Position numbers and translations under genes: made by a program. A stretch of DNA of 64,000 nucleotides from Nocardioides mangrovicus (GTDB lineage Bacteria > Actinomycetota > Actinomycetes > Propionibacteriales > Nocardioidaceae): the NCBI RefSeq assembly GCF_003674065.1, contig NZ_RDBE01000001.1:15111-79110 (forward strand). Reading direction: 5' to 3'. Of this stretch, positions 1-64,000 are shown piece after piece (within the stretch, counting starts at the first letter, position 1; the number at the start of each line of letters is the position of its first letter). Under the pieces are notes generated by a model. That model saw only the letters and a list, made by a program, of their open reading frames with translations, did no database searches and was not told where the DNA came from.

Positions 1-402
1 ATGCTCGGCAGCGTCGCGCGCCGGCTCAAGCGCGGCATCGACAACAAGTTCGACCCGGTGGTGGTGTTCAGCCGCTGCCAGGACCACGTCATCCACCTGG
101 CCCGCGCCCACGTCGAGCGGCTGGTGCTCGAGGCGTTCACCGCCAAGGTCGACTCACTCGAGGACGGCGGCGAGAAGGAAGCGCTGGTGCTGCTGCGCGA
201 CCTCTACGCGCTGGAGACCATCGAGGCCGACCGGGCCTGGTTCATGGAGCACGGCCGACTCTCCAGCCAGCGCTCCAAGGCGGTCAGCCACGAGGTCGGT
301 CGGATCTGTCGCCGGGTGCGCCCGGTGGCCGAGGCTTACGTCGACGCCTTCGGGGTGCCGGTCGAGCTCTACGACGTCCCGCTGCTCCACCCGGGCGACT
401 GA
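1..402 (+). CDS. Acyl-CoA oxidase/dehydrogenase family, C-terminal fragment
   Basis: The frame is open from base 1 and ends at TGA 400-402. The ATG at base 1 is probably an internal Met, because the domain is truncated at its left end. The 133 residues look like the C-terminal helical domain of acyl-CoA oxidases: a LYALETIEADRAWFMEHGRL stretch at about residues 69-88, followed by a segment ending in the DAFGVPVELYDVPLLHPGD tail. Family members oxidise acyl-CoA to enoyl-CoA in fatty-acid beta-oxidation with FAD. The FAD- and substrate-binding regions lie outside the window, so the exact subfamily is open. The gene converges on the transporter operon, with a large hairpin between them. Confidence 0.7.
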   Translation: MLGSVARRLKRGIDNKFDPVVVFSRCQDHVIHLARAHVERLVLEAFTAKVDSLEDGGEKEALVLLRDLYALETIEADRAWFMEHGRLSSQRSKAVSHEVGRICRRVRPVAEAYVDAFGVPVELYDVPLLHPGD

Positions 403-440
403 ACGCCGGACAGCTCGAGCTCGGGTCTCGGCGCCGAGCC

Positions 441-494
441 GGTCGCTGCGCGACCTCCTCAACCACCGCCACGGCGGCGGTCGAGGAGGTGCGC
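441..494. terminator. Long imperfect hairpin between convergent genes
   Basis: A short stem GGTCGC-TGC-GCGACC (441-455) overlaps a longer interrupted one: GCGC..ACCTCCTC..CCGCC on the left pairs with GGCGG..GAGGAGGT-GCGC on the right (448-494). It sits between the 3' ends of two convergent genes, so a bidirectional terminator is the simplest reading. The first 24 nt recur at 50945-50968, also between convergent genes. Confidence 0.55.
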
Positions 495-520
495 TAGCGC
501 CGTCGCGAAACCCGCCCGCC

Positions 521-1462
521 CTACTTCGTCTTCTTGGCCAGGTCGGCGATCGAGGACAGCCCGTACTTCTGCGCGGTCTGCTTGGTGACCACGACGGCGT
601 CGGAGTCCTGGGCCTCGGCCTTGTCCAGCGCCACGAGGTTCGCCGGCAGCGCCTTGGTCAGGGCGGTGTAGACGTCGTCGGGGCTGGTGGCGCTGGCGTT
701 CTTGTCGATGTACTGCAGGATCGTGCCGGTGTACTCGGGGAAGAGGTCCAGCGATCCGCCAGCCAGCGCCGGGTAGTACTTCTCGCGGCTGCCGATGTTG
801 AGCTTCTTGGTGACCGTGGCGCCCTGGGCGGTGAGGGCGTCGGCGTAGATGTCGGCCAGCACGACGTTCTCGGGGAAGTTGGCCGAGCCGACCGTGAGCG
901 TGACGCCCTTGGCCGAGGTGCCGGTGGTGCCGAGGCTGTTGCTCGAGAGCCACTCCTTCGCCACGGCGTCGGGGTCCTGCTTCTTGTTCTGGATCTTGTC
1001 CAGCAGCTCGCCCAGGCCCTCGGTGGTGAGCTTGGCCTGGATGCCGTTGAGCACCTGCTTCACGCCGTCGGTGGCCTTGGTCTTGTTGATGATCGGCACG
1101 ATGTTCTGCGCCGCGAAGTTCGACTTGGGGTCCTTGAGGATCACGAACCCGTTGGCCTCGATCGAGGGATCGGTGGTGAACAGGTCGGCCGCGTCGATCT
1201 GGCCCCGCTTGAGCGCGCCCACGGTGACCGGGCCACCGGTGTCGGTGACCTTGTACTTGCCGAACTCCACGCCGTAGTTCTTCTTCAGGCCCGGGATGCC
1301 GTCGGTGCGGGTCTTGAACTCCGGCGGGCCGCCGAAGATGAAGCCGCCCGCGACGGTGCCGTTGGTCGACGAGCCGGAGTCCGAGCTCGACCCGCAGGCC
1401 GTGAGACCCCCGAGGGCGAGCGCGGCGGTGGCCGCGGCGACGATGAGCTTGTTGGTTCTCAT
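521..1462 (-). CDS. Betaine-type ABC transporter binding lipoprotein, circularly permuted
   Basis: Extracytoplasmic substrate-binding lipoprotein of the OpuAC/ProX family (glycine betaine, choline or carnitine class), 313 aa from the ATG at 1462; an in-frame ATG at 1474 is also possible. The signal peptide ends in lipobox LTAC with Cys23 as lipidation site. The two lobes are in reversed order. The half normally C-terminal (FGGPPEF, DGIPGLKKNYG, LFTTDP, VAKEWL) occupies residues 41-172. A Ser/Gly/Thr linker follows. The half normally N-terminal (VGSANFPENVVLADIYADAL, LNIGSRE, LFPEYTGT, AQDSDAVVVTKQTAQKYG, SSIADLAKK) occupies residues 189-311. Both halves look complete. It lies 28 nt after the permease gene, as the last gene of the operon. 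The ligand class comes from the family; the specific ligand is not known. Confidence 0.9.
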   Translation of the reverse strand: MRTNKLIVAAATAALALGGLTACGSSSDSGSSTNGTVAGGFIFGGPPEFKTRTDGIPGLKKNYGVEFGKYKVTDTGGPVTVGALKRGQIDAADLFTTDPSIEANGFVILKDPKSNFAAQNIVPIINKTKATDGVKQVLNGIQAKLTTEGLGELLDKIQNKKQDPDAVAKEWLSSNSLGTTGTSAKGVTLTVGSANFPENVVLADIYADALTAQGATVTKKLNIGSREKYYPALAGGSLDLFPEYTGTILQYIDKNASATSPDDVYTALTKALPANLVALDKAEAQDSDAVVVTKQTAQKYGLSSIADLAKKTK

Positions 1463-1490
1463 TCTCGATCTCATTTCGTGAGGGTGGGGA

Positions 1491-2240
1491 TCAGACGTTC
1501 TCTTCGACCAGGGCGGCAACCCTGCTGTCGACGGAAGTGTTCCGGTGGAAGCGGCCGCTGACGCCGCGCGAGACGACGTAGCGCTGGACCACGGCGACCA
1601 GCAGGTCGGCCACCAGGGCGAGGGCGGCGACCAGGACGCCGCCGCCGATCATCTGCGGGTAGTCCTTCTGCGCCAGGCCGTCGTAGATGAAGCGGCCCAG
1701 CCCGCCGAGGGTGACGTAGGAGGCGATGGTGGCGGTGGCGATGACCTGCAACATCGCCGAGCGGAACCCGGAGAAGATCAGCGGCAGCGCGTTGGGCAGC
1801 TCGACGCGGCCGAGCACCTGGCGGTCGGTCATGCCCATGCCGAACGCCGCGTCGCGCACCGCCGGGGAGACGTTCTGCACGCCGGCGTAGGTGTTGGACA
1901 GGATCGGGGGGATCGCCAGCACCACCAGCACGATCTCGGTGGGGATCAAGAAGCCGGCGTTGGTACGCCCGTAGAAGTGCGGGCTGATGATGACCACGAG
2001 CAGCACCAGGGCGCCGATGGTGGGCAGTGCGCGCACGGCGTTGGCGACGCTGACGACCCACGTGGCGCGTCCGGTGTGCCCGATCGCCAGGCCGGCCGGG
2101 AGCGCGATGACCAGCGCGATGACCAGCGCGATGACGCTGAACCCGACGTGGGCGCCGAGCTGGCCGAGGATGCCGGTGTCGAACGGGGTGCTGCGCCAGT
2201 GGCCGGGGTCGGTGAGCCAGCCCAGGGTCTTGAAGATCAT
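1491..2240 (-). CDS. Osmoprotectant ABC transporter permease
   Basis: Inner-membrane permease of the OpuB/OpuC/ProW type, 249 aa, which forms the transport channel with its partner permease. The ATG at 2240 overlaps the stop of the upstream permease (ATGA). The frame stays open further upstream, but that part is antisense-like sequence over the neighbouring gene. Hydrophobic segments include VGFSVIALVIALVIALPAGL, ALPTIGALVLLVVIISP, IVLVVLAIPPIL and VLVAALALVADLLVAVV. The coupling-loop EAA-like region is AVRDAAFGMGMTDRQVLGRV, followed by LPLIFSGFR. An insert between the first two segments is not seen, so topology is about six helices. The substrate is inferred from the operon. Confidence 0.88.
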   Translation of the reverse strand: MIFKTLGWLTDPGHWRSTPFDTGILGQLGAHVGFSVIALVIALVIALPAGLAIGHTGRATWVVSVANAVRALPTIGALVLLVVIISPHFYGRTNAGFLIPTEIVLVVLAIPPILSNTYAGVQNVSPAVRDAAFGMGMTDRQVLGRVELPNALPLIFSGFRSAMLQVIATATIASYVTLGGLGRFIYDGLAQKDYPQMIGGGVLVAALALVADLLVAVVQRYVVSRGVSGRFHRNTSVDSRVAALVEENV

Positions 2241-2938
2241 CGGCTGCGCACCGCCCGCCGCCACGGGGTCAGTGCTCGGTCGACCAGGAGCACGATCGCG
2301 TCGAGCACCAGCGCCAGCAGCACGCACATGACGATGCCGAGCACGATCGGCGGGTAGTAGGGCTCGGTGACCGAGAGCGTGTAGCCCTGGTCGAAGAGCC
2401 GCCCGAGGTTGTCGAGGCCGATGGTGCCGGCCACCGCGACGATGCTGACGTTGGCGACGACGGCCACCCGCAGCCCGGCGGTGATGACCGGCACGGCGAT
2501 CGGCAGCTCGACGCGGAAGAACCGGGCCAGCGGCCGGTAGCCCAGCGCCGTCGCGGCCTGCACGGTCTCGGTGGGCACCGCGCCCAGGCCGTCGGCGACC
2601 ACCCGCACCAGCAGCGAGGTGGAGTAGATCGACAGCGCGATCGGCACCTGCAGCGGCGTCAGCGGGTCGAGCCCGAGCAGCGGCGGGATAAGCACGAAGA
2701 GCGCGATGGAGGGGATCGTGTAGAGCAGGCCGGTGATCGACATCATCGGGGGATACGCCCAGGAGTAGCGGCGTGCCAGCCAGCCCAGCGGCAGCGCGAG
2801 CAGCAGCCCGACCACGACCGGCACCACCGAGAGCCAGGTGTGGTCCCACAGCCAGCCCAGGTCGGTGGCGCGGTGGTCGAGGAAGTACCCGAAGAAGTAC
2901 CAGGGCGAGGAGCTCGCGGAGTCGAGGAGGGTGAGCAT
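2237..2938 (-). CDS. Osmoprotectant ABC transporter permease
   Basis: Second permease of the same transporter, 233 aa, paralogous to the downstream one. The ATG at 2938 overlaps the stop of the ATPase gene (ATGA), which sets the start. About five to six membrane segments are visible, including LSVVPVVVGLLLALPLGWLA, SITGLLYTIPSIALFVLIPP, ITAGLRVAVVANVSIVAVAG and IVLGIVMCVLLALVLDAIVL. The ATPase-docking loop reads ETVQAATALGYRPLARFFRV. Two adjacent permease genes imply a heterodimeric channel, as in OpuB/OpuC systems, rather than a homodimer as in ProW. Confidence 0.88.
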   Translation of the reverse strand: MLTLLDSASSSPWYFFGYFLDHRATDLGWLWDHTWLSVVPVVVGLLLALPLGWLARRYSWAYPPMMSITGLLYTIPSIALFVLIPPLLGLDPLTPLQVPIALSIYSTSLLVRVVADGLGAVPTETVQAATALGYRPLARFFRVELPIAVPVITAGLRVAVVANVSIVAVAGTIGLDNLGRLFDQGYTLSVTEPYYPPIVLGIVMCVLLALVLDAIVLLVDRALTPWRRAVRSR

Positions 2939-4026
2939 CAGCCGCGCTTCTCGATCAGGTCCAGCACCTCGCGGGCGGTGACCGAGCCGACCAGCCGGCC
3001 GGAGTCGTCGACCACCACGCCGCGGCCCGACGGCGAGGACAGGCACGCGTCCAGCACCGCGCGCAGCGAGCCGCCCTGGGCGGCCAGGGTGCCGCCGCGG
3101 TAGAGCATCGCATCGGTGACGACGTCGCCCCGCTGCTCCTCGCCGGTGGGCAGCCAGCCCTGCGGCTTGCCGTCGGCGTCGACGGCGAGGATCCAGCCGT
3201 CGATCCCCGCACCGTGGCCGGGGTAGGCCGCACCGACGGCGACGCTGGGCTCCTGGTGGGTGTCGATGGTGCCGGCTCCGGTGAAGCCGAGCGCCCGGTA
3301 GCCGCGGTCGCGACCGACGAACCCGGCGACGAAGGCGTCGACCGGTCTAGCCAGCAGGTCGGCGGGGGCGGCGAGCTGGGCCAGCTTGCCGCCGACGCGC
3401 AGCACGGCGACCTGGTCGCCGAGCTTGATGGCCTCGTCGATGTCGTGGGTGACGAAGACGATGGTCTTGCCCAGGTCGTTCTGCAGCCGCAGGAACTCCT
3501 CCTGCAGCTGCTCGCGCACTACCGGGTCGACGGCCGAGAACGGCTCGTCCATCAGCATCACGGGCGGGTCGGCGGCCAGGGCCCGGGCCACGCCGACGCG
3601 CTGCTGCTGGCCGCCGGAGAGCTGCGCGGGGTAGCGCTTGGCGAAGGCCGGGTCGAGGCCGACCCGCTCGATGAGCTCCATCGCCCGGGCGCGGGCCTTC
3701 GTCTTGTCCTCGCCCAGCAGCAGCGGCACCGTGGCGACGTTGTCGACGATGGTGCGGTGGGGGAAGAGGCCGGCGTTCTGGATGACGTAGCCGATCTGGC
3801 GACGCAGCTCGTGCGCGGGCAGGCTCGCGGTGTCGGTGTCGTCGAGCCAGATGGTGCCGGAGGTGGGCTCGATCATCCGGTTGATCATCCGCAGCGAGGT
3901 GGTCTTGCCGCAGCCCGAGGGCCCGACCAGGACCGTGATCTGTCCCGAGGGCGCCTCCAGGCTCAGCTCGTCGACGGCGACGGTGCCGTCCGGGTAGCGC
4001 TTCGTGGCGCCGTCGAAGCGGATCAT
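2938..4026 (-). CDS. Osmoprotectant ABC transporter ATP-binding protein
   Basis: Cytoplasmic ATPase of the transporter, 362 aa, OpuCA/ProV-like. Visible motifs are Walker A GPSGCGKTT (about residues 35-43), Q-loop VIQNAGLFPH, ABC signature LSGGQQQRVGVARAL, Walker B VMLMDEPFSAVDP and the H-loop FVTHDIDEA. The C-terminal part of about 120 residues resembles one or two CBS modules (ending SGRGVVVDDSGRLVGSVTAREVLDLIEK), which in OpuA-type systems sense ionic strength or c-di-AMP; that role here is inferred. The ATG at 4026 is set by an AGGAGG box six nt upstream. It is the first gene of the four-gene operon and diverges from the ammonia-lyase-like gene across 125 bp. Confidence 0.92.
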   Translation of the reverse strand: MIRFDGATKRYPDGTVAVDELSLEAPSGQITVLVGPSGCGKTTSLRMINRMIEPTSGTIWLDDTDTASLPAHELRRQIGYVIQNAGLFPHRTIVDNVATVPLLLGEDKTKARARAMELIERVGLDPAFAKRYPAQLSGGQQQRVGVARALAADPPVMLMDEPFSAVDPVVREQLQEEFLRLQNDLGKTIVFVTHDIDEAIKLGDQVAVLRVGGKLAQLAAPADLLARPVDAFVAGFVGRDRGYRALGFTGAGTIDTHQEPSVAVGAAYPGHGAGIDGWILAVDADGKPQGWLPTGEEQRGDVVTDAMLYRGGTLAAQGGSLRAVLDACLSSPSGRGVVVDDSGRLVGSVTAREVLDLIEKRG

Positions 4027-4151
4027 CGAGCCTCCTGGCGGCACGGGTGTGCCCTGTCTGCACTGAGCACGAGATCCTTGCACCCGGCTCCGACACTCGG
4101 AACCCTTTCTCGTGTAACGAACTAGACAACTACCTCTGAGGAGGGGACCGG

Positions 4152-5630
4152 TTGCCCGAGCTCGACGGCTCCCATCTGAGCCTGGACGACGTCCTCGCCG
4201 TGGCCCGCCGCCGCGAGCCCGTGCGGCTCTCGCGCGAGGCCCGCGACCGGATCGCCGCCTCGCACGCCTTCGCCGCCGACGTCGCGGCCTCGCGCCCGAT
4301 CTACGGCCGTTCCACCGGCGTCGGCGCCAACCGCGACCTGGTGCTGCCCGACCCCGACTCCCAGGCGCTGCTGCTGCTGCGCTCGCACGCGACGTCGTCG
4401 GGACCGCTGCGCTCGGCCGAGCGGGTGCGGGCGATGCTCACGGTGCGGCTGAACCAGCTGGCCGCCGACGGCAACGGTGTCGATCCGGCGATCGTCGACG
4501 CGCTGGTGGAGATGACCGCCTCCGACGACCTGCCACCCGTGCGTGAGGGCGGCAGCATCGGGACCGCCGACCTGGCCGCGCTGGCCACCACCGCCCTGGT
4601 GCTGGCCGGCGAGACCGGCACGGCGCAGCACCCGGTGCGGTTCGGGGCGGGCGACGCGCTCACCTTCATGTCCAGCAACGCCGCGGTGCTCGGCGACTCC
4701 GTCCTGGCCATCGCGGACCTGACCCGGCTCGCGACCGCGGTGCCCGTGGTCGCGGCGATGGGGTTCGCCGCCGTGCGCGGCAACCCCGAGGCGTTCTCAC
4801 CCGCCGTGGAGGCGGCCTCGCCCTTCCCCGGCGTCGCGCAGGTGTGCCGGGCGATGCGCGGCCTCCTCGACGACCACGAGCGCCCCGCCCGCATCCAGGA
4901 CCCGTTCGGGCTGCGCACGCTGCCCCAGGTGCACGGCGCGCTGGTCGACGCCCTCGACCGCGCCGCCTCGGTGACGCTGGCGATGGCCGGGGCGCCCTCG
5001 GAGAACCCGATCGTCTCCGCGCGGCTGGGCGTCGCCCACCATGGCGGCTTCCACGCCGCCTACCTGGTGCAGGCCCTCGACGCGCTGGTGCTCGCACTGG
5101 CACAGTCCGCGCAGCTATCGCTGGCACGGGTGACGATGCTCGCCGAGCCCTCCTACACCGGGCTGCATCCCTTCCTCGGCGACGGCACCCCGGCGGCCAG
5201 CGGCATGATGATCGTGGAGTACAGCGCCGCCTCGGCCCTGGCCGAGCTGCGCGCGATGGCCACCCCGGCGGGGATGCAGGTCGTCACGCTCTCGCGCGGC
5301 GTCGAGGAGGACGCCTCGTTCGCCACCCTGGCCGCCCACCAGGCGCTCGAGGCCGTCGAGCGCTACCGGGCGGTGCTCGCCGCCGAGCTCGTCACCGCGC
5401 TGCGGTGCCTGCGGATGCAGGGCCGCCGCCCGGCGCGGTTGGAGCAGGTGCTGGCGGTGCTCGACGAGGCCGACGGTGGGGTCGTCGACGTCGAGGACCG
5501 CGACCTCACCAACGACCTGTTGCTGGCCGAGGGGTCGGTATGGCGGTTGGGGGAGGTCGCAGCGGGTGGCAGGGGTTTTGCCGGGCACCCGGCAAAACCC
5601 CGGGAAAACGGCGTCAATTCCGGTCGCTGA
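4152..5630 (+). CDS. HutH/PAL-type ammonia-lyase homologue lacking the MIO triad
   Basis: Member of the histidine/phenylalanine ammonia-lyase fold, 492 aa, from a TTG start preceded by GAGGAGGGG. Family landmarks are present: YGRSTGVGAN near residue 56, QDPFGLRTLPQVHGA, GAPSENPIVSA, and VEEDASFATLAAH, the counterpart of the family's QEDHVSM region. The active-site loop differs. Where the family has G-S-[VL]-G-[AC]-S-G-D-L, from whose Ala-Ser-Gly the MIO electrophile forms, this protein has G134-S-I-G-T138-A139-D140-L: one residue shorter and with no Ser or Gly. Classical ammonia-lyase chemistry is therefore unlikely; a different reaction or a binding role is possible. The last ~18 residues are encoded by a dispersed palindrome. 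It diverges from the betaine transporter operon. Confidence 0.8.
   Translation: MPELDGSHLSLDDVLAVARRREPVRLSREARDRIAASHAFAADVAASRPIYGRSTGVGANRDLVLPDPDSQALLLLRSHATSSGPLRSAERVRAMLTVRLNQLAADGNGVDPAIVDALVEMTASDDLPPVREGGSIGTADLAALATTALVLAGETGTAQHPVRFGAGDALTFMSSNAAVLGDSVLAIADLTRLATAVPVVAAMGFAAVRGNPEAFSPAVEAASPFPGVAQVCRAMRGLLDDHERPARIQDPFGLRTLPQVHGALVDALDRAASVTLAMAGAPSENPIVSARLGVAHHGGFHAAYLVQALDALVLALAQSAQLSLARVTMLAEPSYTGLHPFLGDGTPAASGMMIVEYSAASALAELRAMATPAGMQVVTLSRGVEEDASFATLAAHQALEAVERYRAVLAAELVTALRCLRMQGRRPARLEQVLAVLDEADGGVVDVEDRDLTNDLLLAEGSVWRLGEVAAGGRGFAGHPAKPRENGVNSGR
5572..5601. repeat. Dispersed 30-bp palindrome, copy 1
   Basis: Perfect palindrome with arms GGGGTTTTGCCGGG and CCCGGCAAAACCCC around a CA centre. 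It lies inside the last codons of the ammonia-lyase-like gene and is translated there as GFAGHPAKP. It shares its core with copies at 10844, 62922 and 62988. Confidence 0.9.
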
Positions 5631-5666
5631 GACGAGTTTCGTGCAGACGCCGCCCGAACCGTCCGT

Positions 5667-6167
5667 TTAGTCCAGCGGCGCCGGGGGCTGCTTGCCCTCG
5701 CGCTCGAAGGACGCCGCGATCTCGGCCTCGGCCTCGGTCCGGCCGACCCAGTCCGAGCCCTCGACCGACTTGGCGGGCTCGAGGTCCTTGTAGACCTCGA
5801 AGAAGTGCTGGATCTCCAGCCGGTCGAACTTGGAGACGTGGCTGATGTCGCGCAGGTGCTCTTGGCGCGGGTCGGTGAGCGGGACGCAGAGGACCTTGTC
5901 GTCGGGGCCCTTCTCGTCGGTCATCCGGTACATCCCGATCGCGCGGCAGCGGATGAGGCAGCCGGGGAACGTCGGCTCCAGCAGCAGCACCAGCGCGTCG
6001 AGCGGGTCGCCGTCCTGTCCGAGGGTGTCCTCGATGTAGCCGTAGTCGGCCGGGTACTGGGTCGAGGTGAACAGGGTGCGGTCCAGGCGCAGCCGCCCGG
6101 TGTGGTGGTCCACCTCGTACTTGTTGCGCTGACCCTTGGGGATCTCCACCAGGACGTCGAACTCCAC
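5667..6167 (-). CDS. ppa: Inorganic pyrophosphatase
   Basis: Soluble family I inorganic pyrophosphatase, which hydrolyses PPi to two phosphates and pulls biosynthetic reactions forward. The length of 166 aa is normal for the bacterial type. Recognisable segments are the N-terminal [17 protein letters not shown], the [24 protein letters not shown] block carrying the Mg-binding acidic residues (D-G-D-P-L-D), and [13 protein letters not shown]. The start is GTG 6167 with GGAGGG eight nt upstream. It converges with the ammonia-lyase-like gene (36 bp gap) and diverges from dacB. Confidence 0.96.
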
Positions 6168-6244
6168 CGCGCCACCCTCCTTCGCCGGAACTGTCCGCAG
6201 TCTCCCTCACAATGGTCCGGACCCGACAATCAGCAAGGAGGACC

Positions 6245-7675
6245 GTGACCCGGATCACCCGTCGTCGCCGACGCGTCTGGCCGGGGCTGCTGCTCGACTC
6301 CCTGGTCGTGGGGCTGCTGGCCTTCGCGCTGGTCGCCTGGCACTTCGACCTCGGCACCCGGTGGGGCATCGCGCCCGACCCCCGCACCGAGCCGGCCGAG
6401 GTCGCCGCACCCGCCGGGCTGAGCCTGCCCGAGGTCCGGCCCGCGGCCGCCGTGGCGAAGCCTCAGACCGGCAGCAGCGCCTCGCCGGCGAAGGTCCGCG
6501 CGGCGGTCGACTCGCTGCTGGCCGACGCCAAGCTCGGCACGCACGTACGTGCCCTGGTCACCGATCTCGACTCCGGCACGACGCTGCTCGACCACGGCAC
6601 CGGCGACGTCACCCCGGCCTCGACCAACAAGCTGCTCACCGCCGCCGCGGCGCTTCACTCGCTGGGCCCCTCCACCCGGTTCGAGACGACGGTCGTACGG
6701 GTGCCGGGCACGCGCCGCGTCGTGCTGGTCGGGGGCGGCGACCCGTTCCTCGCCTCCACCTCGGGCGGCAAGGACTCCTACCCCAAGCGCGCCAGCGTCA
6801 AGGCACTCGCGCACCGCACCGCCGACGCGCTCAAGGCGGCCGGCGTGACGCAGGTCCGGCTCGGCTATGACGACAGCCTGTTCTCCGGGCCGGCGTTCAA
6901 CCCCCACTGGCCCTCCGACTACTTCCCGACCGTCGTGCCGTCGATCACCTCGCTGTGGGTCGACGAAGCCATGCCGAAGGGGCAGTACACCTACGTCAGC
7001 GACCCCAGCCTCAACGCCGCCCAGATCTTCGCCACCGACCTCGCCGGCTTCGGCGTCCGCACCATCGGCACGCCGGTGCACGGCAAGGCGCCGTCGGGGG
7101 CGCAGCAGGTGGCCGCGGTCTCCTCGGCGCCACTGGGGCAGATCGTCGCCCGGCTGCTGCTGGTCAGCGACAACAACGCCGCGGAGGTCGTCGCCCGCCA
7201 CGTCGGCATCAAGGAGGGTGACGGCGGCAGTTTCACCGGCGCGGTCAAGGGCGTCCACACCGTCCTCGGGCAGCTGGGCATCGGTCTCGACGGGGCCGTC
7301 CTCTACGACGGCAGCGGCCTCTCTCGCGAGGACCGGCTGCGACCGGAGACGCTGATGGCCGTGGTCCGCACGATCTCCAGTGCCCAGCATCCCGAGCTGC
7401 GCGAGGCGCTGACCGGGTTGCCGGTGGCCGGGTTCAGCGGCTCGCTGCTGTGGCGCTTCGACCACGACCCCCCGGCGGCGCGGGGCCGGGTCTACGCCAA
7501 GACCGGCACCTTGACCGGCGTCCACGCCCTGGCCGGTGTCGCCACCGATCTCGACGGCGACGTCCTCGGCTTCGTGCTCGTGGTCGACAAGGTCGCCGCG
7601 GCGAACGAGGGCTACGCCCAGGCCAAGCTCGACGCCGTCGCCGCCGCGCTGGGGTCCTGCCAGTGCCGCTCCTAG
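6245..7675 (+). CDS. dacB: D-alanyl-D-alanine carboxypeptidase/endopeptidase (PBP4 type)
   Basis: Serine peptidase of the S13 family that trims peptidoglycan stem peptides outside the membrane. From GTG 6245 (AGGAGG just upstream) it has 476 aa. An upstream in-frame ATG at 6212 lacks a ribosome site. An uncleaved signal anchor (LLLDSLVVGLLAFALVAW) follows an Arg-rich N-terminus. The penicillin-binding motifs are S126-T-N-K129, S308-D-N and K419-T-G. The spacing of about 180 residues between the first two motifs fits the large insert of PBP4 proteins. The following genes (metalloprotease, tilS) keep the usual actinobacterial order. Confidence 0.93.
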   Translation: MTRITRRRRRVWPGLLLDSLVVGLLAFALVAWHFDLGTRWGIAPDPRTEPAEVAAPAGLSLPEVRPAAAVAKPQTGSSASPAKVRAAVDSLLADAKLGTHVRALVTDLDSGTTLLDHGTGDVTPASTNKLLTAAAALHSLGPSTRFETTVVRVPGTRRVVLVGGGDPFLASTSGGKDSYPKRASVKALAHRTADALKAAGVTQVRLGYDDSLFSGPAFNPHWPSDYFPTVVPSITSLWVDEAMPKGQYTYVSDPSLNAAQIFATDLAGFGVRTIGTPVHGKAPSGAQQVAAVSSAPLGQIVARLLLVSDNNAAEVVARHVGIKEGDGGSFTGAVKGVHTVLGQLGIGLDGAVLYDGSGLSREDRLRPETLMAVVRTISSAQHPELREALTGLPVAGFSGSLLWRFDHDPPAARGRVYAKTGTLTGVHALAGVATDLDGDVLGFVLVVDKVAAANEGYAQAKLDAVAAALGSCQCRS

Positions 7676-7745
7676 GCCGCCTGGAGGCCCGCTCGCGGCC
7701 CGCTGCTGCAGCGGTCGAGGGGGCGCCGGTCTGGTCGCCGGTGCG

Positions 7746-7751
7746 TAGGGT
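7746..7751 (+). promoter_or_regulatory. -10 box for a leaderless transcript
   Basis: TAGGGT ends six nt before the ATG at 7758 and no Shine-Dalgarno sequence is present, so transcription would begin at about the start codon. Confidence 0.45.
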
Positions 7752-7757
7752 CGAGGC

Positions 7758-8828
7758 ATGACCGACTCCGGCTCCTCACCTGGGCGCTCGTCGATGATCG
7801 ACTGGGACCTGGCGGTCAACGTCGGGGCCAAGATGGCCGGCGACGGTCCGTCGGTCTCCTGGGAGGAGGCGGCCGACGTCGTCGGCGAGCTGCGTGGCGG
7901 TGCCGAGCGGTCGAGCCCGCTGGTGCGGGAGTACACCGGGCTGGTCGCCCAGGAGCGCACCGCTCCGGTGCTCGTGGTGGACCGTCGCGGCTGGCTGCAG
8001 GCCAATGTCGACGGCTTCGGTCAGGTGATCAGCCCGCTCATCGACAAGCTGCAGGAGAAGAAGGGCCCGCCCTCGGCGATGGCGCAGGCGGTCGGCTCGC
8101 GCGTGACCGGCGCCGAGCTCGGGTTCATGCTCGGCTTCCTCTCCAGCAAGGTGCTCGGCCAGTTCGACCCGTTCTACGACGCCGACGGCGCCACCGGGCG
8201 GTTGCTGCTGGTGGCGCCCAACATCGTGCAGGTCGAGCGCGAGCTCGACGTCGACGCGCACGACTTCCGGCTGTGGGTGTGCCTGCACGAGGAGACCCAC
8301 CGGGTGCAGTTCACCGCCGTGCCGTGGATGCGCGACCACCTGTGGAGTCAGATGCGGCTGATTGTCGGGGAGATCGAGTCCGACCCGGCGAAGGTGCTCG
8401 GTGATGCGCTGAAGAAGGTCGGCGACGTGCTCTCCGGCCGCGCCGAGGGCTCCTTGATCGAGGTGTTCTCCTCCCCGGCCCAGCGGGAGGTCATCGACCG
8501 CATCACCGGCGTGATGAGCCTGCTCGAGGGTCACGCCGACGTCGTGATGGACGGCGTCGGCCCCGAGGTCATCCCCAGCGTGGAGCGGATCCGGGCGCGG
8601 TTCAACGACCGCCGCAAGGGTGCCGGCGCGCTCGACCGGCTGGTGCGGCGGCTGCTCGGCCTGGAGCAGAAGATGGCCCAGTACCGCGACGGCGCCGTCT
8701 TCGTCCGCGAGGTCGTCGACAAGGTCGGGATGAGCGGCTTCAACGCCGTCTGGCAGGGCCCGGAGAACCTGCCGTCCAAGACCGAGATCCACGAACCCGC
8801 CGCCTGGCTCGCCCGCGTGCACGGCTGA
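7758..8828 (+). CDS. Zinc-dependent metalloprotease-like protein (DUF2342 type)
   Basis: Soluble 356-aa protein of an actinobacterial family annotated as zinc-dependent metalloprotease or as coenzyme-F420-biosynthesis associated. The zincin motif is H177-E-E-T-H181, in VCLHEETHRVQFTAVPWMRDHL. A second acidic/His region, SLLEGHADVVMDG, lies about 75 residues later and probably holds the third zinc ligand. There is no signal peptide, so it acts in the cytoplasm. It stands between dacB and tilS, as in many actinobacteria, and ends five nt before tilS. Its substrate is unknown, and the F420 link is genomic association only; no F420 genes are in this window. Confidence 0.85.
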   Translation: MTDSGSSPGRSSMIDWDLAVNVGAKMAGDGPSVSWEEAADVVGELRGGAERSSPLVREYTGLVAQERTAPVLVVDRRGWLQANVDGFGQVISPLIDKLQEKKGPPSAMAQAVGSRVTGAELGFMLGFLSSKVLGQFDPFYDADGATGRLLLVAPNIVQVERELDVDAHDFRLWVCLHEETHRVQFTAVPWMRDHLWSQMRLIVGEIESDPAKVLGDALKKVGDVLSGRAEGSLIEVFSSPAQREVIDRITGVMSLLEGHADVVMDGVGPEVIPSVERIRARFNDRRKGAGALDRLVRRLLGLEQKMAQYRDGAVFVREVVDKVGMSGFNAVWQGPENLPSKTEIHEPAAWLARVHG

Positions 8829-8832
8829 GCCG

Positions 8833-9822
8833 ATGGCCGGCCCGCACCCGAGCGTCGCCGCCGTGCGCCTCGGCGTACGCCGGGTGCTGGCCCAGGTGCC
8901 CGACGGGGCGACCGTCCTCGTCGCCTGCTCGGGCGGCGCCGACTCGCTGGCCCTGCTGGCCGCGGCGATCTTCGAGCGCCGCGCCCGCGCCCAGCGGGTC
9001 GTCGGCGTCACCGTCGACCACGGCCTGCAGCCCGGCTCGCGCGAGCGTGCCGAGCACGTCGTGCAGCAGATGGCGGCGCTGGGCGCCGACGAGACGGCCA
9101 GCGCGTCGGTCACCGTCGACGCCGCGGGGCTCGGCCCGGAGGCGGCCGCCCGCCAGGCGCGCTACGACGTGCTGCAGCAGCTCGCCCAGCACTTCGAGGC
9201 CGATCTCGTGCTTCTCGGCCACACGCTCGACGACCAGGCCGAGACGGTGCTGCTGGGACTGACCCGCGGCTCGGGCGGTCGTTCGCTGGCGGGCATGCGT
9301 CGCGGCTTCGACCGGTTCCGGCGGCCACTGCTCGACGTCGGCCGGGCCGACACCGAGACCGCCTGCCAGGTCGAGGGCATCGAGTTCTGGTCCGACCCGC
9401 ACAACACCGACGACCGCTTCACCCGCTCGAGGGTGCGATCCCGGGTGATGCCGGTGCTCGAGGACGAGCTGGGTCCAGGCGTCGCGGCCACTCTCGCCCG
9501 TACGGCCGACCAACTGCGGGCCGACACCGAGTACCTCGACGAGCAGGCTGAGCGGCTGCTTCACGACATCGGCCGCGGTCAGGGGCCCCAGGGTCTGCCG
9601 GTGGAGATGCTGCGTCGCGAGCACGACGCCATCCGGCGGCGCGTGATCCGGTTGGCGGCGCTGGCCGCCGGCAGCCCGGCCTCGGAGCTCTTCCACGAGC
9701 ATGTGGTCGGCATCGACGCGCTGGTCACCGACTGGCATGGGCAGCGCGGTGTCGACCTGCCGGGTCACCTGCGCGCGGTCCGCGAGGACGACCACCTCCG
9801 CTTCGTCGACCGTCGTGCCTGA
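8833..9822 (+). CDS. tilS: tRNA(Ile)-lysidine synthase
   Basis: ATP-dependent enzyme that attaches lysine to C34 of the CAU-anticodon isoleucine tRNA, changing it to read AUA. The N-terminal PP-loop ATPase motif is S33-G-G-A-D-S38. Further signatures are VTVDHGL, GHTLDDQAETVLLGLTRGSG and RPLLDVGR..T, with NTDDRFTRSRVR in the tRNA-binding region. At 329 aa it is the shorter actinobacterial form. The ATG at 8833 comes four nt after the previous stop. Its last codons overlap the next small gene. Confidence 0.95.
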   Translation: MAGPHPSVAAVRLGVRRVLAQVPDGATVLVACSGGADSLALLAAAIFERRARAQRVVGVTVDHGLQPGSRERAEHVVQQMAALGADETASASVTVDAAGLGPEAAARQARYDVLQQLAQHFEADLVLLGHTLDDQAETVLLGLTRGSGGRSLAGMRRGFDRFRRPLLDVGRADTETACQVEGIEFWSDPHNTDDRFTRSRVRSRVMPVLEDELGPGVAATLARTADQLRADTEYLDEQAERLLHDIGRGQGPQGLPVEMLRREHDAIRRRVIRLAALAAGSPASELFHEHVVGIDALVTDWHGQRGVDLPGHLRAVREDDHLRFVDRRA

Positions 9823-10141
9823 GCCGGCCGATCACCTGGCCGAGCGCCTGGCCGAGCAGCGACGTCGCATCGCCGACCTGGAACGGTCCCTGGCCGCGGT
9901 GCACGCCGCGTCGGAGTCCTCCAACGCCGACGACGAGCACGACCCCGAGGGCGCGACCATCGCCTTCGAGCGCCAGCAGCTGGTCGCCCTGCTCGAGACC
10001 GCCCGCCGGACGGCGGCCGCTCTGGAGGCGGCGGCGACCCGCACCGGCCCGGTGCTCTGCGAGCGGTGCGGCCGGCCGATCGACCCGGCCCGGCTGGAGG
10101 TGCGGCCGCAGGCGACGACGTGTGTGGGGTGCGCGAGCTGA
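9815..10141 (+). CDS. Small TraR/DksA-type C4 zinc-finger protein
   Basis: Protein of 108 aa starting at GTG 9815, overlapping the tilS stop by eight nt; no other start fits the gap. An N-terminal coiled coil (about residues 5-25 and 48-73) precedes a four-cysteine zinc ribbon, CERCGRPIDPARLEVRPQAT then CVGC. The segment NADDEHDPEGATIAFERQQL is typical of DksA-like proteins, which bind in the RNA polymerase secondary channel. The acidic DDEHDPEG tip is suggestive, but activity on polymerase is inferred from family only. It is followed by a double hairpin. Confidence 0.8.
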   Translation: MPEPADHLAERLAEQRRRIADLERSLAAVHAASESSNADDEHDPEGATIAFERQQLVALLETARRTAAALEAAATRTGPVLCERCGRPIDPARLEVRPQATTCVGCAS

Positions 10142-10220
10142 GGTGCGCCAACTGCGCACCTGGCGCGCGGTATCCGGCGGATCAGCGGTGCCGAGCTCGC
10201 AAGTGCGCAGTCGGCGCACC
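10141..10220. terminator. Double hairpin with mutually complementary arms
   Basis: Hairpin A (10141-10161) is AGGTGCGC-CAACT-GCGCACCT. Hairpin B (10203-10219) is GTGCGC-AGTCG-GCGCAC. Left element 10142-10159 is also the reverse complement of 10203-10220 with one G-U-type mismatch, so the two can fold separately or pair into one long stem. It lies directly after the DksA-like gene and before the 3' end of the opposing phosphoribosyltransferase gene, a bidirectional terminator position. Confidence 0.6.
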
Positions 10221-10251
10221 CACCGGTGGGGTCGGGCAGGGTCGTGTCGGT

Positions 10252-10803
10252 TCAGGCCAGGGCAGGGGTCGACGACCAGGGGAAGTCGATCCATGCGTCG
10301 GTCGTGCGCCAGGCGTAGTCGGGCCGGACGATGGTGGTGGGCTTCTCGTAGACCACGGCCACACGCGTCTCGGCGACGTGACCGGCGAAGAAGTCGCGGA
10401 CCAGCTCGATGGTGCGACCAGTGTCGGCGACGTCGTCGGCGATGAGCACGTTGAGCCCCGCGAGGTCGACGGCGGCCGGGGTCGGCGGCAGCATCACCGG
10501 CATGTCGAGGCGCTCGTCGACGCCGGTGTAGAACTCGACGTTGACGGTGGAGAGGTTCTTGACGCCGAGTGCGTAGCCCAGGCCCATCGCGAGCCCGAGA
10601 CCGCCGCGAGCGATGCCGAGGACGACGTCGGGCCGGAAGCCGGAGTCGGCCACCTGTCGGGCGATCTGGTCGACCGCCGTACCGAACTGCTCGTAGCTGA
10701 GGACCTCGCGCTCGGGTTCCGCCTCCATCTGCATGGAGCAGTCTGACCACAGCCGTGTGTCGGACGTGTGAACCAGATCGGACCAATCGGGCGGTGTAGG
10801 CAT
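10252..10803 (-). CDS. Phosphoribosyltransferase family protein
   Basis: Type I phosphoribosyltransferase fold, 183 aa. The PRPP-binding motif is VLIADDVADTGRTIELV (about residues 121-137), and the PPi loop VVLGIARGGLGLAMGL lies near residue 62. The tail TTDAWIDFPWSS resembles xanthine/guanine phosphoribosyltransferase-like proteins, but the base specificity cannot be read from sequence. The start at ATG 10803 is supported by GGGGGAG six nt upstream; an internal ATG (MQMEAEPERE) is an alternative. A separate hpt gene lies 600 bp away, so this enzyme probably has another substrate. Confidence 0.8.
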   Translation of the reverse strand: MPTPPDWSDLVHTSDTRLWSDCSMQMEAEPEREVLSYEQFGTAVDQIARQVADSGFRPDVVLGIARGGLGLAMGLGYALGVKNLSTVNVEFYTGVDERLDMPVMLPPTPAAVDLAGLNVLIADDVADTGRTIELVRDFFAGHVAETRVAVVYEKPTTIVRPDYAWRTTDAWIDFPWSSTPALA

Positions 10804-10843
10804 GGAACTCCCCCGATCGAGCGCCTAAGGGGCCGAATTTCCC

Positions 10844-10873
10844 GGGGTTTTGCCGGGTGCCCGGCAAAACCCC
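10844..10873. repeat. Dispersed 30-bp palindrome, copy 2
   Basis: The arms are the same 14 nt as copy 1, but the centre is TG instead of CA. A degenerate half copy (CCGGCAAACCCCCCGGG) follows directly. It lies after the stop of the PGPGW gene and upstream of the phosphoribosyltransferase start, and could act as terminator for the former. Confidence 0.9.
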
Positions 10874-10910
10874 CCGGCAAACCCCCCGGGCCCGGGCCCG
10901 CCCCCCAGCC

Positions 10911-11354
10911 CTAGGCCGCGACCCGACCCGGTCGCAGCTTGACGAAGCTGTAGACCACCATCGCCAGCGCGGCGAGCCCGGAGACGATCAGCGACAAGCC
11001 CGTGCCCCAGCCGCCGGGAAGCCACCAGCGCTCGTGCAGCGGCCACCAGTCGGGGGCGCCGGGGGAGACGACCCACAGCACGCCGAACCCGACCAGCCAG
11101 GCGACGCCGAGCAGCGAGAGCGCGATCCGCCCCGGGGTGGCGACGCTGTCGCGAGCCGTCTTCATGGCGGCGCGCTTGACCGGCTCGACGCGGCGCTCGG
11201 CCCATTCGTACTGCTGCGAGAGCAGCGCCAGGCCGGCGAAGAGGGCCAGCAGTCCCGGGCCGGGCAGGAAGATGGCGGCGAGGCCGAAGATCACCAGCGC
11301 CCACCCGAGCACCTGGATGGCGATGCTGCGTACGAGACCGGGCACGGTCCCCAT
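10911..11354 (-). CDS. Small PGPGW-type (TIGR02611-like) membrane protein
   Basis: Membrane protein of 147 aa. The first hydrophobic segment contains the family signature FLPGPGLLALFAGLALLS (about residues 29-46). A basic amphipathic stretch (EWAERRVEPVKRAAMKTARD) follows, then two further helices (IALSLLGVAWLVGFGVLWVV and GLSLIVSGLAALAMVVYSFV). The family occurs in actinobacteria and its function is unknown. The start at 11354 is the first ATG. It diverges from hpt with 29 bp between the starts, so the two promoters must overlap. Confidence 0.8.
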   Translation of the reverse strand: MGTVPGLVRSIAIQVLGWALVIFGLAAIFLPGPGLLALFAGLALLSQQYEWAERRVEPVKRAAMKTARDSVATPGRIALSLLGVAWLVGFGVLWVVSPGAPDWWPLHERWWLPGGWGTGLSLIVSGLAALAMVVYSFVKLRPGRVAA

Positions 11355-11383
11355 CCTCTCAGCCGTGTGGGAGGCTGGCGTGC

Positions 11384-11935
11384 GTGGACGAGGCCGACGT
11401 CGCGGGGGATCTGGTCGAGGTGCTCTTCACCGAGGAGCAGATCCTGGCCAGGCTGGCCGAGATGGCGAAGGCCATCGAGGCCGACTACGAGGGCGAGGAC
11501 CTGCTCGTGGTCGGCGTGCTGCGCGGCGCTGTCATGGTGATGGCCGACCTCTCGCGCGCGCTGGACCGGCACCTGGAGATGGACTGGATGGCGGTCTCCT
11601 CCTACGGGTCGGGCACCAAGTCCTCGGGCGTGGTGCGGATCCTCAAGGACCTCGACACCGACATCTCCGGTCGCCACGTCCTGATCGTCGACGAGATCGT
11701 CGACACCGGGCTCACGCTGAGCTGGCTCGTCTCGAACCTCGCCAGCCGCCACCCGGCCTCGGTGCGCATCGCGACGCTGCTGCGCAAGCCGGAGGCCGTG
11801 AAGGTCGACCTGGACGTGGCCTACGTCGGCTGGGACATCCCCAACGAGTTCGTCGTGGGCTACGGCCTGGACTACAACGAGCGCTACCGCAACCTGCGTT
11901 GCATCGGCACCCTGGCCCCCCACGTGTACGCCTGA
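11384..11935 (+). CDS. hpt: Hypoxanthine phosphoribosyltransferase
   Basis: Purine-salvage enzyme converting hypoxanthine or guanine plus PRPP to IMP or GMP, 183 aa from GTG 11384. Motifs are VVGVLRGAVMVMADLSRAL (PPi loop), SSYGSGTKSSG (flexible loop), the PRPP-binding VLIVDEIVDTGLTLS, and the purine-stacking region with VAYVGWDIPNEFVVGYGLDYNERYR at the C-terminus, all typical of bacterial Hpt. It sits between tilS and ftsH as in other actinobacteria and in Bacillus. Confidence 0.96.
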   Translation: MDEADVAGDLVEVLFTEEQILARLAEMAKAIEADYEGEDLLVVGVLRGAVMVMADLSRALDRHLEMDWMAVSSYGSGTKSSGVVRILKDLDTDISGRHVLIVDEIVDTGLTLSWLVSNLASRHPASVRIATLLRKPEAVKVDLDVAYVGWDIPNEFVVGYGLDYNERYRNLRCIGTLAPHVYA

Positions 11936-11966
11936 GGCGAACACGGCAGTCCGGGGGAACCGGCAG

Positions 11967-11993
11967 GGAACCTGCAGCGCCCGCATGGTCGTT
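11967..11993 (+). promoter_or_regulatory. Candidate SigR/SigH-type promoter before ftsH
   Basis: GGGAAC, then 19 nt, then GTT matches the actinobacterial thiol/heat-stress ECF sigma pattern (GGAA[TC]-N18/19-GTT). The motif lies about 100 nt upstream of the ftsH start, and the same spacing is seen before clpC. Confidence 0.35.
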
Positions 11994-12090
11994 GAGCAGG
12001 TCAGGTACCGTTTATCACTGGCGAAGGCTCGATGTGACCGCACAGATGGCAACCGGGCAGGCAATGGCCGAGGGGCCGGAGTAGGTGCAC

Positions 12091-14136
12091 GTGAAGCGTA
12101 TTTTCAAGGGTCCGTGGGTGTGGATCGCCATTGCGGTGGTCGGCGTCCTGCTGGTGCTCCAGTGGGTCTCCCACAACGGCGGGTACTCCGACGTCACCAC
12201 GGCGAAGATGTCGAGCTACATCACCAGCGGTGACGTCAAGGACGTCACCTTCGTCGACGGCGACCAGCAGATCCGCGCCACCCTCGACGACGGCCGGAAG
12301 GTCTCGGCCATCTGGGTCGAGGGCACCCAGGAGAGCCTGTACTCGGCCGCGGAGAAGCAGTACAAGGCCGGCACCATCGACTCGCTCAACGGCGATCTGG
12401 CCAAGGCGAGCCTGCTCGGATCGCTGATCTACACGCTGCTGCCGATCGCACTCGTGCTGTTCCTGGTGCTGTTCTTGATGAACAACATGCAGGGCGGCGG
12501 GGGCCGGGTCATGCAGTTCGCCAAGTCGAAGGCGAAGCTGATCAGCAAGGACATGCCGAAGACCACCTTCGCCGACGTCGCCGGCTGCGAGGAGGCGATC
12601 GAGGAGCTCGGCGAGATCAAGGAGTTCCTGCAGGAGCCGGCCAAGTTCCAGGCGGTCGGCGCCAAGATCCCCAAGGGCGTGCTGCTCTACGGCCAGCCCG
12701 GCACGGGCAAGACGCTGCTGGCGCGCGCCGTGGCCGGCGAGGCGGGCGTGCCGTTCTACTCCATCTCCGGCTCGGACTTCGTAGAGATGTTCGTCGGTGT
12801 GGGTGCCTCCCGCGTGCGCGACCTGTTCGAGCAGGCCAAGGAGAACGCGCCGGCCATCGTCTTCATCGACGAGATCGACGCCGTCGGCCGCCACCGCGGC
12901 GCCGGCATGGGCGGTGGTCACGACGAGCGCGAGCAGACGCTGAACCAGCTGCTGGTGGAGATGGACGGGTTCGACGTCCGCGGCGGCGTCATCCTCATCG
13001 CGGCCACCAACCGCCCCGACATCCTCGACCCCGCGCTGCTGCGCCCGGGTCGCTTCGACCGCCAGATCTCCGTCGACGCCCCCGACCTGGCCGGCCGCGA
13101 GAAGATCCTGGGCGTCCACGCCCGCGGCAAGCCGATGGCGGCCGACGTCGACCTGACCAGCGTCGCGCGGCGCACCCCCGGGTTTACCGGCGCCGACCTG
13201 GCCAACGTGCTCAACGAGGCCGCGCTGCTCACCGCGCGCTCCAACGCCAAGCAGATCGACAACCAGTCGCTGGACGAGGCGATCGACCGCGTGATCGCCG
13301 GACCCCAGAAGCGCACCCGCCTGATGAGCGAGAAGGAGAAGCTCATCACCGCCTACCACGAGGGCGGCCACGCCCTGGTCGCCGCGGCGCTCCCGGGCAA
13401 CGACCCGGTGCACAAGATCACGATCCTGCCGCGGGGACGGGCGCTGGGTTACACGATGGTGCTGCCCGATGAGGACAAGTACTCCCAGACCCGCTCGCAG
13501 ATGCTCGACCAGCTGGCCTACATGCTCGGTGGGCGTGCGGCGGAGGAGATGGTCTTCCACGACCCCACCACCGGGGCTGGCAACGACATCGAGAAGGCCA
13601 CGAACCTCGCGCGGGCGATGGTCACCCAGTACGGCATGACCGAGAGCCTGGGCGCCATCAAGCTCGGCGACTCCAACTCCGAGCCGTTCCTGGGCCGCGA
13701 CATGGGCCACAGCCGCGACTACTCCGAGGACGTCGCCGCGGTGGTCGACGAGGAGACCAAGCGGTTCTTGGCCACCGCCCACCAGGAGGCCTTCGACATC
13801 CTCGAGGACAACCGGCAGGTGCTCGACGCGCTCGTCTTGGAGCTGATCGAGAAGGAGACGCTCGACAAGGAGCAGATCAAGCAGATCTTCGCGCCGCTGC
13901 ACCTGCGTGAGCGTCGTCCGGCCTGGACCGGTTCGCCGAACCGGGTGCCCTCGACGATCCCGCCGGTCGAGATCCCCGAGGGGGTGCTGAAGGCCGCGGC
14001 CAACGGCACCAAGCCCGACGACGCCGAGGAGGGCGCGGTCGTGCTGACCCCGCCCGGTGCCGGGGGCGACACCCACGGGGGCGCGCCGACCGGCGGCACC
14101 GACCAGCCGCAGCCGCCCGGACCCGCGTCTGCATGA
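12091..14136 (+). CDS. ftsH: ATP-dependent zinc metalloprotease FtsH
   Basis: Membrane-anchored AAA+ protease for membrane-protein quality control. Two transmembrane segments ([18 protein letters not shown] and [22 protein letters not shown]) flank a ~90-residue external domain. The AAA module shows Walker A GQPGTGKT, Walker [10 protein letters not shown] and [21 protein letters not shown]. The zinc site is H423-E-G-G-H427; most FtsH proteins have HEAGH, but the ligands are intact. A Pro/Gly-rich tail of ~60 residues ends the protein. GTG 12091 (MKRIFKGPW) has GGAG nine nt upstream and matches family N-termini better than GTG 12085. The last codon overlaps folE. Confidence 0.96.
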
Positions 14137-14744
14137 GCAGCATCGGCCCGGTCAGCGACCCGGGTGTCACCGCGCAGCCGTTCGACGCTCCCCGCGCTGA
14201 GGCCGCCGTCCGCGAGCTGCTGGCCGCGATCGGTGAAGACCCCGACCGCGAGGGCCTGCGCGACACCCCGGCCCGGGTCGCGCGGGCGTACGCCGAGCTC
14301 ACCGCCGGCCTGCGCCAGCGCGCCGAGGACGTGCTGACGACCACCTTCGACCTCGGTCACGACGAGATGGTGCTGGTGCGCGACATCGAGCTGTGGTCGA
14401 TGTGCGAGCACCACCTGGTGCCCTTCACCGGTGTCGCCCACGTGGGCTACATCCCCAGCGAGACCGGCAAGATCACCGGCCTGTCGAAGCTGGCGCGGCT
14501 GGTCGACGTCTACGCCAAGCGACCCCAGGTCCAAGAGCGGCTGACCACCCAGGTCGCCGATGCGCTGGTGGAGATCCTGGCGGCACGCGGCGTCGTCGTC
14601 GTCGTCGAGGCCGAGCACCTGTGCATGACCATGCGGGGGGTGAAGAAGGCCGGCGCCCGCACCATCACCTCCGCCGTGCGCGGCCAGATGCGCGATCCGG
14701 CCACCCGCGCGGAGGCCATGGCCCTGATCCACTCCTCGCGATGA
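14133..14744 (+). CDS. folE: GTP cyclohydrolase I
   Basis: First enzyme of tetrahydrofolate synthesis, converting GTP to dihydroneopterin triphosphate, 203 aa. Zinc- and GTP-site segments are clear: [19 protein letters not shown] carries the Cys-x2-His pair, [14 protein letters not shown] follows, and [17 protein letters not shown] carries the second zinc cysteine. The ATG overlaps the ftsH stop (ATGA), so translation is probably coupled. It heads a folate cluster folE-folP-folB-folK. Confidence 0.97.
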
Positions 14745-14754
14745 CCGGCCCGCG

Positions 14755-15615
14755 ATGAACGTCCCTCCGCTCACCCGCCGCCACGTCGTGGGGCTGCCGG
14801 TGCTGGACCGCCCGGTGGTGATGGGGGTCGTCAACGTCACGCCGGACTCGTTCTCCGACGGTGGCCGCTGGGTCGACGCCGACCGCGCGGTCGCGCATGG
14901 GCTCTCGCTGCGGGCCGACGGCGCCGACCTGCTCGACATCGGCGGGGAGTCCACGCGGCCCGGTGCCACCCGACCGCTGGTGGCCGAGGAGATCGACCGG
15001 GTGCTGCCCGTCATCAAGCAGCTCGCCGCCGAGGGTGCCTGGGTGTCGGTCGACACCATGCGCGCCGAGGTGGCCGAGGCGGCGCTGGCGGCCGGAGCGG
15101 TGCTGGTCAACGACGTCAGCGGCGGGCTCGCCGACCCGCGGATCCTCCGCGTGGTGGCCGACGCCGGCGCGGCGTACGTGGCGATGCACTGGCGGGCGCA
15201 CTCCAACGTCATGCAGCAGCACGCCGCCTACGACGACGTTGTGGCCGAGGTGACCGCCGAGCTCGGGCAGCGGGTGGCGGCGGCGCTGGCCGCCGGGGTC
15301 GCCGCCGACCGGATCGCGGTGGACCCCGGGCTGGGGTTCGCCAAGACCGCCGACCACAACTGGCGGCTGCTGCGCCACCTCGACGCGCTGGACGCCCTCG
15401 GGCTGCCGGTGCTGGTCGGCTCGAGCCGCAAGTCCTTCCTCGGCACGCTGCTGGCCGACGAAGCCGGTCCGCGGCCCGTGGAGGATCGCGAGGACGCGAA
15501 CACCGCCCTCACCGCGATGGCCGCGCTCGCGGGGGTCTGGGGGGTCCGGGTGCACGACGCGAGGAAGTCGATCGACGCGATCAAGGTGGTCAGCCGGTGG
15601 TCACGCGATGACTGA
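14755..15615 (+). CDS. folP: Dihydropteroate synthase
   Basis: Joins 6-hydroxymethyl-dihydropterin diphosphate to p-aminobenzoate; the sulfonamide target. The TIM-barrel protein has 286 aa. Family motifs in order are MGVVNVTPDSFSDGG, LDIGGESTRPGA, SVDTMRAEVA, NDVSGG, AYVAMHWR, DPGLGFAKT and VGSSRKSFLG. An ATG at 14742 overlapping the folE stop runs into a stop after five codons, so ATG 14755 is the start. The end overlaps folB by eight nt. Confidence 0.96.
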   Translation: MNVPPLTRRHVVGLPVLDRPVVMGVVNVTPDSFSDGGRWVDADRAVAHGLSLRADGADLLDIGGESTRPGATRPLVAEEIDRVLPVIKQLAAEGAWVSVDTMRAEVAEAALAAGAVLVNDVSGGLADPRILRVVADAGAAYVAMHWRAHSNVMQQHAAYDDVVAEVTAELGQRVAAALAAGVAADRIAVDPGLGFAKTADHNWRLLRHLDALDALGLPVLVGSSRKSFLGTLLADEAGPRPVEDREDANTALTAMAALAGVWGVRVHDARKSIDAIKVVSRWSRDD

Positions 15616-15970
15616 CACGCTCCGGGTCAGCGGCATCGAGGTGTTCGCCCACCACGGCGTCTTCGCCCACGAGCGCCGTGACGGCCAGCGCTTCGTCATC
15701 GATCTGGCGATCGGGACGGACACCCGGTCCGCGGCGGCGAGCGACGACTTGAAAGACACCGTCGACTACGGGAGTGTCGTGGCGCAGGTGGTCGAGGCTG
15801 CCACCTCCGAGCCGGTCGACCTGATCGAGACATTGGCCACGAGACTGGCGGACGTCGTGCTGCGTCAGGCGCGCGTGGAGTGGGTAGAAGTGACCCTGCA
15901 CAAGCCGGAGGCACCCATCGACGCGACGTTCCAGGACGTGGCCCTGACCATCACGAGGAGCCGGGCGTGA
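15608..15970 (+). CDS. folB: Dihydroneopterin aldolase
   Basis: Cleaves dihydroneopterin to 6-hydroxymethyl-dihydropterin and glycolaldehyde, 120 aa, normal for the family. Recognisable segments are VSGIEVFAHHGVFAHERRDGQRFVIDL at the N-terminus (substrate-binding Glu and Tyr/His region), DDLKDTVDYGSVV, and the C-terminal VEVTLHKPEAPI with the catalytic Lys. It overlaps folP at its start and folK at its end (GTGA). Confidence 0.96.
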   Translation: MTDTLRVSGIEVFAHHGVFAHERRDGQRFVIDLAIGTDTRSAAASDDLKDTVDYGSVVAQVVEAATSEPVDLIETLATRLADVVLRQARVEWVEVTLHKPEAPIDATFQDVALTITRSRA

Positions 15971-16542
15971 CCGAGAGCCCCAACCCGAACATCATCGACA
16001 CCGACACCCTGACCGGGGAGATGCACCCGATCCGGCGAGCGGTGGTGTCGCTGGGCTCGAACCTGGGGGACCGGTTGGCCAGCCTGCAGGGCGCGGTCGA
16101 CTCGCTCAAGGACACCCCGGAGGTCTGGGTCACCGACGTCTCGCCGGTCTATGAGACCGAGCCGGTCGACTCACCCGAGGACGCCGAGCCCTACCTGAAC
16201 GCGGTGGTCCTCTTCGACACCACCCTCTCGGTGCACCGGCTGCTCGACCGGGGCCAGGCCATCGAGGCCGCCTTCGGCCGCGAGCGGCCCGAGGGCCAGC
16301 CCAACGCGCCGCGCACCCTGGACGTCGACCTCATCGTGTGCGGCGACCGGCGCGCCGACGACGACCTGCTGACCCTGCCGCACCCCCGTGCGCACGAGCG
16401 GGCCTTCGTGCTCGCGCCCTGGGCCGACGTCGAGCCCGACGCCGAGATCCCCGGCGTCGGCGCGGTGGCGACGCTGCTCGAGCAGGTCGGCCGCGACGGG
16501 GTGACCCGGCGCGACGACCTCGACCTGGACGGCACCAGCTGA
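15967..16542 (+). CDS. folK: HPPK (2-amino-4-hydroxy-6-hydroxymethyldihydropteridine diphosphokinase)
   Basis: Pyrophosphorylates hydroxymethyl-dihydropterin, supplying the FolP substrate, 191 aa. The start is GTG 15967, overlapping the folB stop. The first ~20 residues are a non-conserved extension, then AVVSLGSNLGDRLASLQGAV, SPVYETEPV, YLNAVV, FGRERPEGQPNAPRTLDVDLIV (ATP and Mg site) and LTLPHPRAHERAFVLAPWADV. Both the RTLDVDL acidic pair and the PHPR motif are intact. Confidence 0.95.
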   Translation: MTESPNPNIIDTDTLTGEMHPIRRAVVSLGSNLGDRLASLQGAVDSLKDTPEVWVTDVSPVYETEPVDSPEDAEPYLNAVVLFDTTLSVHRLLDRGQAIEAAFGRERPEGQPNAPRTLDVDLIVCGDRRADDDLLTLPHPRAHERAFVLAPWADVEPDAEIPGVGAVATLLEQVGRDGVTRRDDLDLDGTS

Positions 16543-17111
16543 CCAGCCGCCACGACCCGGACCCAGACCGCCGCGAGGACGACGGCGACCCGGAGAGCGG
16601 GCCCGGGCGGCGACCCGAGCCGTCGCCGGGCAACGTCCGGCCCACGGCGCCCGGTCCGCTGGTCGGGCTGGGGGCTCTGGCGGCGGTCGTCGGTTGGTCG
16701 GTCCGGCCGCTGTGCGTCCGCTTCGACCTGGCCGAGCCGGTCATCTCGGTGTGGAGCGTGGTGGTGATCTGGCTGCTGGCGGTGGCCGTCGGCTGGGTGG
16801 CGCTGCGCACGTGGCGCACCCTGCAACGGTCTCGGGGGCGACGGCCCGACCAGCAGGGACTGCAGGGTCAGCAGCTGGAGGCCTACCAGGCGGTCAACCG
16901 GCTGGTGCTGGGCAAGGCGGCGGCGCTGGCCGGGGCGGTGGTGCTCGGCGGCTACGCCGGCTTCGCGATCGGCCATCTCGGCATCGAGCCGACCCAGCTC
17001 TCGGGCCAGCGGCTGCTGCGCAGCAGCATCGCTGCCGTCGGGGGACTGGTGTTACTGGTGATGGGATTGTTGCTGGAGAGAGCGTGTCGTGTCCGTTCTG
17101 ACCCGCCCTGA
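16539..17111 (+). CDS. DUF3180 family membrane protein
   Basis: Integral membrane protein of unknown function that follows folK in many actinobacteria. Four hydrophobic segments are visible: LVGLGALAAVVGWSV, VISVWSVVVIWLLAVAVGWV, AAALAGAVVLGGYAGFAIG and IAAVGGLVLLVMGLLL. The family start region reads NVRPTAPGPLVGLGALAAVVGW. No ATG or GTG lies in frame before the first membrane segment. The likeliest start is CTG 16539, overlapping the folK stop codon (CTGA), which would couple its translation; a non-conserved hydrophilic N-terminus of ~30 residues then results. The start is uncertain. Confidence 0.7.
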   Translation: MTSRHDPDPDRREDDGDPESGPGRRPEPSPGNVRPTAPGPLVGLGALAAVVGWSVRPLCVRFDLAEPVISVWSVVVIWLLAVAVGWVALRTWRTLQRSRGRRPDQQGLQGQQLEAYQAVNRLVLGKAAALAGAVVLGGYAGFAIGHLGIEPTQLSGQRLLRSSIAAVGGLVLLVMGLLLERACRVRSDPP

Positions 17112-17123
17112 TCGGTCAGGATC

Positions 17124-17837
17124 ATGGACATGGGTATCCCCGCCGCCCGCCGCCAGGCGCGCAGTGCGCGGATCACCGCTGCGGTCGGCCTGCTGGCGGT
17201 GGCCAGCATCGCGCTGGGTGCCTCGCTGGCCACCGGCGAGCAGTTCCTGGTCGGCGCCGCCGGTGTCTTCGCGCTGGCGATGGGCTGGACCGCGCTGCGC
17301 CTGGCGTGGACCGGCCTGGTGCAGGACCGCTACAGCCACGCCGTCGACCGCACCGAGCTGGCCCAGGCCTACCGCGAGCTGTTCGCCGCGCGCGCGGTCG
17401 AGCACGCAGGCTTCGTGGCCAGCCTCGCCGAGCGGCTGGCCCACCGTGACCGGATGATCGAGGAGCTGGAGGGTGCGATGGCCGGCGTCGAGATGCGCGC
17501 CGTCGAGGCCGAGGCGTCGGCGCTGACCTACCGTCACCGGCTCGGCGACGCCATCGACCAGATCGGGGCGATGGAGAGCCTGATCTCCCGCAACCTGCGC
17601 GAGCAGGGCCTGCGTCAGCAGGCCGCCGCCGCTCAGGCGCAGTCGGGAGAACAGCAGGAGCAGGGCGCCGCTGCGGCGCCGACCCCGCTGCGTCACGCGG
17701 TCGTGCCGGAGTGGGCCGACCTGGAGACCGACCCGGTCACCGCACTGATGGCCTGGGAGGAGCACGCGGCCGACGTCGCGCAGACGACCGGTCGCCACGC
17801 CGACTGGGGCGAGGACTCTCGGGCCGAGAACGCCTAA
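17124..17837 (+). CDS. Membrane protein with long coiled coil, unknown function
   Basis: Not recognised. The protein has 237 aa. Two adjacent hydrophobic segments near the N-terminus (ITAAVGLLAVASIALGASLA and FLVGAAGVFALAMGWTALRLA) are followed by a long Ala/Glu/Arg-rich helical region (residues ~75-170) with heptad-like spacing. A Gln/Ala-rich linker comes next, then an acidic Trp-containing tail (VPEWADLETDPVTALMAWEEHA). The topology suggests a small membrane anchor with a cytoplasmic coiled coil. It stands at the border between the folate genes and the surface-polymer locus, so it could belong to either or neither. Confidence 0.6.
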   Translation: MDMGIPAARRQARSARITAAVGLLAVASIALGASLATGEQFLVGAAGVFALAMGWTALRLAWTGLVQDRYSHAVDRTELAQAYRELFAARAVEHAGFVASLAERLAHRDRMIEELEGAMAGVEMRAVEAEASALTYRHRLGDAIDQIGAMESLISRNLREQGLRQQAAAAQAQSGEQQEQGAAAAPTPLRHAVVPEWADLETDPVTALMAWEEHAADVAQTTGRHADWGEDSRAENA

Positions 17838-17840
17838 TCT
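17835..17840 (+). promoter_or_regulatory. -10 box for a leaderless transcript
   Basis: TAATCT, within the last codon and stop of the preceding gene, ends six nt before GTG 17847. There is no Shine-Dalgarno sequence. Confidence 0.45.
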
Positions 17841-17846
17841 GCGGGG

Positions 17847-20800
17847 GTGTCCTCGTTCCTGGGGCGCGTCGGTCGGCTGCTGCGACCTTCCTCACCCGGT
17901 TCGCCGCGGGTGGGCGTGGTCCTCAGCTGTGCGTTCGCCGACGCGCCACTGCTCGACCCCGCCCTGACGGCTCTGCTCGCGCGTGCCGCCGAGGACGAGC
18001 TCCACGTCGAGGTCGTGGTGGCCCCGTGGGGGCCGGGCAATCCCGATGCGCTGGCCGCGAGCGTCGCCGCCCGGCAGGCCCGCCACGACGTCCGGCTGGC
18101 CGAGCTGAGCGCCAGCGGCAACACCGCCCGCAACGCCGGTGCCGGACTGGTCGGCAGCGAGTTCCTGCTCTTCCTCGACCCGCGTGACCGGTTGCGGCCC
18201 CACGCCCTGGCCCGGCTGACCGGCTGCGCCGCCGAGCACGGCTCCCGGGTGGTGCGCGCCGCGGGCCGCGGCAACCCGTTTCACCCCGCGCGTTACCTGT
18301 TCGCGACCGACCACTGGCGCGACTCCGCGCTGTCGTTCGACCCCACCCACGGCGACCTGCCCGACGCCACCTGCGCCCGGGCTCTCATCGCCCGCCCCGA
18401 CCGCATCGACGACGAGGTCGTCGACCGGCTGCGTCACGAGGACGACCCGCTGGCCGGCGAGCGTCGTGCGTCCTGGCCCGAGCAGCTGGACGGCTGGCTG
18501 CGGATGGTGCCGCTGGTGCGCCAGACCGTCACGGGTCCGGTGAAGGCGGCCTGGATCCGCGACCTGCTGACGACCGCGCTGCCCGACCTGCTGGGTCAGG
18601 TGCACCGGCTGGACTACCAGCGGCTGCCGGAGCTGGCCGACACCGTCGGCGCGGTGGTGGCGGCGCTGCCGCCCAACGACCTGGCGCGGGTGCCGGTGCA
18701 GGTGCGGGCCGCGGCCTGGTTGGCCGGTCAGGCGCACTGGGCCGAGCTGGCCGAGCTCCTGGCCGATGACCTCGACGGCCAGTTCCCGACGCGGGTGGAC
18801 CAGACCCGCATCCACGCCGAGCTGCCGGGCGTCGACCCCCAGGCACTGCACGTGCCCGACCCGGTGCTCGAGGTGGGCCTGGAGGAGAGCCCGCTGCGGG
18901 CCTCCGTACGACGGGTCCGCTGGCTCACCGGCGACGACGGCGACGTGTCCGGCGGCCCCGTGCTGGCTGTCGACGTGCTCGCGCACGTGCGTCACCTCTC
19001 GCTGGCGTCGCCGGTGGTCCAGGCGAGGTGGGTGGGCGGCCAGCGGGCGGTCGCCGCGGTGGTCCGCCGGCGTCCGGACCCCTACGCCGAGCCGGTCGCC
19101 GCCCAGCGCCACCAGGACAGCGCCGAGGCGGCGGTCACGGTGCTGGTCACCCTGGCCGGACTGCCCGAGGGCACCTGGCGGCTCGAGCTCGCCGTCAGCC
19201 AGGGCCAGGTGGTGCGCACCACCCGCCCCCGCCACCGCGACCTCGGCGGTTCGGCCGGTGCGCTCGTGCCGGCGCCCGACGGAACCGCCCAGCCGTTCTG
19301 GGACAACGAGGGCCTCGGTGTCGTGGTGGGCCGCGACCAGCCCTTCGAGCGCGCTCCGGGCGTGGGGCTGCGGGTGCTGCGAGCGCGGCGCGAGGACGAG
19401 TTCGTGGCCTTCGATCTCTCCGGGCCGGTGCGGGGCACGCCCGTGCTCGACTCCGGTGAGGCCGTCGTGACCGGTCACGTCGACGGCGACATCGTGCGGT
19501 TCCGGCTGCGCAGCGACCGCTTCGGCGTCGGCGACCTCCCCGCCCCGCCGGGCGGCTACCGGCTGCTGCTGGAGGGTCGCCCGGTGCGCTGGCACGAGAC
19601 CGCGCTCGGCCCGCTCGGCTGGGACACGGTCACCGCCGAGCATCGCGTGGGGCTGCGCCGGAGCCCCCAGGACACGGTGGTGGTCGTCCTCGGCCCGCCG
19701 CTGCGCGACGACGAGCTGGGGCTGCGGCACCAGCAGCTGCTGCGCGAGTCCTACGACGTCCGCGCGCCTTTGGAACCGCACGTGCTGCTGGAGTCCGAGC
19801 GCGGCGGGCGCTGCGCCGGCAACCCGCTCGGCCTCGACCGCGAGCTCGCGCGCTCGCGACCGGAGATCTCGCGGGTCTGGGTGGTGGCCGACCACTCCGT
19901 GCCGGTGCCGCCGGGCGCCGACGTGGTGCTGCGCCACAGCCGGGAGTGGTTCGAGGCGCTGGCCACCTCGCGCTGGCTGGTCACCGACGGGCCGCTGCCC
20001 GACGTCTTCGAGCGACGCGACGGTCAGTACGTGCTGCAGACGCTGCCCGGCCACCCGACCCGCGAGCTGGGGGAGCCGGCGTGGGCCCAGCAGCACCTCG
20101 CCCCGGCCCGGGTCTCGCGGCTGGTAGCGCGGACCGCGGGCCAGTGGTCGGCGTTGCTCTCACCCGGCCCAGAGCTCGACGAGGCGCTGCGCGAGGCCTA
20201 CGACTGGGACGGCCCGCTGCTGACCACCGGGATGCCGCGCGGTGACCTGCTGCTGGGCGCCGACGCCGCCGAGCGGCGCGCGCGGACGCGTAGCGCTCTC
20301 GGGCTCGAGGACGGCCAGTCGGTGGTGCTCCACGCGCCCGACCCGGGAGCGCGGCCGCCGCGGAGCAACCGGATGCGTGCGCTGCTCGACGTCCACGAGC
20401 TGTGCGAGGGCCTGGGCGAGGAGTGGACGGTGCTGCACCTCGGCGACCGGTCGCTGCGCCGCTCGACCGCCGACGGCGCCCGGCTGGTCGACGTCACCGG
20501 CCACCCGCGTCCCGACGACCTCGTGCTCGCCTGCGACGCCTTGGTCACCGACTACTCCGTGCTGCGCTTCGACGCCGCCCTGGTGGGCCGGCCGATGGTC
20601 TTCTGCGTGCCCGACCCGGCCGTCGTGCGCGGCGACGTGCGCGGCTTCGTCGTGCCCTACCTGGCCACTGCTCCCGGCCCGGTGGTCGGCGACGTCGCCG
20701 CGGTGGTGGAGCGGCTGCGCGACCTGGACGCCCTCGAGCGCCACCACGGTGCCGCCATGGCCCGGTTCAACGCCGCCTACCAGCCCTTCGCCGACGGCCA

Positions 20801-20861
20801 CAGCGCCGCCCGGGTGATCGAGGCCGTCTTCGGGCCGAGGTTCGGGCTCGCCGCCGTCTAG
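17847..20861 (+). CDS. TagF-like polyol-phosphotransferase homologue with lost catalytic histidines
   Basis: Protein of 1004 aa from GTG 17847. The N-terminal ~130 residues resemble a GT2 glycosyltransferase, but the DxD region reads FLDPRD. A middle region of Ig/beta-type character (~280-620) follows. The C-terminal third is a TagF-like CDP-glycerol/ribitol phosphotransferase domain (HSREWFEALATSRWLVTD, VTDYSVLRFDAALVGRPMVF). The two catalytic histidines of TagF, conserved in the three other homologues here, are replaced: YHG is LP734G and RGH is LGD867. Both halves therefore look catalytically impaired, although the frame is intact over 3 kb. It may be a scaffold, a regulatory partner or a decaying duplicate of the next gene. 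Confidence 0.8.
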   Translation: MSSFLGRVGRLLRPSSPGSPRVGVVLSCAFADAPLLDPALTALLARAAEDELHVEVVVAPWGPGNPDALAASVAARQARHDVRLAELSASGNTARNAGAGLVGSEFLLFLDPRDRLRPHALARLTGCAAEHGSRVVRAAGRGNPFHPARYLFATDHWRDSALSFDPTHGDLPDATCARALIARPDRIDDEVVDRLRHEDDPLAGERRASWPEQLDGWLRMVPLVRQTVTGPVKAAWIRDLLTTALPDLLGQVHRLDYQRLPELADTVGAVVAALPPNDLARVPVQVRAAAWLAGQAHWAELAELLADDLDGQFPTRVDQTRIHAELPGVDPQALHVPDPVLEVGLEESPLRASVRRVRWLTGDDGDVSGGPVLAVDVLAHVRHLSLASPVVQARWVGGQRAVAAVVRRRPDPYAEPVAAQRHQDSAEAAVTVLVTLAGLPEGTWRLELAVSQGQVVRTTRPRHRDLGGSAGALVPAPDGTAQPFWDNEGLGVVVGRDQPFERAPGVGLRVLRARREDEFVAFDLSGPVRGTPVLDSGEAVVTGHVDGDIVRFRLRSDRFGVGDLPAPPGGYRLLLEGRPVRWHETALGPLGWDTVTAEHRVGLRRSPQDTVVVVLGPPLRDDELGLRHQQLLRESYDVRAPLEPHVLLESERGGRCAGNPLGLDRELARSRPEISRVWVVADHSVPVPPGADVVLRHSREWFEALATSRWLVTDGPLPDVFERRDGQYVLQTLPGHPTRELGEPAWAQQHLAPARVSRLVARTAGQWSALLSPGPELDEALREAYDWDGPLLTTGMPRGDLLLGADAAERRARTRSALGLEDGQSVVLHAPDPGARPPRSNRMRALLDVHELCEGLGEEWTVLHLGDRSLRRSTADGARLVDVTGHPRPDDLVLACDALVTDYSVLRFDAALVGRPMVFCVPDPAVVRGDVRGFVVPYLATAPGPVVGDVAAVVERLRDLDALERHHGAAMARFNAAYQPFADGHSAARVIEAVFGPRFGLAAV

Positions 20862-20866
20862 GCCGC

Positions 20867-20906
20867 GGTGAGGGGTTCACCACGGCACCGTGGTGAACCC
20901 CTCACC
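20867..20906. repeat. Perfect 40-bp palindrome, variant of the dispersed family
   Basis: The 19-nt arms are GGTGAGGGGTTCACCACGG and its exact complement around a CA centre. The inner 30 bp keep GGGGTT...GGCACC...AACCCC as in the other copies, but with CACCAC/GTGGTG in place of TTGCCG/CGGCAA. It lies between two TagF-like genes and is a plausible terminator. Confidence 0.85.
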
Positions 20907-20908
20907 GA

Positions 20909-20928
20909 CCCACCGGAGCTCCGGTGGG
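20909..20928. repeat. Second palindrome, adjacent
   Basis: Perfect 20-bp palindrome CCCACCGGAG/CTCCGGTGGG, two nt after the previous one. An in-frame GTG inside it (20924) is not used as the gene start here because a -10 box and a better-placed GTG follow. Confidence 0.7.
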
Positions 20929-20956
20929 GAAGCACGGGTCCAGGTGGGGGAGTGGA

Positions 20957-20962
20957 TACCGT
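20957..20962 (+). promoter_or_regulatory. -10 box for a leaderless transcript
   Basis: TACCGT ends six nt before GTG 20969. This placement, together with the start VSRSLLRRSLGR resembling the upstream paralogue's start, supports 20969 as the start. Confidence 0.45.
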
Positions 20963-20968
20963 CGCCCC

Positions 20969-23692
20969 GTGTCACGCTCACTGCTGCGCCGTTCGCTGGG
21001 TCGCGCCGTCGCCCGGGTACGCCGGCCGCGGGTGGGCGTCGTCGCGCTGTTGAGCGGGGAGCCGGCGGCCGGACGCCGGCTGCTCGAGGCCGTCGCCGCG
21101 CAACGCGACGTCGACGTCGAGCTGGTGACGATCGGGTCGCCCGGCGAGCGTCGCGAGGCTGTGGCCGGGCTGCGCAGCAAGGCCGTCGTCGTGCTCACCG
21201 ACGACGTCACCCTGGGCCCCGACGCGCTGCGCCTGCTGGCTGCGGCCGGTCCCACCGCCGTCGTGCGGATGGCGCCCTACGCCCCGCCGCTCCTGGCGCG
21301 CATGCTGGTCGACCGCGAGGCGCTGCTGGCGGCACTGCGCGACGACGACGACCGCGACGGCGTCCTCACCGCCCTGCGGCTGCTGCGTGCCGAGCACCGC
21401 GAGGTGCACGCCGCGCTGAGCATCGTGCCGCGAGGGGGTGAGCGGGCGCTCTGGCTCGGCGACCCGTGGGCCGACCTCGACGAGCGGCTGCGGGTCCACG
21501 CCGAAGGGCGCGAGCTGGCCGTCGATCCGGCCGCCTTCGACCGAGGCTGGCTCTGGCGCGACGCGTTCGACCTGGTCGAGACCGGCGAGAGGGCCGGCGT
21601 CGACCAGTGGGAGCGGTTCGTCGCGGCACTCGAAGGGCTGGAACTCTCGGGGCTGCCGGTGGAGCGCAGGGCCGCGCTGTGGGTCGCCGCCAACCTCTCG
21701 CGGGAGGAGACGACGCGCTTCGTCTCCTCGCGACGGTTCGCCAAGGGCTTCGCCACCCGCGTGGTCGACGGGCGGGTCGTGGCCGAGCTGCCGCCGCTGC
21801 CGGCCGAGCACGCGGTCCTGACCGAGGACGATGCACGGCTGGCGGCCCTGATCACCCGGGCTCGACGGGTCGGCGACGACGTGCGCCTCGAGCTCTTCGC
21901 CGGCATCCGCCACGTCGAGCAGTCCGACCCGAGCGAGGTCAGCGCCACCCTGCTGCTCGGCGACGCGACGTTCCCGGCCGAGGTCGGAACCGACCCCGGC
22001 GTCAGCCGGTGGCTGGGCGATCGCGAGCAGGGCCACGACGCCGGTCGTCTCGTGGCCACCGTGCCGGCGACCGACGACCCGCTTCGGCTGCGGGTGCGTG
22101 TGGGCGACGTCGTGCGCGAGGGAGCGGTCGGTGCCGTCGACGAGCTCGGCTCGGCCAGCCGGCTCGAGGGTCGTCCCGACGGCGTCGTGATGAGCCGGTG
22201 GGCCGAGACCACCGGCCCGGTGACCGATGTCCGGGTCGAGGCCGGCTCGGTCGTCGTCACCGGCGTCTCCGGTGGCCTGACCCTGGCGTCCGACGACGTC
22301 AGCCTGCCCGGCGACGAGGAGGAGCCAGGGACCTGGCGGTTCCGGCTGGCCGCCGACCGCTGGGGCCTGGGAGAGCGGCCCGCGCCGTCGGGCCGCTACG
22401 AGCTGCGTGTGGACGGCGAGCCGGTGGCACCGTCGTCGGCCCTGCTCGACCGGCTCCCCGAGGAGACCCAGACCCCGCAGGCCCGGATCACGGTGCGGGT
22501 GCGCGGCGGGCACGTGGTGGTCCGGCTCGACCCGCCGTTGAGCGACGACGAGGCCGGGCCGCGGCGGCAGGCGCTGCTGCAACGGGCGTACGCGCAGGTC
22601 ACCGAGCCGCTCGACCCGGGTCTCGTCTACGTCCAGAGCTTCACCGGCCAGGCCGCGAACGACCACCCGCTGGCGATCCAGCAGGAGCTGGCGCGGCGCC
22701 GACCGGATCTCGACGTCCGCTGGCTCGTGGCCGACTCCCACCCCGCCGCGCCGCCGGGCTCGTGCGCGGTGCAGCACCGCAGCCGCGAGTGGTACGACGT
22801 GCTGGCGCGGGCGGGTCACATCGTCACCAACATCGACCTCGAGCGGTGGTTCCGGCGCCGCGAGGGCCAGCAGGTGCTGCAGACCTACCACGGCTACCCC
22901 AGCAAGCGGATGGGCCTGGACCAGTGGCGAGCACGCGGCTTCCCGCCGTCACGGATCGCCCAGGACCTGGCCCGCTCCAGCGGCACCTGGACCGCGCTGC
23001 TCACCCCGCAGCCCGATGCCGACCGCTACTACCGCGAGCAGTACGCCTACGACGGCACGATCCTGAACCTCGGCTACCCGCGCGACGACGTGCTCGTCGG
23101 CCCCGACGCCGAGCGGATCCGGGCGCAGGTGCGCACGCGGCTGGGCGTCGGCGAGCGACGGGCGCTGCTCTACGCCCCCACCTGGCGCGACGACCTGGCC
23201 ACCGACTTCCGCCGCGCCGAGGCCGAGCACCACCTCGAGCTGCAGACGCTCCTGGACGGCCTGGGCGAGGAGTGGGTGGTGCTCTTCCGCGGTCACCGCT
23301 TCCACGGCGTCGGCCAGGGCACCGACCGCGTGCTCGAGCTGACCGCCTACCCCGACGTCAACGACCTGATCCTGGCCGCCGACGCCGCCGTGCTCGACTA
23401 CTCCTCGCTGCGCTTCGACTTCGCGCTCACCGGCCGGCCCGCGGTGTACCTGGTGCCCGACCTCGCCCGCTACACCGGCACTGTCCGCGGCTTCCTGCAG
23501 GACTACCCGACCACGGCGCCGGGCCCGCTGGTCTCCTCCACCGCCGAGGTCGTCACGCAGCTGCGCGACTACGACCACCTGGTCGCCTCGACCCGCGACC
23601 GGATCGACTCCTTCAACCAGCGCTTCAACTCCCTGGTCGACGGCCACGCCGCCGAGCGGGTGGTGGCGGCGTTCTTCGCGGCGCTGCTGTAG
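20969..23692 (+). CDS. TagF-like CDP-glycerol/ribitol phosphotransferase
   Basis: Probable membrane-associated polymerase or primase that adds glycerol- or ribitol-phosphate units to a wall polymer, 907 aa. The N-terminal ~110 residues are a degenerate GT2-like fold (VGVVALLSGEPAAGRRLLEAVAAQ...VVVLTDD). A beta-rich middle region follows. The C-terminal Glyphos_transf domain has both catalytic histidines, QTYH641GYPSKRMG and LFRGH776RFHG, plus AAVLDYSSLRFDFALTGRPAVYLVPD for CDP-polyol binding. It is a paralogue of the upstream gene, which lost these histidines. Glycerol versus ribitol cannot be told from sequence; the nearby CDP-ribitol-type synthase favours ribitol. Confidence 0.85.
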   Translation: MSRSLLRRSLGRAVARVRRPRVGVVALLSGEPAAGRRLLEAVAAQRDVDVELVTIGSPGERREAVAGLRSKAVVVLTDDVTLGPDALRLLAAAGPTAVVRMAPYAPPLLARMLVDREALLAALRDDDDRDGVLTALRLLRAEHREVHAALSIVPRGGERALWLGDPWADLDERLRVHAEGRELAVDPAAFDRGWLWRDAFDLVETGERAGVDQWERFVAALEGLELSGLPVERRAALWVAANLSREETTRFVSSRRFAKGFATRVVDGRVVAELPPLPAEHAVLTEDDARLAALITRARRVGDDVRLELFAGIRHVEQSDPSEVSATLLLGDATFPAEVGTDPGVSRWLGDREQGHDAGRLVATVPATDDPLRLRVRVGDVVREGAVGAVDELGSASRLEGRPDGVVMSRWAETTGPVTDVRVEAGSVVVTGVSGGLTLASDDVSLPGDEEEPGTWRFRLAADRWGLGERPAPSGRYELRVDGEPVAPSSALLDRLPEETQTPQARITVRVRGGHVVVRLDPPLSDDEAGPRRQALLQRAYAQVTEPLDPGLVYVQSFTGQAANDHPLAIQQELARRRPDLDVRWLVADSHPAAPPGSCAVQHRSREWYDVLARAGHIVTNIDLERWFRRREGQQVLQTYHGYPSKRMGLDQWRARGFPPSRIAQDLARSSGTWTALLTPQPDADRYYREQYAYDGTILNLGYPRDDVLVGPDAERIRAQVRTRLGVGERRALLYAPTWRDDLATDFRRAEAEHHLELQTLLDGLGEEWVVLFRGHRFHGVGQGTDRVLELTAYPDVNDLILAADAAVLDYSSLRFDFALTGRPAVYLVPDLARYTGTVRGFLQDYPTTAPGPLVSSTAEVVTQLRDYDHLVASTRDRIDSFNQRFNSLVDGHAAERVVAAFFAALL

Positions 23693-23699
23693 CCGTGCG

Positions 23700-24854
23700 T
23701 CAGAGCGGCAGGCGGCGCCGCGCCCGCCGGGCGAGCTCGCGGGCCAGGGAACCTGCCGAGGCAGTCGCCAGCGGGTCGGCGGCCCGGGCTGCGCGCCGCC
23801 GCTCGCGGATCTTCCGCTTGGTCAGGCCCTGGCCGCCGACGACGAGACCCTCGACGACCGAGCCGAGGAGCTCGAGGGAGACCTCGGCGATCGGCGGTTG
23901 CGAGCTCACCGGCTCCAGCAGCCCGCGGGTGCGCAGCCGCTCGGGGTCGCCGACGAGGTGCGCACCGCTGCCGGTCAGCGCGGCGACCTGCTCGTCGGCT
24001 AGCGCGTCCACCCGCGCGGCCTGGTCGGCGGTGTAGCCGACCATCCGGGCGGCGTCGGGGGGCAGCGGCGCGTTCTTCAGCGACTCGGCGACCCCGGCCT
24101 GCACGAGGCGCCAGTACTGCTCGGGGCTCCAGCCCTGCTCGGCGAAGACGTGGTTGACCCGCCGAATCGCCTCGGCCTCGGCGTAGGTCAGCGAGCGGTT
24201 CTGCCCCGACGTCGGCGCGGCCAGCACCCCGGCCGGCACACCGAGCAGCTCCTCGAAGGAGCGCGGCAGCAGCCCCGGGTCGTCCTCGTCGGCCACGACG
24301 ACGGTGATCTGCTCCACCGGGATCTGCGCCGACCAGCGCTCGACGACCTCGCCCACCAGCTGGGGCCGCCACATCATCCGCCACTCGAAGTCGGCGCGGT
24401 CGGGCTCGCCCAGCATCAGGTCCAGGAACTGCGGGTAGCTCCACAGCAGCCGCGACTTCACCCGCTCCTGCCAGTGCGAGGGCAGCAGCCGGTCGAGGCG
24501 CCGCGCGACGTAGACCAGCCGCACGTTCTCCCCGCCGCCCAGGCCGGCGACGATGCGCTCCACTGCCGCCTCGTCGGACATGGCCAGGGCCTCGCTCGAC
24601 AGGCAGGTCAGCCGCAGGGTGTGGGAGCCGATGTCGTCCAGCAGCTCGTGCCAGGCCGCGATGTCGGGCGCGGGTCGCCCGACTGCGGAGCCGGTGCCCA
24701 TCACCGCCCAGCTGGCCTGGGTGCGCATCCGGTACCACGGGCCGGGGTAGTAGACGCCGTGCTCGGCCAATGCCTCGCGCGAGGCGTCCATCGAGCGCTG
24801 GATGGCCGTCGAGCCGGTCTTCTGGGGACCGATGTGGAGCAGGACGGGGCTCAT
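23700..24854 (-). CDS. P-loop sulfotransferase-like protein
   Basis: Protein of 384 aa resembling bacterial carbohydrate sulfotransferases. The N-terminal P-loop-like 5'-phosphosulfate motif is HIGPQKTGSTAIQ (residues ~7-19). VRLVYVARRLDRLLPSHWQERVK is the expected 3'-phosphate segment with its Arg/Ser pair. Sulfotransferases move sulfate from PAPS to a hydroxyl; acceptor identity is inferred from the locus (wall polymer). The C-terminal ~45 residues are strongly basic (TKRKIRERRRAARA...LARRARRRLPL) and could bind membrane or polyanion. The ATG at 24854 overlaps the stop of its tandem paralogue. It converges with the TagF-like gene eight nt away. Confidence 0.72.
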   Translation of the reverse strand: MSPVLLHIGPQKTGSTAIQRSMDASREALAEHGVYYPGPWYRMRTQASWAVMGTGSAVGRPAPDIAAWHELLDDIGSHTLRLTCLSSEALAMSDEAAVERIVAGLGGGENVRLVYVARRLDRLLPSHWQERVKSRLLWSYPQFLDLMLGEPDRADFEWRMMWRPQLVGEVVERWSAQIPVEQITVVVADEDDPGLLPRSFEELLGVPAGVLAAPTSGQNRSLTYAEAEAIRRVNHVFAEQGWSPEQYWRLVQAGVAESLKNAPLPPDAARMVGYTADQAARVDALADEQVAALTGSGAHLVGDPERLRTRGLLEPVSSQPPIAEVSLELLGSVVEGLVVGGQGLTKRKIRERRRAARAADPLATASAGSLARELARRARRRLPL

Positions 24855-26044
24855 CGGGAGCGTCGCCCGATCCGCCGGCGTACGCGGCCGCCGAGCTCGC
24901 GGGCCAGGTCGCGACCCGCGACGCCGTCGAGCCCCGGCGCGGGGCGACGTCGCCGCTTGAGCTCACGGCGCTGCAGGTCCAGCGCGCCGCGCACGGCGCC
25001 GGTGACGACGTGGGCGAACAGCTCCATCGACACCTGTTCGACGTCCACCGGATCGGTCTCGGGCTGCACCCGGCCCCGGGTGCGCAGCGAGTCGGGTTCG
25101 CCGACGACGTGGACGCCGGCCGCCTCGATCGCGGCCGCCTGGGCCTCGGAGCGCTCGTCGACCACGGCGAGCACGTCGGCCGGCAGCCCCGGCGGGCGGG
25201 CGACGTCGGCCGTGCGCTCGGAGGCCTTGAGCACGCCCGCGATGCCGGCCTGGACGATGCGCCAGTACTGCTCGCCGGTCCAGCCGTTGTCGGCGAAGAC
25301 CTGGTTGACGCGCCGCACCGCCTCGGCCTCGGCGTAGGTCAGCGAGCGGTTGTTCTTGTCCGCGGGCGCCTGCAGGGTGCCCTCGGGCAGTCCGAGCATC
25401 GAGGTGAAGGTGCGCGGGATGAGGTCGTGGTCGGCCTCGTCGGAGACGACGACGGTGATCTGCTCGCGCGGCACGTACGCCGACCAGCGATCCAGGACGG
25501 TGGCGACGTCGTGGGCGGCCCACATCATCGACCACTCCCAGTGGCCCTCGTCGGGGGCGGCCATCCGGGCCAGGAAGTCGGGGTAGCTCCACGTCATGCG
25601 CGACTTGACCCGCTCCTGCCAGTGCGAGGGCAGCAGCTTGTCGAGCCGTCGCGCGACGTAGACCAGGTGGATCCGGTCGGCCCCCAGGTCGGCGGTGATC
25701 CGGGCCGCCGCCTCGGGGGTGGCGCGGGCGAAGTCCTCGTCGCTGACGCAGATGCGGGGCAGGTCGGTGGCCCGGACGTCGGCCACCAGCTGCTCCCACA
25801 GCTCGATGCGCGGCGGCGGGCGACCGACGGCCGAGCCGATCCCCATCGCCGCCCAGCCCGCCTCGGCCGGCCGGAAGGACGGCCCGGGGTAGAACACGCC
25901 GAGCCCGGCGAGCCGCTCGCGGGAGAGGTGCATCGCGCGCTGGATCGCCGTCGAGCCGGTCTTCTGCGGGCCAAGGTGCAGCAGCAGCGACCCGTCGGCC
26001 AGGGTCGGGGCCAGGGTCGGGGTCAGGGTCGGGGGGAGGCTCAC
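24851..26044 (-). CDS. P-loop sulfotransferase-like protein, tandem paralogue
   Basis: Protein of 397 aa, closely similar to the downstream gene along its length. It has LHLGPQKTGSTAIQRAM for the phosphosulfate loop (residues ~22-38), IHLVYVARRLDKLLPSHWQERVKSR, and a basic tail (RRELKRRRRPAP...RRRIGRRSR). The start is GTG 26044, overlapping the stop of the upstream TagF-like gene (GTGA). The open frame continues upstream, but only as antisense-like sequence. The first 16 codons contain a 12-bp tandem repeat coding for TPTL/APTL units, so the N-terminus is variable in nature. It is the second gene of a three-gene operon: GT2-TagF, then two sulfotransferases. Confidence 0.72.
   Translation of the reverse strand: MSLPPTLTPTLAPTLADGSLLLHLGPQKTGSTAIQRAMHLSRERLAGLGVFYPGPSFRPAEAGWAAMGIGSAVGRPPPRIELWEQLVADVRATDLPRICVSDEDFARATPEAAARITADLGADRIHLVYVARRLDKLLPSHWQERVKSRMTWSYPDFLARMAAPDEGHWEWSMMWAAHDVATVLDRWSAYVPREQITVVVSDEADHDLIPRTFTSMLGLPEGTLQAPADKNNRSLTYAEAEAVRRVNQVFADNGWTGEQYWRIVQAGIAGVLKASERTADVARPPGLPADVLAVVDERSEAQAAAIEAAGVHVVGEPDSLRTRGRVQPETDPVDVEQVSMELFAHVVTGAVRGALDLQRRELKRRRRPAPGLDGVAGRDLARELGGRVRRRIGRRSR
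25999..26034. repeat. Three 12-bp tandem units at a gene start
   Basis: Two units ccagggtcgggg and one tcagggtcgggg, head to tail. They encode the TPTL/APTL/APTL residues at the N-terminus of the second sulfotransferase-like protein. Being multiples of three, changes in copy number would not shift the frame. Confidence 0.8.
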
Positions 26045-29000
26045 TGGGACCCGGCCCAGTCGAGGACGCGGTCGGTGGCGGTGCCGTCGTTGTGCGCGTT
26101 GAAGCGGGCGTTGAAGGCGGCGATGTCGCCGGCGAAGCGCGAGCGCAGGGCCGGCAGGTCGGCCAGGGCCTCGGCGACGTCGGCGGTGGTGCGCGCCCAC
26201 GGCCCCGGAGCCGTGCCCTCGTAGGGGAACAGCGGCTCGCGCTGGTCGAAGTACTCCTCCAGGTCGGGCACGAAGAACACCATCGGCTTGCCGGTCAGCG
26301 CCCAGTCGAAGCGCAGCGAGGAGTAGTCGAGCACGGCGACGTCGGCGGCCAGGGTGAGCTCGTTGACGTCGGGCCAGTCGGTCACGTCGACGACGCGGGC
26401 GACGCCGGTGACCCGGTCGAGCTCGCGCTGGTTGTTGTTGTGACCGCGCAGCATCACGACGTGGTCCTCGCCCAGGCTGCGCGCGAGCTGGTCCAGGTCG
26501 AGCTCGTCGAACCGCTGGGCAGCGAACATGCGGGTGGTGAGCTTGTCGCGGTAGGTGGGCGCGTAGAGCACCACCGTCTTGTCCAGCGGCACCCCGAGCC
26601 GCCCGAGCACCCGGGCGCGGACCTCGTCGGCCTCGACCCACCGGTTGCCGGGCACCAGCACGTCGCAGCGCGGGTAGCCGGCCACCAGGATGTCGGTGTC
26701 CTCGAGGGCGTACTGCTCGCGGTACCAGTTGGCCGCCTCCTCGCTGGGCACGAGGATGGTGTCCCACTCGCGCTTGGCCTTGAACACCGCGCGCGCGATC
26801 TTCTCGTCGGTGAGGCCCTTGCTGCGCCAGAACCCGATGCCCATCGACTTGAACGGGTAGCCGTGGAAGGTCTGCAGGTAGCGCTGGTGCGGCCGCTGTG
26901 TGAAGTAGGCGCCGAAGTCGATGTTGTGGCTGACGAAGCGCGCCGAGGCCAGCGCGCGGTACCACTCCTCGCTGTCGAGCAGCAGCGGCACGGCGCCCTC
27001 GGGCACCTCGGTGGACCAGTCGCGCACGCCCCAGTAGCGCACCACCTCGGGGTAGCGGTCGGCCAGGCCGCGGTCGATCGCGAGCTGGCTGTCGGTGCAG
27101 AACTCACCGCGGTAGCAGGTGAGCGCCGCGGCGTTCTCCGGCTCGACGTCCATCGTCTTGTAGGCGTCGCGCAGCCGGCGCTTGCCCGACGCGCCCCGGG
27201 TCAAGGGTGGCAATGGCGCTTCGACCGCGAGTGTCACCGCATGCTCAGGAGTCACTCCAACGTCCAGGTTCACCAGGGCACCGTGGTGAAACGTCGGCAG
27301 CGTGCCCGCGAAGCCCGCCTCTGCCGTCGCGCTCACGCCACCGGCCGTGACGCCGTAGCGGGCGGTGGGCACCACCTTGCGGGCGCCGGTGATGGTCTCG
27401 TGGAAGAGCGAGAACGTGTGCCGGTCGCCCTCGCGGGCGACCAGCGGCAGCTGCACCCGCGGGTTGCCCACCGACACCTCGGCGTCGCTGACGACGGTGA
27501 GCGTCTCCTCGCCCAGCTCGACGCCGCGCACCTCCACCGGCGAGCGGCGCGGCGTCCAGGGCCTCTTCGGCGCGTGCACGACGTCGAGGGTGAAGCCGTG
27601 GCCGGCGTCCCAGCGGCCGACGGCCTTGCCGGCGGCGGTGGTGGTGCCCGAGGCGTGGGCCACCGGGGAGAACCGCATCCGGTTGGTCAGCGTGCCCTCC
27701 GACCTCACCCCGGCGTACGTCGTCGCCACGTGCAGGTGCCAGGTGCCGGCCGGGAGCGCGTCGAGGTCGACACCCACCTCGAAGCCGCCGAGGTCGTACG
27801 GCGCGAACCGCTGCTCGCCCCACAGGTTGGCCTCGGGCAGCTGCACCGGTCGCACGTCGACCTCGCTGCGCTCACCCGACGGCGACTCCAGCCAGGCCTC
27901 CAGCGCCGGCGTCTCGCGCACCGCCAGCGCACGACGGACAGCCCAGCCGGTGACCGTGCAGCGCGAGGGGGTGAAGGCCGCCCGCGAGAGCACGCCCTCG
28001 AAGTGGCACTCCAGCGGCGAGAGGCGCGCACACGCCTCGGGCAGGTCGCGCCAGAAACCCAACGTGGGTTGGGGATCGGCCACCACGGTGCCGTCGGAGG
28101 CGTGAGCCGGCGGTACCAGCCCGACGTCGTCGAACCAGGTGTCGGCCTCCTGGATCTCGGCCCACCGTTCCTGAGCCGCGAGGTGGCCGCGCACCTTCTG
28201 GCGCACCGTCACCAGGTCCAGCGCCCGCTCGGAGGCACGCTCGAGGTAGGTGCGGTAGGTGGCGGCCAGCAGGTTGCGGTAGCTGTCGGGACCGCTCAGC
28301 GCGTGCTGGATGAACGGCGGGAAGTCCACCTCGAGCGTGCGGCCGACCCAGACGTCGTAGACAAAGTCCGAGGCCTCGGCCCGCAGCAGCTCGTGCGCCT
28401 CCTCCTTGACCGCGATCCGGTCGAGCAGGTTCTCCAGTCGTGCCTTCTGCTGACCGGTGGAGGTCTTGTTCTCCCGGATCCGCCAGTTGTAGGTGACGTG
28501 GTTGAGCACGTCGAACCGCTTGGCCCGCACGTACGCCGTCAGCATCGGCACGTGGTCCTCGTAGGCGATGTGCCCGCGGAAGTCGCCCACCTGTTCGCGC
28601 CAGAAGGACGTCTTGAACATCCGGTTGCACGCGATGATGTCCTGCATCGCGTTGGGGAACTCCTCCAGCGTCACGCCGATCCGGTCGCGCGCGTGCACGG
28701 TGCGCGCCCACACCGTGCGGATAAACTCGTTGTTGCGCAGCCGCCGCACGCTGCCCACCGAGAAGTCCGAGCCCGACTCGCGCAGCCGCCGCACCATGTA
28801 CTCGAAGGCCTCGGGCGGCACCGTGTCGTCGGAGTCGACGAAGGTGAGGAACTCCCCGCGGGCCAGCGCCACCGCACGGTTGCGGGCCGGCCCCTGCCCG
28901 GAGTTGGGCTGGGTCAGCACCCGCACCCGCGGGTCGCGACGCTCGTAGTCGCGCAGGATGTCCAGGCAGCCGTCGGTCGAGGAGTCGTCGACGGCGATCA

Positions 29001-29226
29001 CCTCGAGGTTGCGCAGCGTCTGCCCCAGCACCGAGTCCAGGGCCGCCGGCAGGTACTCGGCCACGTTGTAGACCGGCATCACCACGCTCAGCTCCGGACG
29101 CAGCCCACGTCGCTCGTAGGCCACCAGCGGCCGACCGACCGTCCGCCGGGCCGCCGCCTTCACCCGGGGAGAGGCCACCCGCCGCGCCACGCCGAGCGCG
29201 CGCTGACGAAGGGGCTGGTCCGGCAC
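26041..29226 (-). CDS. Bifunctional GT2 glycosyltransferase / TagF-like phosphotransferase
   Basis: Protein of 1061 aa. The N-terminus is a complete GT2 domain: LSVVMPVYNVAEYLPAALDS, DDSSTDGCLDIL, GQGPARNRAVALARGEFLTF, with the metal-binding D131-S-D-D134. The C-terminal TagF-like domain has catalytic H788 (QTFHGYPFKSMG) and H929 (LRGHNNN) plus VAVLDYSSLRFDWALTGKPMVFFVPD. It could both glycosylate and extend a polyol-phosphate chain. The start is GTG 29226, with -10 box TAGACT seven nt upstream and no ribosome site. The stop overlaps the next gene (GTGA), making it the first gene of an operon with the two sulfotransferase-like genes. Confidence 0.88.
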   Translation of the reverse strand: MPDQPLRQRALGVARRVASPRVKAAARRTVGRPLVAYERRGLRPELSVVMPVYNVAEYLPAALDSVLGQTLRNLEVIAVDDSSTDGCLDILRDYERRDPRVRVLTQPNSGQGPARNRAVALARGEFLTFVDSDDTVPPEAFEYMVRRLRESGSDFSVGSVRRLRNNEFIRTVWARTVHARDRIGVTLEEFPNAMQDIIACNRMFKTSFWREQVGDFRGHIAYEDHVPMLTAYVRAKRFDVLNHVTYNWRIRENKTSTGQQKARLENLLDRIAVKEEAHELLRAEASDFVYDVWVGRTLEVDFPPFIQHALSGPDSYRNLLAATYRTYLERASERALDLVTVRQKVRGHLAAQERWAEIQEADTWFDDVGLVPPAHASDGTVVADPQPTLGFWRDLPEACARLSPLECHFEGVLSRAAFTPSRCTVTGWAVRRALAVRETPALEAWLESPSGERSEVDVRPVQLPEANLWGEQRFAPYDLGGFEVGVDLDALPAGTWHLHVATTYAGVRSEGTLTNRMRFSPVAHASGTTTAAGKAVGRWDAGHGFTLDVVHAPKRPWTPRRSPVEVRGVELGEETLTVVSDAEVSVGNPRVQLPLVAREGDRHTFSLFHETITGARKVVPTARYGVTAGGVSATAEAGFAGTLPTFHHGALVNLDVGVTPEHAVTLAVEAPLPPLTRGASGKRRLRDAYKTMDVEPENAAALTCYRGEFCTDSQLAIDRGLADRYPEVVRYWGVRDWSTEVPEGAVPLLLDSEEWYRALASARFVSHNIDFGAYFTQRPHQRYLQTFHGYPFKSMGIGFWRSKGLTDEKIARAVFKAKREWDTILVPSEEAANWYREQYALEDTDILVAGYPRCDVLVPGNRWVEADEVRARVLGRLGVPLDKTVVLYAPTYRDKLTTRMFAAQRFDELDLDQLARSLGEDHVVMLRGHNNNQRELDRVTGVARVVDVTDWPDVNELTLAADVAVLDYSSLRFDWALTGKPMVFFVPDLEEYFDQREPLFPYEGTAPGPWARTTADVAEALADLPALRSRFAGDIAAFNARFNAHNDGTATDRVLDWAGSQ
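27267..27292. repeat. Imperfect palindrome copy inside a coding region
   Basis: These 26 bp match the core of the palindrome at 20867-20906 at 24 of 26 positions: GGTTCACCAGGGCACC followed by GTGGTGAAAC. It lies in the beta-rich region before the TagF-like domain, where the gene reads FHHGALVN. Confidence 0.7.
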
Positions 29227-29233
29227 GGCGGTC

Positions 29234-29239
29234 AGTCTA
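29234..29239 (-). promoter_or_regulatory. -10 box for a leaderless transcript
   Basis: TAGACT on the minus strand ends seven nt before GTG 29226. It would drive the GT2-TagF/sulfotransferase operon. Confidence 0.45.
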
Positions 29240-29364
29240 GGAGGGCGGACCCCGGTGCCTGAGCAGGTCGGGGTGCGCCTCGGTGTCGGGTCCCGCCCGC
29301 CCGCCACAGCCGGCCCACAGACGCGCGCACGACGACAGCCAGGTCGGCGGGTCAGAATCTGGGC

Positions 29365-30039
29365 ATGAGCGCCAGCACCCTGCAGCCGACGCGCGTGGTG
29401 ATCCCGGCGCCGGCCACGACGCGGCGCGGGGGCGCTGCCGCCCTGGTCGGCACCGTCGCCCTCCTGGGCCTGCTCTACGCGTTGGTGGTGCTCTGGCCCC
29501 TGGGGCGCTGGGTCGACGAACGGGTGACCGTCCGCGTCGCCCAGGCGGCCGGGCGGGAGGCCCACACCGCCGAGACGCTGCTGGCGCTCGAGTCCGCGGC
29601 CACGGTGGCCGCGGTGCTGGTGGCGGTGCTCGTGGTGGGCGTGGTGCGCAGCCGCGTCCCCGACGCGATCGCCGCCGTGGCGGCCGCCGGCCTGGCCGCG
29701 CTGGCTACGGAGACCCTCAAGCTGGCCGTGCTGAGCCGGCCGGAGACGAGCGGGTTCTCGCTGCTCCCGGGCACGGGCTCCTTCCCCAGCGGGCACGTCA
29801 CGATCGCCGTCGCCACCGCGGTGGCCGTGGTCCGGGTGGCCCCGCCGCGCGCTCGCGCCGTGACCGGGGTCGTGGCGGCGACGCTGAGCGGGCTGGTCGG
29901 GGCCGCGGTGGTGGTGGCCGGCTGGCACCGGCCGGGCGACGTCGCGGCCGGCGTGCTGGTGGCGGTCATCGCCCACCAGGCGACGGCCCTGGCCGCCGCA
30001 CGCCTCAGCCGATCGGGTCGTCGCGCCGGATGTCGATGA
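29365..30039 (+). CDS. PAP2 family membrane phosphatase
   Basis: Membrane phosphatase of 224 aa with about six hydrophobic segments. Phosphatase signatures are K119-x5-R125-P126, P-S-G-H (141-144) and H188-x3-D192. In the third motif the usual Ser-Arg seven residues before the His are Ala-Val (AVVVAGWHRPGDV). Such enzymes dephosphorylate lipid phosphates such as undecaprenyl diphosphate, a carrier that wall-polymer synthesis would use. That role is inferred from family and locus. It is divergent from the GT2-TagF gene and overlaps the 3' end of the cytidylyltransferase gene by 35 bp on the opposite strand. Confidence 0.82.
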   Translation: MSASTLQPTRVVIPAPATTRRGGAAALVGTVALLGLLYALVVLWPLGRWVDERVTVRVAQAAGREAHTAETLLALESAATVAAVLVAVLVVGVVRSRVPDAIAAVAAAGLAALATETLKLAVLSRPETSGFSLLPGTGSFPSGHVTIAVATAVAVVRVAPPRARAVTGVVAATLSGLVGAAVVVAGWHRPGDVAAGVLVAVIAHQATALAAARLSRSGRRAGCR

Positions 30040-31405
30040 CCATCCCGGTCTCGCCGCTGATGAGGACGTCCAGCGAGCGGCGCGCCACCTCGGCCGACTC
30101 CAGCAGCGAGCCGGGGGGCTCGTCGCCGAACGCCTTCGTCCGCATCGGGGTGCCGGTGCGCTCGGGATTGATGCAGTTGACCCGGACCCCGTCGACCGAC
30201 CACTCGTCGGCCAGCGCCTGGGTCAGGTTCACCACGCCGGCCTTGGCCGAGGAGTACAGCGCGTAGCCGCTGCGGCCGCGGGTGTAGGAGCTGGAGGTGA
30301 AGTTCAGCATCGACCCGCGGCTGGCCCGCAGCGGCTCGTGGAACTCCTGGGCCACCAGGATCGGGGCCAGGTAGTTGACCTCGGTGGCGTGGTAGACCGT
30401 CTCCTCGGAGGTCTCGGCCAGCTCGCCGCGGTGCAGCACCGCCGCGGCGTTCACCACGAAGTCGACCCGGCCGGCCTCGGCCATCACCTGCTCCCGCGCC
30501 GCGCGGACGTCCTCGCGCCGCTCCACGTGGGTGCGGGTGGTCGACCGGCTGAAGGTGAACACCCGGGCCCCGTGGCTCGCCGCCAGCTCGGCCAGGTCGG
30601 CGCCGATGCCGTAGCTGCCGCCGAACACCGCCAGCACCTTGCCGGCCAGCGCCTCGCGGTAGCCGGCGTCGTCGCGCTGCGCGGGCAGGTTGTCGGTGGA
30701 GAGCTGGAAGAGCTTGTCGGCCAGGTAGACGTCGATCGGGGCGGTCACCTTCATGTTGCGCTCCTCCCCGTCGACCACCCAGATGGGGACGTCGGGGGTG
30801 TAGCGCAGCACCACGGCGCAGTCGTCGGTGGCCTGGAAGTCGGGGTCCTGCATCGCGTGGGCGTACGCCGTGCGGATGGCGCCGGCGCGGAAGGCCTGCG
30901 GCGTCTGGCCGCGCCGGAACTGCCCGCGCGGCGGGATGTCGCGGATGACGTTGTCGTCGTCGACGACGATGATCGTGTCGGCCGAGGGGATCGCCACGTC
31001 GACGGCGTCGTAGCGCTCCAAGGCCTCGAAGCAGTCGGTGACGATGCGGTGGGAGAGCAGGGGCCGCACGGCGTCGTGGTAGAGCACCATGGTGTCGTCG
31101 GCGCCGACGACGTCCAGCGCGCGCAGCGAGGTCTCGTTGCGGGTGGCGCCGCCCTCGATGACGTGGGCGACCTTCTCGTAGCCGCCGGAGCGGACGATCG
31201 CGTGCACCGCGTCAAGGTGGCCCGGCGCCATCGTCACCACGATCTCGTCGACCATCGGGTGCCGGTCGAGCAGCGCGATGGTGTGCTCGAGGATCGTGTG
31301 GCCGGCGATCTTGATCAGCTGCTTGGGGATGTCCAGGCCCACCCGCAGCCCGACCCCGCCACCCAGGACGACGGCGACGCGGCGGCTCGTGCTGGCGGTG
31401 GTCAC
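30005..31405 (-). CDS. Fused cytidylyltransferase / SDR reductase (CDP-ribitol synthase type)
   Basis: Protein of 466 aa joining two enzymes. Residues ~1-235 are an IspD/TarI-like nucleotidyltransferase (VVLGGGVGLRVGLDIPKQLI, GGATRNETSLRAL, HDAVRPLLS). Residues ~255-466 are a short-chain dehydrogenase (FGGSYGIG 261-268, NAA 319-321, catalytic Y384-S-S-A-K388). The architecture matches Haemophilus Bcs1-type proteins, which reduce ribulose-5-phosphate and activate the ribitol-5-phosphate with CTP. The product CDP-ribitol would feed the TagF-like proteins. The start is GTG 31405, overlapping the upstream stop (GTGA). It is the last gene of a three-gene operon. Confidence 0.85.
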   Translation of the reverse strand: MTTASTSRRVAVVLGGGVGLRVGLDIPKQLIKIAGHTILEHTIALLDRHPMVDEIVVTMAPGHLDAVHAIVRSGGYEKVAHVIEGGATRNETSLRALDVVGADDTMVLYHDAVRPLLSHRIVTDCFEALERYDAVDVAIPSADTIIVVDDDNVIRDIPPRGQFRRGQTPQAFRAGAIRTAYAHAMQDPDFQATDDCAVVLRYTPDVPIWVVDGEERNMKVTAPIDVYLADKLFQLSTDNLPAQRDDAGYREALAGKVLAVFGGSYGIGADLAELAASHGARVFTFSRSTTRTHVERREDVRAAREQVMAEAGRVDFVVNAAAVLHRGELAETSEETVYHATEVNYLAPILVAQEFHEPLRASRGSMLNFTSSSYTRGRSGYALYSSAKAGVVNLTQALADEWSVDGVRVNCINPERTGTPMRTKAFGDEPPGSLLESAEVARRSLDVLISGETGMVIDIRRDDPIG

Positions 31406-32409
31406 GGTCGGCGAGCCTTCCGTATCCGCTGGCCGAGCGCGAACTTGGCCGCGCGGGCCACGCCGAGCGACTCCAGCTCCTCGATGCGCGCCTGCTTCTC
31501 CTCGACCTCCAGCGCGAGGGCGGCGGCCCGCACCTCGCCGTGCTCGCGCGAGGCGTCCTGCACCGCCAGCAGCCGGGCCCAGGTGTCGTCGTCGACCCCG
31601 CGGCGCCGCAGGTCGATCTTGAGCAGCTCGGCGAGGAAGCGGTGGTAGTAGTCCATCGTGTAGTGCACGTAGAACGAGCCCCACGGGTGCTCGGCGAACG
31701 AGGTGTAGCGCTCGTCGCGCAGGTCGATCTGCTCCCAGCCGTAGGTGTCGAGGCAGTAGTCGTCCATCTCGGCCCACAGCGCGTTGGCGCGGGCGACGTC
31801 GAGCGGGTGCGTCGGCTTGTGCTCGGCCAGCGGGATCGGCAGGCGTCGGTCGGGCACCTTCACCGTGCCCACGTTGAGCCCGCGGTGCACCACCACCGTC
31901 GAGTCCGGGGTGTGCTCGGCCAGGTAGCCCGCGAACCGGTCCAGCGCCTCGCGCCACAACGGGAGGTACTCCTCGGTGTGCCGGAAGATCCCGACCTTGG
32001 TCAGCTGCCCGGCCTCCTTGTGGTCGCGGTAGAAGTCGGTGCGACGGGTCTTCCAGCGGTTGTCGGTGAAGTACCGCCCGTCGGGCAGCCGGCAGACGCC
32101 GAAGTGGATGTCGCCGAAGAAGTCGAGGATGACGTAGTCGGGCCGCTCCGCTGCGAGCTTGGGGAGCACGCCACGGGTGAGGTCGTCGCGGATGTTCCAG
32201 ACGTTGTAGTCGCTCACCGCGCCGCGGTAGATCTCGAAGTCGGTCTCGATCGGCGGTGACATGAGGGCGATCATCGAGCCCTGGTTGCTGGCCACGTCGC
32301 AGGTGAACCAGCGCTTGTAGTCGGGGTTGAAGCGGGAGTTGAAGTTGTCGCGCGTCGGGCAGCTGCCGACCACCGCGACGGTGGCGGGCATCGGCGTCGA
32401 GCCGCTCAC
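31402..32409 (-). CDS. DUF6270-like polysaccharide-locus protein
   Basis: Protein of 335 aa. The N-terminal VAVVGSCPTRDNFNSRFN resembles the SCVTRD start of DUF6270 proteins, found in polysaccharide and teichoic-acid loci. GSC suggests an SGNH-hydrolase-like nucleophile region, but with Cys in place of the expected Asp-Ser context. Other notable segments are YVILDFFGDIHFGVC and WGSFYVHYTMDYYHRFLAELLKIDL. A coiled coil (EVEEKQARIEELESLG) precedes a basic C-terminus. The biochemical role is unknown. The start GTG 32409 overlaps the previous stop and the end overlaps the next start, so it is in the middle of a tightly coupled operon. Confidence 0.62.
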   Translation of the reverse strand: MSGSTPMPATVAVVGSCPTRDNFNSRFNPDYKRWFTCDVASNQGSMIALMSPPIETDFEIYRGAVSDYNVWNIRDDLTRGVLPKLAAERPDYVILDFFGDIHFGVCRLPDGRYFTDNRWKTRRTDFYRDHKEAGQLTKVGIFRHTEEYLPLWREALDRFAGYLAEHTPDSTVVVHRGLNVGTVKVPDRRLPIPLAEHKPTHPLDVARANALWAEMDDYCLDTYGWEQIDLRDERYTSFAEHPWGSFYVHYTMDYYHRFLAELLKIDLRRRGVDDDTWARLLAVQDASREHGEVRAAALALEVEEKQARIEELESLGVARAAKFALGQRIRKARRP

Positions 32410-34985
32410 GGCATCACCGGGGTGGGCACGGGGGCACCGTAGTGGCGGGTGGTGGACCGGATGTGCTGCACCACGCGCTCGCTGCAGCCGCCGTCGCGCA
32501 CCGGGAAGGTGGTCGCCACCCGCGCGCGGTACTCCGGGGTGAGGCCGTGGCGCAACGCCTCGCCGGTGGCCTTGACGGCGGCCGCGGCGGACGTCTCCAC
32601 CGGCCCGAACCCGTCGCGCCGGTAGTCGAAGTAGCCGCGCCGGCCGACGTGACCGCCTTCGAGCACCACGTCCTCGTCGAACTGGAAGTACACGACCGGT
32701 CGTTCCAGATAGGCGGCGTTGAAGGCGATCGAGGAGAAGTCCGTGACGATCGCGCGCGAGCGGGCGAAGTACTCCTGCACGTCGTGGCCCTCGTAGGTCA
32801 GCGGCTCCACGTGCCCGGGGAGGTCGAGGTGCGGCAGCAGCGACTGCAGGTTGGGGTGGGGCAGGAAGCCGACCCGGACGCCGGCCGAGACGCAGGCCTC
32901 GGCCAGGGCGTCGTCGCACAGGAAGGACCGCCACTGCTGCCAGAACTCCGAGCCGAGCACGGCCAGGTCGGCCTCGCGGCGCTGGTTGTCCATCGCGGCC
33001 TTCGGTATGAGCCCGTTGCGCCAGGTCGGGGCCACCAGCAGCAGGTCGCGCGGGGACTGCTCGGCGATGCGCAGCAGCCGGTCGAAGCGCGGCATGCCGG
33101 TGTTGACGACCTCGCGCGTGGTGAACACGTACGGCGTGTCGTCGCCGGCGATCGAGGCCAGCTCCTGGGCGCTGCTGGTGACGAAGGTGGCCAGGTCCTT
33201 GGCGTTGAGCCAGGCGGAGATGTCGTCCTTGATGACGCCGTGCTGCAGGAAGTGGTTGAGCCACTGCGGGTGGGTGAACTCGGTGATGGCGGGCGGGTGC
33301 ACCACCGACTCGTCGGCGTGGGAGGAGATCAGGTGCAGCGCGTTGGCCATCAGCAGTCGCCACTGCAGCGAGCCGTGCGCCACGAGCCGGTCGGTGTCGC
33401 CCTCGGCACTGAAGCGACGCCACTCCGGCGTCCCCTTCTCCAGCACGAACCAGGCGTTGACGTCCGGGTGCTCGCGGCGCAGGTGGCGGAAGAGCACCTC
33501 GGCGCTGTCGCCCGCGGCGTGGATGCGGTCCATCAGCACCCAGGCGTCGCGGTAGCGCTCGCGCACCTTGTCCTCGTGCATCCGCTGCTGCGCCTTGCGG
33601 CCCTCGCGGCTGGTCGGCGTCGGCGCCACCACCTCCTGGACCTGGTCCATCACCCGCGAGGAGCGCGGGTTGAGCTGCCAGCGCATCCAGCCCGGCAGGC
33701 CGCGGTGCAGCGGCAGCGGCGGCCGCCGGAACACCAGGTCGGACGGCGCCCCGTCGCGCCACACCTCGATCGCCCGGTCGGCGGGCAGCCACACGATGCG
33801 CTGGCGCAGCAGGGTGCGACCGCAGAAGTCGTAGGCCCGGGTCTTGGCGTGCAGCGGCTCGATCTGCTCGCCGTCGGCCCAGAAGGTCTCGACGGGCGCC
33901 TCGCCGGTGAAGAACCAGCTCGCCCGCACCAGCTGCCGGCGCTGGTCGAGCGGCGAGAGCAGCACCGCCTCCTCCTGCCACGGCCGCTCCCGGTAGGCGT
34001 GCTGCAGCAGGATGCGCGGAGTACGCATCACCGGCGCCGCGCAGTACGGCACCGCGACGTCACGGTGGAGGTGGCCCAGGATCTCCGCCATCAGCCGGTG
34101 CATCGTCTCGGCCACCGGGCCCGAGGTGGGCGTGCCGGCCGGAGCCTGGGAGTCGGTGAGGGTGAAGTACCCCGAGAGCTCGAAGACCAGCTGGCTCTGC
34201 AGCCAGCGCGGCACCGAGCCGTGCTGCGCGACGGCCCGCTTCACCACGTCGAGGTAGCCGTGCTCGAGCACCGCGGTGTAGCGGCCGACGTCGGTGCGCG
34301 CGGTGCGCAGCGTCGAGGTCTCCCGCACCCGGTAGTGGTACTTCGCGGAGTCCAGGAAGCCGACCATCGGACGCTCGCGGCCCAGCAGGTAGCGCACGAT
34401 GAAGTGGCCGTCCTCGAAGATCGGCCGCACCCGCTCGTCGAAGGCGAGGTCGGCCTCGCGGAGCCGGTCGAGCGGGAAGAACGCCGAGGCCGCCGGGCCG
34501 TGGAAGTGCTGGCCGTCGGCCACCAGGTCGACGTAGGGATCGCCGCGGAACATGAAGCGCAGCGGGTGGGTGTTGCTCGGCGCCTCTCCCTGCGGCCACA
34601 TCAGCCGCTTGGTGGCGACCAGGTCGGCGTCGGGGTGCTCGGTCACGAACGCCTCGACCGCGGCCAGGTAGCCCGGCGCCAGGGTGTCGTCGGCGTCGGG
34701 GAAGGAGATCCACTCCCCGGTGGCGACGACCATGCCGGCGTTGCGGGCCGCGCCCTGGCCGGCGTTGGGCTGGCTCAGCACCCGCACCAGGTCGGGGCGG
34801 CGCGCGGCCCAGGCCTCCAGCAGCGCGCGTGAACCGTCGGTGGAGCCGTCGTCGACCATGATGATCTCGACGTCGTCCAGCGGGCGGGTCTGCGCCTCGA
34901 GCGAGGCGATCAGGTCGGGCAGGTACGCCTCGACGTCGTGGACGGCACTGACCAGCGAGAACCGCGGACGTGTCGCACTACTCAT
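32406..34985 (-). CDS. Bifunctional GT2 glycosyltransferase / TagF-like phosphotransferase
   Basis: Protein of 859 aa. The GT2 domain has FSLVSAVHDVEAYLPDLIAS, DDGSTDGSRALLEAW, NAGQGAARNAGMVVATG and the metal site P96-DADD100. The C-terminal TagF-like domain belongs to the TarL/capsule subgroup, with H582 in LQHGVIKDDIS, H710 in FLPHPNLQSLL and the CDP-polyol segment AIVTDFSSIAFNAAYLERPVVYFQFD. Both catalytic histidines are present. It differs in sequence from the other three homologues, so it probably handles a distinct step. It is the first gene of the operon with the DUF6270-like and cytidylyltransferase genes. Confidence 0.88.
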   Translation of the reverse strand: MSSATRPRFSLVSAVHDVEAYLPDLIASLEAQTRPLDDVEIIMVDDGSTDGSRALLEAWAARRPDLVRVLSQPNAGQGAARNAGMVVATGEWISFPDADDTLAPGYLAAVEAFVTEHPDADLVATKRLMWPQGEAPSNTHPLRFMFRGDPYVDLVADGQHFHGPAASAFFPLDRLREADLAFDERVRPIFEDGHFIVRYLLGRERPMVGFLDSAKYHYRVRETSTLRTARTDVGRYTAVLEHGYLDVVKRAVAQHGSVPRWLQSQLVFELSGYFTLTDSQAPAGTPTSGPVAETMHRLMAEILGHLHRDVAVPYCAAPVMRTPRILLQHAYRERPWQEEAVLLSPLDQRRQLVRASWFFTGEAPVETFWADGEQIEPLHAKTRAYDFCGRTLLRQRIVWLPADRAIEVWRDGAPSDLVFRRPPLPLHRGLPGWMRWQLNPRSSRVMDQVQEVVAPTPTSREGRKAQQRMHEDKVRERYRDAWVLMDRIHAAGDSAEVLFRHLRREHPDVNAWFVLEKGTPEWRRFSAEGDTDRLVAHGSLQWRLLMANALHLISSHADESVVHPPAITEFTHPQWLNHFLQHGVIKDDISAWLNAKDLATFVTSSAQELASIAGDDTPYVFTTREVVNTGMPRFDRLLRIAEQSPRDLLLVAPTWRNGLIPKAAMDNQRREADLAVLGSEFWQQWRSFLCDDALAEACVSAGVRVGFLPHPNLQSLLPHLDLPGHVEPLTYEGHDVQEYFARSRAIVTDFSSIAFNAAYLERPVVYFQFDEDVVLEGGHVGRRGYFDYRRDGFGPVETSAAAAVKATGEALRHGLTPEYRARVATTFPVRDGGCSERVVQHIRSTTRHYGAPVPTPVMP

Positions 34986-35048
34986 GGCCGCCTCATCGTG
35001 TCACAGCCGGCCACGCGTCCCGGGCTCGCTGCGGTGCGGCGCCGCGGG

Positions 35049-35083
35049 TTCGCGACACGCCGAAAGCTGCGATCTTCGCGACA
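35049..35083. repeat. Direct repeat in a divergent promoter region
   Basis: TTCGCGACA occurs at 35049-35057 and again at 35075-35083, a 26-bp period. It lies between the divergent starts of the GT2-TagF gene and the SGNH gene and could be a regulator site. Weak evidence. Confidence 0.3.
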
Positions 35084-35125
35084 TTCCCGGACACGGGGAC
35101 CCCGGGGATGTGAGGATCTCCCCCC

Positions 35126-35800
35126 GTGACGAGAAGGCGCTGGCTGGCGGTCCTGCTGCTGGCGGTCCCGCCCCTGCTGTGCGCCGTGCTGGTGCCCGCC
35201 GCGCCGGCGGCGCTGGCCGCACCCCGTGCGGTCTCGGCGCCCCTGTCGTTGTCAGGGACCGCCGACCCGGATCCGGGACCGGACCTGTTGATCGGCGACA
35301 GCATCGCCCATCGCGTCGCCGGCCGGTTCGTGAAGCGTCACCCCGGTTTCATCGTCGACGCCGTGCCCGGCCGTCGCGTGGTGAGCCTGCCGCCGCGGCT
35401 GAGCAAGGACATCGCCGCCTACGGCGTTCCGAAGCGGCTGGTGATCGAGATGGGCACCAACACCGCGGCGTCGTGGACCAAGGCCGACTTCGAGGCCGTC
35501 ATCGACTCGCTGCCCAGCACCACCCGCATCGTCATGGTCACCCCCTACGTGCGCCCCAACCGGCTCTCCTCGAAGCTGCCGCGCGGTGCGCAGGCCGCCG
35601 CCCGCACCCGGCTCTACGCCCAGTGGGAGTACGAGATGGCCGTGGAGTTCCCCAACGTCTGCATCGACCCGTGGCGCGCCACCGTCGAGCGGCGCCCGGG
35701 CCTGCTCACCGCCGCCGGCGTCCACCCCGACGACCGGGGCAAGCGGGTCTTCCTCCGGCTGCTCGACACCACCCTGGCCCGCTGCTCAGCCACGCAGTAG
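35126..35800 (+). CDS. Secreted SGNH-type hydrolase-like protein
   Basis: Protein of 224 aa. A signal peptide (MTRRRWLAVLLLAVPPLLCAVLVPAAPAALA) precedes an SGNH fold. Block I is LLIGDS59IAHRV, the GTN motif is EMGTNTAAS, and block V is AAGVHPDDRG. The aspartate usually three residues before the catalytic His (DGVH) is Ala here, so a Ser-His dyad or loss of activity is possible. It resembles the SGNH part of acyltransferase-3 proteins, one of which lies convergently next to it with a 15-bp overlap. It may remove or add acyl groups on a surface polymer (inferred). Confidence 0.72.
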   Translation: MTRRRWLAVLLLAVPPLLCAVLVPAAPAALAAPRAVSAPLSLSGTADPDPGPDLLIGDSIAHRVAGRFVKRHPGFIVDAVPGRRVVSLPPRLSKDIAAYGVPKRLVIEMGTNTAASWTKADFEAVIDSLPSTTRIVMVTPYVRPNRLSSKLPRGAQAAARTRLYAQWEYEMAVEFPNVCIDPWRATVERRPGLLTAAGVHPDDRGKRVFLRLLDTTLARCSATQ

Positions 35801-37894
35801 CCGCTGCATCGCCACGTCGAGGTAGGGCGCGAGGGTGCGGGCGTAGGTGGCGGTCAGGTGCGAGCCGTCGAAGTAGGTGATGACGCCGCCGGTGACGGCG
35901 CGGCACACGGTGGCCGAGCAGATGTGGTCGTCGAGGTCGGCGGAGCGCACGCGCGGGCTTGCGACGTCGCGGACGGCGTCGGTGACGGGATCGTCGGGGA
36001 TCCAGTCCGACGGCTTGCCGTCGCAGGCGGAGGTGTCGTCACTGTGGGTGGCCACGCAGTCGGGGATCTGCTGGCCGGGCGCGGGGGTGTCGTGCAGTGC
36101 GAGCACGCGCAGCCCGGCGTCGGCCCACGCCTTCATCACCTGGGCGTAGCCCTGCCGGTACGCCGCTCCCGAGTCGCTCAACGTGTGCCCGGCCGCGGGC
36201 ACGGAGATCCGGTTCGTCATCACCACCAGGTCCGGCTTCGCCGCGGTCACCGCGGCCACGGTGCGGCGCACCCACGACTCGCAGGCCGAGGAGTGCTGGT
36301 CGGTGTCGAGCACCTGACGCACGTCGGCGCTGGCGCAGCGCGAGGCCAGGAACGTGTCGATGCGCCAGTGGTGGGCCTTCGCCAGCGCCTGGAGGGCGGG
36401 CAGCCACTGCCCGGCGTGGGAGTTGCCCACCAGCGCGATCCGCGTCGTGGCGTCCGCGTCGCCGAAGACGCAGTGCTGCTCGGGGAACGTCGGGGTGTAG
36501 GCCCAGCAGTTCTTGCCGCCGACGTCGGCGTAGGCGTCGGACTTGTCGTCGGGGGCGTCGGCGGGGGCGGGGACGATGTGGTCGTAGGTGGTGGTGGGGC
36601 AGGTGCGGCCGGGGGTGAGGGCGGCGGCGCCGAAGCAGGGCCCGGCTGTGGCCAGGGCGGCGGCAAGTTGTTGTTGGGCGAGGTGTTGGCGGTGGTCGAC
36701 CTCGAGGCTCTGGGCGCTGGCCAGGAGCACCACGAGTGCCATGAGGGTGGCGCCGAGGAGGTAGGGGCGGCGTAGGGGTCGTGCCCAGCCGGGGCGGCGG
36801 AAGGGGTCTTCGACGAAGCGTTTGGTCAGTGCGGCCAGTACGAGGGTGGTCACGATGATCACGAGCCGGTCGAGGTTTCCCAGGGTGCCGCCGCTGAGGT
36901 AGGGGAGCAGGACGACCAGCGGCCAGTGCCACAGGTAGACGGAGTACGACACGTCGCCGAGCCACTGCACCGGGCGCAGCGCGAGCAGCCGACCGAGCGG
37001 GTCGGTGCCGGTGCCGGTGCGGGTGCTGGTGGAGGTGCGGGTGGGGTGGGCGGCGATGACGGCGGCGGTGCCGAGCACGGGTAGCAGGGCCTGCCAGCCG
37101 GGGAAGGGGGTGGATCCGGAGTAGGTGACGACGCTGAGCGCGATCGCGGCGATCCCGGCCCAGCCCAGGGCGAGTGCGATGGGTCGTGGTGGGGTCCGCA
37201 CGGCGTCGGGCCGGCCGAGCACGCGGGGGGCGCAGGCCAGGGCGACCAGGCCGCCGATGCCGAGCTCCCAGATCCGGGTGGGGGTGATGAAGTAAGCCGC
37301 GGCGGGGTCGGTGGCGGTCTCGACGATCGAGTAGGTCAGGGAGGCGGCGACGACCACGCCCAGTCCGGTGGTCACCAGCAGCATCGGTGGGAGTCGGGTG
37401 CGGCGGGCGGCGGCGACCAGCAGCAGGATCAGGATCGGCCAGACGGCGTAGAACTGTTCCTCGACCGAGAGTGACCAGAAGTGCTGCACGGGGGTGGGTT
37501 TGTTCTCCGCGGCGAGGTAGTCCACGGCGTCGTGGGCCAGGAGCCAGTTGACGACGTAGAGGCCGGCGGCGCGGGCCTGGCGGGCGGTGTTGTCCCAGGC
37601 GGTGTCGGGGGCGATCAGGCGTGAGGCGACCAGGGTGGTGGCCAAGACCAGGACCGATGCCGGCAGCAGGCGTCGGATGCGGCGTGACCAGAAGGTGGCC
37701 AGGTCGCGTCCGGTCGCGGGTGGGTGGGCCAGCAGGTGGCTGGTGATCAAGAACCCCGAGATCACGAAGAACGCATCGACGCCCACGAAACCGCCCGGCA
37801 GCAGCGAGGGCGCCACGTGGTAGACGAGCACCACACCCACCGCGACCGCCCGCAGCCCCTGAATGTCCGCACGCACACCCTCGGACCGTTCCAT
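35786..37894 (-). CDS. Acyltransferase-3 with C-terminal SGNH domain (OafA-like)
   Basis: Membrane acyltransferase of 702 aa. The N-terminal ~390 residues form about ten helices with family signatures IQGLRAVAVGVVLVYH and GVDAFFVISGFLITSHLL, plus FWSRRIRRLLPA and FWSLSVEEQFYAVWP. The C-terminal SGNH domain shows IALVGNSHAGQWLPAL, the Asn region VVMTNRISV and the full D-x-x-H (YFDGSHLT). Such proteins pass acetyl groups from the cytoplasm to extracellular sugars; the acceptor is probably the locus polymer (inferred). The start is ATG 37894. Two Cys pairs in the SGNH part suggest external disulfides. Confidence 0.9.
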   Translation of the reverse strand: MERSEGVRADIQGLRAVAVGVVLVYHVAPSLLPGGFVGVDAFFVISGFLITSHLLAHPPATGRDLATFWSRRIRRLLPASVLVLATTLVASRLIAPDTAWDNTARQARAAGLYVVNWLLAHDAVDYLAAENKPTPVQHFWSLSVEEQFYAVWPILILLLVAAARRTRLPPMLLVTTGLGVVVAASLTYSIVETATDPAAAYFITPTRIWELGIGGLVALACAPRVLGRPDAVRTPPRPIALALGWAGIAAIALSVVTYSGSTPFPGWQALLPVLGTAAVIAAHPTRTSTSTRTGTGTDPLGRLLALRPVQWLGDVSYSVYLWHWPLVVLLPYLSGGTLGNLDRLVIIVTTLVLAALTKRFVEDPFRRPGWARPLRRPYLLGATLMALVVLLASAQSLEVDHRQHLAQQQLAAALATAGPCFGAAALTPGRTCPTTTYDHIVPAPADAPDDKSDAYADVGGKNCWAYTPTFPEQHCVFGDADATTRIALVGNSHAGQWLPALQALAKAHHWRIDTFLASRCASADVRQVLDTDQHSSACESWVRRTVAAVTAAKPDLVVMTNRISVPAAGHTLSDSGAAYRQGYAQVMKAWADAGLRVLALHDTPAPGQQIPDCVATHSDDTSACDGKPSDWIPDDPVTDAVRDVASPRVRSADLDDHICSATVCRAVTGGVITYFDGSHLTATYARTLAPYLDVAMQRLLRG

Positions 37895-37915
37895 CGCAGG
37901 GTGATCGTACGGAAC

Positions 37916-37921
37916 TACCCT
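37916..37921 (+). promoter_or_regulatory. -10 box for a leaderless transcript
   Basis: TACCCT ends seven nt before GTG 37929. There is no ribosome-binding sequence. Confidence 0.42.
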
Positions 37922-37928
37922 GACCGAC

Positions 37929-38420
37929 GTGGACGACCTCTTCGCCCCGCCCGACGCGACCTGGGTCCGCGTGCAGCCGGCCCTGGCCCGGATGCTGCGC
38001 GTGCAGCTCGCGGCGGCGACGGCGGTGCTGGTGCTGGTCCTGGTCGTACTGGGCCTGGTCTGGTCGGCGCTGCAACCGTGGACCTGGCTGGCGCTGGTGG
38101 TCGTCGTGCTGCTGGCCGGCTGGGGCTGGTGGCTGGCCGGCCGCTACACCGCCAACTGGGGGTACGCCGAGCGCGCGGAGGACCTCTGGATCACCCGTGG
38201 CGCCGTGCTGCACCGCCTGGTGGTGGTGCCCTACGGGCGGATGCAGCTCGTCGACGTCACCGTCGGCCCGGTCGAGCGGCTCTTCCACCTTGCCGCCGTG
38301 CAGCTGCACACCGCGTCCCCGGCCACCGACGCCCGCATCCCCGGCCTCTCACCCGATGAGGCCGCCCGGCTGCGCGACCGGCTCACCCAGCTGGGCGAGG
38401 CGGAGCAGTCGGGGCTGTGA
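37929..38420 (+). CDS. PH-domain membrane protein, YdbS-like
   Basis: Protein of 163 aa. Two hydrophobic segments (LAAATAVLVLVLVVLGLVW and WLALVVVVLLAGWGWWLA) are followed by one bacterial PH-like (bPH2/DUF304) domain: LWITRGAVLHRLVVVPYGRMQLVDVTVGPVERLFHLAAVQLHT. Members occur next to YdbT-like proteins, as here, and have been linked to surface or lipid stress, but their ligand is not known. The stop overlaps the next start (GTGA), so the two are made together. Confidence 0.82.
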   Translation: MDDLFAPPDATWVRVQPALARMLRVQLAAATAVLVLVLVVLGLVWSALQPWTWLALVVVVLLAGWGWWLAGRYTANWGYAERAEDLWITRGAVLHRLVVVPYGRMQLVDVTVGPVERLFHLAAVQLHTASPATDARIPGLSPDEAARLRDRLTQLGEAEQSGL

Positions 38421-39805
38421 GCACGCCCGACCCGCACGAGCCGGCCCCCGACGTCGGCTTCCGCCGGCTCTCGCCGCTCACCCCGATCGCGCGCTCGGGC
38501 ATCTTCTTGGTCGTCGCGGCCTACGCCGGCGGCCGCGAGGTGCTCCAGGAGGGCAAGCTCGTCGGCCTGGCGATCGCGGTGGTGGCCGTGGTCGTCGCCG
38601 GCGCCGTCTTCGGGTTCGCCTCCTGGTACCGCACGTTCTTCCGGATCACCGCCGACGAGCTGCGCATCGATACCGGCGTGCTCAGCCGCCGCTCGCGCCG
38701 GGTGCGCCTGGACCGGGTGCTCGAGGTCGGCGTGAACCAGCCGTTCGTCGCCCGGCTGCTCGGGCTGGCCGAGCTCAAGATCGAGACCGGCACCACCGAG
38801 TCGGAGGTGTCGCTGGCCTACCTCCCGCTCGCCGAGGCCCACGAGGTGCGACGGATCCTGCTCGACCACGGCAGCGCCGCCCGCGTCGCCGAGGGCGGCG
38901 AGGCGGTCGCGCACCCCACGGCCGAGCCGACGCCGATCCTCGACGTCCCCGTGCGCTGGCAGCTCATCGGGCTGGCGGCCAGCGGGGAGGCCCTCGGCCT
39001 GGCGGTGATGGTCGTGGTGGTGGTCGTGCTGCTGATCCTGGGCGTGCCGTTCGGCGCCTTCGGCGTCGGCTTCGCGACGTTCCTCGGCGCGGCCGCGTCG
39101 CTGGCCCGCAAGGTTGTGGGCTGGTGGGGCTGGCGCGTCTCGGCGACGCCGACCGGCGTGCAGGTGCGGCACGGCATGGTCAGCGTCAGCACCCGCACCT
39201 TCGACGTCCGGCGGCTGCAGGGGATCCGCATCACCGAGCCGGTGCTGCAGCGGCCGTTCGGGCTCGCCCGGCTCGACCTGTCCATCGCCGGCGGCGGCAT
39301 CAAGGACGGCCGCGAGGACGGCAGCGACGGCGTGGCCGTGCCGGTCGCGCCGCGCGAGCTGGTGTGGCGCCTGGCCGCCGACCTGCTCGGCGCCGACCCC
39401 GCCGCCGTCGTCGTCACCAAGCCCCCCGGCCGGGCGCACTGGTTCAGCCCCGCCGGCGCCACCTGGCTGCGCTTCGGGATGGACGAGCGGCTCGTGGTGG
39501 CCCGCACCGGCTGGTTCGGCCGCCGCACCGACGTCGTGCCGCTGGCCCGCGTCCAGTCCTTCCGGGTCCACCAGGGTCCGCTGGCCCGGCTGCTGCGGGT
39601 CGCGACCGTGCACGCCGACTCCCCGGTCGGACTGGTCGACGCCCGCGCGCACTACCGCGATCCCGCCGACGCGCGGCAGCTGGTGGTCACCGGCGTCGAG
39701 CGGGCCCGCGAGGCGCGGATGCCGCGCGGCCGCGTCACGGACCCGAGCGCCGATGTGACCCAGGCCACCGCCGGACCGGTGTCCGGTCCCGTCACACCCG
39801 CGTAA
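38417..39805 (+). CDS. PH-domain membrane protein, YdbT-like
   Basis: Protein of 462 aa with two or more bPH2 modules between membrane segments. First module: FFRITADELRIDTGVLSRRSRRVRLDRVLEVGVNQPFVARLLGLAELKIET. A membrane pair follows (LGLAVMVVVVVVLLILGVPFG and an adjacent segment), then a second module (GVQVRHGMVSVSTRTFDVRRLQGIRITEPVLQRPFGLARLDL) and a third (VARTGWFGRRTDVVPLARVQSFRVHQGPLARLLRVATVHAD). It is the partner of the preceding YdbS-like gene. Function unknown. Confidence 0.84.
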   Translation: MSTPDPHEPAPDVGFRRLSPLTPIARSGIFLVVAAYAGGREVLQEGKLVGLAIAVVAVVVAGAVFGFASWYRTFFRITADELRIDTGVLSRRSRRVRLDRVLEVGVNQPFVARLLGLAELKIETGTTESEVSLAYLPLAEAHEVRRILLDHGSAARVAEGGEAVAHPTAEPTPILDVPVRWQLIGLAASGEALGLAVMVVVVVVLLILGVPFGAFGVGFATFLGAAASLARKVVGWWGWRVSATPTGVQVRHGMVSVSTRTFDVRRLQGIRITEPVLQRPFGLARLDLSIAGGGIKDGREDGSDGVAVPVAPRELVWRLAADLLGADPAAVVVTKPPGRAHWFSPAGATWLRFGMDERLVVARTGWFGRRTDVVPLARVQSFRVHQGPLARLLRVATVHADSPVGLVDARAHYRDPADARQLVVTGVERAREARMPRGRVTDPSADVTQATAGPVSGPVTPA

Positions 39806-39866
39806 CCTCGATCTCGTCAAGGACGTCTGGTACCCGCCCGGGACTGGAACGAAGGGGACATGCGAG

Positions 39867-40742
39867 ATGACCCGTATCGGGGTTGTCGGCGCCGGCCGAG
39901 TCGGCGCCGTACTGGCTGCGGCGCTCCGCGTGCGCGGCCACGAGATCGTCGCCGCCGCCGGTGAGTCCACCGCCTCGCGCGACCGCATGGCCGCACTGCT
40001 GCCGGGCGTGCCGCGTCGCAAGCCGACCGCTGTCGCCCGTGCTTGCGACCTGCTGCTGCTCACCGTGCCCGACGACATGCTCGGCAACGTCGTCACCACC
40101 CTCGCCGACGCCGGCGCGCTGCGGCCGGGCCAGGTCGTCGTGCACACCTCCGGGCGCCACGGCCTGGCGGTGCTCGAGCCTGCGCGGCGCGTGGGCGCGC
40201 TGGTGGCCGCGATGCACCCGGCCATGACCTTCACCGGTACCGAGGTCGACCTGCCGCGCCTGGCCGGCTGCGTCTTCGGCCTCACCGCCGAACGACCGGC
40301 GCGCGAGCTGGCCGAGTCGCTGGTGGCCGACCTCGGCGGCGTGCCGATGCTGGTCCCCGAGGACAAGCGCGCGCTCTACCACGCGGGGCTCGCCCACGGC
40401 GCCAACCACCTGGTCACGCTGGTGGCCGAGGCGATGGAGATCCTCGGGGCAGCCGGCGCGGACGACCCGGCCGCCACCCTGCGCCCGCTGCTGACGGCCG
40501 CGCTGGACAACGCCCTCGACAGCGGCGACGCCGCCCTGACCGGCCCGATCGTGCGCGGTGACGTGCAGACGGTCGCCGCCCACCTCGAGCACCTGGCCAC
40601 CTACGCGCCGGCCACGCTGCCCAGCTACGTCGCCCTGGCCCGGGCCACGGCCGACCGCGCCGTCGTCGACGGCCGGCTCCTGCCGATCCGGCGGGCGTCC
40701 CTGATGGCCCTCCTCGACCGGGCCGAAGAACTCGTCCCGTGA
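39867..40742 (+). CDS. Rossmann-like DUF2520 protein
   Basis: Protein of 291 aa. The N-terminal NAD(P)-binding Rossmann fold shows [22 protein letters not shown], and [15 protein letters not shown] places it among 6-phosphogluconate/ketopantoate-reductase-like proteins. The C-terminal helical domain contains [22 protein letters not shown], a family signature. It commonly precedes panC in actinobacteria. A role in pantothenate synthesis, such as ketopantoate reduction, is suggested by context but not proven. Start ATG 39867 has GAAGGGGA upstream. The end overlaps panC (GTGA). Confidence 0.82.
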
Positions 40743-41551
40743 CGCTGCTGGCGTCCACCCGCGACGAGCTCGTCGCGGCGGTCAAGGACGACGTCGGCCT
40801 CGTGCCCACCATGGGCGCGCTCCACGAGGGGCACGCCCAGCTGGTGCGCGCCGCGGCCGCCGCCAGCGGGCAGGTCGTGGTCTCGGTCTTCGTCAACCCC
40901 ACGCAGTTCGCGCCCGGTGAGGACCTCGACCGCTATCCCCGCACCCTCGACGCCGACGTCGAGCTGGCCGCCGCGGCCGGTGCCGACGTTGTGTTCGCGC
41001 CGTCGGCCGACGAGGTCTACCCCGGCGGCCTCCCGCAGGTGACCGTGCACCCGGGACCGCTCGGTGCCGTGCTGGAGGGCGCGTCGCGCCCGACCCACTT
41101 CGCCGGCGTGCTCACCGTGGTGGCCAAGCTGTTCGGGCTGACGCGGCCCAGCCGCGCCTACTTCGGCGAGAAGGACTACCAGCAGCTGGTGCTGGTGCGC
41201 CGGATGGCGGCCGACCTCTGCCTGGGCGTCGACGTCGTCGGCGTCCCGACGATACGGGAGACCGACGGGCTGGCGCTGTCCTCCCGCAACCGCTTCCTCG
41301 ACGTCGAGGCGCGCGCAGCGGCCCTGGCGCTGTCGCGCTCGCTCTTCGCGGCCCGCGACCACCAGGGCGAGGGGGCGCAGGCCGCGCTCGCCGCCGCCCG
41401 GGCCGAGCTGGACGGCATCGATGTCGACTACCTCGCACTCACCGACCCCCACCTCGGGCCCGCCCCCGAGGCCGGCGAGGCGCGGCTGCTCGTCGCGGCT
41501 CGCGTCGGGGGAACCCGTCTCATCGACAACCTCGCGCTGTCGCTGCGATGA
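40739..41551 (+). CDS. panC: Pantothenate synthetase
   Basis: Condenses pantoate with beta-alanine using ATP, 270 aa. Motifs in order are [18 protein letters not shown] (nucleotide-binding, HIGH-like), [51 protein letters not shown] and [18 protein letters not shown] 40739 overlaps the DUF2520 gene stop. The aspartate decarboxylase gene panD, often between panC and coaX, is absent here: coaX starts eight nt after the panC stop. Confidence 0.95.
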
Positions 41552-41558
41552 GCCTGCG

Positions 41559-42326
41559 ATGACGCTGCTCTGCGCGGACATCGGCAACTCCCATACCTCC
41601 CTGGGTCTCCTCGACGGCGACCAGGTGCAGGCGTCGTGGCGCGTGTCGACCGAGACCCGCCGCACGGCTGATGAGTGGGCGGTGCTGCTGCGCGGGCTCC
41701 TCGACGGCGCCCGCCCCGACGGCATCGCCGTCTGCGCCACCGTGCCGGCGGTGCTGCACGAGTGGCGCGACATGCTCGCGCGCCACTTCGCCGACGTCAC
41801 TGCCGTCATCGTGGAGCCGGGCACCCGCACCGGCGTGCCGGTGCACATGGACAACCCCAAGGAGGTCGGCGCCGACCGCATCGTCAACGCGCTCGCCGCC
41901 GCCACCCTCTACGACGGCCCGTGCATCGTCGTCGACTTCGGCACCGCCACCACCTTCGACGTCGTCAGCGCCAAGGGCGAGTACGTCGGCGGCGCGATCG
42001 CCCCCGGCATCGACATCTCCCTCGAGGCCCTGGGCGTCCGCGGCGCTCAGCTGCGCAAGGTCGAGCTGCTGCGCCCGCGCTCGGTCGTCGCCAAGAACAC
42101 GGTGGAGGCGCTGCAGTCCGGCATGGTCTTCGGCTTCGCCGGCCAGGTCGAGGGCATCGTCGACCGGATGGTGTCCGAGCTCGCCCTGGATCCAGCGTCG
42201 GTCAACGTCATCGCCACCGGCGGCCTGGCCCCGGTCGTGGTCGAGGAGTGCCGCAGCTTCACCGACCACGAGCCCTTCCTCACCCTGCTCGGTCTGGGAT
42301 TGGTCTTCGCGAAGAACGCCGGCTGA
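41559..42326 (+). CDS. coaX: Type III pantothenate kinase
   Basis: Phosphorylates pantothenate, the first step to coenzyme A; this class is not feedback-inhibited by CoA. It has 255 aa in the ASKHA fold. The phosphate loop is LLCADIGNSHTSLGLLDG, GADRIVNALAA is the conserved base-loop segment, VDFGTATTFDVVSAKGEYVGGAIAPG holds the catalytic Asp and substrate site, and VIATGGLAPVV lies in the second adenine loop. ATG 41559 follows the panC stop by seven nt. Confidence 0.95.
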   Translation: MTLLCADIGNSHTSLGLLDGDQVQASWRVSTETRRTADEWAVLLRGLLDGARPDGIAVCATVPAVLHEWRDMLARHFADVTAVIVEPGTRTGVPVHMDNPKEVGADRIVNALAAATLYDGPCIVVDFGTATTFDVVSAKGEYVGGAIAPGIDISLEALGVRGAQLRKVELLRPRSVVAKNTVEALQSGMVFGFAGQVEGIVDRMVSELALDPASVNVIATGGLAPVVVEECRSFTDHEPFLTLLGLGLVFAKNAG

Positions 42327-42482
42327 GCAGGAGTCGGCTGAGCGAGCCCTGCGAGCGAAGCCGACACGTCGCTTCCCTACTGGTCGGCTCCCGCGCGAAG
42401 CGCGCTTCCCGGCGCCTCGAGACGCAACGTCTCGGCGAGACCGACGCGGCGCGTGAGGTGGCAGCGGGCGGGCGGTAGGAGG

Positions 42483-42573
42483 GGGTTGGTCTGAAGCGGG
42501 GGGACGGGACCGCAGGAGCGCGCGAGAAGCCGGCGGACCGGCGGGAGGAGCGGGTTGGTCTGAAGCGGGGGAC
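42483..42573. repeat. Two ~22-bp direct repeats 69 bp apart
   Basis: GGGTTGGTCTGAAGCGGGGG(G)AC occurs at 42483-42505 and 42552-42573, each preceded by a similar GGCGG..GGAGG stretch. They lie upstream of lysS, 50-140 nt before its start. Nature unknown: regulator sites or remains of a mobile element. Confidence 0.7.
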
Positions 42574-42609
42574 GCGAGCCCAGGCGCAGCGAGGCCCGCA
42601 TCCGCTCTC

Positions 42610-42615
42610 TACCCT
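42610..42615 (+). promoter_or_regulatory. -10 box for leaderless lysS transcript
   Basis: TACCCT ends six nt before ATG 42622, with no ribosome-binding sequence. Confidence 0.45.
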
Positions 42616-42621
42616 CGACCC

Positions 42622-44118
42622 ATGAGTGACGACCAGCCCGCACCCGACCTCCCCGAGCAGATCGGCGTGCGTCGCGAGAAGCGGCAGCGGCTGATCGACG
42701 CCGGCGAGGCGGCCTACCCCCTGAACGTCCCGCGGACGCACACGCTCAGCGAGGTCCGCGCGAGCTACGACGACTCCGGCCTCGAACCTGACACCCGCAC
42801 CGGCGAGGTCGTCTCGGTGGCGGGCCGGGTGATCCACCAGCGCAACACCGGCAAGCTCTGCTTCGCCCGGCTGCGCGAGGGCGACGGCACCGAGCTGCAG
42901 GTGATGCTCTCGCTGGCCGACGTCGGTGAGGAGCGGCTGGCCGACTACAAGGCCCTGGTCGACATCGGCGACCTGATCTCGGTCACCGGCGAGGTCATCA
43001 CCTCCCGCCGCGGCGAGCTCTCGGTGCAGGCGACGGCGTGGACCATGGCGGCGAAGGCGCTGCGGCCCCTGCCCAACGAGCACACGCCGCTCTCCGACGA
43101 GGCGCGGGTCCGGCTGCGCTACGTCGACATGATCGTCAGCCCCGACGCGCGGCAGATGGTGCGCACGAAGGCCGCCGTGCTGCGCTCGCTGCGCGCCACC
43201 CTCGACGCGCAGGGCTACGTCGAGGTCGAGACGCCGGTGCTGCAGCTGACCAACGGCGGCGCGGCGGCTCGGCCCTTCCGTACGCACCTCAACGCCTTCG
43301 ACCAGCAGATGCTGCTACGGATCGCACTCGAGCTGGACCTGAAGAAGGCGATGATCGGCGGCGTCGACCGGGTTTATGAGATCGGGCGCACCTTCCGCAA
43401 CGAGGGCATCGACTCCACGCACTCCGCGGAGTTCTCGATGCTCGAGGCCTACCAGGCCTACGGCGACTACGACACGATGAAGCAGCTGCTGCGCGACCTG
43501 GTCATCAACGCCGCCCGCGCCGTCGGGCGCACCGTCGTGCCGGCCCGCGACGGCACCGAGATCGACCTGGAGGCACCGTGGCGGACGGCGCCGATCTTCG
43601 ACCTGGTCGGCGAGGCGACCGGGGTCGCCCTGAATGCACAAACCCCGGCCGCGGAACTGGCCGCGCTGGCCGAGAAACACGACGTCGCGCTGCAGCCGCA
43701 GTGGGACGCTCCCGAAATCATCGTGGAGCTCTACGAACAGCTGGTCGAGGATTCTCTGATCCAGCCCACGTTCGTCACCGACTACCCCGCCGCGGTGAAA
43801 CCGCTGGCCAAGGCGCACCGCTCGGCGCCGGGTCTCAACGAGGCCTTCGACCTGATCATCAACGGCGTCGAGCTGGCCCCGGCCTATTCGGAGCTCAACG
43901 ACCCCGTGATCCAGCGCGAGCGGCTCGAGGCCCAGTCCCTGCTGGCCGCCGCTGGCGATCCGGAGGCGATGGAGCTCGACGAGGTTTTCCTGCGGGCGAT
44001 GGAGTACGGAATGCCGCCGGCCGGTGGCATGGGAATGGGCGTCGACCGATTGGTGATGCTGCTCACCGGCGCCGGAATCCGCGAAACGATCCTCTTTCCG
44101 TTGCTGCGACCCGAATAG
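42622..44118 (+). CDS. lysS: Lysyl-tRNA synthetase, class II
   Basis: Charges tRNA-Lys, 498 aa. An N-terminal OB-fold anticodon-binding domain (VVSVAGRVIHQRNTGKLCFARL...LQVMLS) precedes the class II core. Motif 2 region is YEIGRTFRNEGIDSTHSAEFSMLEAY; motif 3 is GMGMGVDRLVMLLTG. The family's HNPEFT is HSAEFS here. From about 43625 to the stop the codon choice changes clearly: AAT, GCA, CAA, GAA, AAA, TCT, GGA and TTG appear repeatedly, while the first 1000 bp uses almost only G/C-ending codons. That hints at a recombined 3' third. The order coaX-lysS-lsr2-clpC is typical of actinobacteria. Confidence 0.95.
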   Translation: MSDDQPAPDLPEQIGVRREKRQRLIDAGEAAYPLNVPRTHTLSEVRASYDDSGLEPDTRTGEVVSVAGRVIHQRNTGKLCFARLREGDGTELQVMLSLADVGEERLADYKALVDIGDLISVTGEVITSRRGELSVQATAWTMAAKALRPLPNEHTPLSDEARVRLRYVDMIVSPDARQMVRTKAAVLRSLRATLDAQGYVEVETPVLQLTNGGAAARPFRTHLNAFDQQMLLRIALELDLKKAMIGGVDRVYEIGRTFRNEGIDSTHSAEFSMLEAYQAYGDYDTMKQLLRDLVINAARAVGRTVVPARDGTEIDLEAPWRTAPIFDLVGEATGVALNAQTPAAELAALAEKHDVALQPQWDAPEIIVELYEQLVEDSLIQPTFVTDYPAAVKPLAKAHRSAPGLNEAFDLIINGVELAPAYSELNDPVIQRERLEAQSLLAAAGDPEAMELDEVFLRAMEYGMPPAGGMGMGVDRLVMLLTGAGIRETILFPLLRPE

Positions 44119-44214
44119 CCGACCTCGCACATCGCGCCGTCGGTTTCCGCGACCGACGAAAGTGCGCTACTTTTATTTCTGCCCGAATAGTGTGACTTGT
44201 GGGAGGGAAATAGC

Positions 44215-44550
44215 ATGGCGCAGAAGGTCAACATCGTCCTCGTCGACGATATCGACGCCTCCGAGGCCGACGAGACCGTCGCCTTCGCCCTGGACGGCAA
44301 GGACTACCTGATCGACCTCAACACCAAGAACGCCGATGCCCTACGCGATGCACTGGCGCTCTACGTGGGCCACGCCCGCAGCGCGGGCAGCAAGCGGGCG
44401 GGGGGCGGACGTCGCAGTGCGGCGGCGGCGCGCACCTCGGCCGGCGACGCCGGCGAGATCCGCGAGTGGGCGCGCGCCCAGGGCTACGAGGTCTCCGAGC
44501 GCGGCCGGATCTCCTCGGAGGTCCGCGACGCCTACGCGTCGGCTCACTGA
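44215..44550 (+). CDS. lsr2: Nucleoid-associated protein Lsr2
   Basis: H-NS-like protein that binds AT-rich DNA and silences foreign genes, 111 aa. The N-terminal dimerisation domain reads MAQKVNIVLVDDIDASEADE..FALDGKDYLIDLN. A basic Ala/Gly/Arg linker follows, then the DNA-binding domain IREWARAQGYEVSERGRISSEV with the minor-groove R96-G-R98 hook. ATG 44215 has GGGAGGG seven nt upstream. Its 97-bp leader is AT-rich for this window, including TTTTATTTC and a -10-like TAGTGT at 44188-44193, so it may be bound by Lsr2 itself. Confidence 0.95.
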   Translation: MAQKVNIVLVDDIDASEADETVAFALDGKDYLIDLNTKNADALRDALALYVGHARSAGSKRAGGGRRSAAAARTSAGDAGEIREWARAQGYEVSERGRISSEVRDAYASAH

Positions 44551-44644
44551 GCGCCCGACTCCTCGTCGCACACCCCCGGCCGGGGGAGCAGGATCCCCGG
44601 CGCGGGGGTGTCGTCGTGTCCGGGGTCGGCATCAGGCTGGGGCC

Positions 44645-45820
44645 GTGATCGATCCTGCTCGCTCGCGCACCTACCAGTACGTCGCCGGGGGTGGCGCCGT
44701 CTTCCTGCTGCTGCTGGGCCTGGGGTCGGTCTGGGGCACCGGGCTGCTCCGGGTCTACCCCGACGGCTCGGGCATGTACGTCTACCAGTCCAGCGATGCG
44801 CCGGCATTCTTCTGCCTCATCGCCGCCGTGGTGACCGCGGCCGTTCCTCTTATGGCCCTGCGCGCGCCGAGGACGGCGTTCGCGGTGGGGCTGCTGCTTC
44901 CCGTGTGGCTCGTCTGGGCCTTCTCGGTGTGGTCGTTCACCTCGTTCGCCGGCTTGCTCGTGGTGGCGGTGCTGACGATGCCCCGCTCCCGGCAGGAGGG
45001 GGTGGCCATGGGCGTCGTCTCGATGCTCTTCCCGCTCACCCTGCTCGCCAAGGTGACGATGACGATGCCCGACCGCAACCAGATCTACCTCCATTTCGGC
45101 GGCGCAGGCACCGGTGGCCGGCTGGTGGTGATCGGGCTCTACGGCGTGCTCGTGGCGCTGGTGCTGGTGGCGGCCGAGATGCTGCGCCGCTACGTCGCCT
45201 CGCACGCTGAGGTGGCCGAGCAGGCGGCGACCTTGTCCGAACGCTCCCGGCTGGCCCGCGACCTGCACGACGTCGTCGCCCACCACGTGTCGCTGATCGC
45301 GGTCCGGGCCGAGACCGCGCCGTACACCGTGCCGAGCCTGCAGCCCGAGGCACGGGTGGCGCTCGCCGACATCGCCGACCACTCCCGGCAGGCGCTCGAC
45401 GAGCTGCGCGGTGTGCTGGGGGTGCTGCGGCGCGGGGAGGAGGCGGACGGCCTGGCTCCGCAGCCCTCGGGGGCCGACGTCGCGCAGCTGGTCGCGAGGG
45501 CGGCCGAGGTGGGACCGGTCGACCTCGACGGTGCCGAGGCGCTGGCGGCGCTGGACGCCACCCGGGGGTACGTCGCCTACCGCGTCGTGCAGGAGGCGCT
45601 CACCAACGCCCGGCGGCACGCGCCGGGATCGGCCGTCGCGATCACGGCCAGGCTCGACGGCGAGCTGCTGCTCCGGGTGACCAACCGCGCCGACGGGGTG
45701 GACGCGGTGGTGCCCGGTCGCGGGCTGACCGGGATGCGCGAGCGGGTGGCGGCGCTGGGCGGCACGCTGGTCGTCGAGCCGCGGGGCGGCGACGTCGTGG
45801 TGGAGGTGCGGCTGCCGTGA
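44645..45820 (+). CDS. NarL-family sensor histidine kinase (HisKA_3 type)
   Basis: Membrane sensor kinase of 391 aa from GTG 44645. Roughly five to six hydrophobic segments occupy residues 10-175. The HisKA_3 dimerisation box carries the phosphorylated H208 (SRLARDLHDVVAHHVSLIAV). The ATPase domain has YRVVQEALTNARRHAPGSAV (N box) and GRGLTGMRERVAALGG (G box). The signal is unknown. Its stop overlaps the response regulator gene (GTGA), so the pair is co-expressed. It lies between lsr2 and clpC. Confidence 0.9.
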   Translation: MIDPARSRTYQYVAGGGAVFLLLLGLGSVWGTGLLRVYPDGSGMYVYQSSDAPAFFCLIAAVVTAAVPLMALRAPRTAFAVGLLLPVWLVWAFSVWSFTSFAGLLVVAVLTMPRSRQEGVAMGVVSMLFPLTLLAKVTMTMPDRNQIYLHFGGAGTGGRLVVIGLYGVLVALVLVAAEMLRRYVASHAEVAEQAATLSERSRLARDLHDVVAHHVSLIAVRAETAPYTVPSLQPEARVALADIADHSRQALDELRGVLGVLRRGEEADGLAPQPSGADVAQLVARAAEVGPVDLDGAEALAALDATRGYVAYRVVQEALTNARRHAPGSAVAITARLDGELLLRVTNRADGVDAVVPGRGLTGMRERVAALGGTLVVEPRGGDVVVEVRLP

Positions 45821-46458
45821 AGGTCGTGGTGGCCGACGACCAGCCCGTCATCCGCGACGGGTTCGCGGCCCTGCTCGAGGCCCAGCCCGACCTGTGGGTG
45901 GTGGGCAAGGCCGCGAACGGCCGCGAGCTGGTGGAGCAGGTGGCGGTGGCCGAGCCGGAGGTGGCGCTGGTCGACGTCCGGATGCCGGTGATGGACGGCA
46001 TCGAGGCCACCCGGCGGATCACGGCGTCCGGTGACACCCGGGTGCTGATCCTGACCACCTTCGGCCTCGACGAGTACGTCTTCGACGCGATCCGCGCCGG
46101 GGCCAGCGGCTTCCTGCTCAAGGACGTCACCGCCGAGCGGCTGGTCGAGGCGGTGCGGCTGGTCGGCGAGGGGTCGATGCTGCTCGGCCCGGGGGTCACC
46201 CGCCGGCTGGTGGAGGACTTCGGGGTCCAGCGGGCCGCGGGCGAGGAGGTCCTGCGGCTGACCCCGCGGGAGACCGAGGTGCTGCTCCTGCTCGGCCAGG
46301 GCTGGTCCAACGCCGAGATCGCCGCGTCGCTCGTGGTGGGGGCCGAGACGGTGAAGTCCCACGTCAGCGAGGTGCTGCGCAAGCTCGGCCTGCGCGACCG
46401 GGTGCAGGCGGTGGTCTTCTGCTACGAGCGGGGCCTGGTCACTCCCGGTGTTCGCTGA
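45817..46458 (+). CDS. NarL/LuxR-family response regulator
   Basis: Partner of the preceding kinase, 213 aa. Receiver domain: acidic pocket VVADDQP near the start, phosphoacceptor D53 in VALVDVRMPVMDG, and LILTTFGLDEYVFDAI with the switch Thr. The C-terminal LuxR-type helix-turn-helix reads LTPRETEVLLLLGQGWSNAEIAASLVVGAETVKSHVSEVLRKLGL. Targets unknown. The last codons overlap a candidate ClgR box belonging to clpC. Confidence 0.92.
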   Translation: MKVVVADDQPVIRDGFAALLEAQPDLWVVGKAANGRELVEQVAVAEPEVALVDVRMPVMDGIEATRRITASGDTRVLILTTFGLDEYVFDAIRAGASGFLLKDVTAERLVEAVRLVGEGSMLLGPGVTRRLVEDFGVQRAAGEEVLRLTPRETEVLLLLGQGWSNAEIAASLVVGAETVKSHVSEVLRKLGLRDRVQAVVFCYERGLVTPGVR

Positions 46459-46465
46459 GCGCGAA
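46450..46465. promoter_or_regulatory. Candidate ClgR operator
   Basis: GTTCGC-TGAGC-GCGAA fits the actinobacterial ClgR site (GTTCGC-N5-GCG), the activator of clp genes. It lies about 20 nt upstream of the candidate stress promoter and 105 nt before the clpC start, across the response-regulator stop codon. Confidence 0.5.
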
Positions 46466-46484
46466 GTCGGCCGGCGGGGACCGG

Positions 46485-46511
46485 GGAACACCTAGACTGA
46501 GAACCAGCGTT
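46485..46511 (+). promoter_or_regulatory. Candidate SigR/SigH-type promoter of clpC
   Basis: GGGGAAC, 19 nt, then GTTG: the thiol/heat-stress sigma pattern. Same spacing as before ftsH. A TAGACT -10-like box (46493-46498) for the main sigma factor lies within the spacer. Confidence 0.4.
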
Positions 46512-46569
46512 GTCACTCGTGGACGCTGACGTTCACGTCGACGCCGAGAACTTCTGAGGAGCGATGCCC

Positions 46570-49146
46570 ATGTTCGAGCGGTTCACCGACCGGGCGCGTC
46601 GGGTGGTCGTGCTGGCCCAGGAAGAGGCCCGCATGCTCTCCCACAACTACATCGGCACCGAGCACATCCTGCTCGGTCTCATCCACGAGGGCGACGGGAT
46701 CGCCGCCAAGGCCCTGGAGAGCCTGTCGATCTCCCTGGAGGCGGTGCGCGCCCAGGTCGAGGAGATCATCGGCCAGGGCCAGCAGGCCCCCAGCGGCCAC
46801 ATCCCCTTCACTCCGCGCGCCAAGAAGGTGCTCGAGCTCTCGCTGCGCGAGGCGCTGCAGCTGGGCCACAACTACATCGGCACCGAGCACATCCTTCTCG
46901 GCCTGATCCGCGAGGGCGAGGGCGTCGCCGCCCAGGTGCTGCAGAAGCTCGGCGCCGATCTCAACCGGGTCCGCCAACAGGTCATCCAGCTGCTGTCGGG
47001 CTACCAGGGCAAGGAGACGCAGACCGCGGGCACGGCGCCCGAGGCCGCGCCGTCGTCCTCGCTGGTGCTCGACCAGTTCGGCCGCAACCTCACCCAGGCC
47101 GCCAAGGAGGGCAAGCTCGACCCGGTCATCGGGCGCGAGAAGGAGATCGAGCGGGTCATGCAGATCCTCTCGCGGCGCACGAAGAACAACCCGGTGCTGA
47201 TCGGTGAGCCCGGCGTCGGCAAGACCACGATCGTGGAGGGGCTGGCCCAGGACATCGTCCGGGGCGACGTCCCCGAGACGCTCAAGGACAAGCAGATCTA
47301 CACCCTCGACCTCGGCGCCCTGGTGGCCGGCTCGCGCTACCGCGGTGACTTCGAGGAGCGGCTGAAGAAGGTCCTCAAGGAGATCCGCACCCGCGGCGAC
47401 ATCGTGCTGTTCATCGACGAGATCCACACCCTCGTCGGCGCCGGCGCGGCCGAGGGCGCCATCGACGCCGCCAGCATCCTCAAGCCGATGCTGGCTCGCG
47501 GTGAGCTCCAGACCATCGGCGCCACCACCCTCGACGAGTACCGCAAGTACGTCGAGAAGGACGCCGCCCTCGAGCGCCGCTTCCAGCCCATCCAGGTGCA
47601 GGAGCCCTCGATCGCGCACACCATCGAGATGCTCAAGGGCCTGCGCGACCGCTACGAGGCGCACCACCGGGTCACCATCACCGACGAGGCCCTGGTCGCC
47701 GCGGCCACCATGTCCGACCGCTACATCTCCGACCGCTACCTGCCCGACAAGGCCATCGACCTGGTCGACGAGGCCGGCTCGCGGCTGCGGATCCGTCGTA
47801 TGACCGCACCGCCGGACCTGCGCGAGTTCGACGAGAAGATCGCCGACGTCCGCCGCCGCAAGGAGGGCGCCATCGACGGCCAGGACTTCGAGGCCGCCGC
47901 TCGCCTGCGCGATGAGGAGAAGCAGCTCATCTTGGCCAAGGCCGAGCGTGAGAAGCAGTGGCGCGCCGGTGACATGGACGCCGTCGCCGAGGTCGACGAC
48001 GAGCTCATCGCCGAGGTGCTGGCGGTGGCCACGGGCATCCCGATCGTGAAGCTGAGCGAGAAGGAGTCCACCCGGCTGCTGCAGATGGAGGACGAGCTCC
48101 ACAAGCGCGTCATCGGCCAGGACGAGGCCGTCAAGGCGCTCTCGCGAGCGATCCGTCGTACGCGGGCGGGCCTGAAGGACCCCAAGCGCCCCGGTGGCTC
48201 GTTCATCTTCGCCGGCCCCTCGGGTGTCGGTAAGACGTGGCTGTCCAAGACGCTGGCGGAGTTCCTCTTCGGCGACGAGAGCGCGCTGATCCAGCTCGAC
48301 ATGAGCGAGTTCTCCGAGAAGCACACCGTCTCGCGGCTGTTCGGCTCGCCTCCTGGCTACGTCGGCTACGAGGAGGGCGGCCAGCTGACCGAGAAGGTGC
48401 GCCGCAAGCCGTTCTCCGTCGTGCTGTTCGACGAGGTGGAGAAGGCCCACCCGGACATCTTCAACTCGCTCCTGCAGATCCTGGAGGAGGGTCGGCTCAC
48501 CGACTCCCAGGGTCGGGTGGTCGACTTCAAGAACACCGTCATCATCATGACCACCAACCTCGGTACGCGTGACATCGCCAAGGGCGTGAACCTCGGGTTC
48601 GCGCAGGTCGGCGACGCCGCGGGCTCCTACGAGCGGATGAAGGCGAAGGTCAACGAGGAGCTCAAGCAGCACTTCCGGCCCGAGTTCCTCAACCGTGTGG
48701 ACGAGATGATCGTGTTCCCGCCGCTCTCGCAGGAGCAGATCATCAAGATGGTCGACAACATGATCGGCTCGGTCGAGCTGCGCATGAAGGACCGCGACAT
48801 GTCCATCGAGCTCACCACCGCGGCCAAGGAGCTGCTCGCGGTCCGCGGCTTCGACCCGGTGCTCGGTGCTCGCCCGCTGCGGCGCACCGTGCAGCGCGAG
48901 ATCGAGGACGTGCTGGCCGAGAAGATGCTCTACGGCGAGGTCGGCCCCGGCCAGATCGTGCTGGTCGGCGTCGAGGGCGAGGGTCCGGAGGCGAAGTTCA
49001 CCTTCAAGGGCGAGCAGCGCAGCGAGGTGCCCGACACCCCGCCGCTGGAGCCCGCCGGCGCCATCGACCCCGTCGACCTCGACGACGGTCGCGACGCGGA
49101 GGGCCCCACGGACCTGCCGCGAGCCGAGGGCGGCACCGCGGACTGA
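46570..49146 (+). CDS. clpC: ClpC, AAA+ unfoldase of the Clp protease
   Basis: Hexameric unfoldase that feeds substrates to ClpP, 858 aa. Two N-terminal Clp repeats ([18 protein letters not shown] and [18 protein letters not shown]) come first. AAA-1 has Walker A GEPGVGKT and Walker [11 protein letters not shown] middle UVR-like coiled coil ([19 protein letters not shown]) follows. AAA-2 has [14 protein letters not shown] and [14 protein letters not shown] ClpP-docking loop of the [LIV]GF type is seen in VNLGFAQ. ATG 46570 starts with the family's [13 protein letters not shown] and lies eight nt after GAGGAG; ATG 46564 is only two nt away from it. It is followed by a 17-bp-stem hairpin. Confidence 0.97.
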
Positions 49147-49156
49147 GACCCGCACG

Positions 49157-49200
49157 ACGTCATACGAGGTGGTTGCTACGGCGACCACCTCGTATGACGT
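49157..49200. terminator. Strong hairpin between clpC and mutY
   Basis: Perfect 17-bp stem ACGTCATACGAGGTGGT/ACCACCTCGTATGACGT with a 10-nt loop that can add further pairs. It lies between convergent genes, eleven nt after the clpC stop; no T-tract is present. Confidence 0.75.
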
Positions 49201-49204
49201 TCTG

Positions 49205-49248
49205 GGCAGTTCAGGGCCCAGCTCAGGGCAGGGCAGGGCTCAGGGTAG
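49205..49248. repeat. CAGGG-rich low-complexity stretch
   Basis: Irregular tandem copies of CAGGGC and relatives run from the clpC terminator into the last codons of mutY. Confidence 0.5.
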
Positions 49249-50109
49249 GGCGAACCGGTCGTCGCTCCTGACCACGAGTCCGTCGGCGATGAGCGAGGCC
49301 AGGCAGCGCTCCCGCTGCGCGGCGTCGGGCCAGGCGGCGTCCAGCTGGGCCTGCCCGACGCTGCCGGGCGCCTCGCGCAGCACCGCCATCAGTCGTCCGC
49401 GGCACTGCCGGTCGGTGCCGTCCCAGGCCTGACCGCGGCGCGGTGGGCCGTCGTACGCGGGCCGGCCGGAGGCCAGCCAGACGCACCGGTCGGCCACCGG
49501 GCACGCCTCGCACCGCGGATCGCGGGCCGTGCACACCAGCGCGCCCAGCTCCATCACCGCCACCGCCCAGGTGGCCGCCGTGGCGGGTTCGTCGGGCAGC
49601 AGCGCCTCGGCGCGGTCGCGCTCGGCCCGGGTGACGGCCTGCGCCGGCCACTCGACGCCGCCCACCAGGCGCGCGAGCACCCGCCGCACGTTGGTGTCGA
49701 GCACCGCGTGGCGCCGGCCGTAGGCGAAGCTGGCCACGGCCGCCGCCGTGTAGTCGCCTACTCCGGGCAGTGCCAGCAGGGTCGCGTAGTCGCTCGGCAC
49801 CTGCCCGCCGTGCTGGTCGCGCACGGCGGTGGCGGCGGCGTGCAGCCGCAGCGCGCGGCGCGGGTAGCCCAGCCGGCCCCAGGCGCGGACCGCCTCGCCC
49901 GCGGGCTCGGCGGCCAGCGCGGCCGGCGACGGCCACCGCTCCAACCAGGCCTGCCAGACCGGCAGCACCCGCGCCACCGGCGTCTGCTGCAGCATCAGCT
50001 CACTGACCAGCACGCCCCACGGGGTCGCCTCGGGCCGCCGCCAGGGCAGGTCGCGCGCGTGGTGGTCGTACCAGTCCAGCACCGGTGCGTGGAGGGGCGA
50101 GGCGGGCAT
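49240..50109 (-). CDS. mutY: A/G-specific adenine glycosylase
   Basis: Removes adenine opposite 8-oxoguanine, 289 aa. The catalytic Glu is E37 in VSELMLQQT. The helix-hairpin-helix is LPGVGDYTAAAVASFAYG and the essential Asp is D137 in VLDTNVRR. The 4Fe-4S ligands are C192-x6-C199-x2-C202-x5-C208. The protein ends ~80 residues after the cluster, so the NUDIX-like MutT domain of longer MutY proteins is absent, as in other actinobacteria. ATG 50109 has a -10 box eight nt upstream. It converges on clpC. Confidence 0.94.
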   Translation of the reverse strand: MPASPLHAPVLDWYDHHARDLPWRRPEATPWGVLVSELMLQQTPVARVLPVWQAWLERWPSPAALAAEPAGEAVRAWGRLGYPRRALRLHAAATAVRDQHGGQVPSDYATLLALPGVGDYTAAAVASFAYGRRHAVLDTNVRRVLARLVGGVEWPAQAVTRAERDRAEALLPDEPATAATWAVAVMELGALVCTARDPRCEACPVADRCVWLASGRPAYDGPPRRGQAWDGTDRQCRGRLMAVLREAPGSVGQAQLDAAWPDAAQRERCLASLIADGLVVRSDDRFALP

Positions 50110-50117
50110 CGCGGCGA

Positions 50118-50123
50118 GCCTAA
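50118..50123 (-). promoter_or_regulatory. -10 box of mutY
   Basis: TAGGCT on the minus strand, eight nt before ATG 50109. It shares a 50-bp divergent region with the next promoter. Confidence 0.38.
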
Positions 50124-50146
50124 CCAGCCCGCGCGCCGCGATTTCC

Positions 50147-50152
50147 TAGCGT
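50147..50152 (+). promoter_or_regulatory. -10 box for a leaderless transcript
   Basis: TAGCGT ends seven nt before ATG 50160, with no ribosome-binding sequence. This placement favours ATG 50160 over the in-frame GTG 50151. Confidence 0.42.
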
Positions 50153-50159
50153 GGGGCGC

Positions 50160-50924
50160 ATGCCTGCCGGTCGCCTGCCCGCACGGGTCTACTGGACCCG
50201 GCGTACGGCGGTGCTGGTGACCGTCCTCGCGCTGGCCTTCGCGGTGGGTCGGCTCTTCGTCGACCACGGCGACGGCACCCGCGCGGTCTCGGCGACCACC
50301 TCACCCAGCCCGACCGTGAACCTCGCGCCGCCGGTCAGCACCGGGACCACCTCGCCGACCCCCTCGGCCGCGCCCGGCTCGACGTCGTCGGCCGGCTCGG
50401 CCTCGGCGACTCCGACGCCCACCGCCCTGGCCGCTCCTACCTCGGTGCCCACCGGGGCGTGCTCCGACGACGAGATCACCGTGACCCCCGCCGTTACCTC
50501 GGTGACCGGGGGCGGCGACGTCGCGCTGGCGATGAACCTGACCACGACCACGAGCAGCGCGTGCACCTGGAAGGTCTCGGCCAACGCGATGGTGGTGGCC
50601 ATCAGCAAGGGCCAGACCCGGCTGTGGTCCACGCAGGACTGCTCGAGCGCGGTGCCCACCCAGGACGTCATCGTGCGGCCCTCGGACGAGCAGCCGACGC
50701 AGGTGCAGCTCACCTGGGGCGGCCGACGCTCCACCACCGGCTGCGCGTCCGGCCAGGCCTGGGTCGACCCGGGCCGCTACACGATCACCGCGGCCAGCCT
50801 CGGCGGCGAGCCCGAGCGGGCCTCGTTCGAGGTGACGGCCCCGGCGCGACCGACCATCACCAAGACGGCCAAACCCAAGCAGCAGAAGAGCCCGACCGGC
50901 CCGACCACCACCCCGCCGGGGTAA
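50160..50924 (+). CDS. Membrane-anchored secreted protein, unknown function
   Basis: Protein of 254 aa, not assigned to a family with certainty. A basic N-terminus and signal anchor (TAVLVTVLALAFAVGRLFV) are followed by a Pro/Ser/Thr-rich linker (residues ~40-98). A globular beta-rich domain then has four cysteines (TGACSDDEI, SSACTWKVS, QDCSSA, TTGCASG), likely two disulfides, and GRYTITAASLGGEPERASFEV. A basic Pro/Thr-rich tail ends it. The layout suggests an extracellular Ig-like domain on a flexible stalk. It is convergent with disA. Confidence 0.65.
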   Translation: MPAGRLPARVYWTRRTAVLVTVLALAFAVGRLFVDHGDGTRAVSATTSPSPTVNLAPPVSTGTTSPTPSAAPGSTSSAGSASATPTPTALAAPTSVPTGACSDDEITVTPAVTSVTGGGDVALAMNLTTTTSSACTWKVSANAMVVAISKGQTRLWSTQDCSSAVPTQDVIVRPSDEQPTQVQLTWGGRRSTTGCASGQAWVDPGRYTITAASLGGEPERASFEVTAPARPTITKTAKPKQQKSPTGPTTTPPG

Positions 50925-50944
50925 TCCGGGGCTGGTGTGGAGAC

Positions 50945-50968
50945 GGTCGCGGAGCGACCTCCTCCACC
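50945..50968. terminator. Short hairpin between convergent genes
   Basis: GGTCGC-GGA-GCGACC followed by TCCTCCACC. The 24 nt match 441-464 except at four positions, three of them in the loop. It lies between the 3' ends of the secreted-protein gene and disA. Confidence 0.5.
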
Positions 50969-50997
50969 GACGTCTCGTGCCGCTCGCGAGCCCGAGC

Positions 50998-52077
50998 TCA
51001 GACGTAGCGGTCGAGGAAGCTGGACTCGGCCAGCCGGGAGAGGCCCTCGCGAATGCTGTTGGCGCGCAGCTCGCCGACGCCGTCGACGAGCTGCAAATCC
51101 TCGGCGGTGGCCGAGAGCAGCTTCTGCAGCGAGCCGAAGTGGTCGACCAGCCGGTCAGCGACCAGACCGGGCAGGCGGGGCACCCGGGCCAGCAGCCGGT
51201 GGCCGCGTGGGCTCAACGAGGCGTCCAGCGGCTCGCTGGAGGGCAGCCCCATCGCGGCGGCGACGGCGGAGACGTCGACCAGCTCGGTGGGGGAAAGGGC
51301 GGCGAGCGCCTCGAGCACGTCCTCGGTCGAGCGGCGCCGACGCAGCCGCGGCCGGTAGTCGCGCACGACGAGCACCCGGTCGGACTCCACGCCGGTGACC
51401 AGCTCCTCCAGCTGCAGCGAGAGCAGCCGGCCGTCGCTGCCGAGCTCGAGGACGTAGTCGTCGATCTCGCGCGCGATCCGGACCACCATCTCCAGCCGCT
51501 GGGCCACCACGGCGACGTCGCGGACGGTGACCAGGTCCTCGATCTCCAGGGCCGAGAGGGTGCTGGAGACCTCGTCGAGACGGGTCTTGTAGCGCTCGAG
51601 CGTGGCCAGCGCCTGGTTGGCGCGGGAGAGGATGGAGGCCGAGTCCTCAAGCACGTAGCGCGTTTCGCCGACGTAGACGGCGATGATCTGCATCGACTGC
51701 GACACCGAGACCACCGGGTGGCCGGTCTGGCGGGCGACCCGGTCGGCGGTGCGGTGTCGGGTGCCGGTCTCGACGCTCGGGATGCTGGAGTCGGGCATCA
51801 GGTGCACGGCGGCGCGGATGATGCGGCTGGCGTCGCGGTCGAGCACGAGCGCACCGTCCATCTTGGCCAGCTCACGCAGTCCCGTGGCGGTGAAGGGGAC
51901 GTCGAGCAGGAAGCCTCCGGTGGAGATCTCCTGCACCTGGCGGTCGTCGCCGAGCACGATGAGGGCGCCGGTGCGGCCGCGGAGCACGCGTTCCAGGCCG
52001 TCGCGCATCGCGGTGCCCGGCGCAATGGCGGCCAGCGTGGCACGCAGGCGTGCAAGGTCGCGGGACTGGTCACTCAC
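50998..52077 (-). CDS. disA: DNA-integrity scanning diadenylate cyclase
   Basis: Makes c-di-AMP from two ATP and scans DNA for branched structures, 359 aa. The DAC domain has the active-site D74-G-A76 and R107-H-R109 motifs. A helical spine follows (~150-290), then C-terminal helix-hairpin-helix repeats (LARVPRLPGLVADRLVDHFG and LQLVDGVGELRANSIREGL) for DNA binding. GTG 52077 is the start. It lies downstream of radA on the same strand, the usual pairing; RadA is known to restrain DisA in other bacteria. The window also holds a c-di-AMP-type target candidate, the CBS-bearing betaine ATPase (inferred). Confidence 0.96.
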   Translation of the reverse strand: MSDQSRDLARLRATLAAIAPGTAMRDGLERVLRGRTGALIVLGDDRQVQEISTGGFLLDVPFTATGLRELAKMDGALVLDRDASRIIRAAVHLMPDSSIPSVETGTRHRTADRVARQTGHPVVSVSQSMQIIAVYVGETRYVLEDSASILSRANQALATLERYKTRLDEVSSTLSALEIEDLVTVRDVAVVAQRLEMVVRIAREIDDYVLELGSDGRLLSLQLEELVTGVESDRVLVVRDYRPRLRRRRSTEDVLEALAALSPTELVDVSAVAAAMGLPSSEPLDASLSPRGHRLLARVPRLPGLVADRLVDHFGSLQKLLSATAEDLQLVDGVGELRANSIREGLSRLAESSFLDRYV

Positions 52078-52142
52078 CGATCGTCCACTCCCCGTGGTCG
52101 GCCTTCATGTGGATCCCCCCGAGCCCCCGCCGTGGCAGGAGT

Positions 52143-53651
52143 CTACGGGGAAGTCGACCGAGCGGGCCGCCGGTTATCGAAGCGTGACTCAGTGCCCGCC
52201 CCGGGATGGGGCCGACCGGCGACCACGCGCAGCGACTGCTCGCCGTCCGGCTCGTGCGAGGAACGGCCGCGGCGCTCACGGATCTCGCCGTTGATGCCGG
52301 AGACCTCCATCAGCTCGCCGACGTGGCCGACCTCGTGCACGACCAGGTCGCCGAACCGCGCCGGCAGCCCCGCGTGGCCGGGCACCAGGGCGTGGCGGAA
52401 GCCCAGCCGGGCGGCCTCGGCCACGCGCTGGGAGAGGTCGGGCACGCGCCGCAGCTCCCCGGACAGGCCGAGCTCGCCGACCGCGACGACGTCGGTGCCC
52501 AGCGCGTGGTGGGCGTGGGCCGAGGCGACCGCGAGTGCGACGGCGGCGTCGCTCGCGCTGCCGGCCAGCCGCGCCCCGCCCACGGTGGAGACGAAGACGT
52601 CCTGGGAGTGCAGCCGGATCCCGGCGTGCTGCTGCAGGACCGCCAGGATCATCGCCAGCCGGTTGTTGTCGACCCCCGAGGTGGTCCGGCGGGGCCGCTC
52701 AGCCGGACTGGTGGCCACCAGGGCCTGGACCTCGGCCAGCAGCGGTCGGCGGCCCTCCATCGCCACCGAGACGCAGGTGCCGGGGATGGCGCCGTGGTGG
52801 GGGTCCATGAACAGGCCGGTGGGGTCGGCGATGGCGACGATGCCCTCGGCCGAGAGGTCGAAGCAGCCCACCTCGTCGACCGGGCCGAAGCGGTTCTTGA
52901 CCGCCCGGACCAGCCGCAGCCGGGAGTTGCGCTCGCCCTCGAACTGCAGCACGACGTCGACCAGGTGCTCGAGCACGCGGGGCCCGGCGATGGTGCCGTC
53001 CTTGGTGACGTGACCGACCAGCACGGTGGTGATGTTGCGCAGCTTGGCCATCCGCACCAGCGCCGCGGCCACCTCCTTGACCTGGCTGACGCCACCGGGG
53101 ACGCCGTCGACGTCGGCAGCGGCGACGGTCTGCACCGAGTCGATGACCAGCAGCGTCGGGCGCACGGCCTCGATGTGCCCGAGCACGGCCCCGAGGTCGG
53201 TCTCAGCGGCCAGGAACAGCTCGTCGTGGACTCCTCCGGTGCGGTCGGCGCGCATGCGGACCTGCGAGGCCGACTCCTCGCCGGTGACGTAGAGGGTCCG
53301 GGCGCCAGTGCGCGCGGTCTGCGCGGCGACCTCCAGCAGCAGCGTCGACTTGCCGACGCCGGGCTCGCCGGCCAGCAAGATGGCGGCGCCGGGCACCAGT
53401 CCGCCGCCGAGCACGCGGTCGAGCTCGGGCACACCGCTGGCGCGGGCGTGGGAGTCCTCGGCGGGCACGCGGCCGATGGGCAGCGCAGGTGCGCTGACCG
53501 GGCCGGCCTGGACGCGCGAGGCGGGCGCGCCGGCCTCCGCGAGGGTGCCCCAGGCCTGGCACTCCCCGCAGCGCCCGACCCACTTGCCGGTGGTCCAGCC
53601 GCACTCGGCGCAGCGGAAGCTCGCCTTCACCTTCGAACCTGTGTTCGCCAT
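52143..53651 (-). CDS. radA: DNA repair protein RadA
   Basis: Recombination ATPase related to RecA, involved in branch migration, 502 aa. The N-terminal zinc finger has C14-x2-C17 and C28-x2-C31. Walker A is GEPGVGKS (95-102), Walker B is VLVGHV/LLVIDSVQ type, and the RadA-specific AVKNRFG motif follows near residue 253. The C-terminal Lon-like domain carries DVFVSTVGGARLAGSASDAAVALAVASA and a final ~40-residue basic tail. ATG 53651 has a -10 box six nt upstream. It is divergent from the LacI-type gene. Confidence 0.96.
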   Translation of the reverse strand: MANTGSKVKASFRCAECGWTTGKWVGRCGECQAWGTLAEAGAPASRVQAGPVSAPALPIGRVPAEDSHARASGVPELDRVLGGGLVPGAAILLAGEPGVGKSTLLLEVAAQTARTGARTLYVTGEESASQVRMRADRTGGVHDELFLAAETDLGAVLGHIEAVRPTLLVIDSVQTVAAADVDGVPGGVSQVKEVAAALVRMAKLRNITTVLVGHVTKDGTIAGPRVLEHLVDVVLQFEGERNSRLRLVRAVKNRFGPVDEVGCFDLSAEGIVAIADPTGLFMDPHHGAIPGTCVSVAMEGRRPLLAEVQALVATSPAERPRRTTSGVDNNRLAMILAVLQQHAGIRLHSQDVFVSTVGGARLAGSASDAAVALAVASAHAHHALGTDVVAVGELGLSGELRRVPDLSQRVAEAARLGFRHALVPGHAGLPARFGDLVVHEVGHVGELMEVSGINGEIRERRGRSSHEPDGEQSLRVVAGRPHPGAGTESRFDNRRPARSTSP

Positions 53652-53657
53652 GTCGCC

Positions 53658-53663
53658 AACCTA
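53658..53663 (-). promoter_or_regulatory. -10 box for leaderless radA transcript
   Basis: TAGGTT on the minus strand ends six nt before ATG 53651. Confidence 0.45.
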
Positions 53664-53709
53664 GAGCAGCGCTCCGACAGGTGTGGCCAGACACTCCCCG
53701 CGATAGTGT

Positions 53710-53721
53710 TGGAACGTTCCA
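53710..53721. promoter_or_regulatory. Candidate LacI-family operator
   Basis: Perfect 12-bp palindrome TGGAACGTTCCA with the central CG typical of LacI-family sites. It is just downstream of a -10-like TAGTGT (53704-53709) and upstream of the GGAGG box of the LacI-type gene, a position suited to autorepression. Confidence 0.55.
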
Positions 53722-53739
53722 GACATCGGAGGTGGGGCG

Positions 53740-54789
53740 ATGACGACGACCGGTCGCTCCGGCCTGCCCACGGGATCGCCCGCAGGCCCCCCCACGCTGA
53801 CCACCGTCGCCGAGCTCGCCGGGGTCTCCCGCCAGACCGTCTCCAACGCGCTGAACAACCCCGAGCTGCTGCGTCCGGACACCCTCGAGCGGGTGCTGCA
53901 GGTGATCGCCGACGTCGGCTACACGCCCAACCGCGCCGCGCGCCAGCTGCGCAGCGGGTCCTCCCACCTGATCGGGCTGCGGTTCGAGCCGGCGCAGGAG
54001 GGCACCACCAACGCGCTGATGGACCGGTTCCTCCACACCCTGGTGGAGACCACCCGGCAGACCGGCCACCACGTGCTGCTCTTCTCCGGCGACCCCGACG
54101 ACCCGCTCGACGGCTACGACGACCTGCTGCGCTCCACCGCCGTCGACGCCTTCGTCATCACCGACACCTACTCCGGCACGCCGCAGGCGGCCTGGCTGCA
54201 GGAGCGCGAGGCGCCGTTCGTGGCCTTCGGCCGCCCCTGGGACGACCCGCACGCGAGCCACGCGTGGGTCGACGTCGACGGCTCGGCCGGCACGCGGCTG
54301 GCCACCCAGCACCTGCTCGAGCAGGGCTACGACCGCGTGGCCTGGCTGGGGTGGGAGAAGTCCTCCCGTATCGGCGAGGACCGGCGGACGGGGTGGAAGG
54401 CCGCGATGAACCGCGCTGGCCTGGACACCAGCGGCCTCGGCCTCCGGATCACCGACAACCTCGACGCCGCGCGCCTGGCCGCCCACGAGCTGCTCGACCG
54501 CCGCGTGGTCGCCTTCGTCTGCGCCAGCGACACCCAGGGCATGGGCGTGCTGCGCGCGTTCGTCGAGCGCGGCATGCGCTCGGGTGTCGACGCCGCCGTC
54601 GTCGGCTTCGACGACTCCCTCGCCGCCCAGGTCACCGGCCTCTCCTCCGTGCGCCAGCCGCTGGAGCAGGTCGCGGTCGAGGTGGTGGGCCTGCTGCGCG
54701 CGACGCTGGCCGGAGCACCCGCGCCCGAGCGGGGCCTGGTGCTCACCCCGAGCCTGGTGGTGCGCACGTCCTCCCAGCGACCCGACTAG
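53740..54789 (+). CDS. LacI-family transcriptional regulator
   Basis: Sugar-responsive repressor type, 349 aa. The N-terminal helix-turn-helix and hinge are TLTTVAELAGVSRQTVSNALNNPELLRPDTLERVLQVIADVGYTPNRAARQLRSG. The ligand-binding domain is the periplasmic-binding fold (DAFVITDTYSGTPQA, WVDVDGSAGTRLATQHLLEQG, FVCASDTQGMGVLRAF, AVVGFDDSLAAQVTGLSSVRQP). ATG 53740 has GGAGG upstream. It converges tail to tail with a PfkB-type kinase gene (16 bp), which may be a regulated partner, but no matching operator is seen in front of that gene. Confidence 0.92.
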   Translation: MTTTGRSGLPTGSPAGPPTLTTVAELAGVSRQTVSNALNNPELLRPDTLERVLQVIADVGYTPNRAARQLRSGSSHLIGLRFEPAQEGTTNALMDRFLHTLVETTRQTGHHVLLFSGDPDDPLDGYDDLLRSTAVDAFVITDTYSGTPQAAWLQEREAPFVAFGRPWDDPHASHAWVDVDGSAGTRLATQHLLEQGYDRVAWLGWEKSSRIGEDRRTGWKAAMNRAGLDTSGLGLRITDNLDAARLAAHELLDRRVVAFVCASDTQGMGVLRAFVERGMRSGVDAAVVGFDDSLAAQVTGLSSVRQPLEQVAVEVVGLLRATLAGAPAPERGLVLTPSLVVRTSSQRPD

Positions 54790-54805
54790 GCGACCGCACG
54801 CTTCC

Positions 54806-55873
54806 TCACAGGTCCGAGAGGCGGGCGATAGTGGCCGCCGCGCGCCGCCGGTGGCGTACGGGTGCGTCGGGGTGCAGGTCGTCGAGGAACCCGTAGCGCC
54901 GGCGCAGCGAGGCGGTGTAGGAGCCGGTGTCGGTGGCGGCCTTCGTCGCCGCCCACCAGTCCAGGACGTCGCCCAGCCCAGGCGCGGCCAGCGAGCCGCC
55001 GAACTGCTCGACGGCCAGCGCCGAGCACAGCGAGGCGAACGCCAGCCGCTGCTCGAGCGGCCAGCCCTCCAGGGTGCCCAGCACCAGGCCGGTGGCGAAG
55101 ACGTCGCCGGCGCCGGTGGCGTCGATCGCCTGCACGCGCAGCGCCGGGACCTGGGCCTCCTCGCCGGTGGTGGAGTCGATGGCCATGGCGCCGTTGGTGC
55201 CCGCCGTGACCACGGCCAGCGGCACGAGGTCGGCGAGCGCGTAGAGCGCGTCGCGGGCGGTGTCGGTGCGCGTGTAGGCCATCGCCTCGGTGGCGTTGGG
55301 CAAGAACGCGTCGCAGTCCGCGAGCTCGCCCAGCGTCGCCTCGGACCAGACGCCGGTGTCGTCCCAGCCGACGTCGGCGAAGACCAGCGCGCCGTCGTCG
55401 CGCGCGAGCCGGACCCACTCCGGCGTGGTGCCCGCGCGCTCGGGGTCGGTCTCCAGGTCGGTGACCACGGCCCGGCTGCGCGGCGGACGGCCGATCAGCT
55501 CGGCGCCGCTCATCGGCGCCGCGTGGCCGTGGGTGACCATGCTGCGGTCGCCGCCCGTGGCGATGGAGACCGTGACCGGTGAGTGCCAGTGCTCGAAGCG
55601 GCGAGAGCGGATGAGGTCGATGCCCTCCTGGTCGGCCAGCGTCGACCAGCAGAACTCCCCGTACGCGTCGTCGCTGAAGGCCGCGGCCAGCGAGGTCCGC
55701 AGCCCGAGCCGGCTGGCGGCCGTGGCCAGGTTCGCGATCCCGCCCGGGCACGACCCCATGCCGGTGGCCCACACCTCCTTGCCCGGCGTCGGCGGCGTGG
55801 CCAGCCCGGTGAAGATGATGTCGAGGAAGACCATGCCGGACAAGAAGACGTCGAAGTCCGCGTCGTCGGTCAT
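54806..55873 (-). CDS. PfkB-family carbohydrate kinase
   Basis: Ribokinase-like sugar or nucleoside kinase, 355 aa. N-terminal family motif PGGIANLATAASRLGLRTSLAAAFSDDAYGEF; C-terminal catalytic motif DATGAGDVFATGLVLGTLEG with the base Asp and anion hole. The start MTDDADFDVFLSGMVFLDIIFTGL is typical of the group. The substrate cannot be read. ATG 55873 has a TAGGCT box seven nt upstream and no ribosome site. Confidence 0.9.
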   Translation of the reverse strand: MTDDADFDVFLSGMVFLDIIFTGLATPPTPGKEVWATGMGSCPGGIANLATAASRLGLRTSLAAAFSDDAYGEFCWSTLADQEGIDLIRSRRFEHWHSPVTVSIATGGDRSMVTHGHAAPMSGAELIGRPPRSRAVVTDLETDPERAGTTPEWVRLARDDGALVFADVGWDDTGVWSEATLGELADCDAFLPNATEAMAYTRTDTARDALYALADLVPLAVVTAGTNGAMAIDSTTGEEAQVPALRVQAIDATGAGDVFATGLVLGTLEGWPLEQRLAFASLCSALAVEQFGGSLAAPGLGDVLDWWAATKAATDTGSYTASLRRRYGFLDDLHPDAPVRHRRRAAATIARLSDL

Positions 55874-55880
55874 GGCGTCG

Positions 55881-55886
55881 AGCCTA
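55881..55886 (-). promoter_or_regulatory. -10 box for a leaderless transcript
   Basis: TAGGCT on the minus strand ends seven nt before ATG 55873. Confidence 0.42.
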
Positions 55887-55903
55887 GGTGGAGCCGGCCG
55901 CCC

Positions 55904-55969
55904 GGGTAGTCCAGACCAAGTAGCACCAGTTGTGGCCGCTCAGATGGTGCTATTCGATCTGGACTACCC
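55904..55969. repeat. Inverted-repeat element, left of DUF559-like gene
   Basis: Arms of 25 nt with three mismatches, beginning GGGTAGTCCAGACCAAG and ending TCTGGACTACCC, around a 16-nt centre. Its outer 62 bp correspond end to end to the element at 57117-57177. Confidence 0.85.
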
Positions 55970-56080
55970 CGGCATGGGCGGCGGGTCGTTTCGCGTCCAC
56001 AGCCGGCGATCCAGCACCCGTTCTCCACAGGCTCCGCGGAGGGGATTCCGGGAGCTGCTCGCAGCGCCGAGGGTCGCCTC

Positions 56081-57109
56081 GTGTTCTGGCCGAGGTGTGA
56101 GCGTCCGCGTGGTCTGGTGGCGCCTGCGCGCCTCGACCCGTCGGGTGAGCGAGGGCCCAGCCGGGGGCAGGTGAAGAACCACGGCTGGCGACGATCGTCC
56201 TACGGGCTCTACGTCCCGGCGGCCGTCGACGGCGGCGTGGTCGAGCAGCGGATCCTTGAGCAGGGCTCCCGGGTGCGGGGCGGCGGTGCCGTGACCGCGT
56301 GGGCGTCGCTGCGCTGGCGGGGCGCCGCGTACTTCGACGGCACCGGGCCGAGCGGCGAGCAGCTCGCGGTACCGCTGGTCGTGGGTCGGGACAAGATCCG
56401 GGAGGGCCCTGGGATCACGGTCTGTCAGGAACAGATCGCCCCGTCCGAGCGTGAGCTGGTCGACGGGCTCTGGGTGACGACCGTGCAGCGGGCGCTCTTC
56501 GACGAGGTCCGTCGCCTCGGGGCCCTGCGCCCGGGCGTGGCGGCGGTCGACATGACGGCCGCCGCCGAGCTCATCTCCGTCTGGTTGTTCGCCAGCTACG
56601 TGTGGCACCGCCATGCCTGGACCGGTGTCCCGTTGGTGCGGGAGGTGCTCCCGTGGGCCATCGACGAGAGCCGGTCGCCGATGGAGACCCTGCTCCGGCT
56701 GTGCTGGGAGATCGACGCCGGTCTGCCGCGGCCGTTGTGCAACGTCCCGGTCTTCGACGCCATGGACGGCAGGTTGCTGGGTGTCCCCGACCTTTTCGAT
56801 CCGGTCGCCGGCGTGGTCGGCGAGTACGACGGTGCGCATCACAAGGACGCCGACCAGCATCGCGCCGACGTCGTTCGCGAGGGCGGCTTCCGCGACCACG
56901 GCTTGGAGTACTTCGCGGTCGTCGAGGGCCAGCTCCGGCAGCGCCGGGCGGTGGCCGAGCGCGCCCGACGGACCCGCGAGCGGGCCAAGTTCCTGCCACC
57001 GGAGTCGTGCGCCTGGACGCTGACCCCTCCGCCCTGGTGGACGCCCACCCCCACCCTCGACGAACGGCTCGAGCGGGCCGGCATGGTCGAGCGGCTCACC
57101 CACCGCTGA
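56081..57109 (+). CDS. DUF559-like protein with PD-(D/E)XK-type C-terminus
   Basis: Protein of 342 aa from GTG 56081. The N-terminal part (RGLVAPARLDPSG, WRRSSYGLYVPAAVD, ILEQGSRV..GGAVTAWASLRWRG) resembles the AbiEi-like/wHTH half of actinobacterial proteins of this type. The C-terminal part (ESRSPMETLLRLCWEIDAG, VPDLFDPVAGVVGEYDGAHH) resembles DUF559/Vsr-type nuclease folds, with Asp in VPD and Glu/Asp in GEYDG as candidate metal ligands. No function is established. It stands alone between two copies of the same inverted-repeat element, which suggests an acquired cassette. Confidence 0.65.
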   Translation: MFWPRCERPRGLVAPARLDPSGERGPSRGQVKNHGWRRSSYGLYVPAAVDGGVVEQRILEQGSRVRGGGAVTAWASLRWRGAAYFDGTGPSGEQLAVPLVVGRDKIREGPGITVCQEQIAPSERELVDGLWVTTVQRALFDEVRRLGALRPGVAAVDMTAAAELISVWLFASYVWHRHAWTGVPLVREVLPWAIDESRSPMETLLRLCWEIDAGLPRPLCNVPVFDAMDGRLLGVPDLFDPVAGVVGEYDGAHHKDADQHRADVVREGGFRDHGLEYFAVVEGQLRQRRAVAERARRTRERAKFLPPESCAWTLTPPPWWTPTPTLDERLERAGMVERLTHR

Positions 57110-57116
57110 CGCCGGC

Positions 57117-57177
57117 GTAGTCCAGATCAAGTCGCACCGGTTCGCCGCTGACATTGGTGCGTCTTGGTCTGGACTAC
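57117..57177. repeat. Inverted-repeat element, right of DUF559-like gene
   Basis: Arms of 22 nt with two mismatches: GTAGTCCAGATCAAGTCGCA begins the left one and TCTTGGTCTGGACTAC ends the right one; the loop is 17 nt. It lies between convergent genes and ends four nt before the methyltransferase stop codon, so it could also serve as a terminator. Confidence 0.85.
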
Positions 57178-57181
57178 CCGG

Positions 57182-57868
57182 TCAGAAGTGGCGCCACCAC
57201 AGGTTGACCGCGTAGTCGACGCCCGTGCCTTGGTGGTGGGCGAGGATCCAGGCGGCGGTGGTGGGGTCGAACTCGATGCCGACGACGGCCTCCAGGTCGG
57301 CGCGGGAGTCGAACTCCCACCGGATGGTCAGCCGTTCGCGCTGCCAGCCGCGGGAGAGCCAGAACGGCTCGACGACGTCGGGGTCGATGTCGGGGTAGCC
57401 GCGGCGGAACCAGGTGCCGAAGGTCGAGCGCGTGGGGTCGTTGTCGACGACGAAGGCCGTGCCGCCGCGGCGGACCACCCGGTCGAGCTCGCGCAGGCCG
57501 GGCTCGCAGCCGGGGCCGAAGAAGTACGCCCACCGCACGTGCACGACGTCGACCGAGGCCGGCGCGAGCGGCAGCGCGGTGGCGCTGCCCTGCACCACCG
57601 TGACCGCGGACAGGGCACGGACGCGTCGCCGCGCGATCGCGACCAGACCCGCGTGCGGTTCGACGCCGACGACGCTGCGGGCCGCGCCGTGGCCGGACTC
57701 CGCCCAGCGCGGCAGGTGGAACCCGGTGCCGCAGCCCAGGTCGAGCAGGTCTCGCCCGTCCCAGGGTGCGATGGCGGCCATCGCGGCCTCGATGAGCCCG
57801 TCGGGATCGGCGGCGCGGTTCTCGATCTCGTAGGTGGCGGGGTGCTCCCAGATGTTCGGGGAGCGCAC
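57182..57868 (-). CDS. Class I SAM-dependent methyltransferase
   Basis: Protein of 228 aa. Motif I LLDLGCGTGFHLPRWAESG, acidic loop VVGVEPHAGLVAIARRR, motif II QGSATALPLAPASVDVVHVRW, and motif III LRELDRVVRRGGTAFVVDND define a methyltransferase_11-type enzyme. The N-terminus (SPNIWEHPATYEIENRAADPDGLIE) is typical of a group acting on small molecules; the substrate is unknown. The start is taken as GTG 57868 with GAAGGG upstream, because the longer open frame runs antisense over the next gene. It lies 17 nt after the VOC gene and probably shares its transcript. Confidence 0.82.
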   Translation of the reverse strand: MRSPNIWEHPATYEIENRAADPDGLIEAAMAAIAPWDGRDLLDLGCGTGFHLPRWAESGHGAARSVVGVEPHAGLVAIARRRVRALSAVTVVQGSATALPLAPASVDVVHVRWAYFFGPGCEPGLRELDRVVRRGGTAFVVDNDPTRSTFGTWFRRGYPDIDPDVVEPFWLSRGWQRERLTIRWEFDSRADLEAVVGIEFDPTTAAWILAHHQGTGVDYAVNLWWRHF

Positions 57869-57885
57869 CGCGCCCTTCGAGACGC

Positions 57886-58524
57886 TCAGATCCGGACCAG
57901 GCCCGAGCGGGTCTGGAACTGCACGGCCAGGATGCCCGGGGTGCCGTGGGGGGCCACCCAGTCGACCTTGACGTCCTCGAGCGGCTTCTCCACCGGCTGG
58001 CCGAGCCACTCGCTCACCCGGCCGGGGTCGCCCGCGATCTCCAGTGAGGCGAACGAGACGTCGCCGGTCGCGCCGCTGCTGGGGTGGAGCTCGGCGTCGC
58101 TCTCCCACTGGATGAAGAACGGCAGCTGCGGGTCGGACTGCAGGCCCTTGACGCCCAGCTGCTTCCAGCGCAGCTCTGTGCCGTCGGGACGGTGCCGGTT
58201 GCCGTTGGCGGCCTCTCGGCCGAGCCGCTGCTCGTGGGGGCCGATGTCGTCGACCGCGACGACCCAGCCCAGCCAGCCGCCGCCGTTCTCGCTGCGAGCG
58301 CGGACGGCCTGCCCGAAGGGCGCCTTGTCCGACGCCGGGTGGTCGAGCACCTCGACGACCTCGAGGTAGGTGCGATCACGCAGCGGCAGGACCTTGTTGC
58401 GGGTGCCGAACCGTGGGTGCACGCCACCGTCGCGGAAGGGCGTCCCGAGCTGTTCCGAGATGCGCGCCACGGTGCCGTCGAGGCCTCCGGGGCCCGCAGC
58501 GAACGAGATGTGGTCCAGTCGCAT
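57886..58524 (-). CDS. VOC (glyoxalase-like) family protein
   Basis: Protein of 212 aa, start ATG 58524. The N-terminal MRLDHISFAAGPGGLDGTVARI with its metal-type His, and YLEVVEVLD with the Glu of the first beta-alpha-beta unit, place it in the glyoxalase-like group (PF13468-type). A second half (FIQWESDAELHPSS, FASLEIAGDPGRVSEWLG, APHGTPGILAVQFQT) completes the pseudo-repeat. Enzymatic role unknown. It is upstream of the methyltransferase on the same strand. Confidence 0.75.
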   Translation of the reverse strand: MRLDHISFAAGPGGLDGTVARISEQLGTPFRDGGVHPRFGTRNKVLPLRDRTYLEVVEVLDHPASDKAPFGQAVRARSENGGGWLGWVVAVDDIGPHEQRLGREAANGNRHRPDGTELRWKQLGVKGLQSDPQLPFFIQWESDAELHPSSGATGDVSFASLEIAGDPGRVSEWLGQPVEKPLEDVKVDWVAPHGTPGILAVQFQTRSGLVRI

Positions 58525-58605
58525 GCAGATGATTGTGCGGTGTGCGGTGTGCCACCTTGACACCGGGGTTGCGGCCCGGGTCGCAAGCGGGGAGGGACGC
58601 GGAGG

Positions 58606-59370
58606 TCACAGCCCCGGGTCGGCGGGGTGCGGGGCCACCCGCGAGCGCGAGGCCACGTGCTCCTCGCACGCGGCGGCCAGCACGTCGTACGCCGGCTGAC
58701 CCATCAGCTCGACCAGTTCGGTGGCGCTGGAGACGTAGACCGGCTCGACGCCGACGTGGGCCTCGGTGTTGCCCGTGCAGTACCAGTCCAGGTCGTGGCC
58801 ACCCGGGCCCCAGCCGCGACGGTCGTACTCGCCGATGCTGACCTCGGTGTAGCTGGTCTCGTCCTGCCGGGTCACCTCGCGGAAGGTGCGCCGCACCGGC
58901 AGCTGCCAGCACACGTCGGGCTTGGTGGCCACGAAGTGCACGCCCTCGCGCCCGGCCAGGTGGTGCAGTGCGCAGCCGTAGCCGCCGGCGAAGCCGGGGG
59001 AGTTGTGGAAGATGCAGGCGCCGTCGACCACGCGCGTCTTGCGCTCGCCGTCCTCGAGCTCGACCCAGCCCTTGCGACGCACGCTGCCCTTGCTGGACAG
59101 GGCTTCGGGCCTGCGCTCCCAGGTGGAGTCGTCGAGCTTCTCGACCCACTGCGCCACGCGCTCCTCGTCGTCGCGGTCGCTGAAGTGCGCGCCGAGGGTG
59201 CAGCAGCCCGCCTCTGGGGAGGTGGCGTAGATGCCGGGGCAGCCGCCGCCGAAGATGCAGGTCCAGCTCGACGTCAGCCAGGTCAGGTCGCAGCGGAACA
59301 CCTGGTCGCCGTCGGCGGGGTCGGTGAACTCGTACCACGCACGCGGGAACGCCAGGTCGACCTCAGGCAC
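58606..59370 (-). CDS. Conserved cysteine-rich protein beside ppx, unknown function
   Basis: Protein of 254 aa from GTG 59370. Not recognised with certainty; it recalls proteins with a YkgJ/DUF3109-like Cys cluster. Cysteines cluster in [51 protein letters not shown] and DWYC, eight or more of them beside His or Gly. That is suggestive of a zinc or iron-sulfur site. No signal peptide is present. It is divergent from ppx with 35 bp between the starts, each with a -10 box. Confidence 0.7.
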
Positions 59371-59376
59371 CCGCCC

Positions 59377-59382
59377 ACGCTA
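59377..59382 (-). promoter_or_regulatory. -10 box for a leaderless transcript
   Basis: TAGCGT on the minus strand ends six nt before GTG 59370. Confidence 0.45.
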
Positions 59383-59393
59383 TCCGGCCTCGT

Positions 59394-59399
59394 TAGTGT
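59394..59399 (+). promoter_or_regulatory. -10 box for leaderless ppx transcript
   Basis: TAGTGT ends six nt before ATG 59406. The two divergent -10 boxes are only eleven nt apart, so the promoters should interfere. Confidence 0.5.
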
Positions 59400-59405
59400 G
59401 GCCCC

Positions 59406-60341
59406 ATGCGCCTCGGCGTCCTGGACATCGGTTCCAACACCGGCCACCTGCTCGTGGTCGACGCCCACCGCGGCGCAGCGCCGACGCCCGCCTTCAAGCA
59501 CAAGCGTCCGCTGCGCCTGGCCGAGCACCTCGACGCCGCCGGCGCCGTCACCCAACAGGGCATCGACGCGCTCTCCGACTTCGTGTCGCGGTCGCTGGAG
59601 GTGGCCGAGGACAAGGGCTGCGAGGAGATCCTCGGCTTCGCCACGTCGGCGGTGCGCGACGCCAGCAACTCCGACGACGTGCTGGCCCACGTGCTCGAGC
59701 GCACCGGTGTCGACATCGACGTGCTGCCCGGCGAGGACGAGGCGCGGCTGACCTTCCTGGCCGTGCGGCGCTGGTTCGGCTGGTCCTCGGGCCGGCTGGC
59801 CGTCTTCGACATCGGCGGCGGCTCGTTGGAGATCGCCGGCGGCGGCGACGAGGGCCCCGACGTCGCCTGGTCGCTGCCGCTCGGCGCGGCCCGGCTGACC
59901 CGCGACCACCTGCGCGAGGGCCGTACTCCCGAGTCGGTCCGCGAGCTGCGCAAGGCCGTCCGGGCCCAGATCGCCCACGACGCCGGCAAGCTGCTGCGCG
60001 GCGGCGCCCCCGACCACGCGGTGGCGACGTCGAAGACGTTCCGCTCGCTCGCGCGCATCTGCGGAGCGGCGCCGTCCAGCGACGGCATCTACGTCAGCCG
60101 CACGCTCACCTCGCAGGCGCTGGCCGAGTGGCTGCCGAAGCTGGCCGACATGGACGACGCGGAGATCCGCGAGCTGCCGGGCGTCTCGGCCGACCGGGCC
60201 CACCAGATGGTGGCCGGGGCGCTCGTGGCCGAGGCGGTGCTCGACATCTTCGACGTGCCGGAGCTGGAGATCTGCCCCTGGGCGCTGCGCGAGGGCGTCA
60301 TCCTCGAGCGCCTGGACCAGATCAGCCAACGCGATGGCTGA
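59406..60341 (+). CDS. ppx: Ppx/GppA-family phosphatase
   Basis: Exopolyphosphatase/pppGpp phosphatase family, 311 aa, in the short actinobacterial form with only the ASKHA ATPase-like domains. Phosphate loop 1 is [17 protein letters not shown], the catalytic Glu lies in the [13 protein letters not shown] region, and phosphate loop 2 is [15 protein letters not shown]. Such short forms act on short-chain polyphosphate or pppGpp; which applies here is not visible. The stop overlaps the next gene by eight nt. Confidence 0.9.
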
Positions 60342-61164
60342 GCCGGGCGGACCGCTCTTCGCGCTCTCGACGGCCTCGGTCTACCCCGAGTCGGTGGACG
60401 AGGCGTTCGGGTACGCCGCACGGCTGGGCTACGACGCCGTCGAGGTCATGGTCAGCATCGACGAGCGCAGCCAGTCCACCGAGCACGTGGCGCACCTGGC
60501 CGAGTACCACCAGATGCCGGTATGCGCGGTGCACGCGCCCTGCCTGCTCATCACCCAGCGGGTGTGGGGCACCGAACCGTGGGGGAAGCTGGAGCGCTCG
60601 GCCGAGATGGCGCACGCGCTGGGCGCCGACGTCGTCGTGGTGCACCCGCCGTTCCGCTGGCAGCGCGACTACGCCACCGGCTTCGTCGAGGGCATCGCCG
60701 ACCTCGAGCAGCGCACGGGGCTGGCCTTCGCGGTGGAGAACATGTACCCGTGGCGGGCCACCGCCAAGCGCGAGATGGAGGTCTACGCCCCCGGCTGGGA
60801 CCCCTCGCAGGAGTCCTACGCCCACGCCACCGTCGACCTCTCGCACTCGGCCACCGCGCAGACCGACCCGGTGGAGATGGCCAAGCGCCTCGGTCCGCGG
60901 CTGCGGCACCTGCACCTGGCCGACGGGTCGGGTTCGGCCAAGGACGAGCACCTGATCCCCGGCCGCGGTTCCCAGCCGTGCGGGGAGATGCTCGAGCACC
61001 TGGCCGCGGTCGGGTTCAGCGGCCACGTCGTGGCCGAGGTCAACACCCGCAAGGCGCGCGACCGCGACGACCGCGAGCGCGACCTGGCCGAGGCGCTCGC
61101 GTTCGCCCGCCTCTACTTCTCCAGCCCAAGGTCCGCGGGCCGGTCGGGACCCACCGCGCAGTAG
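60334..61164 (+). CDS. Sugar phosphate isomerase/epimerase-like TIM-barrel protein
   Basis: Protein of 276 aa of the AP-endonuclease-2/xylose-isomerase-like fold. Recognisable strands and metal-type residues are [83 protein letters not shown] and HVVAEVNT. The His/Glu/Asp set expected to bind a divalent metal is present. Substrate unknown. It is the second gene after ppx, as in other actinobacteria, with an 8-nt overlap. Confidence 0.82.
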
Positions 61165-61167
61165 CCT
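61162..61167 (+). promoter_or_regulatory. Possible -10 box before proline dehydrogenase
   Basis: TAGCCT, beginning with the stop codon of the previous gene, ends seven nt before GTG 61175. The gene could equally be read from the upstream operon. Confidence 0.3.
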
Positions 61168-61174
61168 GCGAAGG

Positions 61175-62104
61175 GTGCTGCGACAGACGATCCTGTGGAT
61201 GGCGCGCAACCAGCGCGTGAAGCACCTGGTCGAGACAATGCCGGTCAGCAGCGGCATCGTCCGGCGCTACGTTCCCGGGGAGGACACCCAGGCCGCGGTG
61301 GTGGCCGCGCGCGGGCTGGTCGACGACGGCCTGCACGTCACCCTCGACCACCTCGGCGAGGACACCCTCGACCCCGAGCAGGCCGACGCCACGGTCAAGG
61401 CGTACCTCGACCTGCTCGAGCAGCTCTCGGCCGCCGGGCTGGCCCGCAACGCCGAGGTGTCGGTCAAGCTCTCGGCCGTGGGCCAGGCGCTGCCCGAGGT
61501 GGGCGCCAAGCTCTCGTTGGAGAACGCCCGGACGATCTGCCGCGCCGCACGCAACGTCGGCACCACGGTCACCTTGGACATGGAGGACCACACCACCACC
61601 GACCAGACGCTGGCCACGCTGCGCGAGCTGCGCAAGGACTTCCCCGAGACCGGGGCCGTGCTGCAGGCGATGCTGCGGCGCACCGAGGCCGACTGCCGTG
61701 CGCTGGCCTACGAGGGCTCGCGCGTCCGGCTGTGCAAGGGCGCCTACCTCGAACCGGAGTCGGCCGCCTTCGAGGACGGCGTGGAGGTCGACCGCTCCTA
61801 CGTGCGCTGCCTGAAGGTGCTCATGGCCGGCCAGGGCTACCCGATGGTCGCCACGCACGACCCGCGCATGATCGCCATCGCGGGTGCTCTCGCCACGCGG
61901 CACGGGCGGGCGCCGGGAAGCCACGAGTACCAGATGCTGTTCGGCATCCGGCCCGAGGAGCAGAAGCGGCTGGCCGGGCAGGGCGAGAAGGTGCGCGTGT
62001 ACGTGCCCTACGGCCAGGAGTGGTACGGCTACCTGATGCGACGGCTGGCGGAGCGACCGTCCAACCTGACATTCTTCGCCCGCTCGCTGATCTCCAAGAG
62101 TTAG
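61175..62104 (+). CDS. Proline dehydrogenase
   Basis: FAD-dependent enzyme oxidising proline to pyrroline-5-carboxylate, 309 aa, the monofunctional form. TIM-barrel landmarks are VTLDHLGEDTLD, VSVKLSAVGQ, TVTLDMEDHTTTD, VRLCKGAYLEP, MVATHDPRMI and the substrate-site signature VYVPYGQEWYGYLMRRLAERPSN. P5C dehydrogenase is not in the window. It is eight nt upstream of proC, whose enzyme runs in the opposite direction; a shared transcript would give a proline/P5C cycle or balance. Confidence 0.93.
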   Translation: MLRQTILWMARNQRVKHLVETMPVSSGIVRRYVPGEDTQAAVVAARGLVDDGLHVTLDHLGEDTLDPEQADATVKAYLDLLEQLSAAGLARNAEVSVKLSAVGQALPEVGAKLSLENARTICRAARNVGTTVTLDMEDHTTTDQTLATLRELRKDFPETGAVLQAMLRRTEADCRALAYEGSRVRLCKGAYLEPESAAFEDGVEVDRSYVRCLKVLMAGQGYPMVATHDPRMIAIAGALATRHGRAPGSHEYQMLFGIRPEEQKRLAGQGEKVRVYVPYGQEWYGYLMRRLAERPSNLTFFARSLISKS

Positions 62105-62112
62105 GTACTGCC

Positions 62113-62910
62113 ATGACGGTGGCCATCATCGGTGTCGGCGTCATGGGCGAGGCGCTGCTCTCGGGCCTGGTGCGCGGCGGGACGCCGAGCGACGAGCTCC
62201 TGGTCGGGGAGAAGCGCGCCGACCGCGCCGCCGAGCTGCGCGAGCGCTACGGGGTGTCGGTGGTGGGCAACCTCGAGGCCGTCCGCGCGGCCGACACCGT
62301 GCTGCTGGTGGTCAAGCCGCAGGACATGCCCACGGTGCTGGCCGAGATCTCGCCCGCCCTGGACTCCGGCACGCTGCTGGTCTCGCTGGCCGCCGGCATC
62401 ACGACCTCCTTCATCGAGCGGCAGGTGCCCGACGGCGTGGCCGTCGTCCGCGTCATGCCCAACACCCCGGCCCTGGTCGACGAGGGCATGGCCGCGATCT
62501 CGCCCGGCACCCACTGCGACGCCGAGCACCTCGACGAGGCGCAGCGGCTGCTCTCGGCCACCGGCCGCGTGGTGCAGGTGCCCGAGGACCAGCAGGACGC
62601 GATCACCGCCATCAGCGGCTCCGGTCCGGCCTACATCTTCTTCGTCGTCGAGGCGATGATCGAGGCGGGCGTGCACCTGGGCCTGCCGCGCGCGACCGCC
62701 AGCGAGCTGGTGCTGCAGACGGTGGTGGGCTCGGCCAAGCTGCTGCGCGAGACCGGCGAGCACCCCACGGTGCTGCGCGAACGCGTCACGTCGCCGGGCG
62801 GGACGACGGCCGCTGCCGTCCGCGAGCTGGAGGACCACCGGGTCCGGGCGGCGTTCATGACCGCCATGGAGGCCGCTCGGGATCGGTCGCGGGCGTTGGC
62901 GGGGGAGTAG
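62113..62910 (+). CDS. proC: Pyrroline-5-carboxylate reductase
   Basis: Last step of proline synthesis, 265 aa. Rossmann motif VAIIGVGVMGEALLSGLVRGG, LLVVKPQDM, VRVMPNTPALVDEGM, and the catalytic-domain signature AISGSGPAYIFFVVEAMIEAGVHLGLPRATA followed by TSPGGTTAAAVREL. ATG 62113 follows the proline dehydrogenase stop by eight nt. Two dispersed palindromes lie directly downstream. Confidence 0.95.
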   Translation: MTVAIIGVGVMGEALLSGLVRGGTPSDELLVGEKRADRAAELRERYGVSVVGNLEAVRAADTVLLVVKPQDMPTVLAEISPALDSGTLLVSLAAGITTSFIERQVPDGVAVVRVMPNTPALVDEGMAAISPGTHCDAEHLDEAQRLLSATGRVVQVPEDQQDAITAISGSGPAYIFFVVEAMIEAGVHLGLPRATASELVLQTVVGSAKLLRETGEHPTVLRERVTSPGGTTAAAVRELEDHRVRAAFMTAMEAARDRSRALAGE

Positions 62911-62921
62911 CGGTCCTGGGC

Positions 62922-62953
62922 GGGGGTTTTGCCGGGCACCCGGCAAAACCCCC
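62922..62953. repeat. Dispersed palindrome, copy 3
   Basis: Arms of 15 nt (GGGGGTTTTGCCGGG and its complement) around CA, twelve nt after the proC stop. It can fold as a terminator hairpin. Confidence 0.9.
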
Positions 62954-62987
62954 CGATATACAGTGCGAAATGCACCACATGTGAAGA

Positions 62988-63011
62988 GTTTTGCCGGGCA
63001 CCCGGCAAAAC
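62988..63011. repeat. Dispersed palindrome, copy 4
   Basis: Arms of 11 nt (GTTTTGCCGGG and its complement) around CA. It is separated from copy 3 by 34 bp that are AT-rich for this genome and contain ATATAC and ACATGT. Confidence 0.9.
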
Positions 63012-63053
63012 CCCGGCCGCTGAGAGCGGCCCAGAGCCGCCCCGACCAGCCCC

Positions 63054-63914
63054 TCAGACCAGCCGCACCTGCAGCTGCCCGTTGTCGATGGTCCGGGTCT
63101 CGACCGCGTCGGCCCGGCTCTCAACGAAGGCCCGGAAGGAGCTGAACCCCAGCGCCTTCTCCTTGAAGCCGGAGTCCATGCGCTGCATCTGGCTCTTCAC
63201 ACCGCCCGAGTAGAGCCACTCGTCGTCGCTGTTCTGCAGGCCGACCCGGATCGCGCGCACCAGGAGGTTCGTGGCGTCGTCTTGGGCATTGGTCTTGCGG
63301 GTACGGCGCGAGGGCGTCTTCTTGGCCGGCTCGGGCTTCTTCGGCGGCACGACGCCGGGCAGGGCGTCGTAGTCGCTGAACTCGTCGCAGGCAGCGATGA
63401 GGGCGCGACTGGTGGCGCCGGTGACGCCGATGCCGACGACGAAGCGGCCCAGTCGCTTGCAGCGCTGCGCCAGTGGGATGTAGTCGGAGTCGCCGGCCAC
63501 GACCACCACGTGGGTCAGGTCGTCGTGCTGGAAGAGGTCGTCGACGGCGTCGACGGAGAGGCGGATGTCGGCACCGTTCTTGGTGCCGGAGGTGGCGAAG
63601 AGCTGCACCAGGTCGACGGCGCGGTCGACCAGCTGGCCCCGGTAGGCGGCGTTGGCCGGGGAGGACCAGTCGGCGTAGGCGCGGGTCAGCGCCACGGTGC
63701 CGAAGCTGGAGGCGTAGTCGAGGATCGCGCCGACGTCGACCTCGGCCTCGGCGAGCCGGCGGTCGGTCTCCTCAGCGGAGGAGGCGTCGGCGCCGTGGTG
63801 GCGCGCGTCGTCCTTGCGCCAGCGTCCGTCGCCGAACACCGCGTCGTAGCGCGAGATCACGACGTTGTCGAAGTCCAGGTACACAGCGACCCGAGAGCCT
63901 TGAGGTCCAGCCAC
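63054..63914 (-). CDS. NYN (PIN-like) domain protein with C-terminal LOTUS/OST-HTH domain
   Basis: Protein of 286 aa from GTG 63914. The N-terminal NYN/LabA-type nuclease fold has VYLDFDN (metal Asp D14/D16), DIRLSVDAVDDL and VVVVAGDSDYIPLAQ, the acidic residues expected of a PIN-like RNase. A Pro/Lys/Arg linker (KKPEPAKKTPSRRTRKT) leads to a LOTUS/OST-HTH-like domain (DEWLYSGGVKSQMQRMDSGFKEKALGFSSFRAFVES), a fold that binds RNA. An RNA-processing role is inferred from the family. It is divergent from the next gene. Confidence 0.85.
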   Translation of the reverse strand: MAGPQGSRVAVYLDFDNVVISRYDAVFGDGRWRKDDARHHGADASSAEETDRRLAEAEVDVGAILDYASSFGTVALTRAYADWSSPANAAYRGQLVDRAVDLVQLFATSGTKNGADIRLSVDAVDDLFQHDDLTHVVVVAGDSDYIPLAQRCKRLGRFVVGIGVTGATSRALIAACDEFSDYDALPGVVPPKKPEPAKKTPSRRTRKTNAQDDATNLLVRAIRVGLQNSDDEWLYSGGVKSQMQRMDSGFKEKALGFSSFRAFVESRADAVETRTIDNGQLQVRLV

Positions 63915-63921
63915 GCTTCTT

Positions 63922-63927
63922 AATCTA
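63922..63927 (-). promoter_or_regulatory. -10 box for a leaderless transcript
   Basis: TAGATT on the minus strand ends seven nt before GTG 63914. Confidence 0.48.
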
Positions 63928-63936
63928 GGGGGAGGC

Positions 63937-63942
63937 TAAGGT
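63937..63942 (+). promoter_or_regulatory. -10 box for a leaderless transcript
   Basis: TAAGGT ends seven nt before ATG 63950, ten nt from the opposing -10 box. Confidence 0.42.
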
Positions 63943-63949
63943 CGCGCCC

Positions 63950-64000
63950 ATGTCCGGCTGCTCCGCGTGCGTCGTCTTCGACGACTCGCTCACGCAGTAC
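63950..64000 (+). CDS. acuC: Start of a probable AcuC/histone-deacetylase family gene
   Basis: Only 17 codons are inside the window: MSGCSACVVFDDSLTQY. The VVFDDSLTQY pattern matches the start of actinobacterial AcuC-type deacetylases (V[VW][DF]D[AS]LT.Y), and acuC is often close to proC. The catalytic region is outside the window, so this is a tentative call. Confidence 0.5.
   Translation, partial: MSGCSACVVFDDSLTQY

What the first reader, a model, noticed from the sequence alone, without database searches (positions are those of the whole stretch)
521..1462. Circularly permuted betaine-type binding lipoprotein
In OpuAC/ProX proteins the order is [VGS..F..E..IYAQAL - LNLGSRE - PEYTGT - QDSD - SDL] then [FGGPPEF - GLPGLK - LFSTDP - VAKEWL]. 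Here the second block comes first (residues 41-172) directly after the lipobox, and the first block follows (189-311) through a Ser/Gly/Thr linker; the protein ends at SSIADLAKKTK, the natural junction point. Both blocks look complete, so the domain can still fold but with new termini. This is a natural permutation that leaves both lobes intact and moves the lipid anchor to a different face of the protein.
Basis: partly seen in the sequence, partly recalled or inferred. Interest (0 to 1): 0.85.

Follow-up and report, generated by a model that had tools for sequence, protein, structure and literature searches.

The report
Repeatedly re-ordered ABC transporter binding protein
This gene encodes a membrane-anchored nutrient-binding protein whose two halves are joined in swapped order, and relatives suggest that bacteria have made the same rearrangement several separate times without moving the gene from its transporter operon.

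Summary
Confirmed. The 313-residue lipoprotein at 521-1462 (-) matches Pfam OpuAC in swapped order (profile 117-256 at residues 43-173, then 2-113); a canonical relative matches once, 1-257. It is no artefact: full-length permuted homologues occur in 9 of 24 genomes of the genus and 22 of 63 genome-contig loci, in a conserved ATPase-permease-permease-SBP operon. The predicted fold is a two-lobe protein (pLDDT 87.5) whose chain order matches B. subtilis OpuAC (Z 20.4), although its sequence kin are OpuCC/AfProX/EgtU-type proteins. So the kind is known: OpuAC is itself a circular permutant (PMC2395249). New here is recurrence: on rotated-sequence trees the permuted state needs 5 changes; one origin is rejected for the whole protein and each half. 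Conservatively three origins at this loop remain, plus one at the next loop. Both cuts map to lobe 2, so the lipid anchor would move from lobe 1 to lobe 2. The divergent neighbour is a HAL-family lyase without the MIO tripeptide, as in ergothionase; uptake of an aromatic amino-acid betaine is plausible but untested.

The parts
521..1462 (-). Circularly permuted substrate-binding lipoprotein, 313 aa, sequence kin of cluster F-III binding proteins
   Evidence: ORF; PF04069 in swapped order; AF2 model pLDDT 87.5, pTM 0.80
1394..1462 (-). Signal peptide and lipobox, residues 1-23 (Cys23)
   Evidence: sequence reading; Cys23 invariant in both alignments of permuted proteins (10 and 23 rows, window included)
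1343..1393 (-). Ser/Gly/Thr-rich tether, residues 24-40, leading into lobe 2
   Evidence: sequence; pLDDT under 50 for residues 1-33
935..1342 (-). Original C-terminal half, residues 41-176 (FIFGGPPEF ... VAKEWLSS)
   Evidence: PF04069 profile 117-256
902..934 (-). Linker 177-187 joining the ancestral C- and N-termini
   Evidence: alignment to canonical relatives; mean pLDDT 96 and 98 in blocks 171-180 and 181-190
524..901 (-). Original N-terminal half, residues 188-313, ending at SSIADLAKKTK
   Evidence: PF04069 profile 2-113
1491..2240 (-). ABC permease 2 (BPD_transp_1)
   Evidence: PF00528 5.3e-21
2237..2938 (-). ABC permease 1 (BPD_transp_1)
   Evidence: PF00528 2.4e-17
2938..4026 (-). ABC ATPase, ProV/OpuCA type
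   Evidence: PF00005 4.5e-36; TIGR01186 proV 293.9 bits, below its cut-off of 326.6
4152..5630 (+). Divergent histidine/aromatic ammonia-lyase family homologue without the MIO-forming tripeptide (GSIG-TA-DLAAL at about 4548-4583)
   Evidence: NCBIfam HutH models hit below cut-off; PDB relatives, best ones annotated histidine ammonia-lyase, also ergothionase 6s7j; the modified residue of 7tqr aligns here; frequent neighbour in relatives

Best explanation
The gene encodes the lipid-anchored substrate-binding protein of an ABC importer (ATPase, two permeases, binding protein). It is a natural circular permutant of a protein related to cluster F-III binding proteins (OpuCC/AfProX/EgtU/OsmF-like). 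The cut is in the loop before the lobe-2 strand FIFGG, and the old termini are joined by about 10 residues. Shown here: swapped order, conservation in many genomes, unchanged operon position, conserved pocket residues, and repeated appearance of the same cut on gene trees. Inferred: it folds into the usual Venus-flytrap with old lobe 1 now contiguous in sequence and lobe 2 split; the lipid anchor sits on lobe 2; each permutation arose by tandem duplication of the gene and loss of the outer halves; it hands a cationic, probably quaternary-ammonium aromatic amino-acid substrate to the permeases. The substrate step is the least certain (about 0.4).
For: Swapped PF04069 against a collinear control. 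Full-length permuted homologues: 10 of 149 genomes of the family, 9 of 24 of the genus, 22 of 63 loci in genome contigs; these sets overlap. AF2: the permuted protein matches B. subtilis OpuAC in linear order, Z 20.4 over 244 residues, the best other protein Z 10.3; canonical L061 matches AfProX/EgtU/YehZ at Z about 31. phmmer of the window protein lists F-III proteins and not OpuAC 2b4l. The ATPase is found upstream in 20 of 22 permuted and 39 of 41 canonical loci. R52, F95, F196, Y244 and D286 are kept in 27 of 27 window-type rows and in most canonical rows. One origin rejected: concatenated p-AU 2e-05, N half 2.8e-04 and C half 4.6e-07 on an earlier 60-row set.
Against: No experiment; AF2 is a prediction from 23 permuted sequences only. 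EgtU's cage residues Y341 and Y443 correspond to D288 and Q119, and its K242 to A194, so the substrate cannot be read across from EgtU or ProX. The MIO-less lyase is absent from 5 of 19 permuted loci with enough flank. NG86 omega for residues 41-313 is 0.33-0.72 in 8 comparisons, only moderate constraint, in very GC-rich DNA where dS is unreliable; in the 11-codon linker it exceeds 1 in 4 of 8. No duplicated-fusion intermediate was seen.
Confidence: 0.9

Rival explanations
1. One ancestral permutation, with later reversals to canonical order (or gene conversion) giving the scattered pattern.
For: Trees cannot tell gain from loss. Joining the L102 and L101 groups (p-AU 0.10) or the L109 group and L139 (0.27) as one clade is not rejected. 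The permuted N-termini share a VAS/IAS-like motif.
Against: All permuted as one clade rejected; the non-window permuted as one clade rejected, p-AU 1.9e-04, also without L139, 2.0e-04. Hand count on the tree, in the clade of genomes from other classes: 4 gains versus 10 reversals if its ancestor was permuted. Canonical order is that of the solved AfProX/EgtU/OpuBC/YehZ structures.
Confidence: 0.2
2. Assembly or annotation artefact, or a pseudogene made by a local rearrangement.
Against: Intact in many independent assemblies, among them single-contig genomes G071 and G084 and G1173, and for the second cut G845; a lipobox was recognised in 22 of 23 permuted genes of genome contigs, the other (L052) having a variant one.
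Confidence: 0.01
3. It is an OpuAC-subfamily (B. subtilis type) protein, permuted by descent from OpuAC.
For: Same chain order; best linear structural match is OpuAC.
Against: 18% identity to OpuAC in the structure alignment; OpuAC not in the phmmer list at E up to 1; canonical relatives are about 50% identical in each half; the window clade nests among canonical proteins. OpuAC itself was not in these trees.
Confidence: 0.03
4. The permutation is neutral: cut sites are simply those that the fold tolerates.
For: Old termini are bridged by a short linker modelled with high confidence; B. subtilis OpuAC has the same chain order; pocket and operon unchanged.
Against: Repeated appearance and long retention in lipid-anchored proteins could equally mean selection on anchor position; nothing here tests it.
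Confidence: 0.5

Closest known systems
B. subtilis OpuAC (PDB 2b4l, 2b4m, 3chg, 5nxx)
   Same: Chain order and cut region: model 36..310 aligns to 9..272 in order, Z 20.4; own-genome ProX-like L002 matches 2b4l in swapped order, its second stretch weakly; circular-permutation relations among glycine-betaine binding proteins are published (PMC2395249, section 11 read)
   Different: 18% identity; the window protein's sequence kin are F-III proteins
Cluster F-III binding proteins: AfProX, OpuBC/OpuCC, OsmF/YehZ, EgtU domain
   Same: Closest solved sequences; a canonical sister is predicted to fold like them
   Different: Halves in the other order; aromatic cage partly replaced
Treponema pallidum MglB-2 (Tp0684), PMC4990184
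   Same: Natural circularly permuted lipid-anchored binding protein; the authors raise tethering as a possible cause (passages and Discussion read)
   Different: Type I/cluster B sugar-binding fold, another cut

Membership tests
PF04069 OpuAC substrate-binding domain | Score above the curated cut-off | tested here: met
   172.6 bits against 21.2, profile covered by two stretches
Canonical OpuCC/AfProX/EgtU topology | Collinear order of the profile | tested here: not met
   C-half first; control L061 collinear
Natural circular permutant | Both halves complete, of one family, swapped, with canonical homologues | tested here: met
Natural circular permutant | Same overall fold with altered connectivity | tested here: met
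   By prediction only: against control 61, 66, 67
Cluster F-III binding protein | Aromatic cage (F293, N339, Y341, Y419, Y443 of EgtU) | tested here: not met
   Equivalents are Y244, D286, D288, F95, Q119 (alignment, counts; cage from PMC9732360 passages). Hence 'related to', not filed as a cage-bearing member
OpuAC (B. subtilis) subfamily | Closer in sequence to OpuAC than to the other subfamilies | tested here: not met
   F-III chains at E down to 2.6e-22, 2b4l not listed at E up to 1; 18% identity
ABC importer binding lipoprotein | Operon with ATPase and permeases; lipobox | tested here: met
Ergothionase (neighbouring lyase) | HAL family member without MIO | tested here: met
   Family. Missing tripeptide. 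That ergothionase lacks MIO: PMC13405746 passage
Ergothionase (neighbouring lyase) | Trimethylamine elimination from ergothioneine | not testable with these tools
   needs an assay

The most novel reading that the evidence does not exclude
One loop in lobe 2 of this binding-protein family is a hot spot of natural circular permutation: the gene was permuted in place, inside an otherwise unchanged transporter operon, independently at least three and probably five times within one phylum, once more at the next loop, and separately in B. subtilis OpuAC. The common effect, moving the lipid anchor from lobe 1 to lobe 2, is what selection keeps.
Probability: 0.35. Interest if true: 0.8.

Novelty: new variant of a known kind. 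Interest (0 to 1): 0.62.

Why it matters
The published circular permutants among glycine-betaine binding proteins share under 24% identity (PMC2395249). Here permuted and canonical versions are close kin (about 45-70% identity in each half), sit in the same operon position, and the change recurs at one site. That gives matched natural pairs with which to ask whether swapping chain order changes folding, ligand binding, docking or lipid anchoring, and how such genes arise.

Tried and rejected
Own-genome duplicates as donors: the other two PF04069 matches, L001 and L002, are single collinear stretches and distant. Duplicated fusion intermediates (N-C-N or N-C-N-C): none among the ORFs that matched the half-profiles; the only frame with three stretches is L123, the second-cut type. 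No dedicated search for fusions was made. dN/dS: weak evidence because of GC bias. The pair with the second cut is one clade in the concatenated and N-half trees but not in the C-half tree. Literature: 'circular permutation' + 'glycine betaine' + 'substrate-binding protein' gave 0 papers, 'domain dislocation' + OpuAC gave 0. In the titles and abstract starts shown I saw no permuted OpuCC/OsmF-type protein with close canonical kin; most subscription journals are not in that library. One search was badly worded and useless. F-III structures are absent from the 50 rows, and 2b4l from those; these absences show no difference of fold.

Full report
The observation. The frame at 521-1462 (-) encodes 313 residues with a lipobox. 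PF04069 is hit in two stretches in swapped order and nearly the whole profile is covered. The pieces searched alone hit opposite ends of the profile with E 6.6e-25 and 4.3e-22, so chance is excluded. A canonical relative, L061, is hit once over 1-257. In PDB by sequence, 27 distinct sequences match with E up to 1, two stretches each; the three printed alignments show the swap.

It is real and conserved. Of 149 genomes of the same family, 10 (own included) hold a full-length permuted homologue, 9 in the same genus and 1 (G118) in another; 137 have some match, and the other rows listed match only in halves (the list is cut). In the genus it is 9 of 24. A draw from the class gave 4 of 393, own included. 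In genome contigs 63 loci encode a relative; the scan patterns came from the permuted proteins and favour them. Half-profile order shows 22 loci with permuted order, L035-L055 and L096, in Marmoricola, Aeromicrobium, Patulibacter, Pseudofrankia, Catenulispora and several MAGs, and 41 canonical. These sets overlap: same-genus G028 (L006) and Marmoricola endophyticus (L036) give the same scores, from which I infer, without a tool naming it, that the window genus is Marmoricola. Patulibacter minatonensis (class Thermoleophilia) carries two tandem permuted copies.

Operon. On the minus strand the order is ATPase, permease 1, permease 2, SBP. By tblastn with the window proteins the ATPase lies upstream in 20 of 22 permuted loci (L041 and L053 are too short) and in 39 of 41 canonical ones (not L081, too short, nor L097); one or both permeases lie between in most. 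In L098-L154, whose flanks are short, permease 2 is found in 51 of 57 loci, some of them the same gene fetched twice. The gene thus changed without leaving its operon.

Fold. AlphaFold2 with 23 permuted sequences gives pLDDT 87.5 and pTM 0.80; residues 1-33 have pLDDT under 50 and the new linker lies in blocks of mean pLDDT 96 and 98. In linear order the best PDB matches are B. subtilis OpuAC: Foldseek E 8e-12, VIA Z 20.4 over 244 residues at 18% identity, the best other protein Z 10.3. The canonical control L061 (pLDDT 89.5) instead matches AfProX, EgtU, YehZ and OpuBC at Z 28-32. The window protein thus combines F-III sequence kinship with the OpuAC chain order. That OpuAC is permuted is supported by L002 of the own genome, which matches 2b4l in swapped order (second stretch weak, 9.8 bits, E 3.9 alone) but L. 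lactis OpuA in normal order, and circular permutation among glycine-betaine binding proteins was reported in 2008 (PMC2395249, section 11 read).

Where the cut lies. Canonical relatives read ...DLxPVAGxLxxGGPPE...; permuted ones end a few residues after DL and begin, after the lipobox tether, just before the same strand, mostly with VAS or IAS. By the alignment the cut falls near residues 364-368 of S. pneumoniae EgtUC, inside domain 2 (341-432), while the old N-terminus is in domain 1 (domain limits from PMC9732360 passages). So the lipid anchor should move from lobe 1 to lobe 2, and lobe 1 becomes contiguous. This is inference.

Recurrence. A phylum-wide draw of 396 genomes found 11 with a full-length match: own, 9 with the same cut at about 40% identity, and one, L110, with another cut. 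L110 begins, after its lipobox, at FHFKPLDSGG and ends after GGPPEC...YGLKFKQS; Pfam sees profile 2-148 at its end instead of 2-113. A second genome with this cut, G845 (one contig, L123), is 51% identical. Searches around these genomes found canonical kin: in 24 genomes of one class 6 permuted and 6 canonical, the latter 61-71% identical to L102 in the C-half; in 27 of another 4 permuted and 5 canonical; in 395 of a third 3 permuted and 15 canonical; 148 of that third class with the L110 query gave 2 second-cut, 1 first-cut and 3 canonical. These are genomes passing the E-values set; at most 5 candidates a genome were scored, so the counts are lower bounds.

Trees. Permuted sequences were rotated in silico. 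In the 95-row quick tree the 27 window-type sequences form one group (98) among canonical ones. In the 60-row careful tree the same-cut label needs 4 changes, at least 3 forced by starred branches; in the 61-row tree with more sampling 5 changes, 5 forced, bootstrap range 5-6. The half trees need 5 each, with 4 (N) and 2 (C) forced. One clade for all permuted is rejected: p-AU 3.7e-04, 2e-05, N half 2.8e-04, C half 4.6e-07. The non-window permuted as one clade are rejected, 3.5e-04, 1.9e-04 and 2.0e-04 without L139. Not rejected are L102 group + L101 group (0.10) and L109 group + L139 (0.27). A cautious reading is three origins with the same cut, five in the best tree, plus the second cut. L139 is a long branch. 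The set of all permuted was fixed by gene order; the sub-groups were named after trees had been seen, so their p values are optimistic. Trees cannot tell gain from loss; by my hand count on the tree, gains need far fewer steps.

Function. Pocket positions are alike in permuted and canonical proteins: R52, F95, F196, Y244 and D286 are kept in 27 of 27 window-type rows; in the 60 canonical rows of the nearer set R52 and Y244 in 60, D286 and F196 in 56, F95 in 45 (else Tyr). But EgtU's Y341 and Y443 correspond to D288 and Q119 and its K242 to A194, so the cage differs. The divergent neighbour (4152-5630) is a HAL-family protein; its best PDB kin are annotated histidine ammonia-lyases, with ergothionase 6s7j at 111 bits. 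It lacks the MIO tripeptide (recalled as Ala-Ser-Gly): the modified residue of 7tqr aligns at its TA. Of 19 permuted loci with enough upstream DNA, 14 have this gene (absent in L036, L039, L044, L048, L096); L035, L041 and L053 are too short. All 14, and the 17 counterparts near 41 canonical loci (one, L066, in the other orientation), read G-T-G/A-D at this site, while 14 further HutH-like copies at 34-36% identity near canonical loci keep CSG. Ergothionase also lacks MIO (PMC13405746 passage). A quaternary ammonium leaving group should not need MIO (my reasoning), so uptake and trimethylamine elimination of an aromatic amino-acid betaine is my best guess, about 0.4. Against it: the altered cage, the five loci without the lyase, and a report, seen only in the search listing, that M. 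[quoted passage not shown]

Verdict. A true natural circular permutant, a new variant of a known kind. The single case would be a modest curiosity because OpuAC has the same chain order; the repeated, in-place permutation among close relatives is what makes it interesting.

Noticed in passing
window 4152-5630 (+): HAL-family lyase without the MIO tripeptide, divergent from the ABC operon and found beside many permuted and canonical binding-protein loci; ergothionase-like candidate.
   Followed up: partly
L048 4944-5900 and 6045-6995: Patulibacter minatonensis has two tandem permuted genes, showing that the gene does duplicate in tandem.
   Followed up: partly
L045 5979-6905 (the same arrangement in L009): A distant canonical binding-protein gene follows directly downstream of the permuted one.
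   Followed up: no
L110 and L123 (G852, G845): Second permutation type, cut one helix-strand unit further into lobe 2.
   Followed up: yes
L079 4884-5792 and 7067-7969: Two canonical copies about 1.3 kb apart in a Catenulisporales MAG.
   Followed up: no
G000:C1:365622-366431 and C19:502615-503409 (L001, L002): Two further, collinear OpuAC-domain proteins in the same genome; L002 is ProX-like by its PDB matches.
   Followed up: partly
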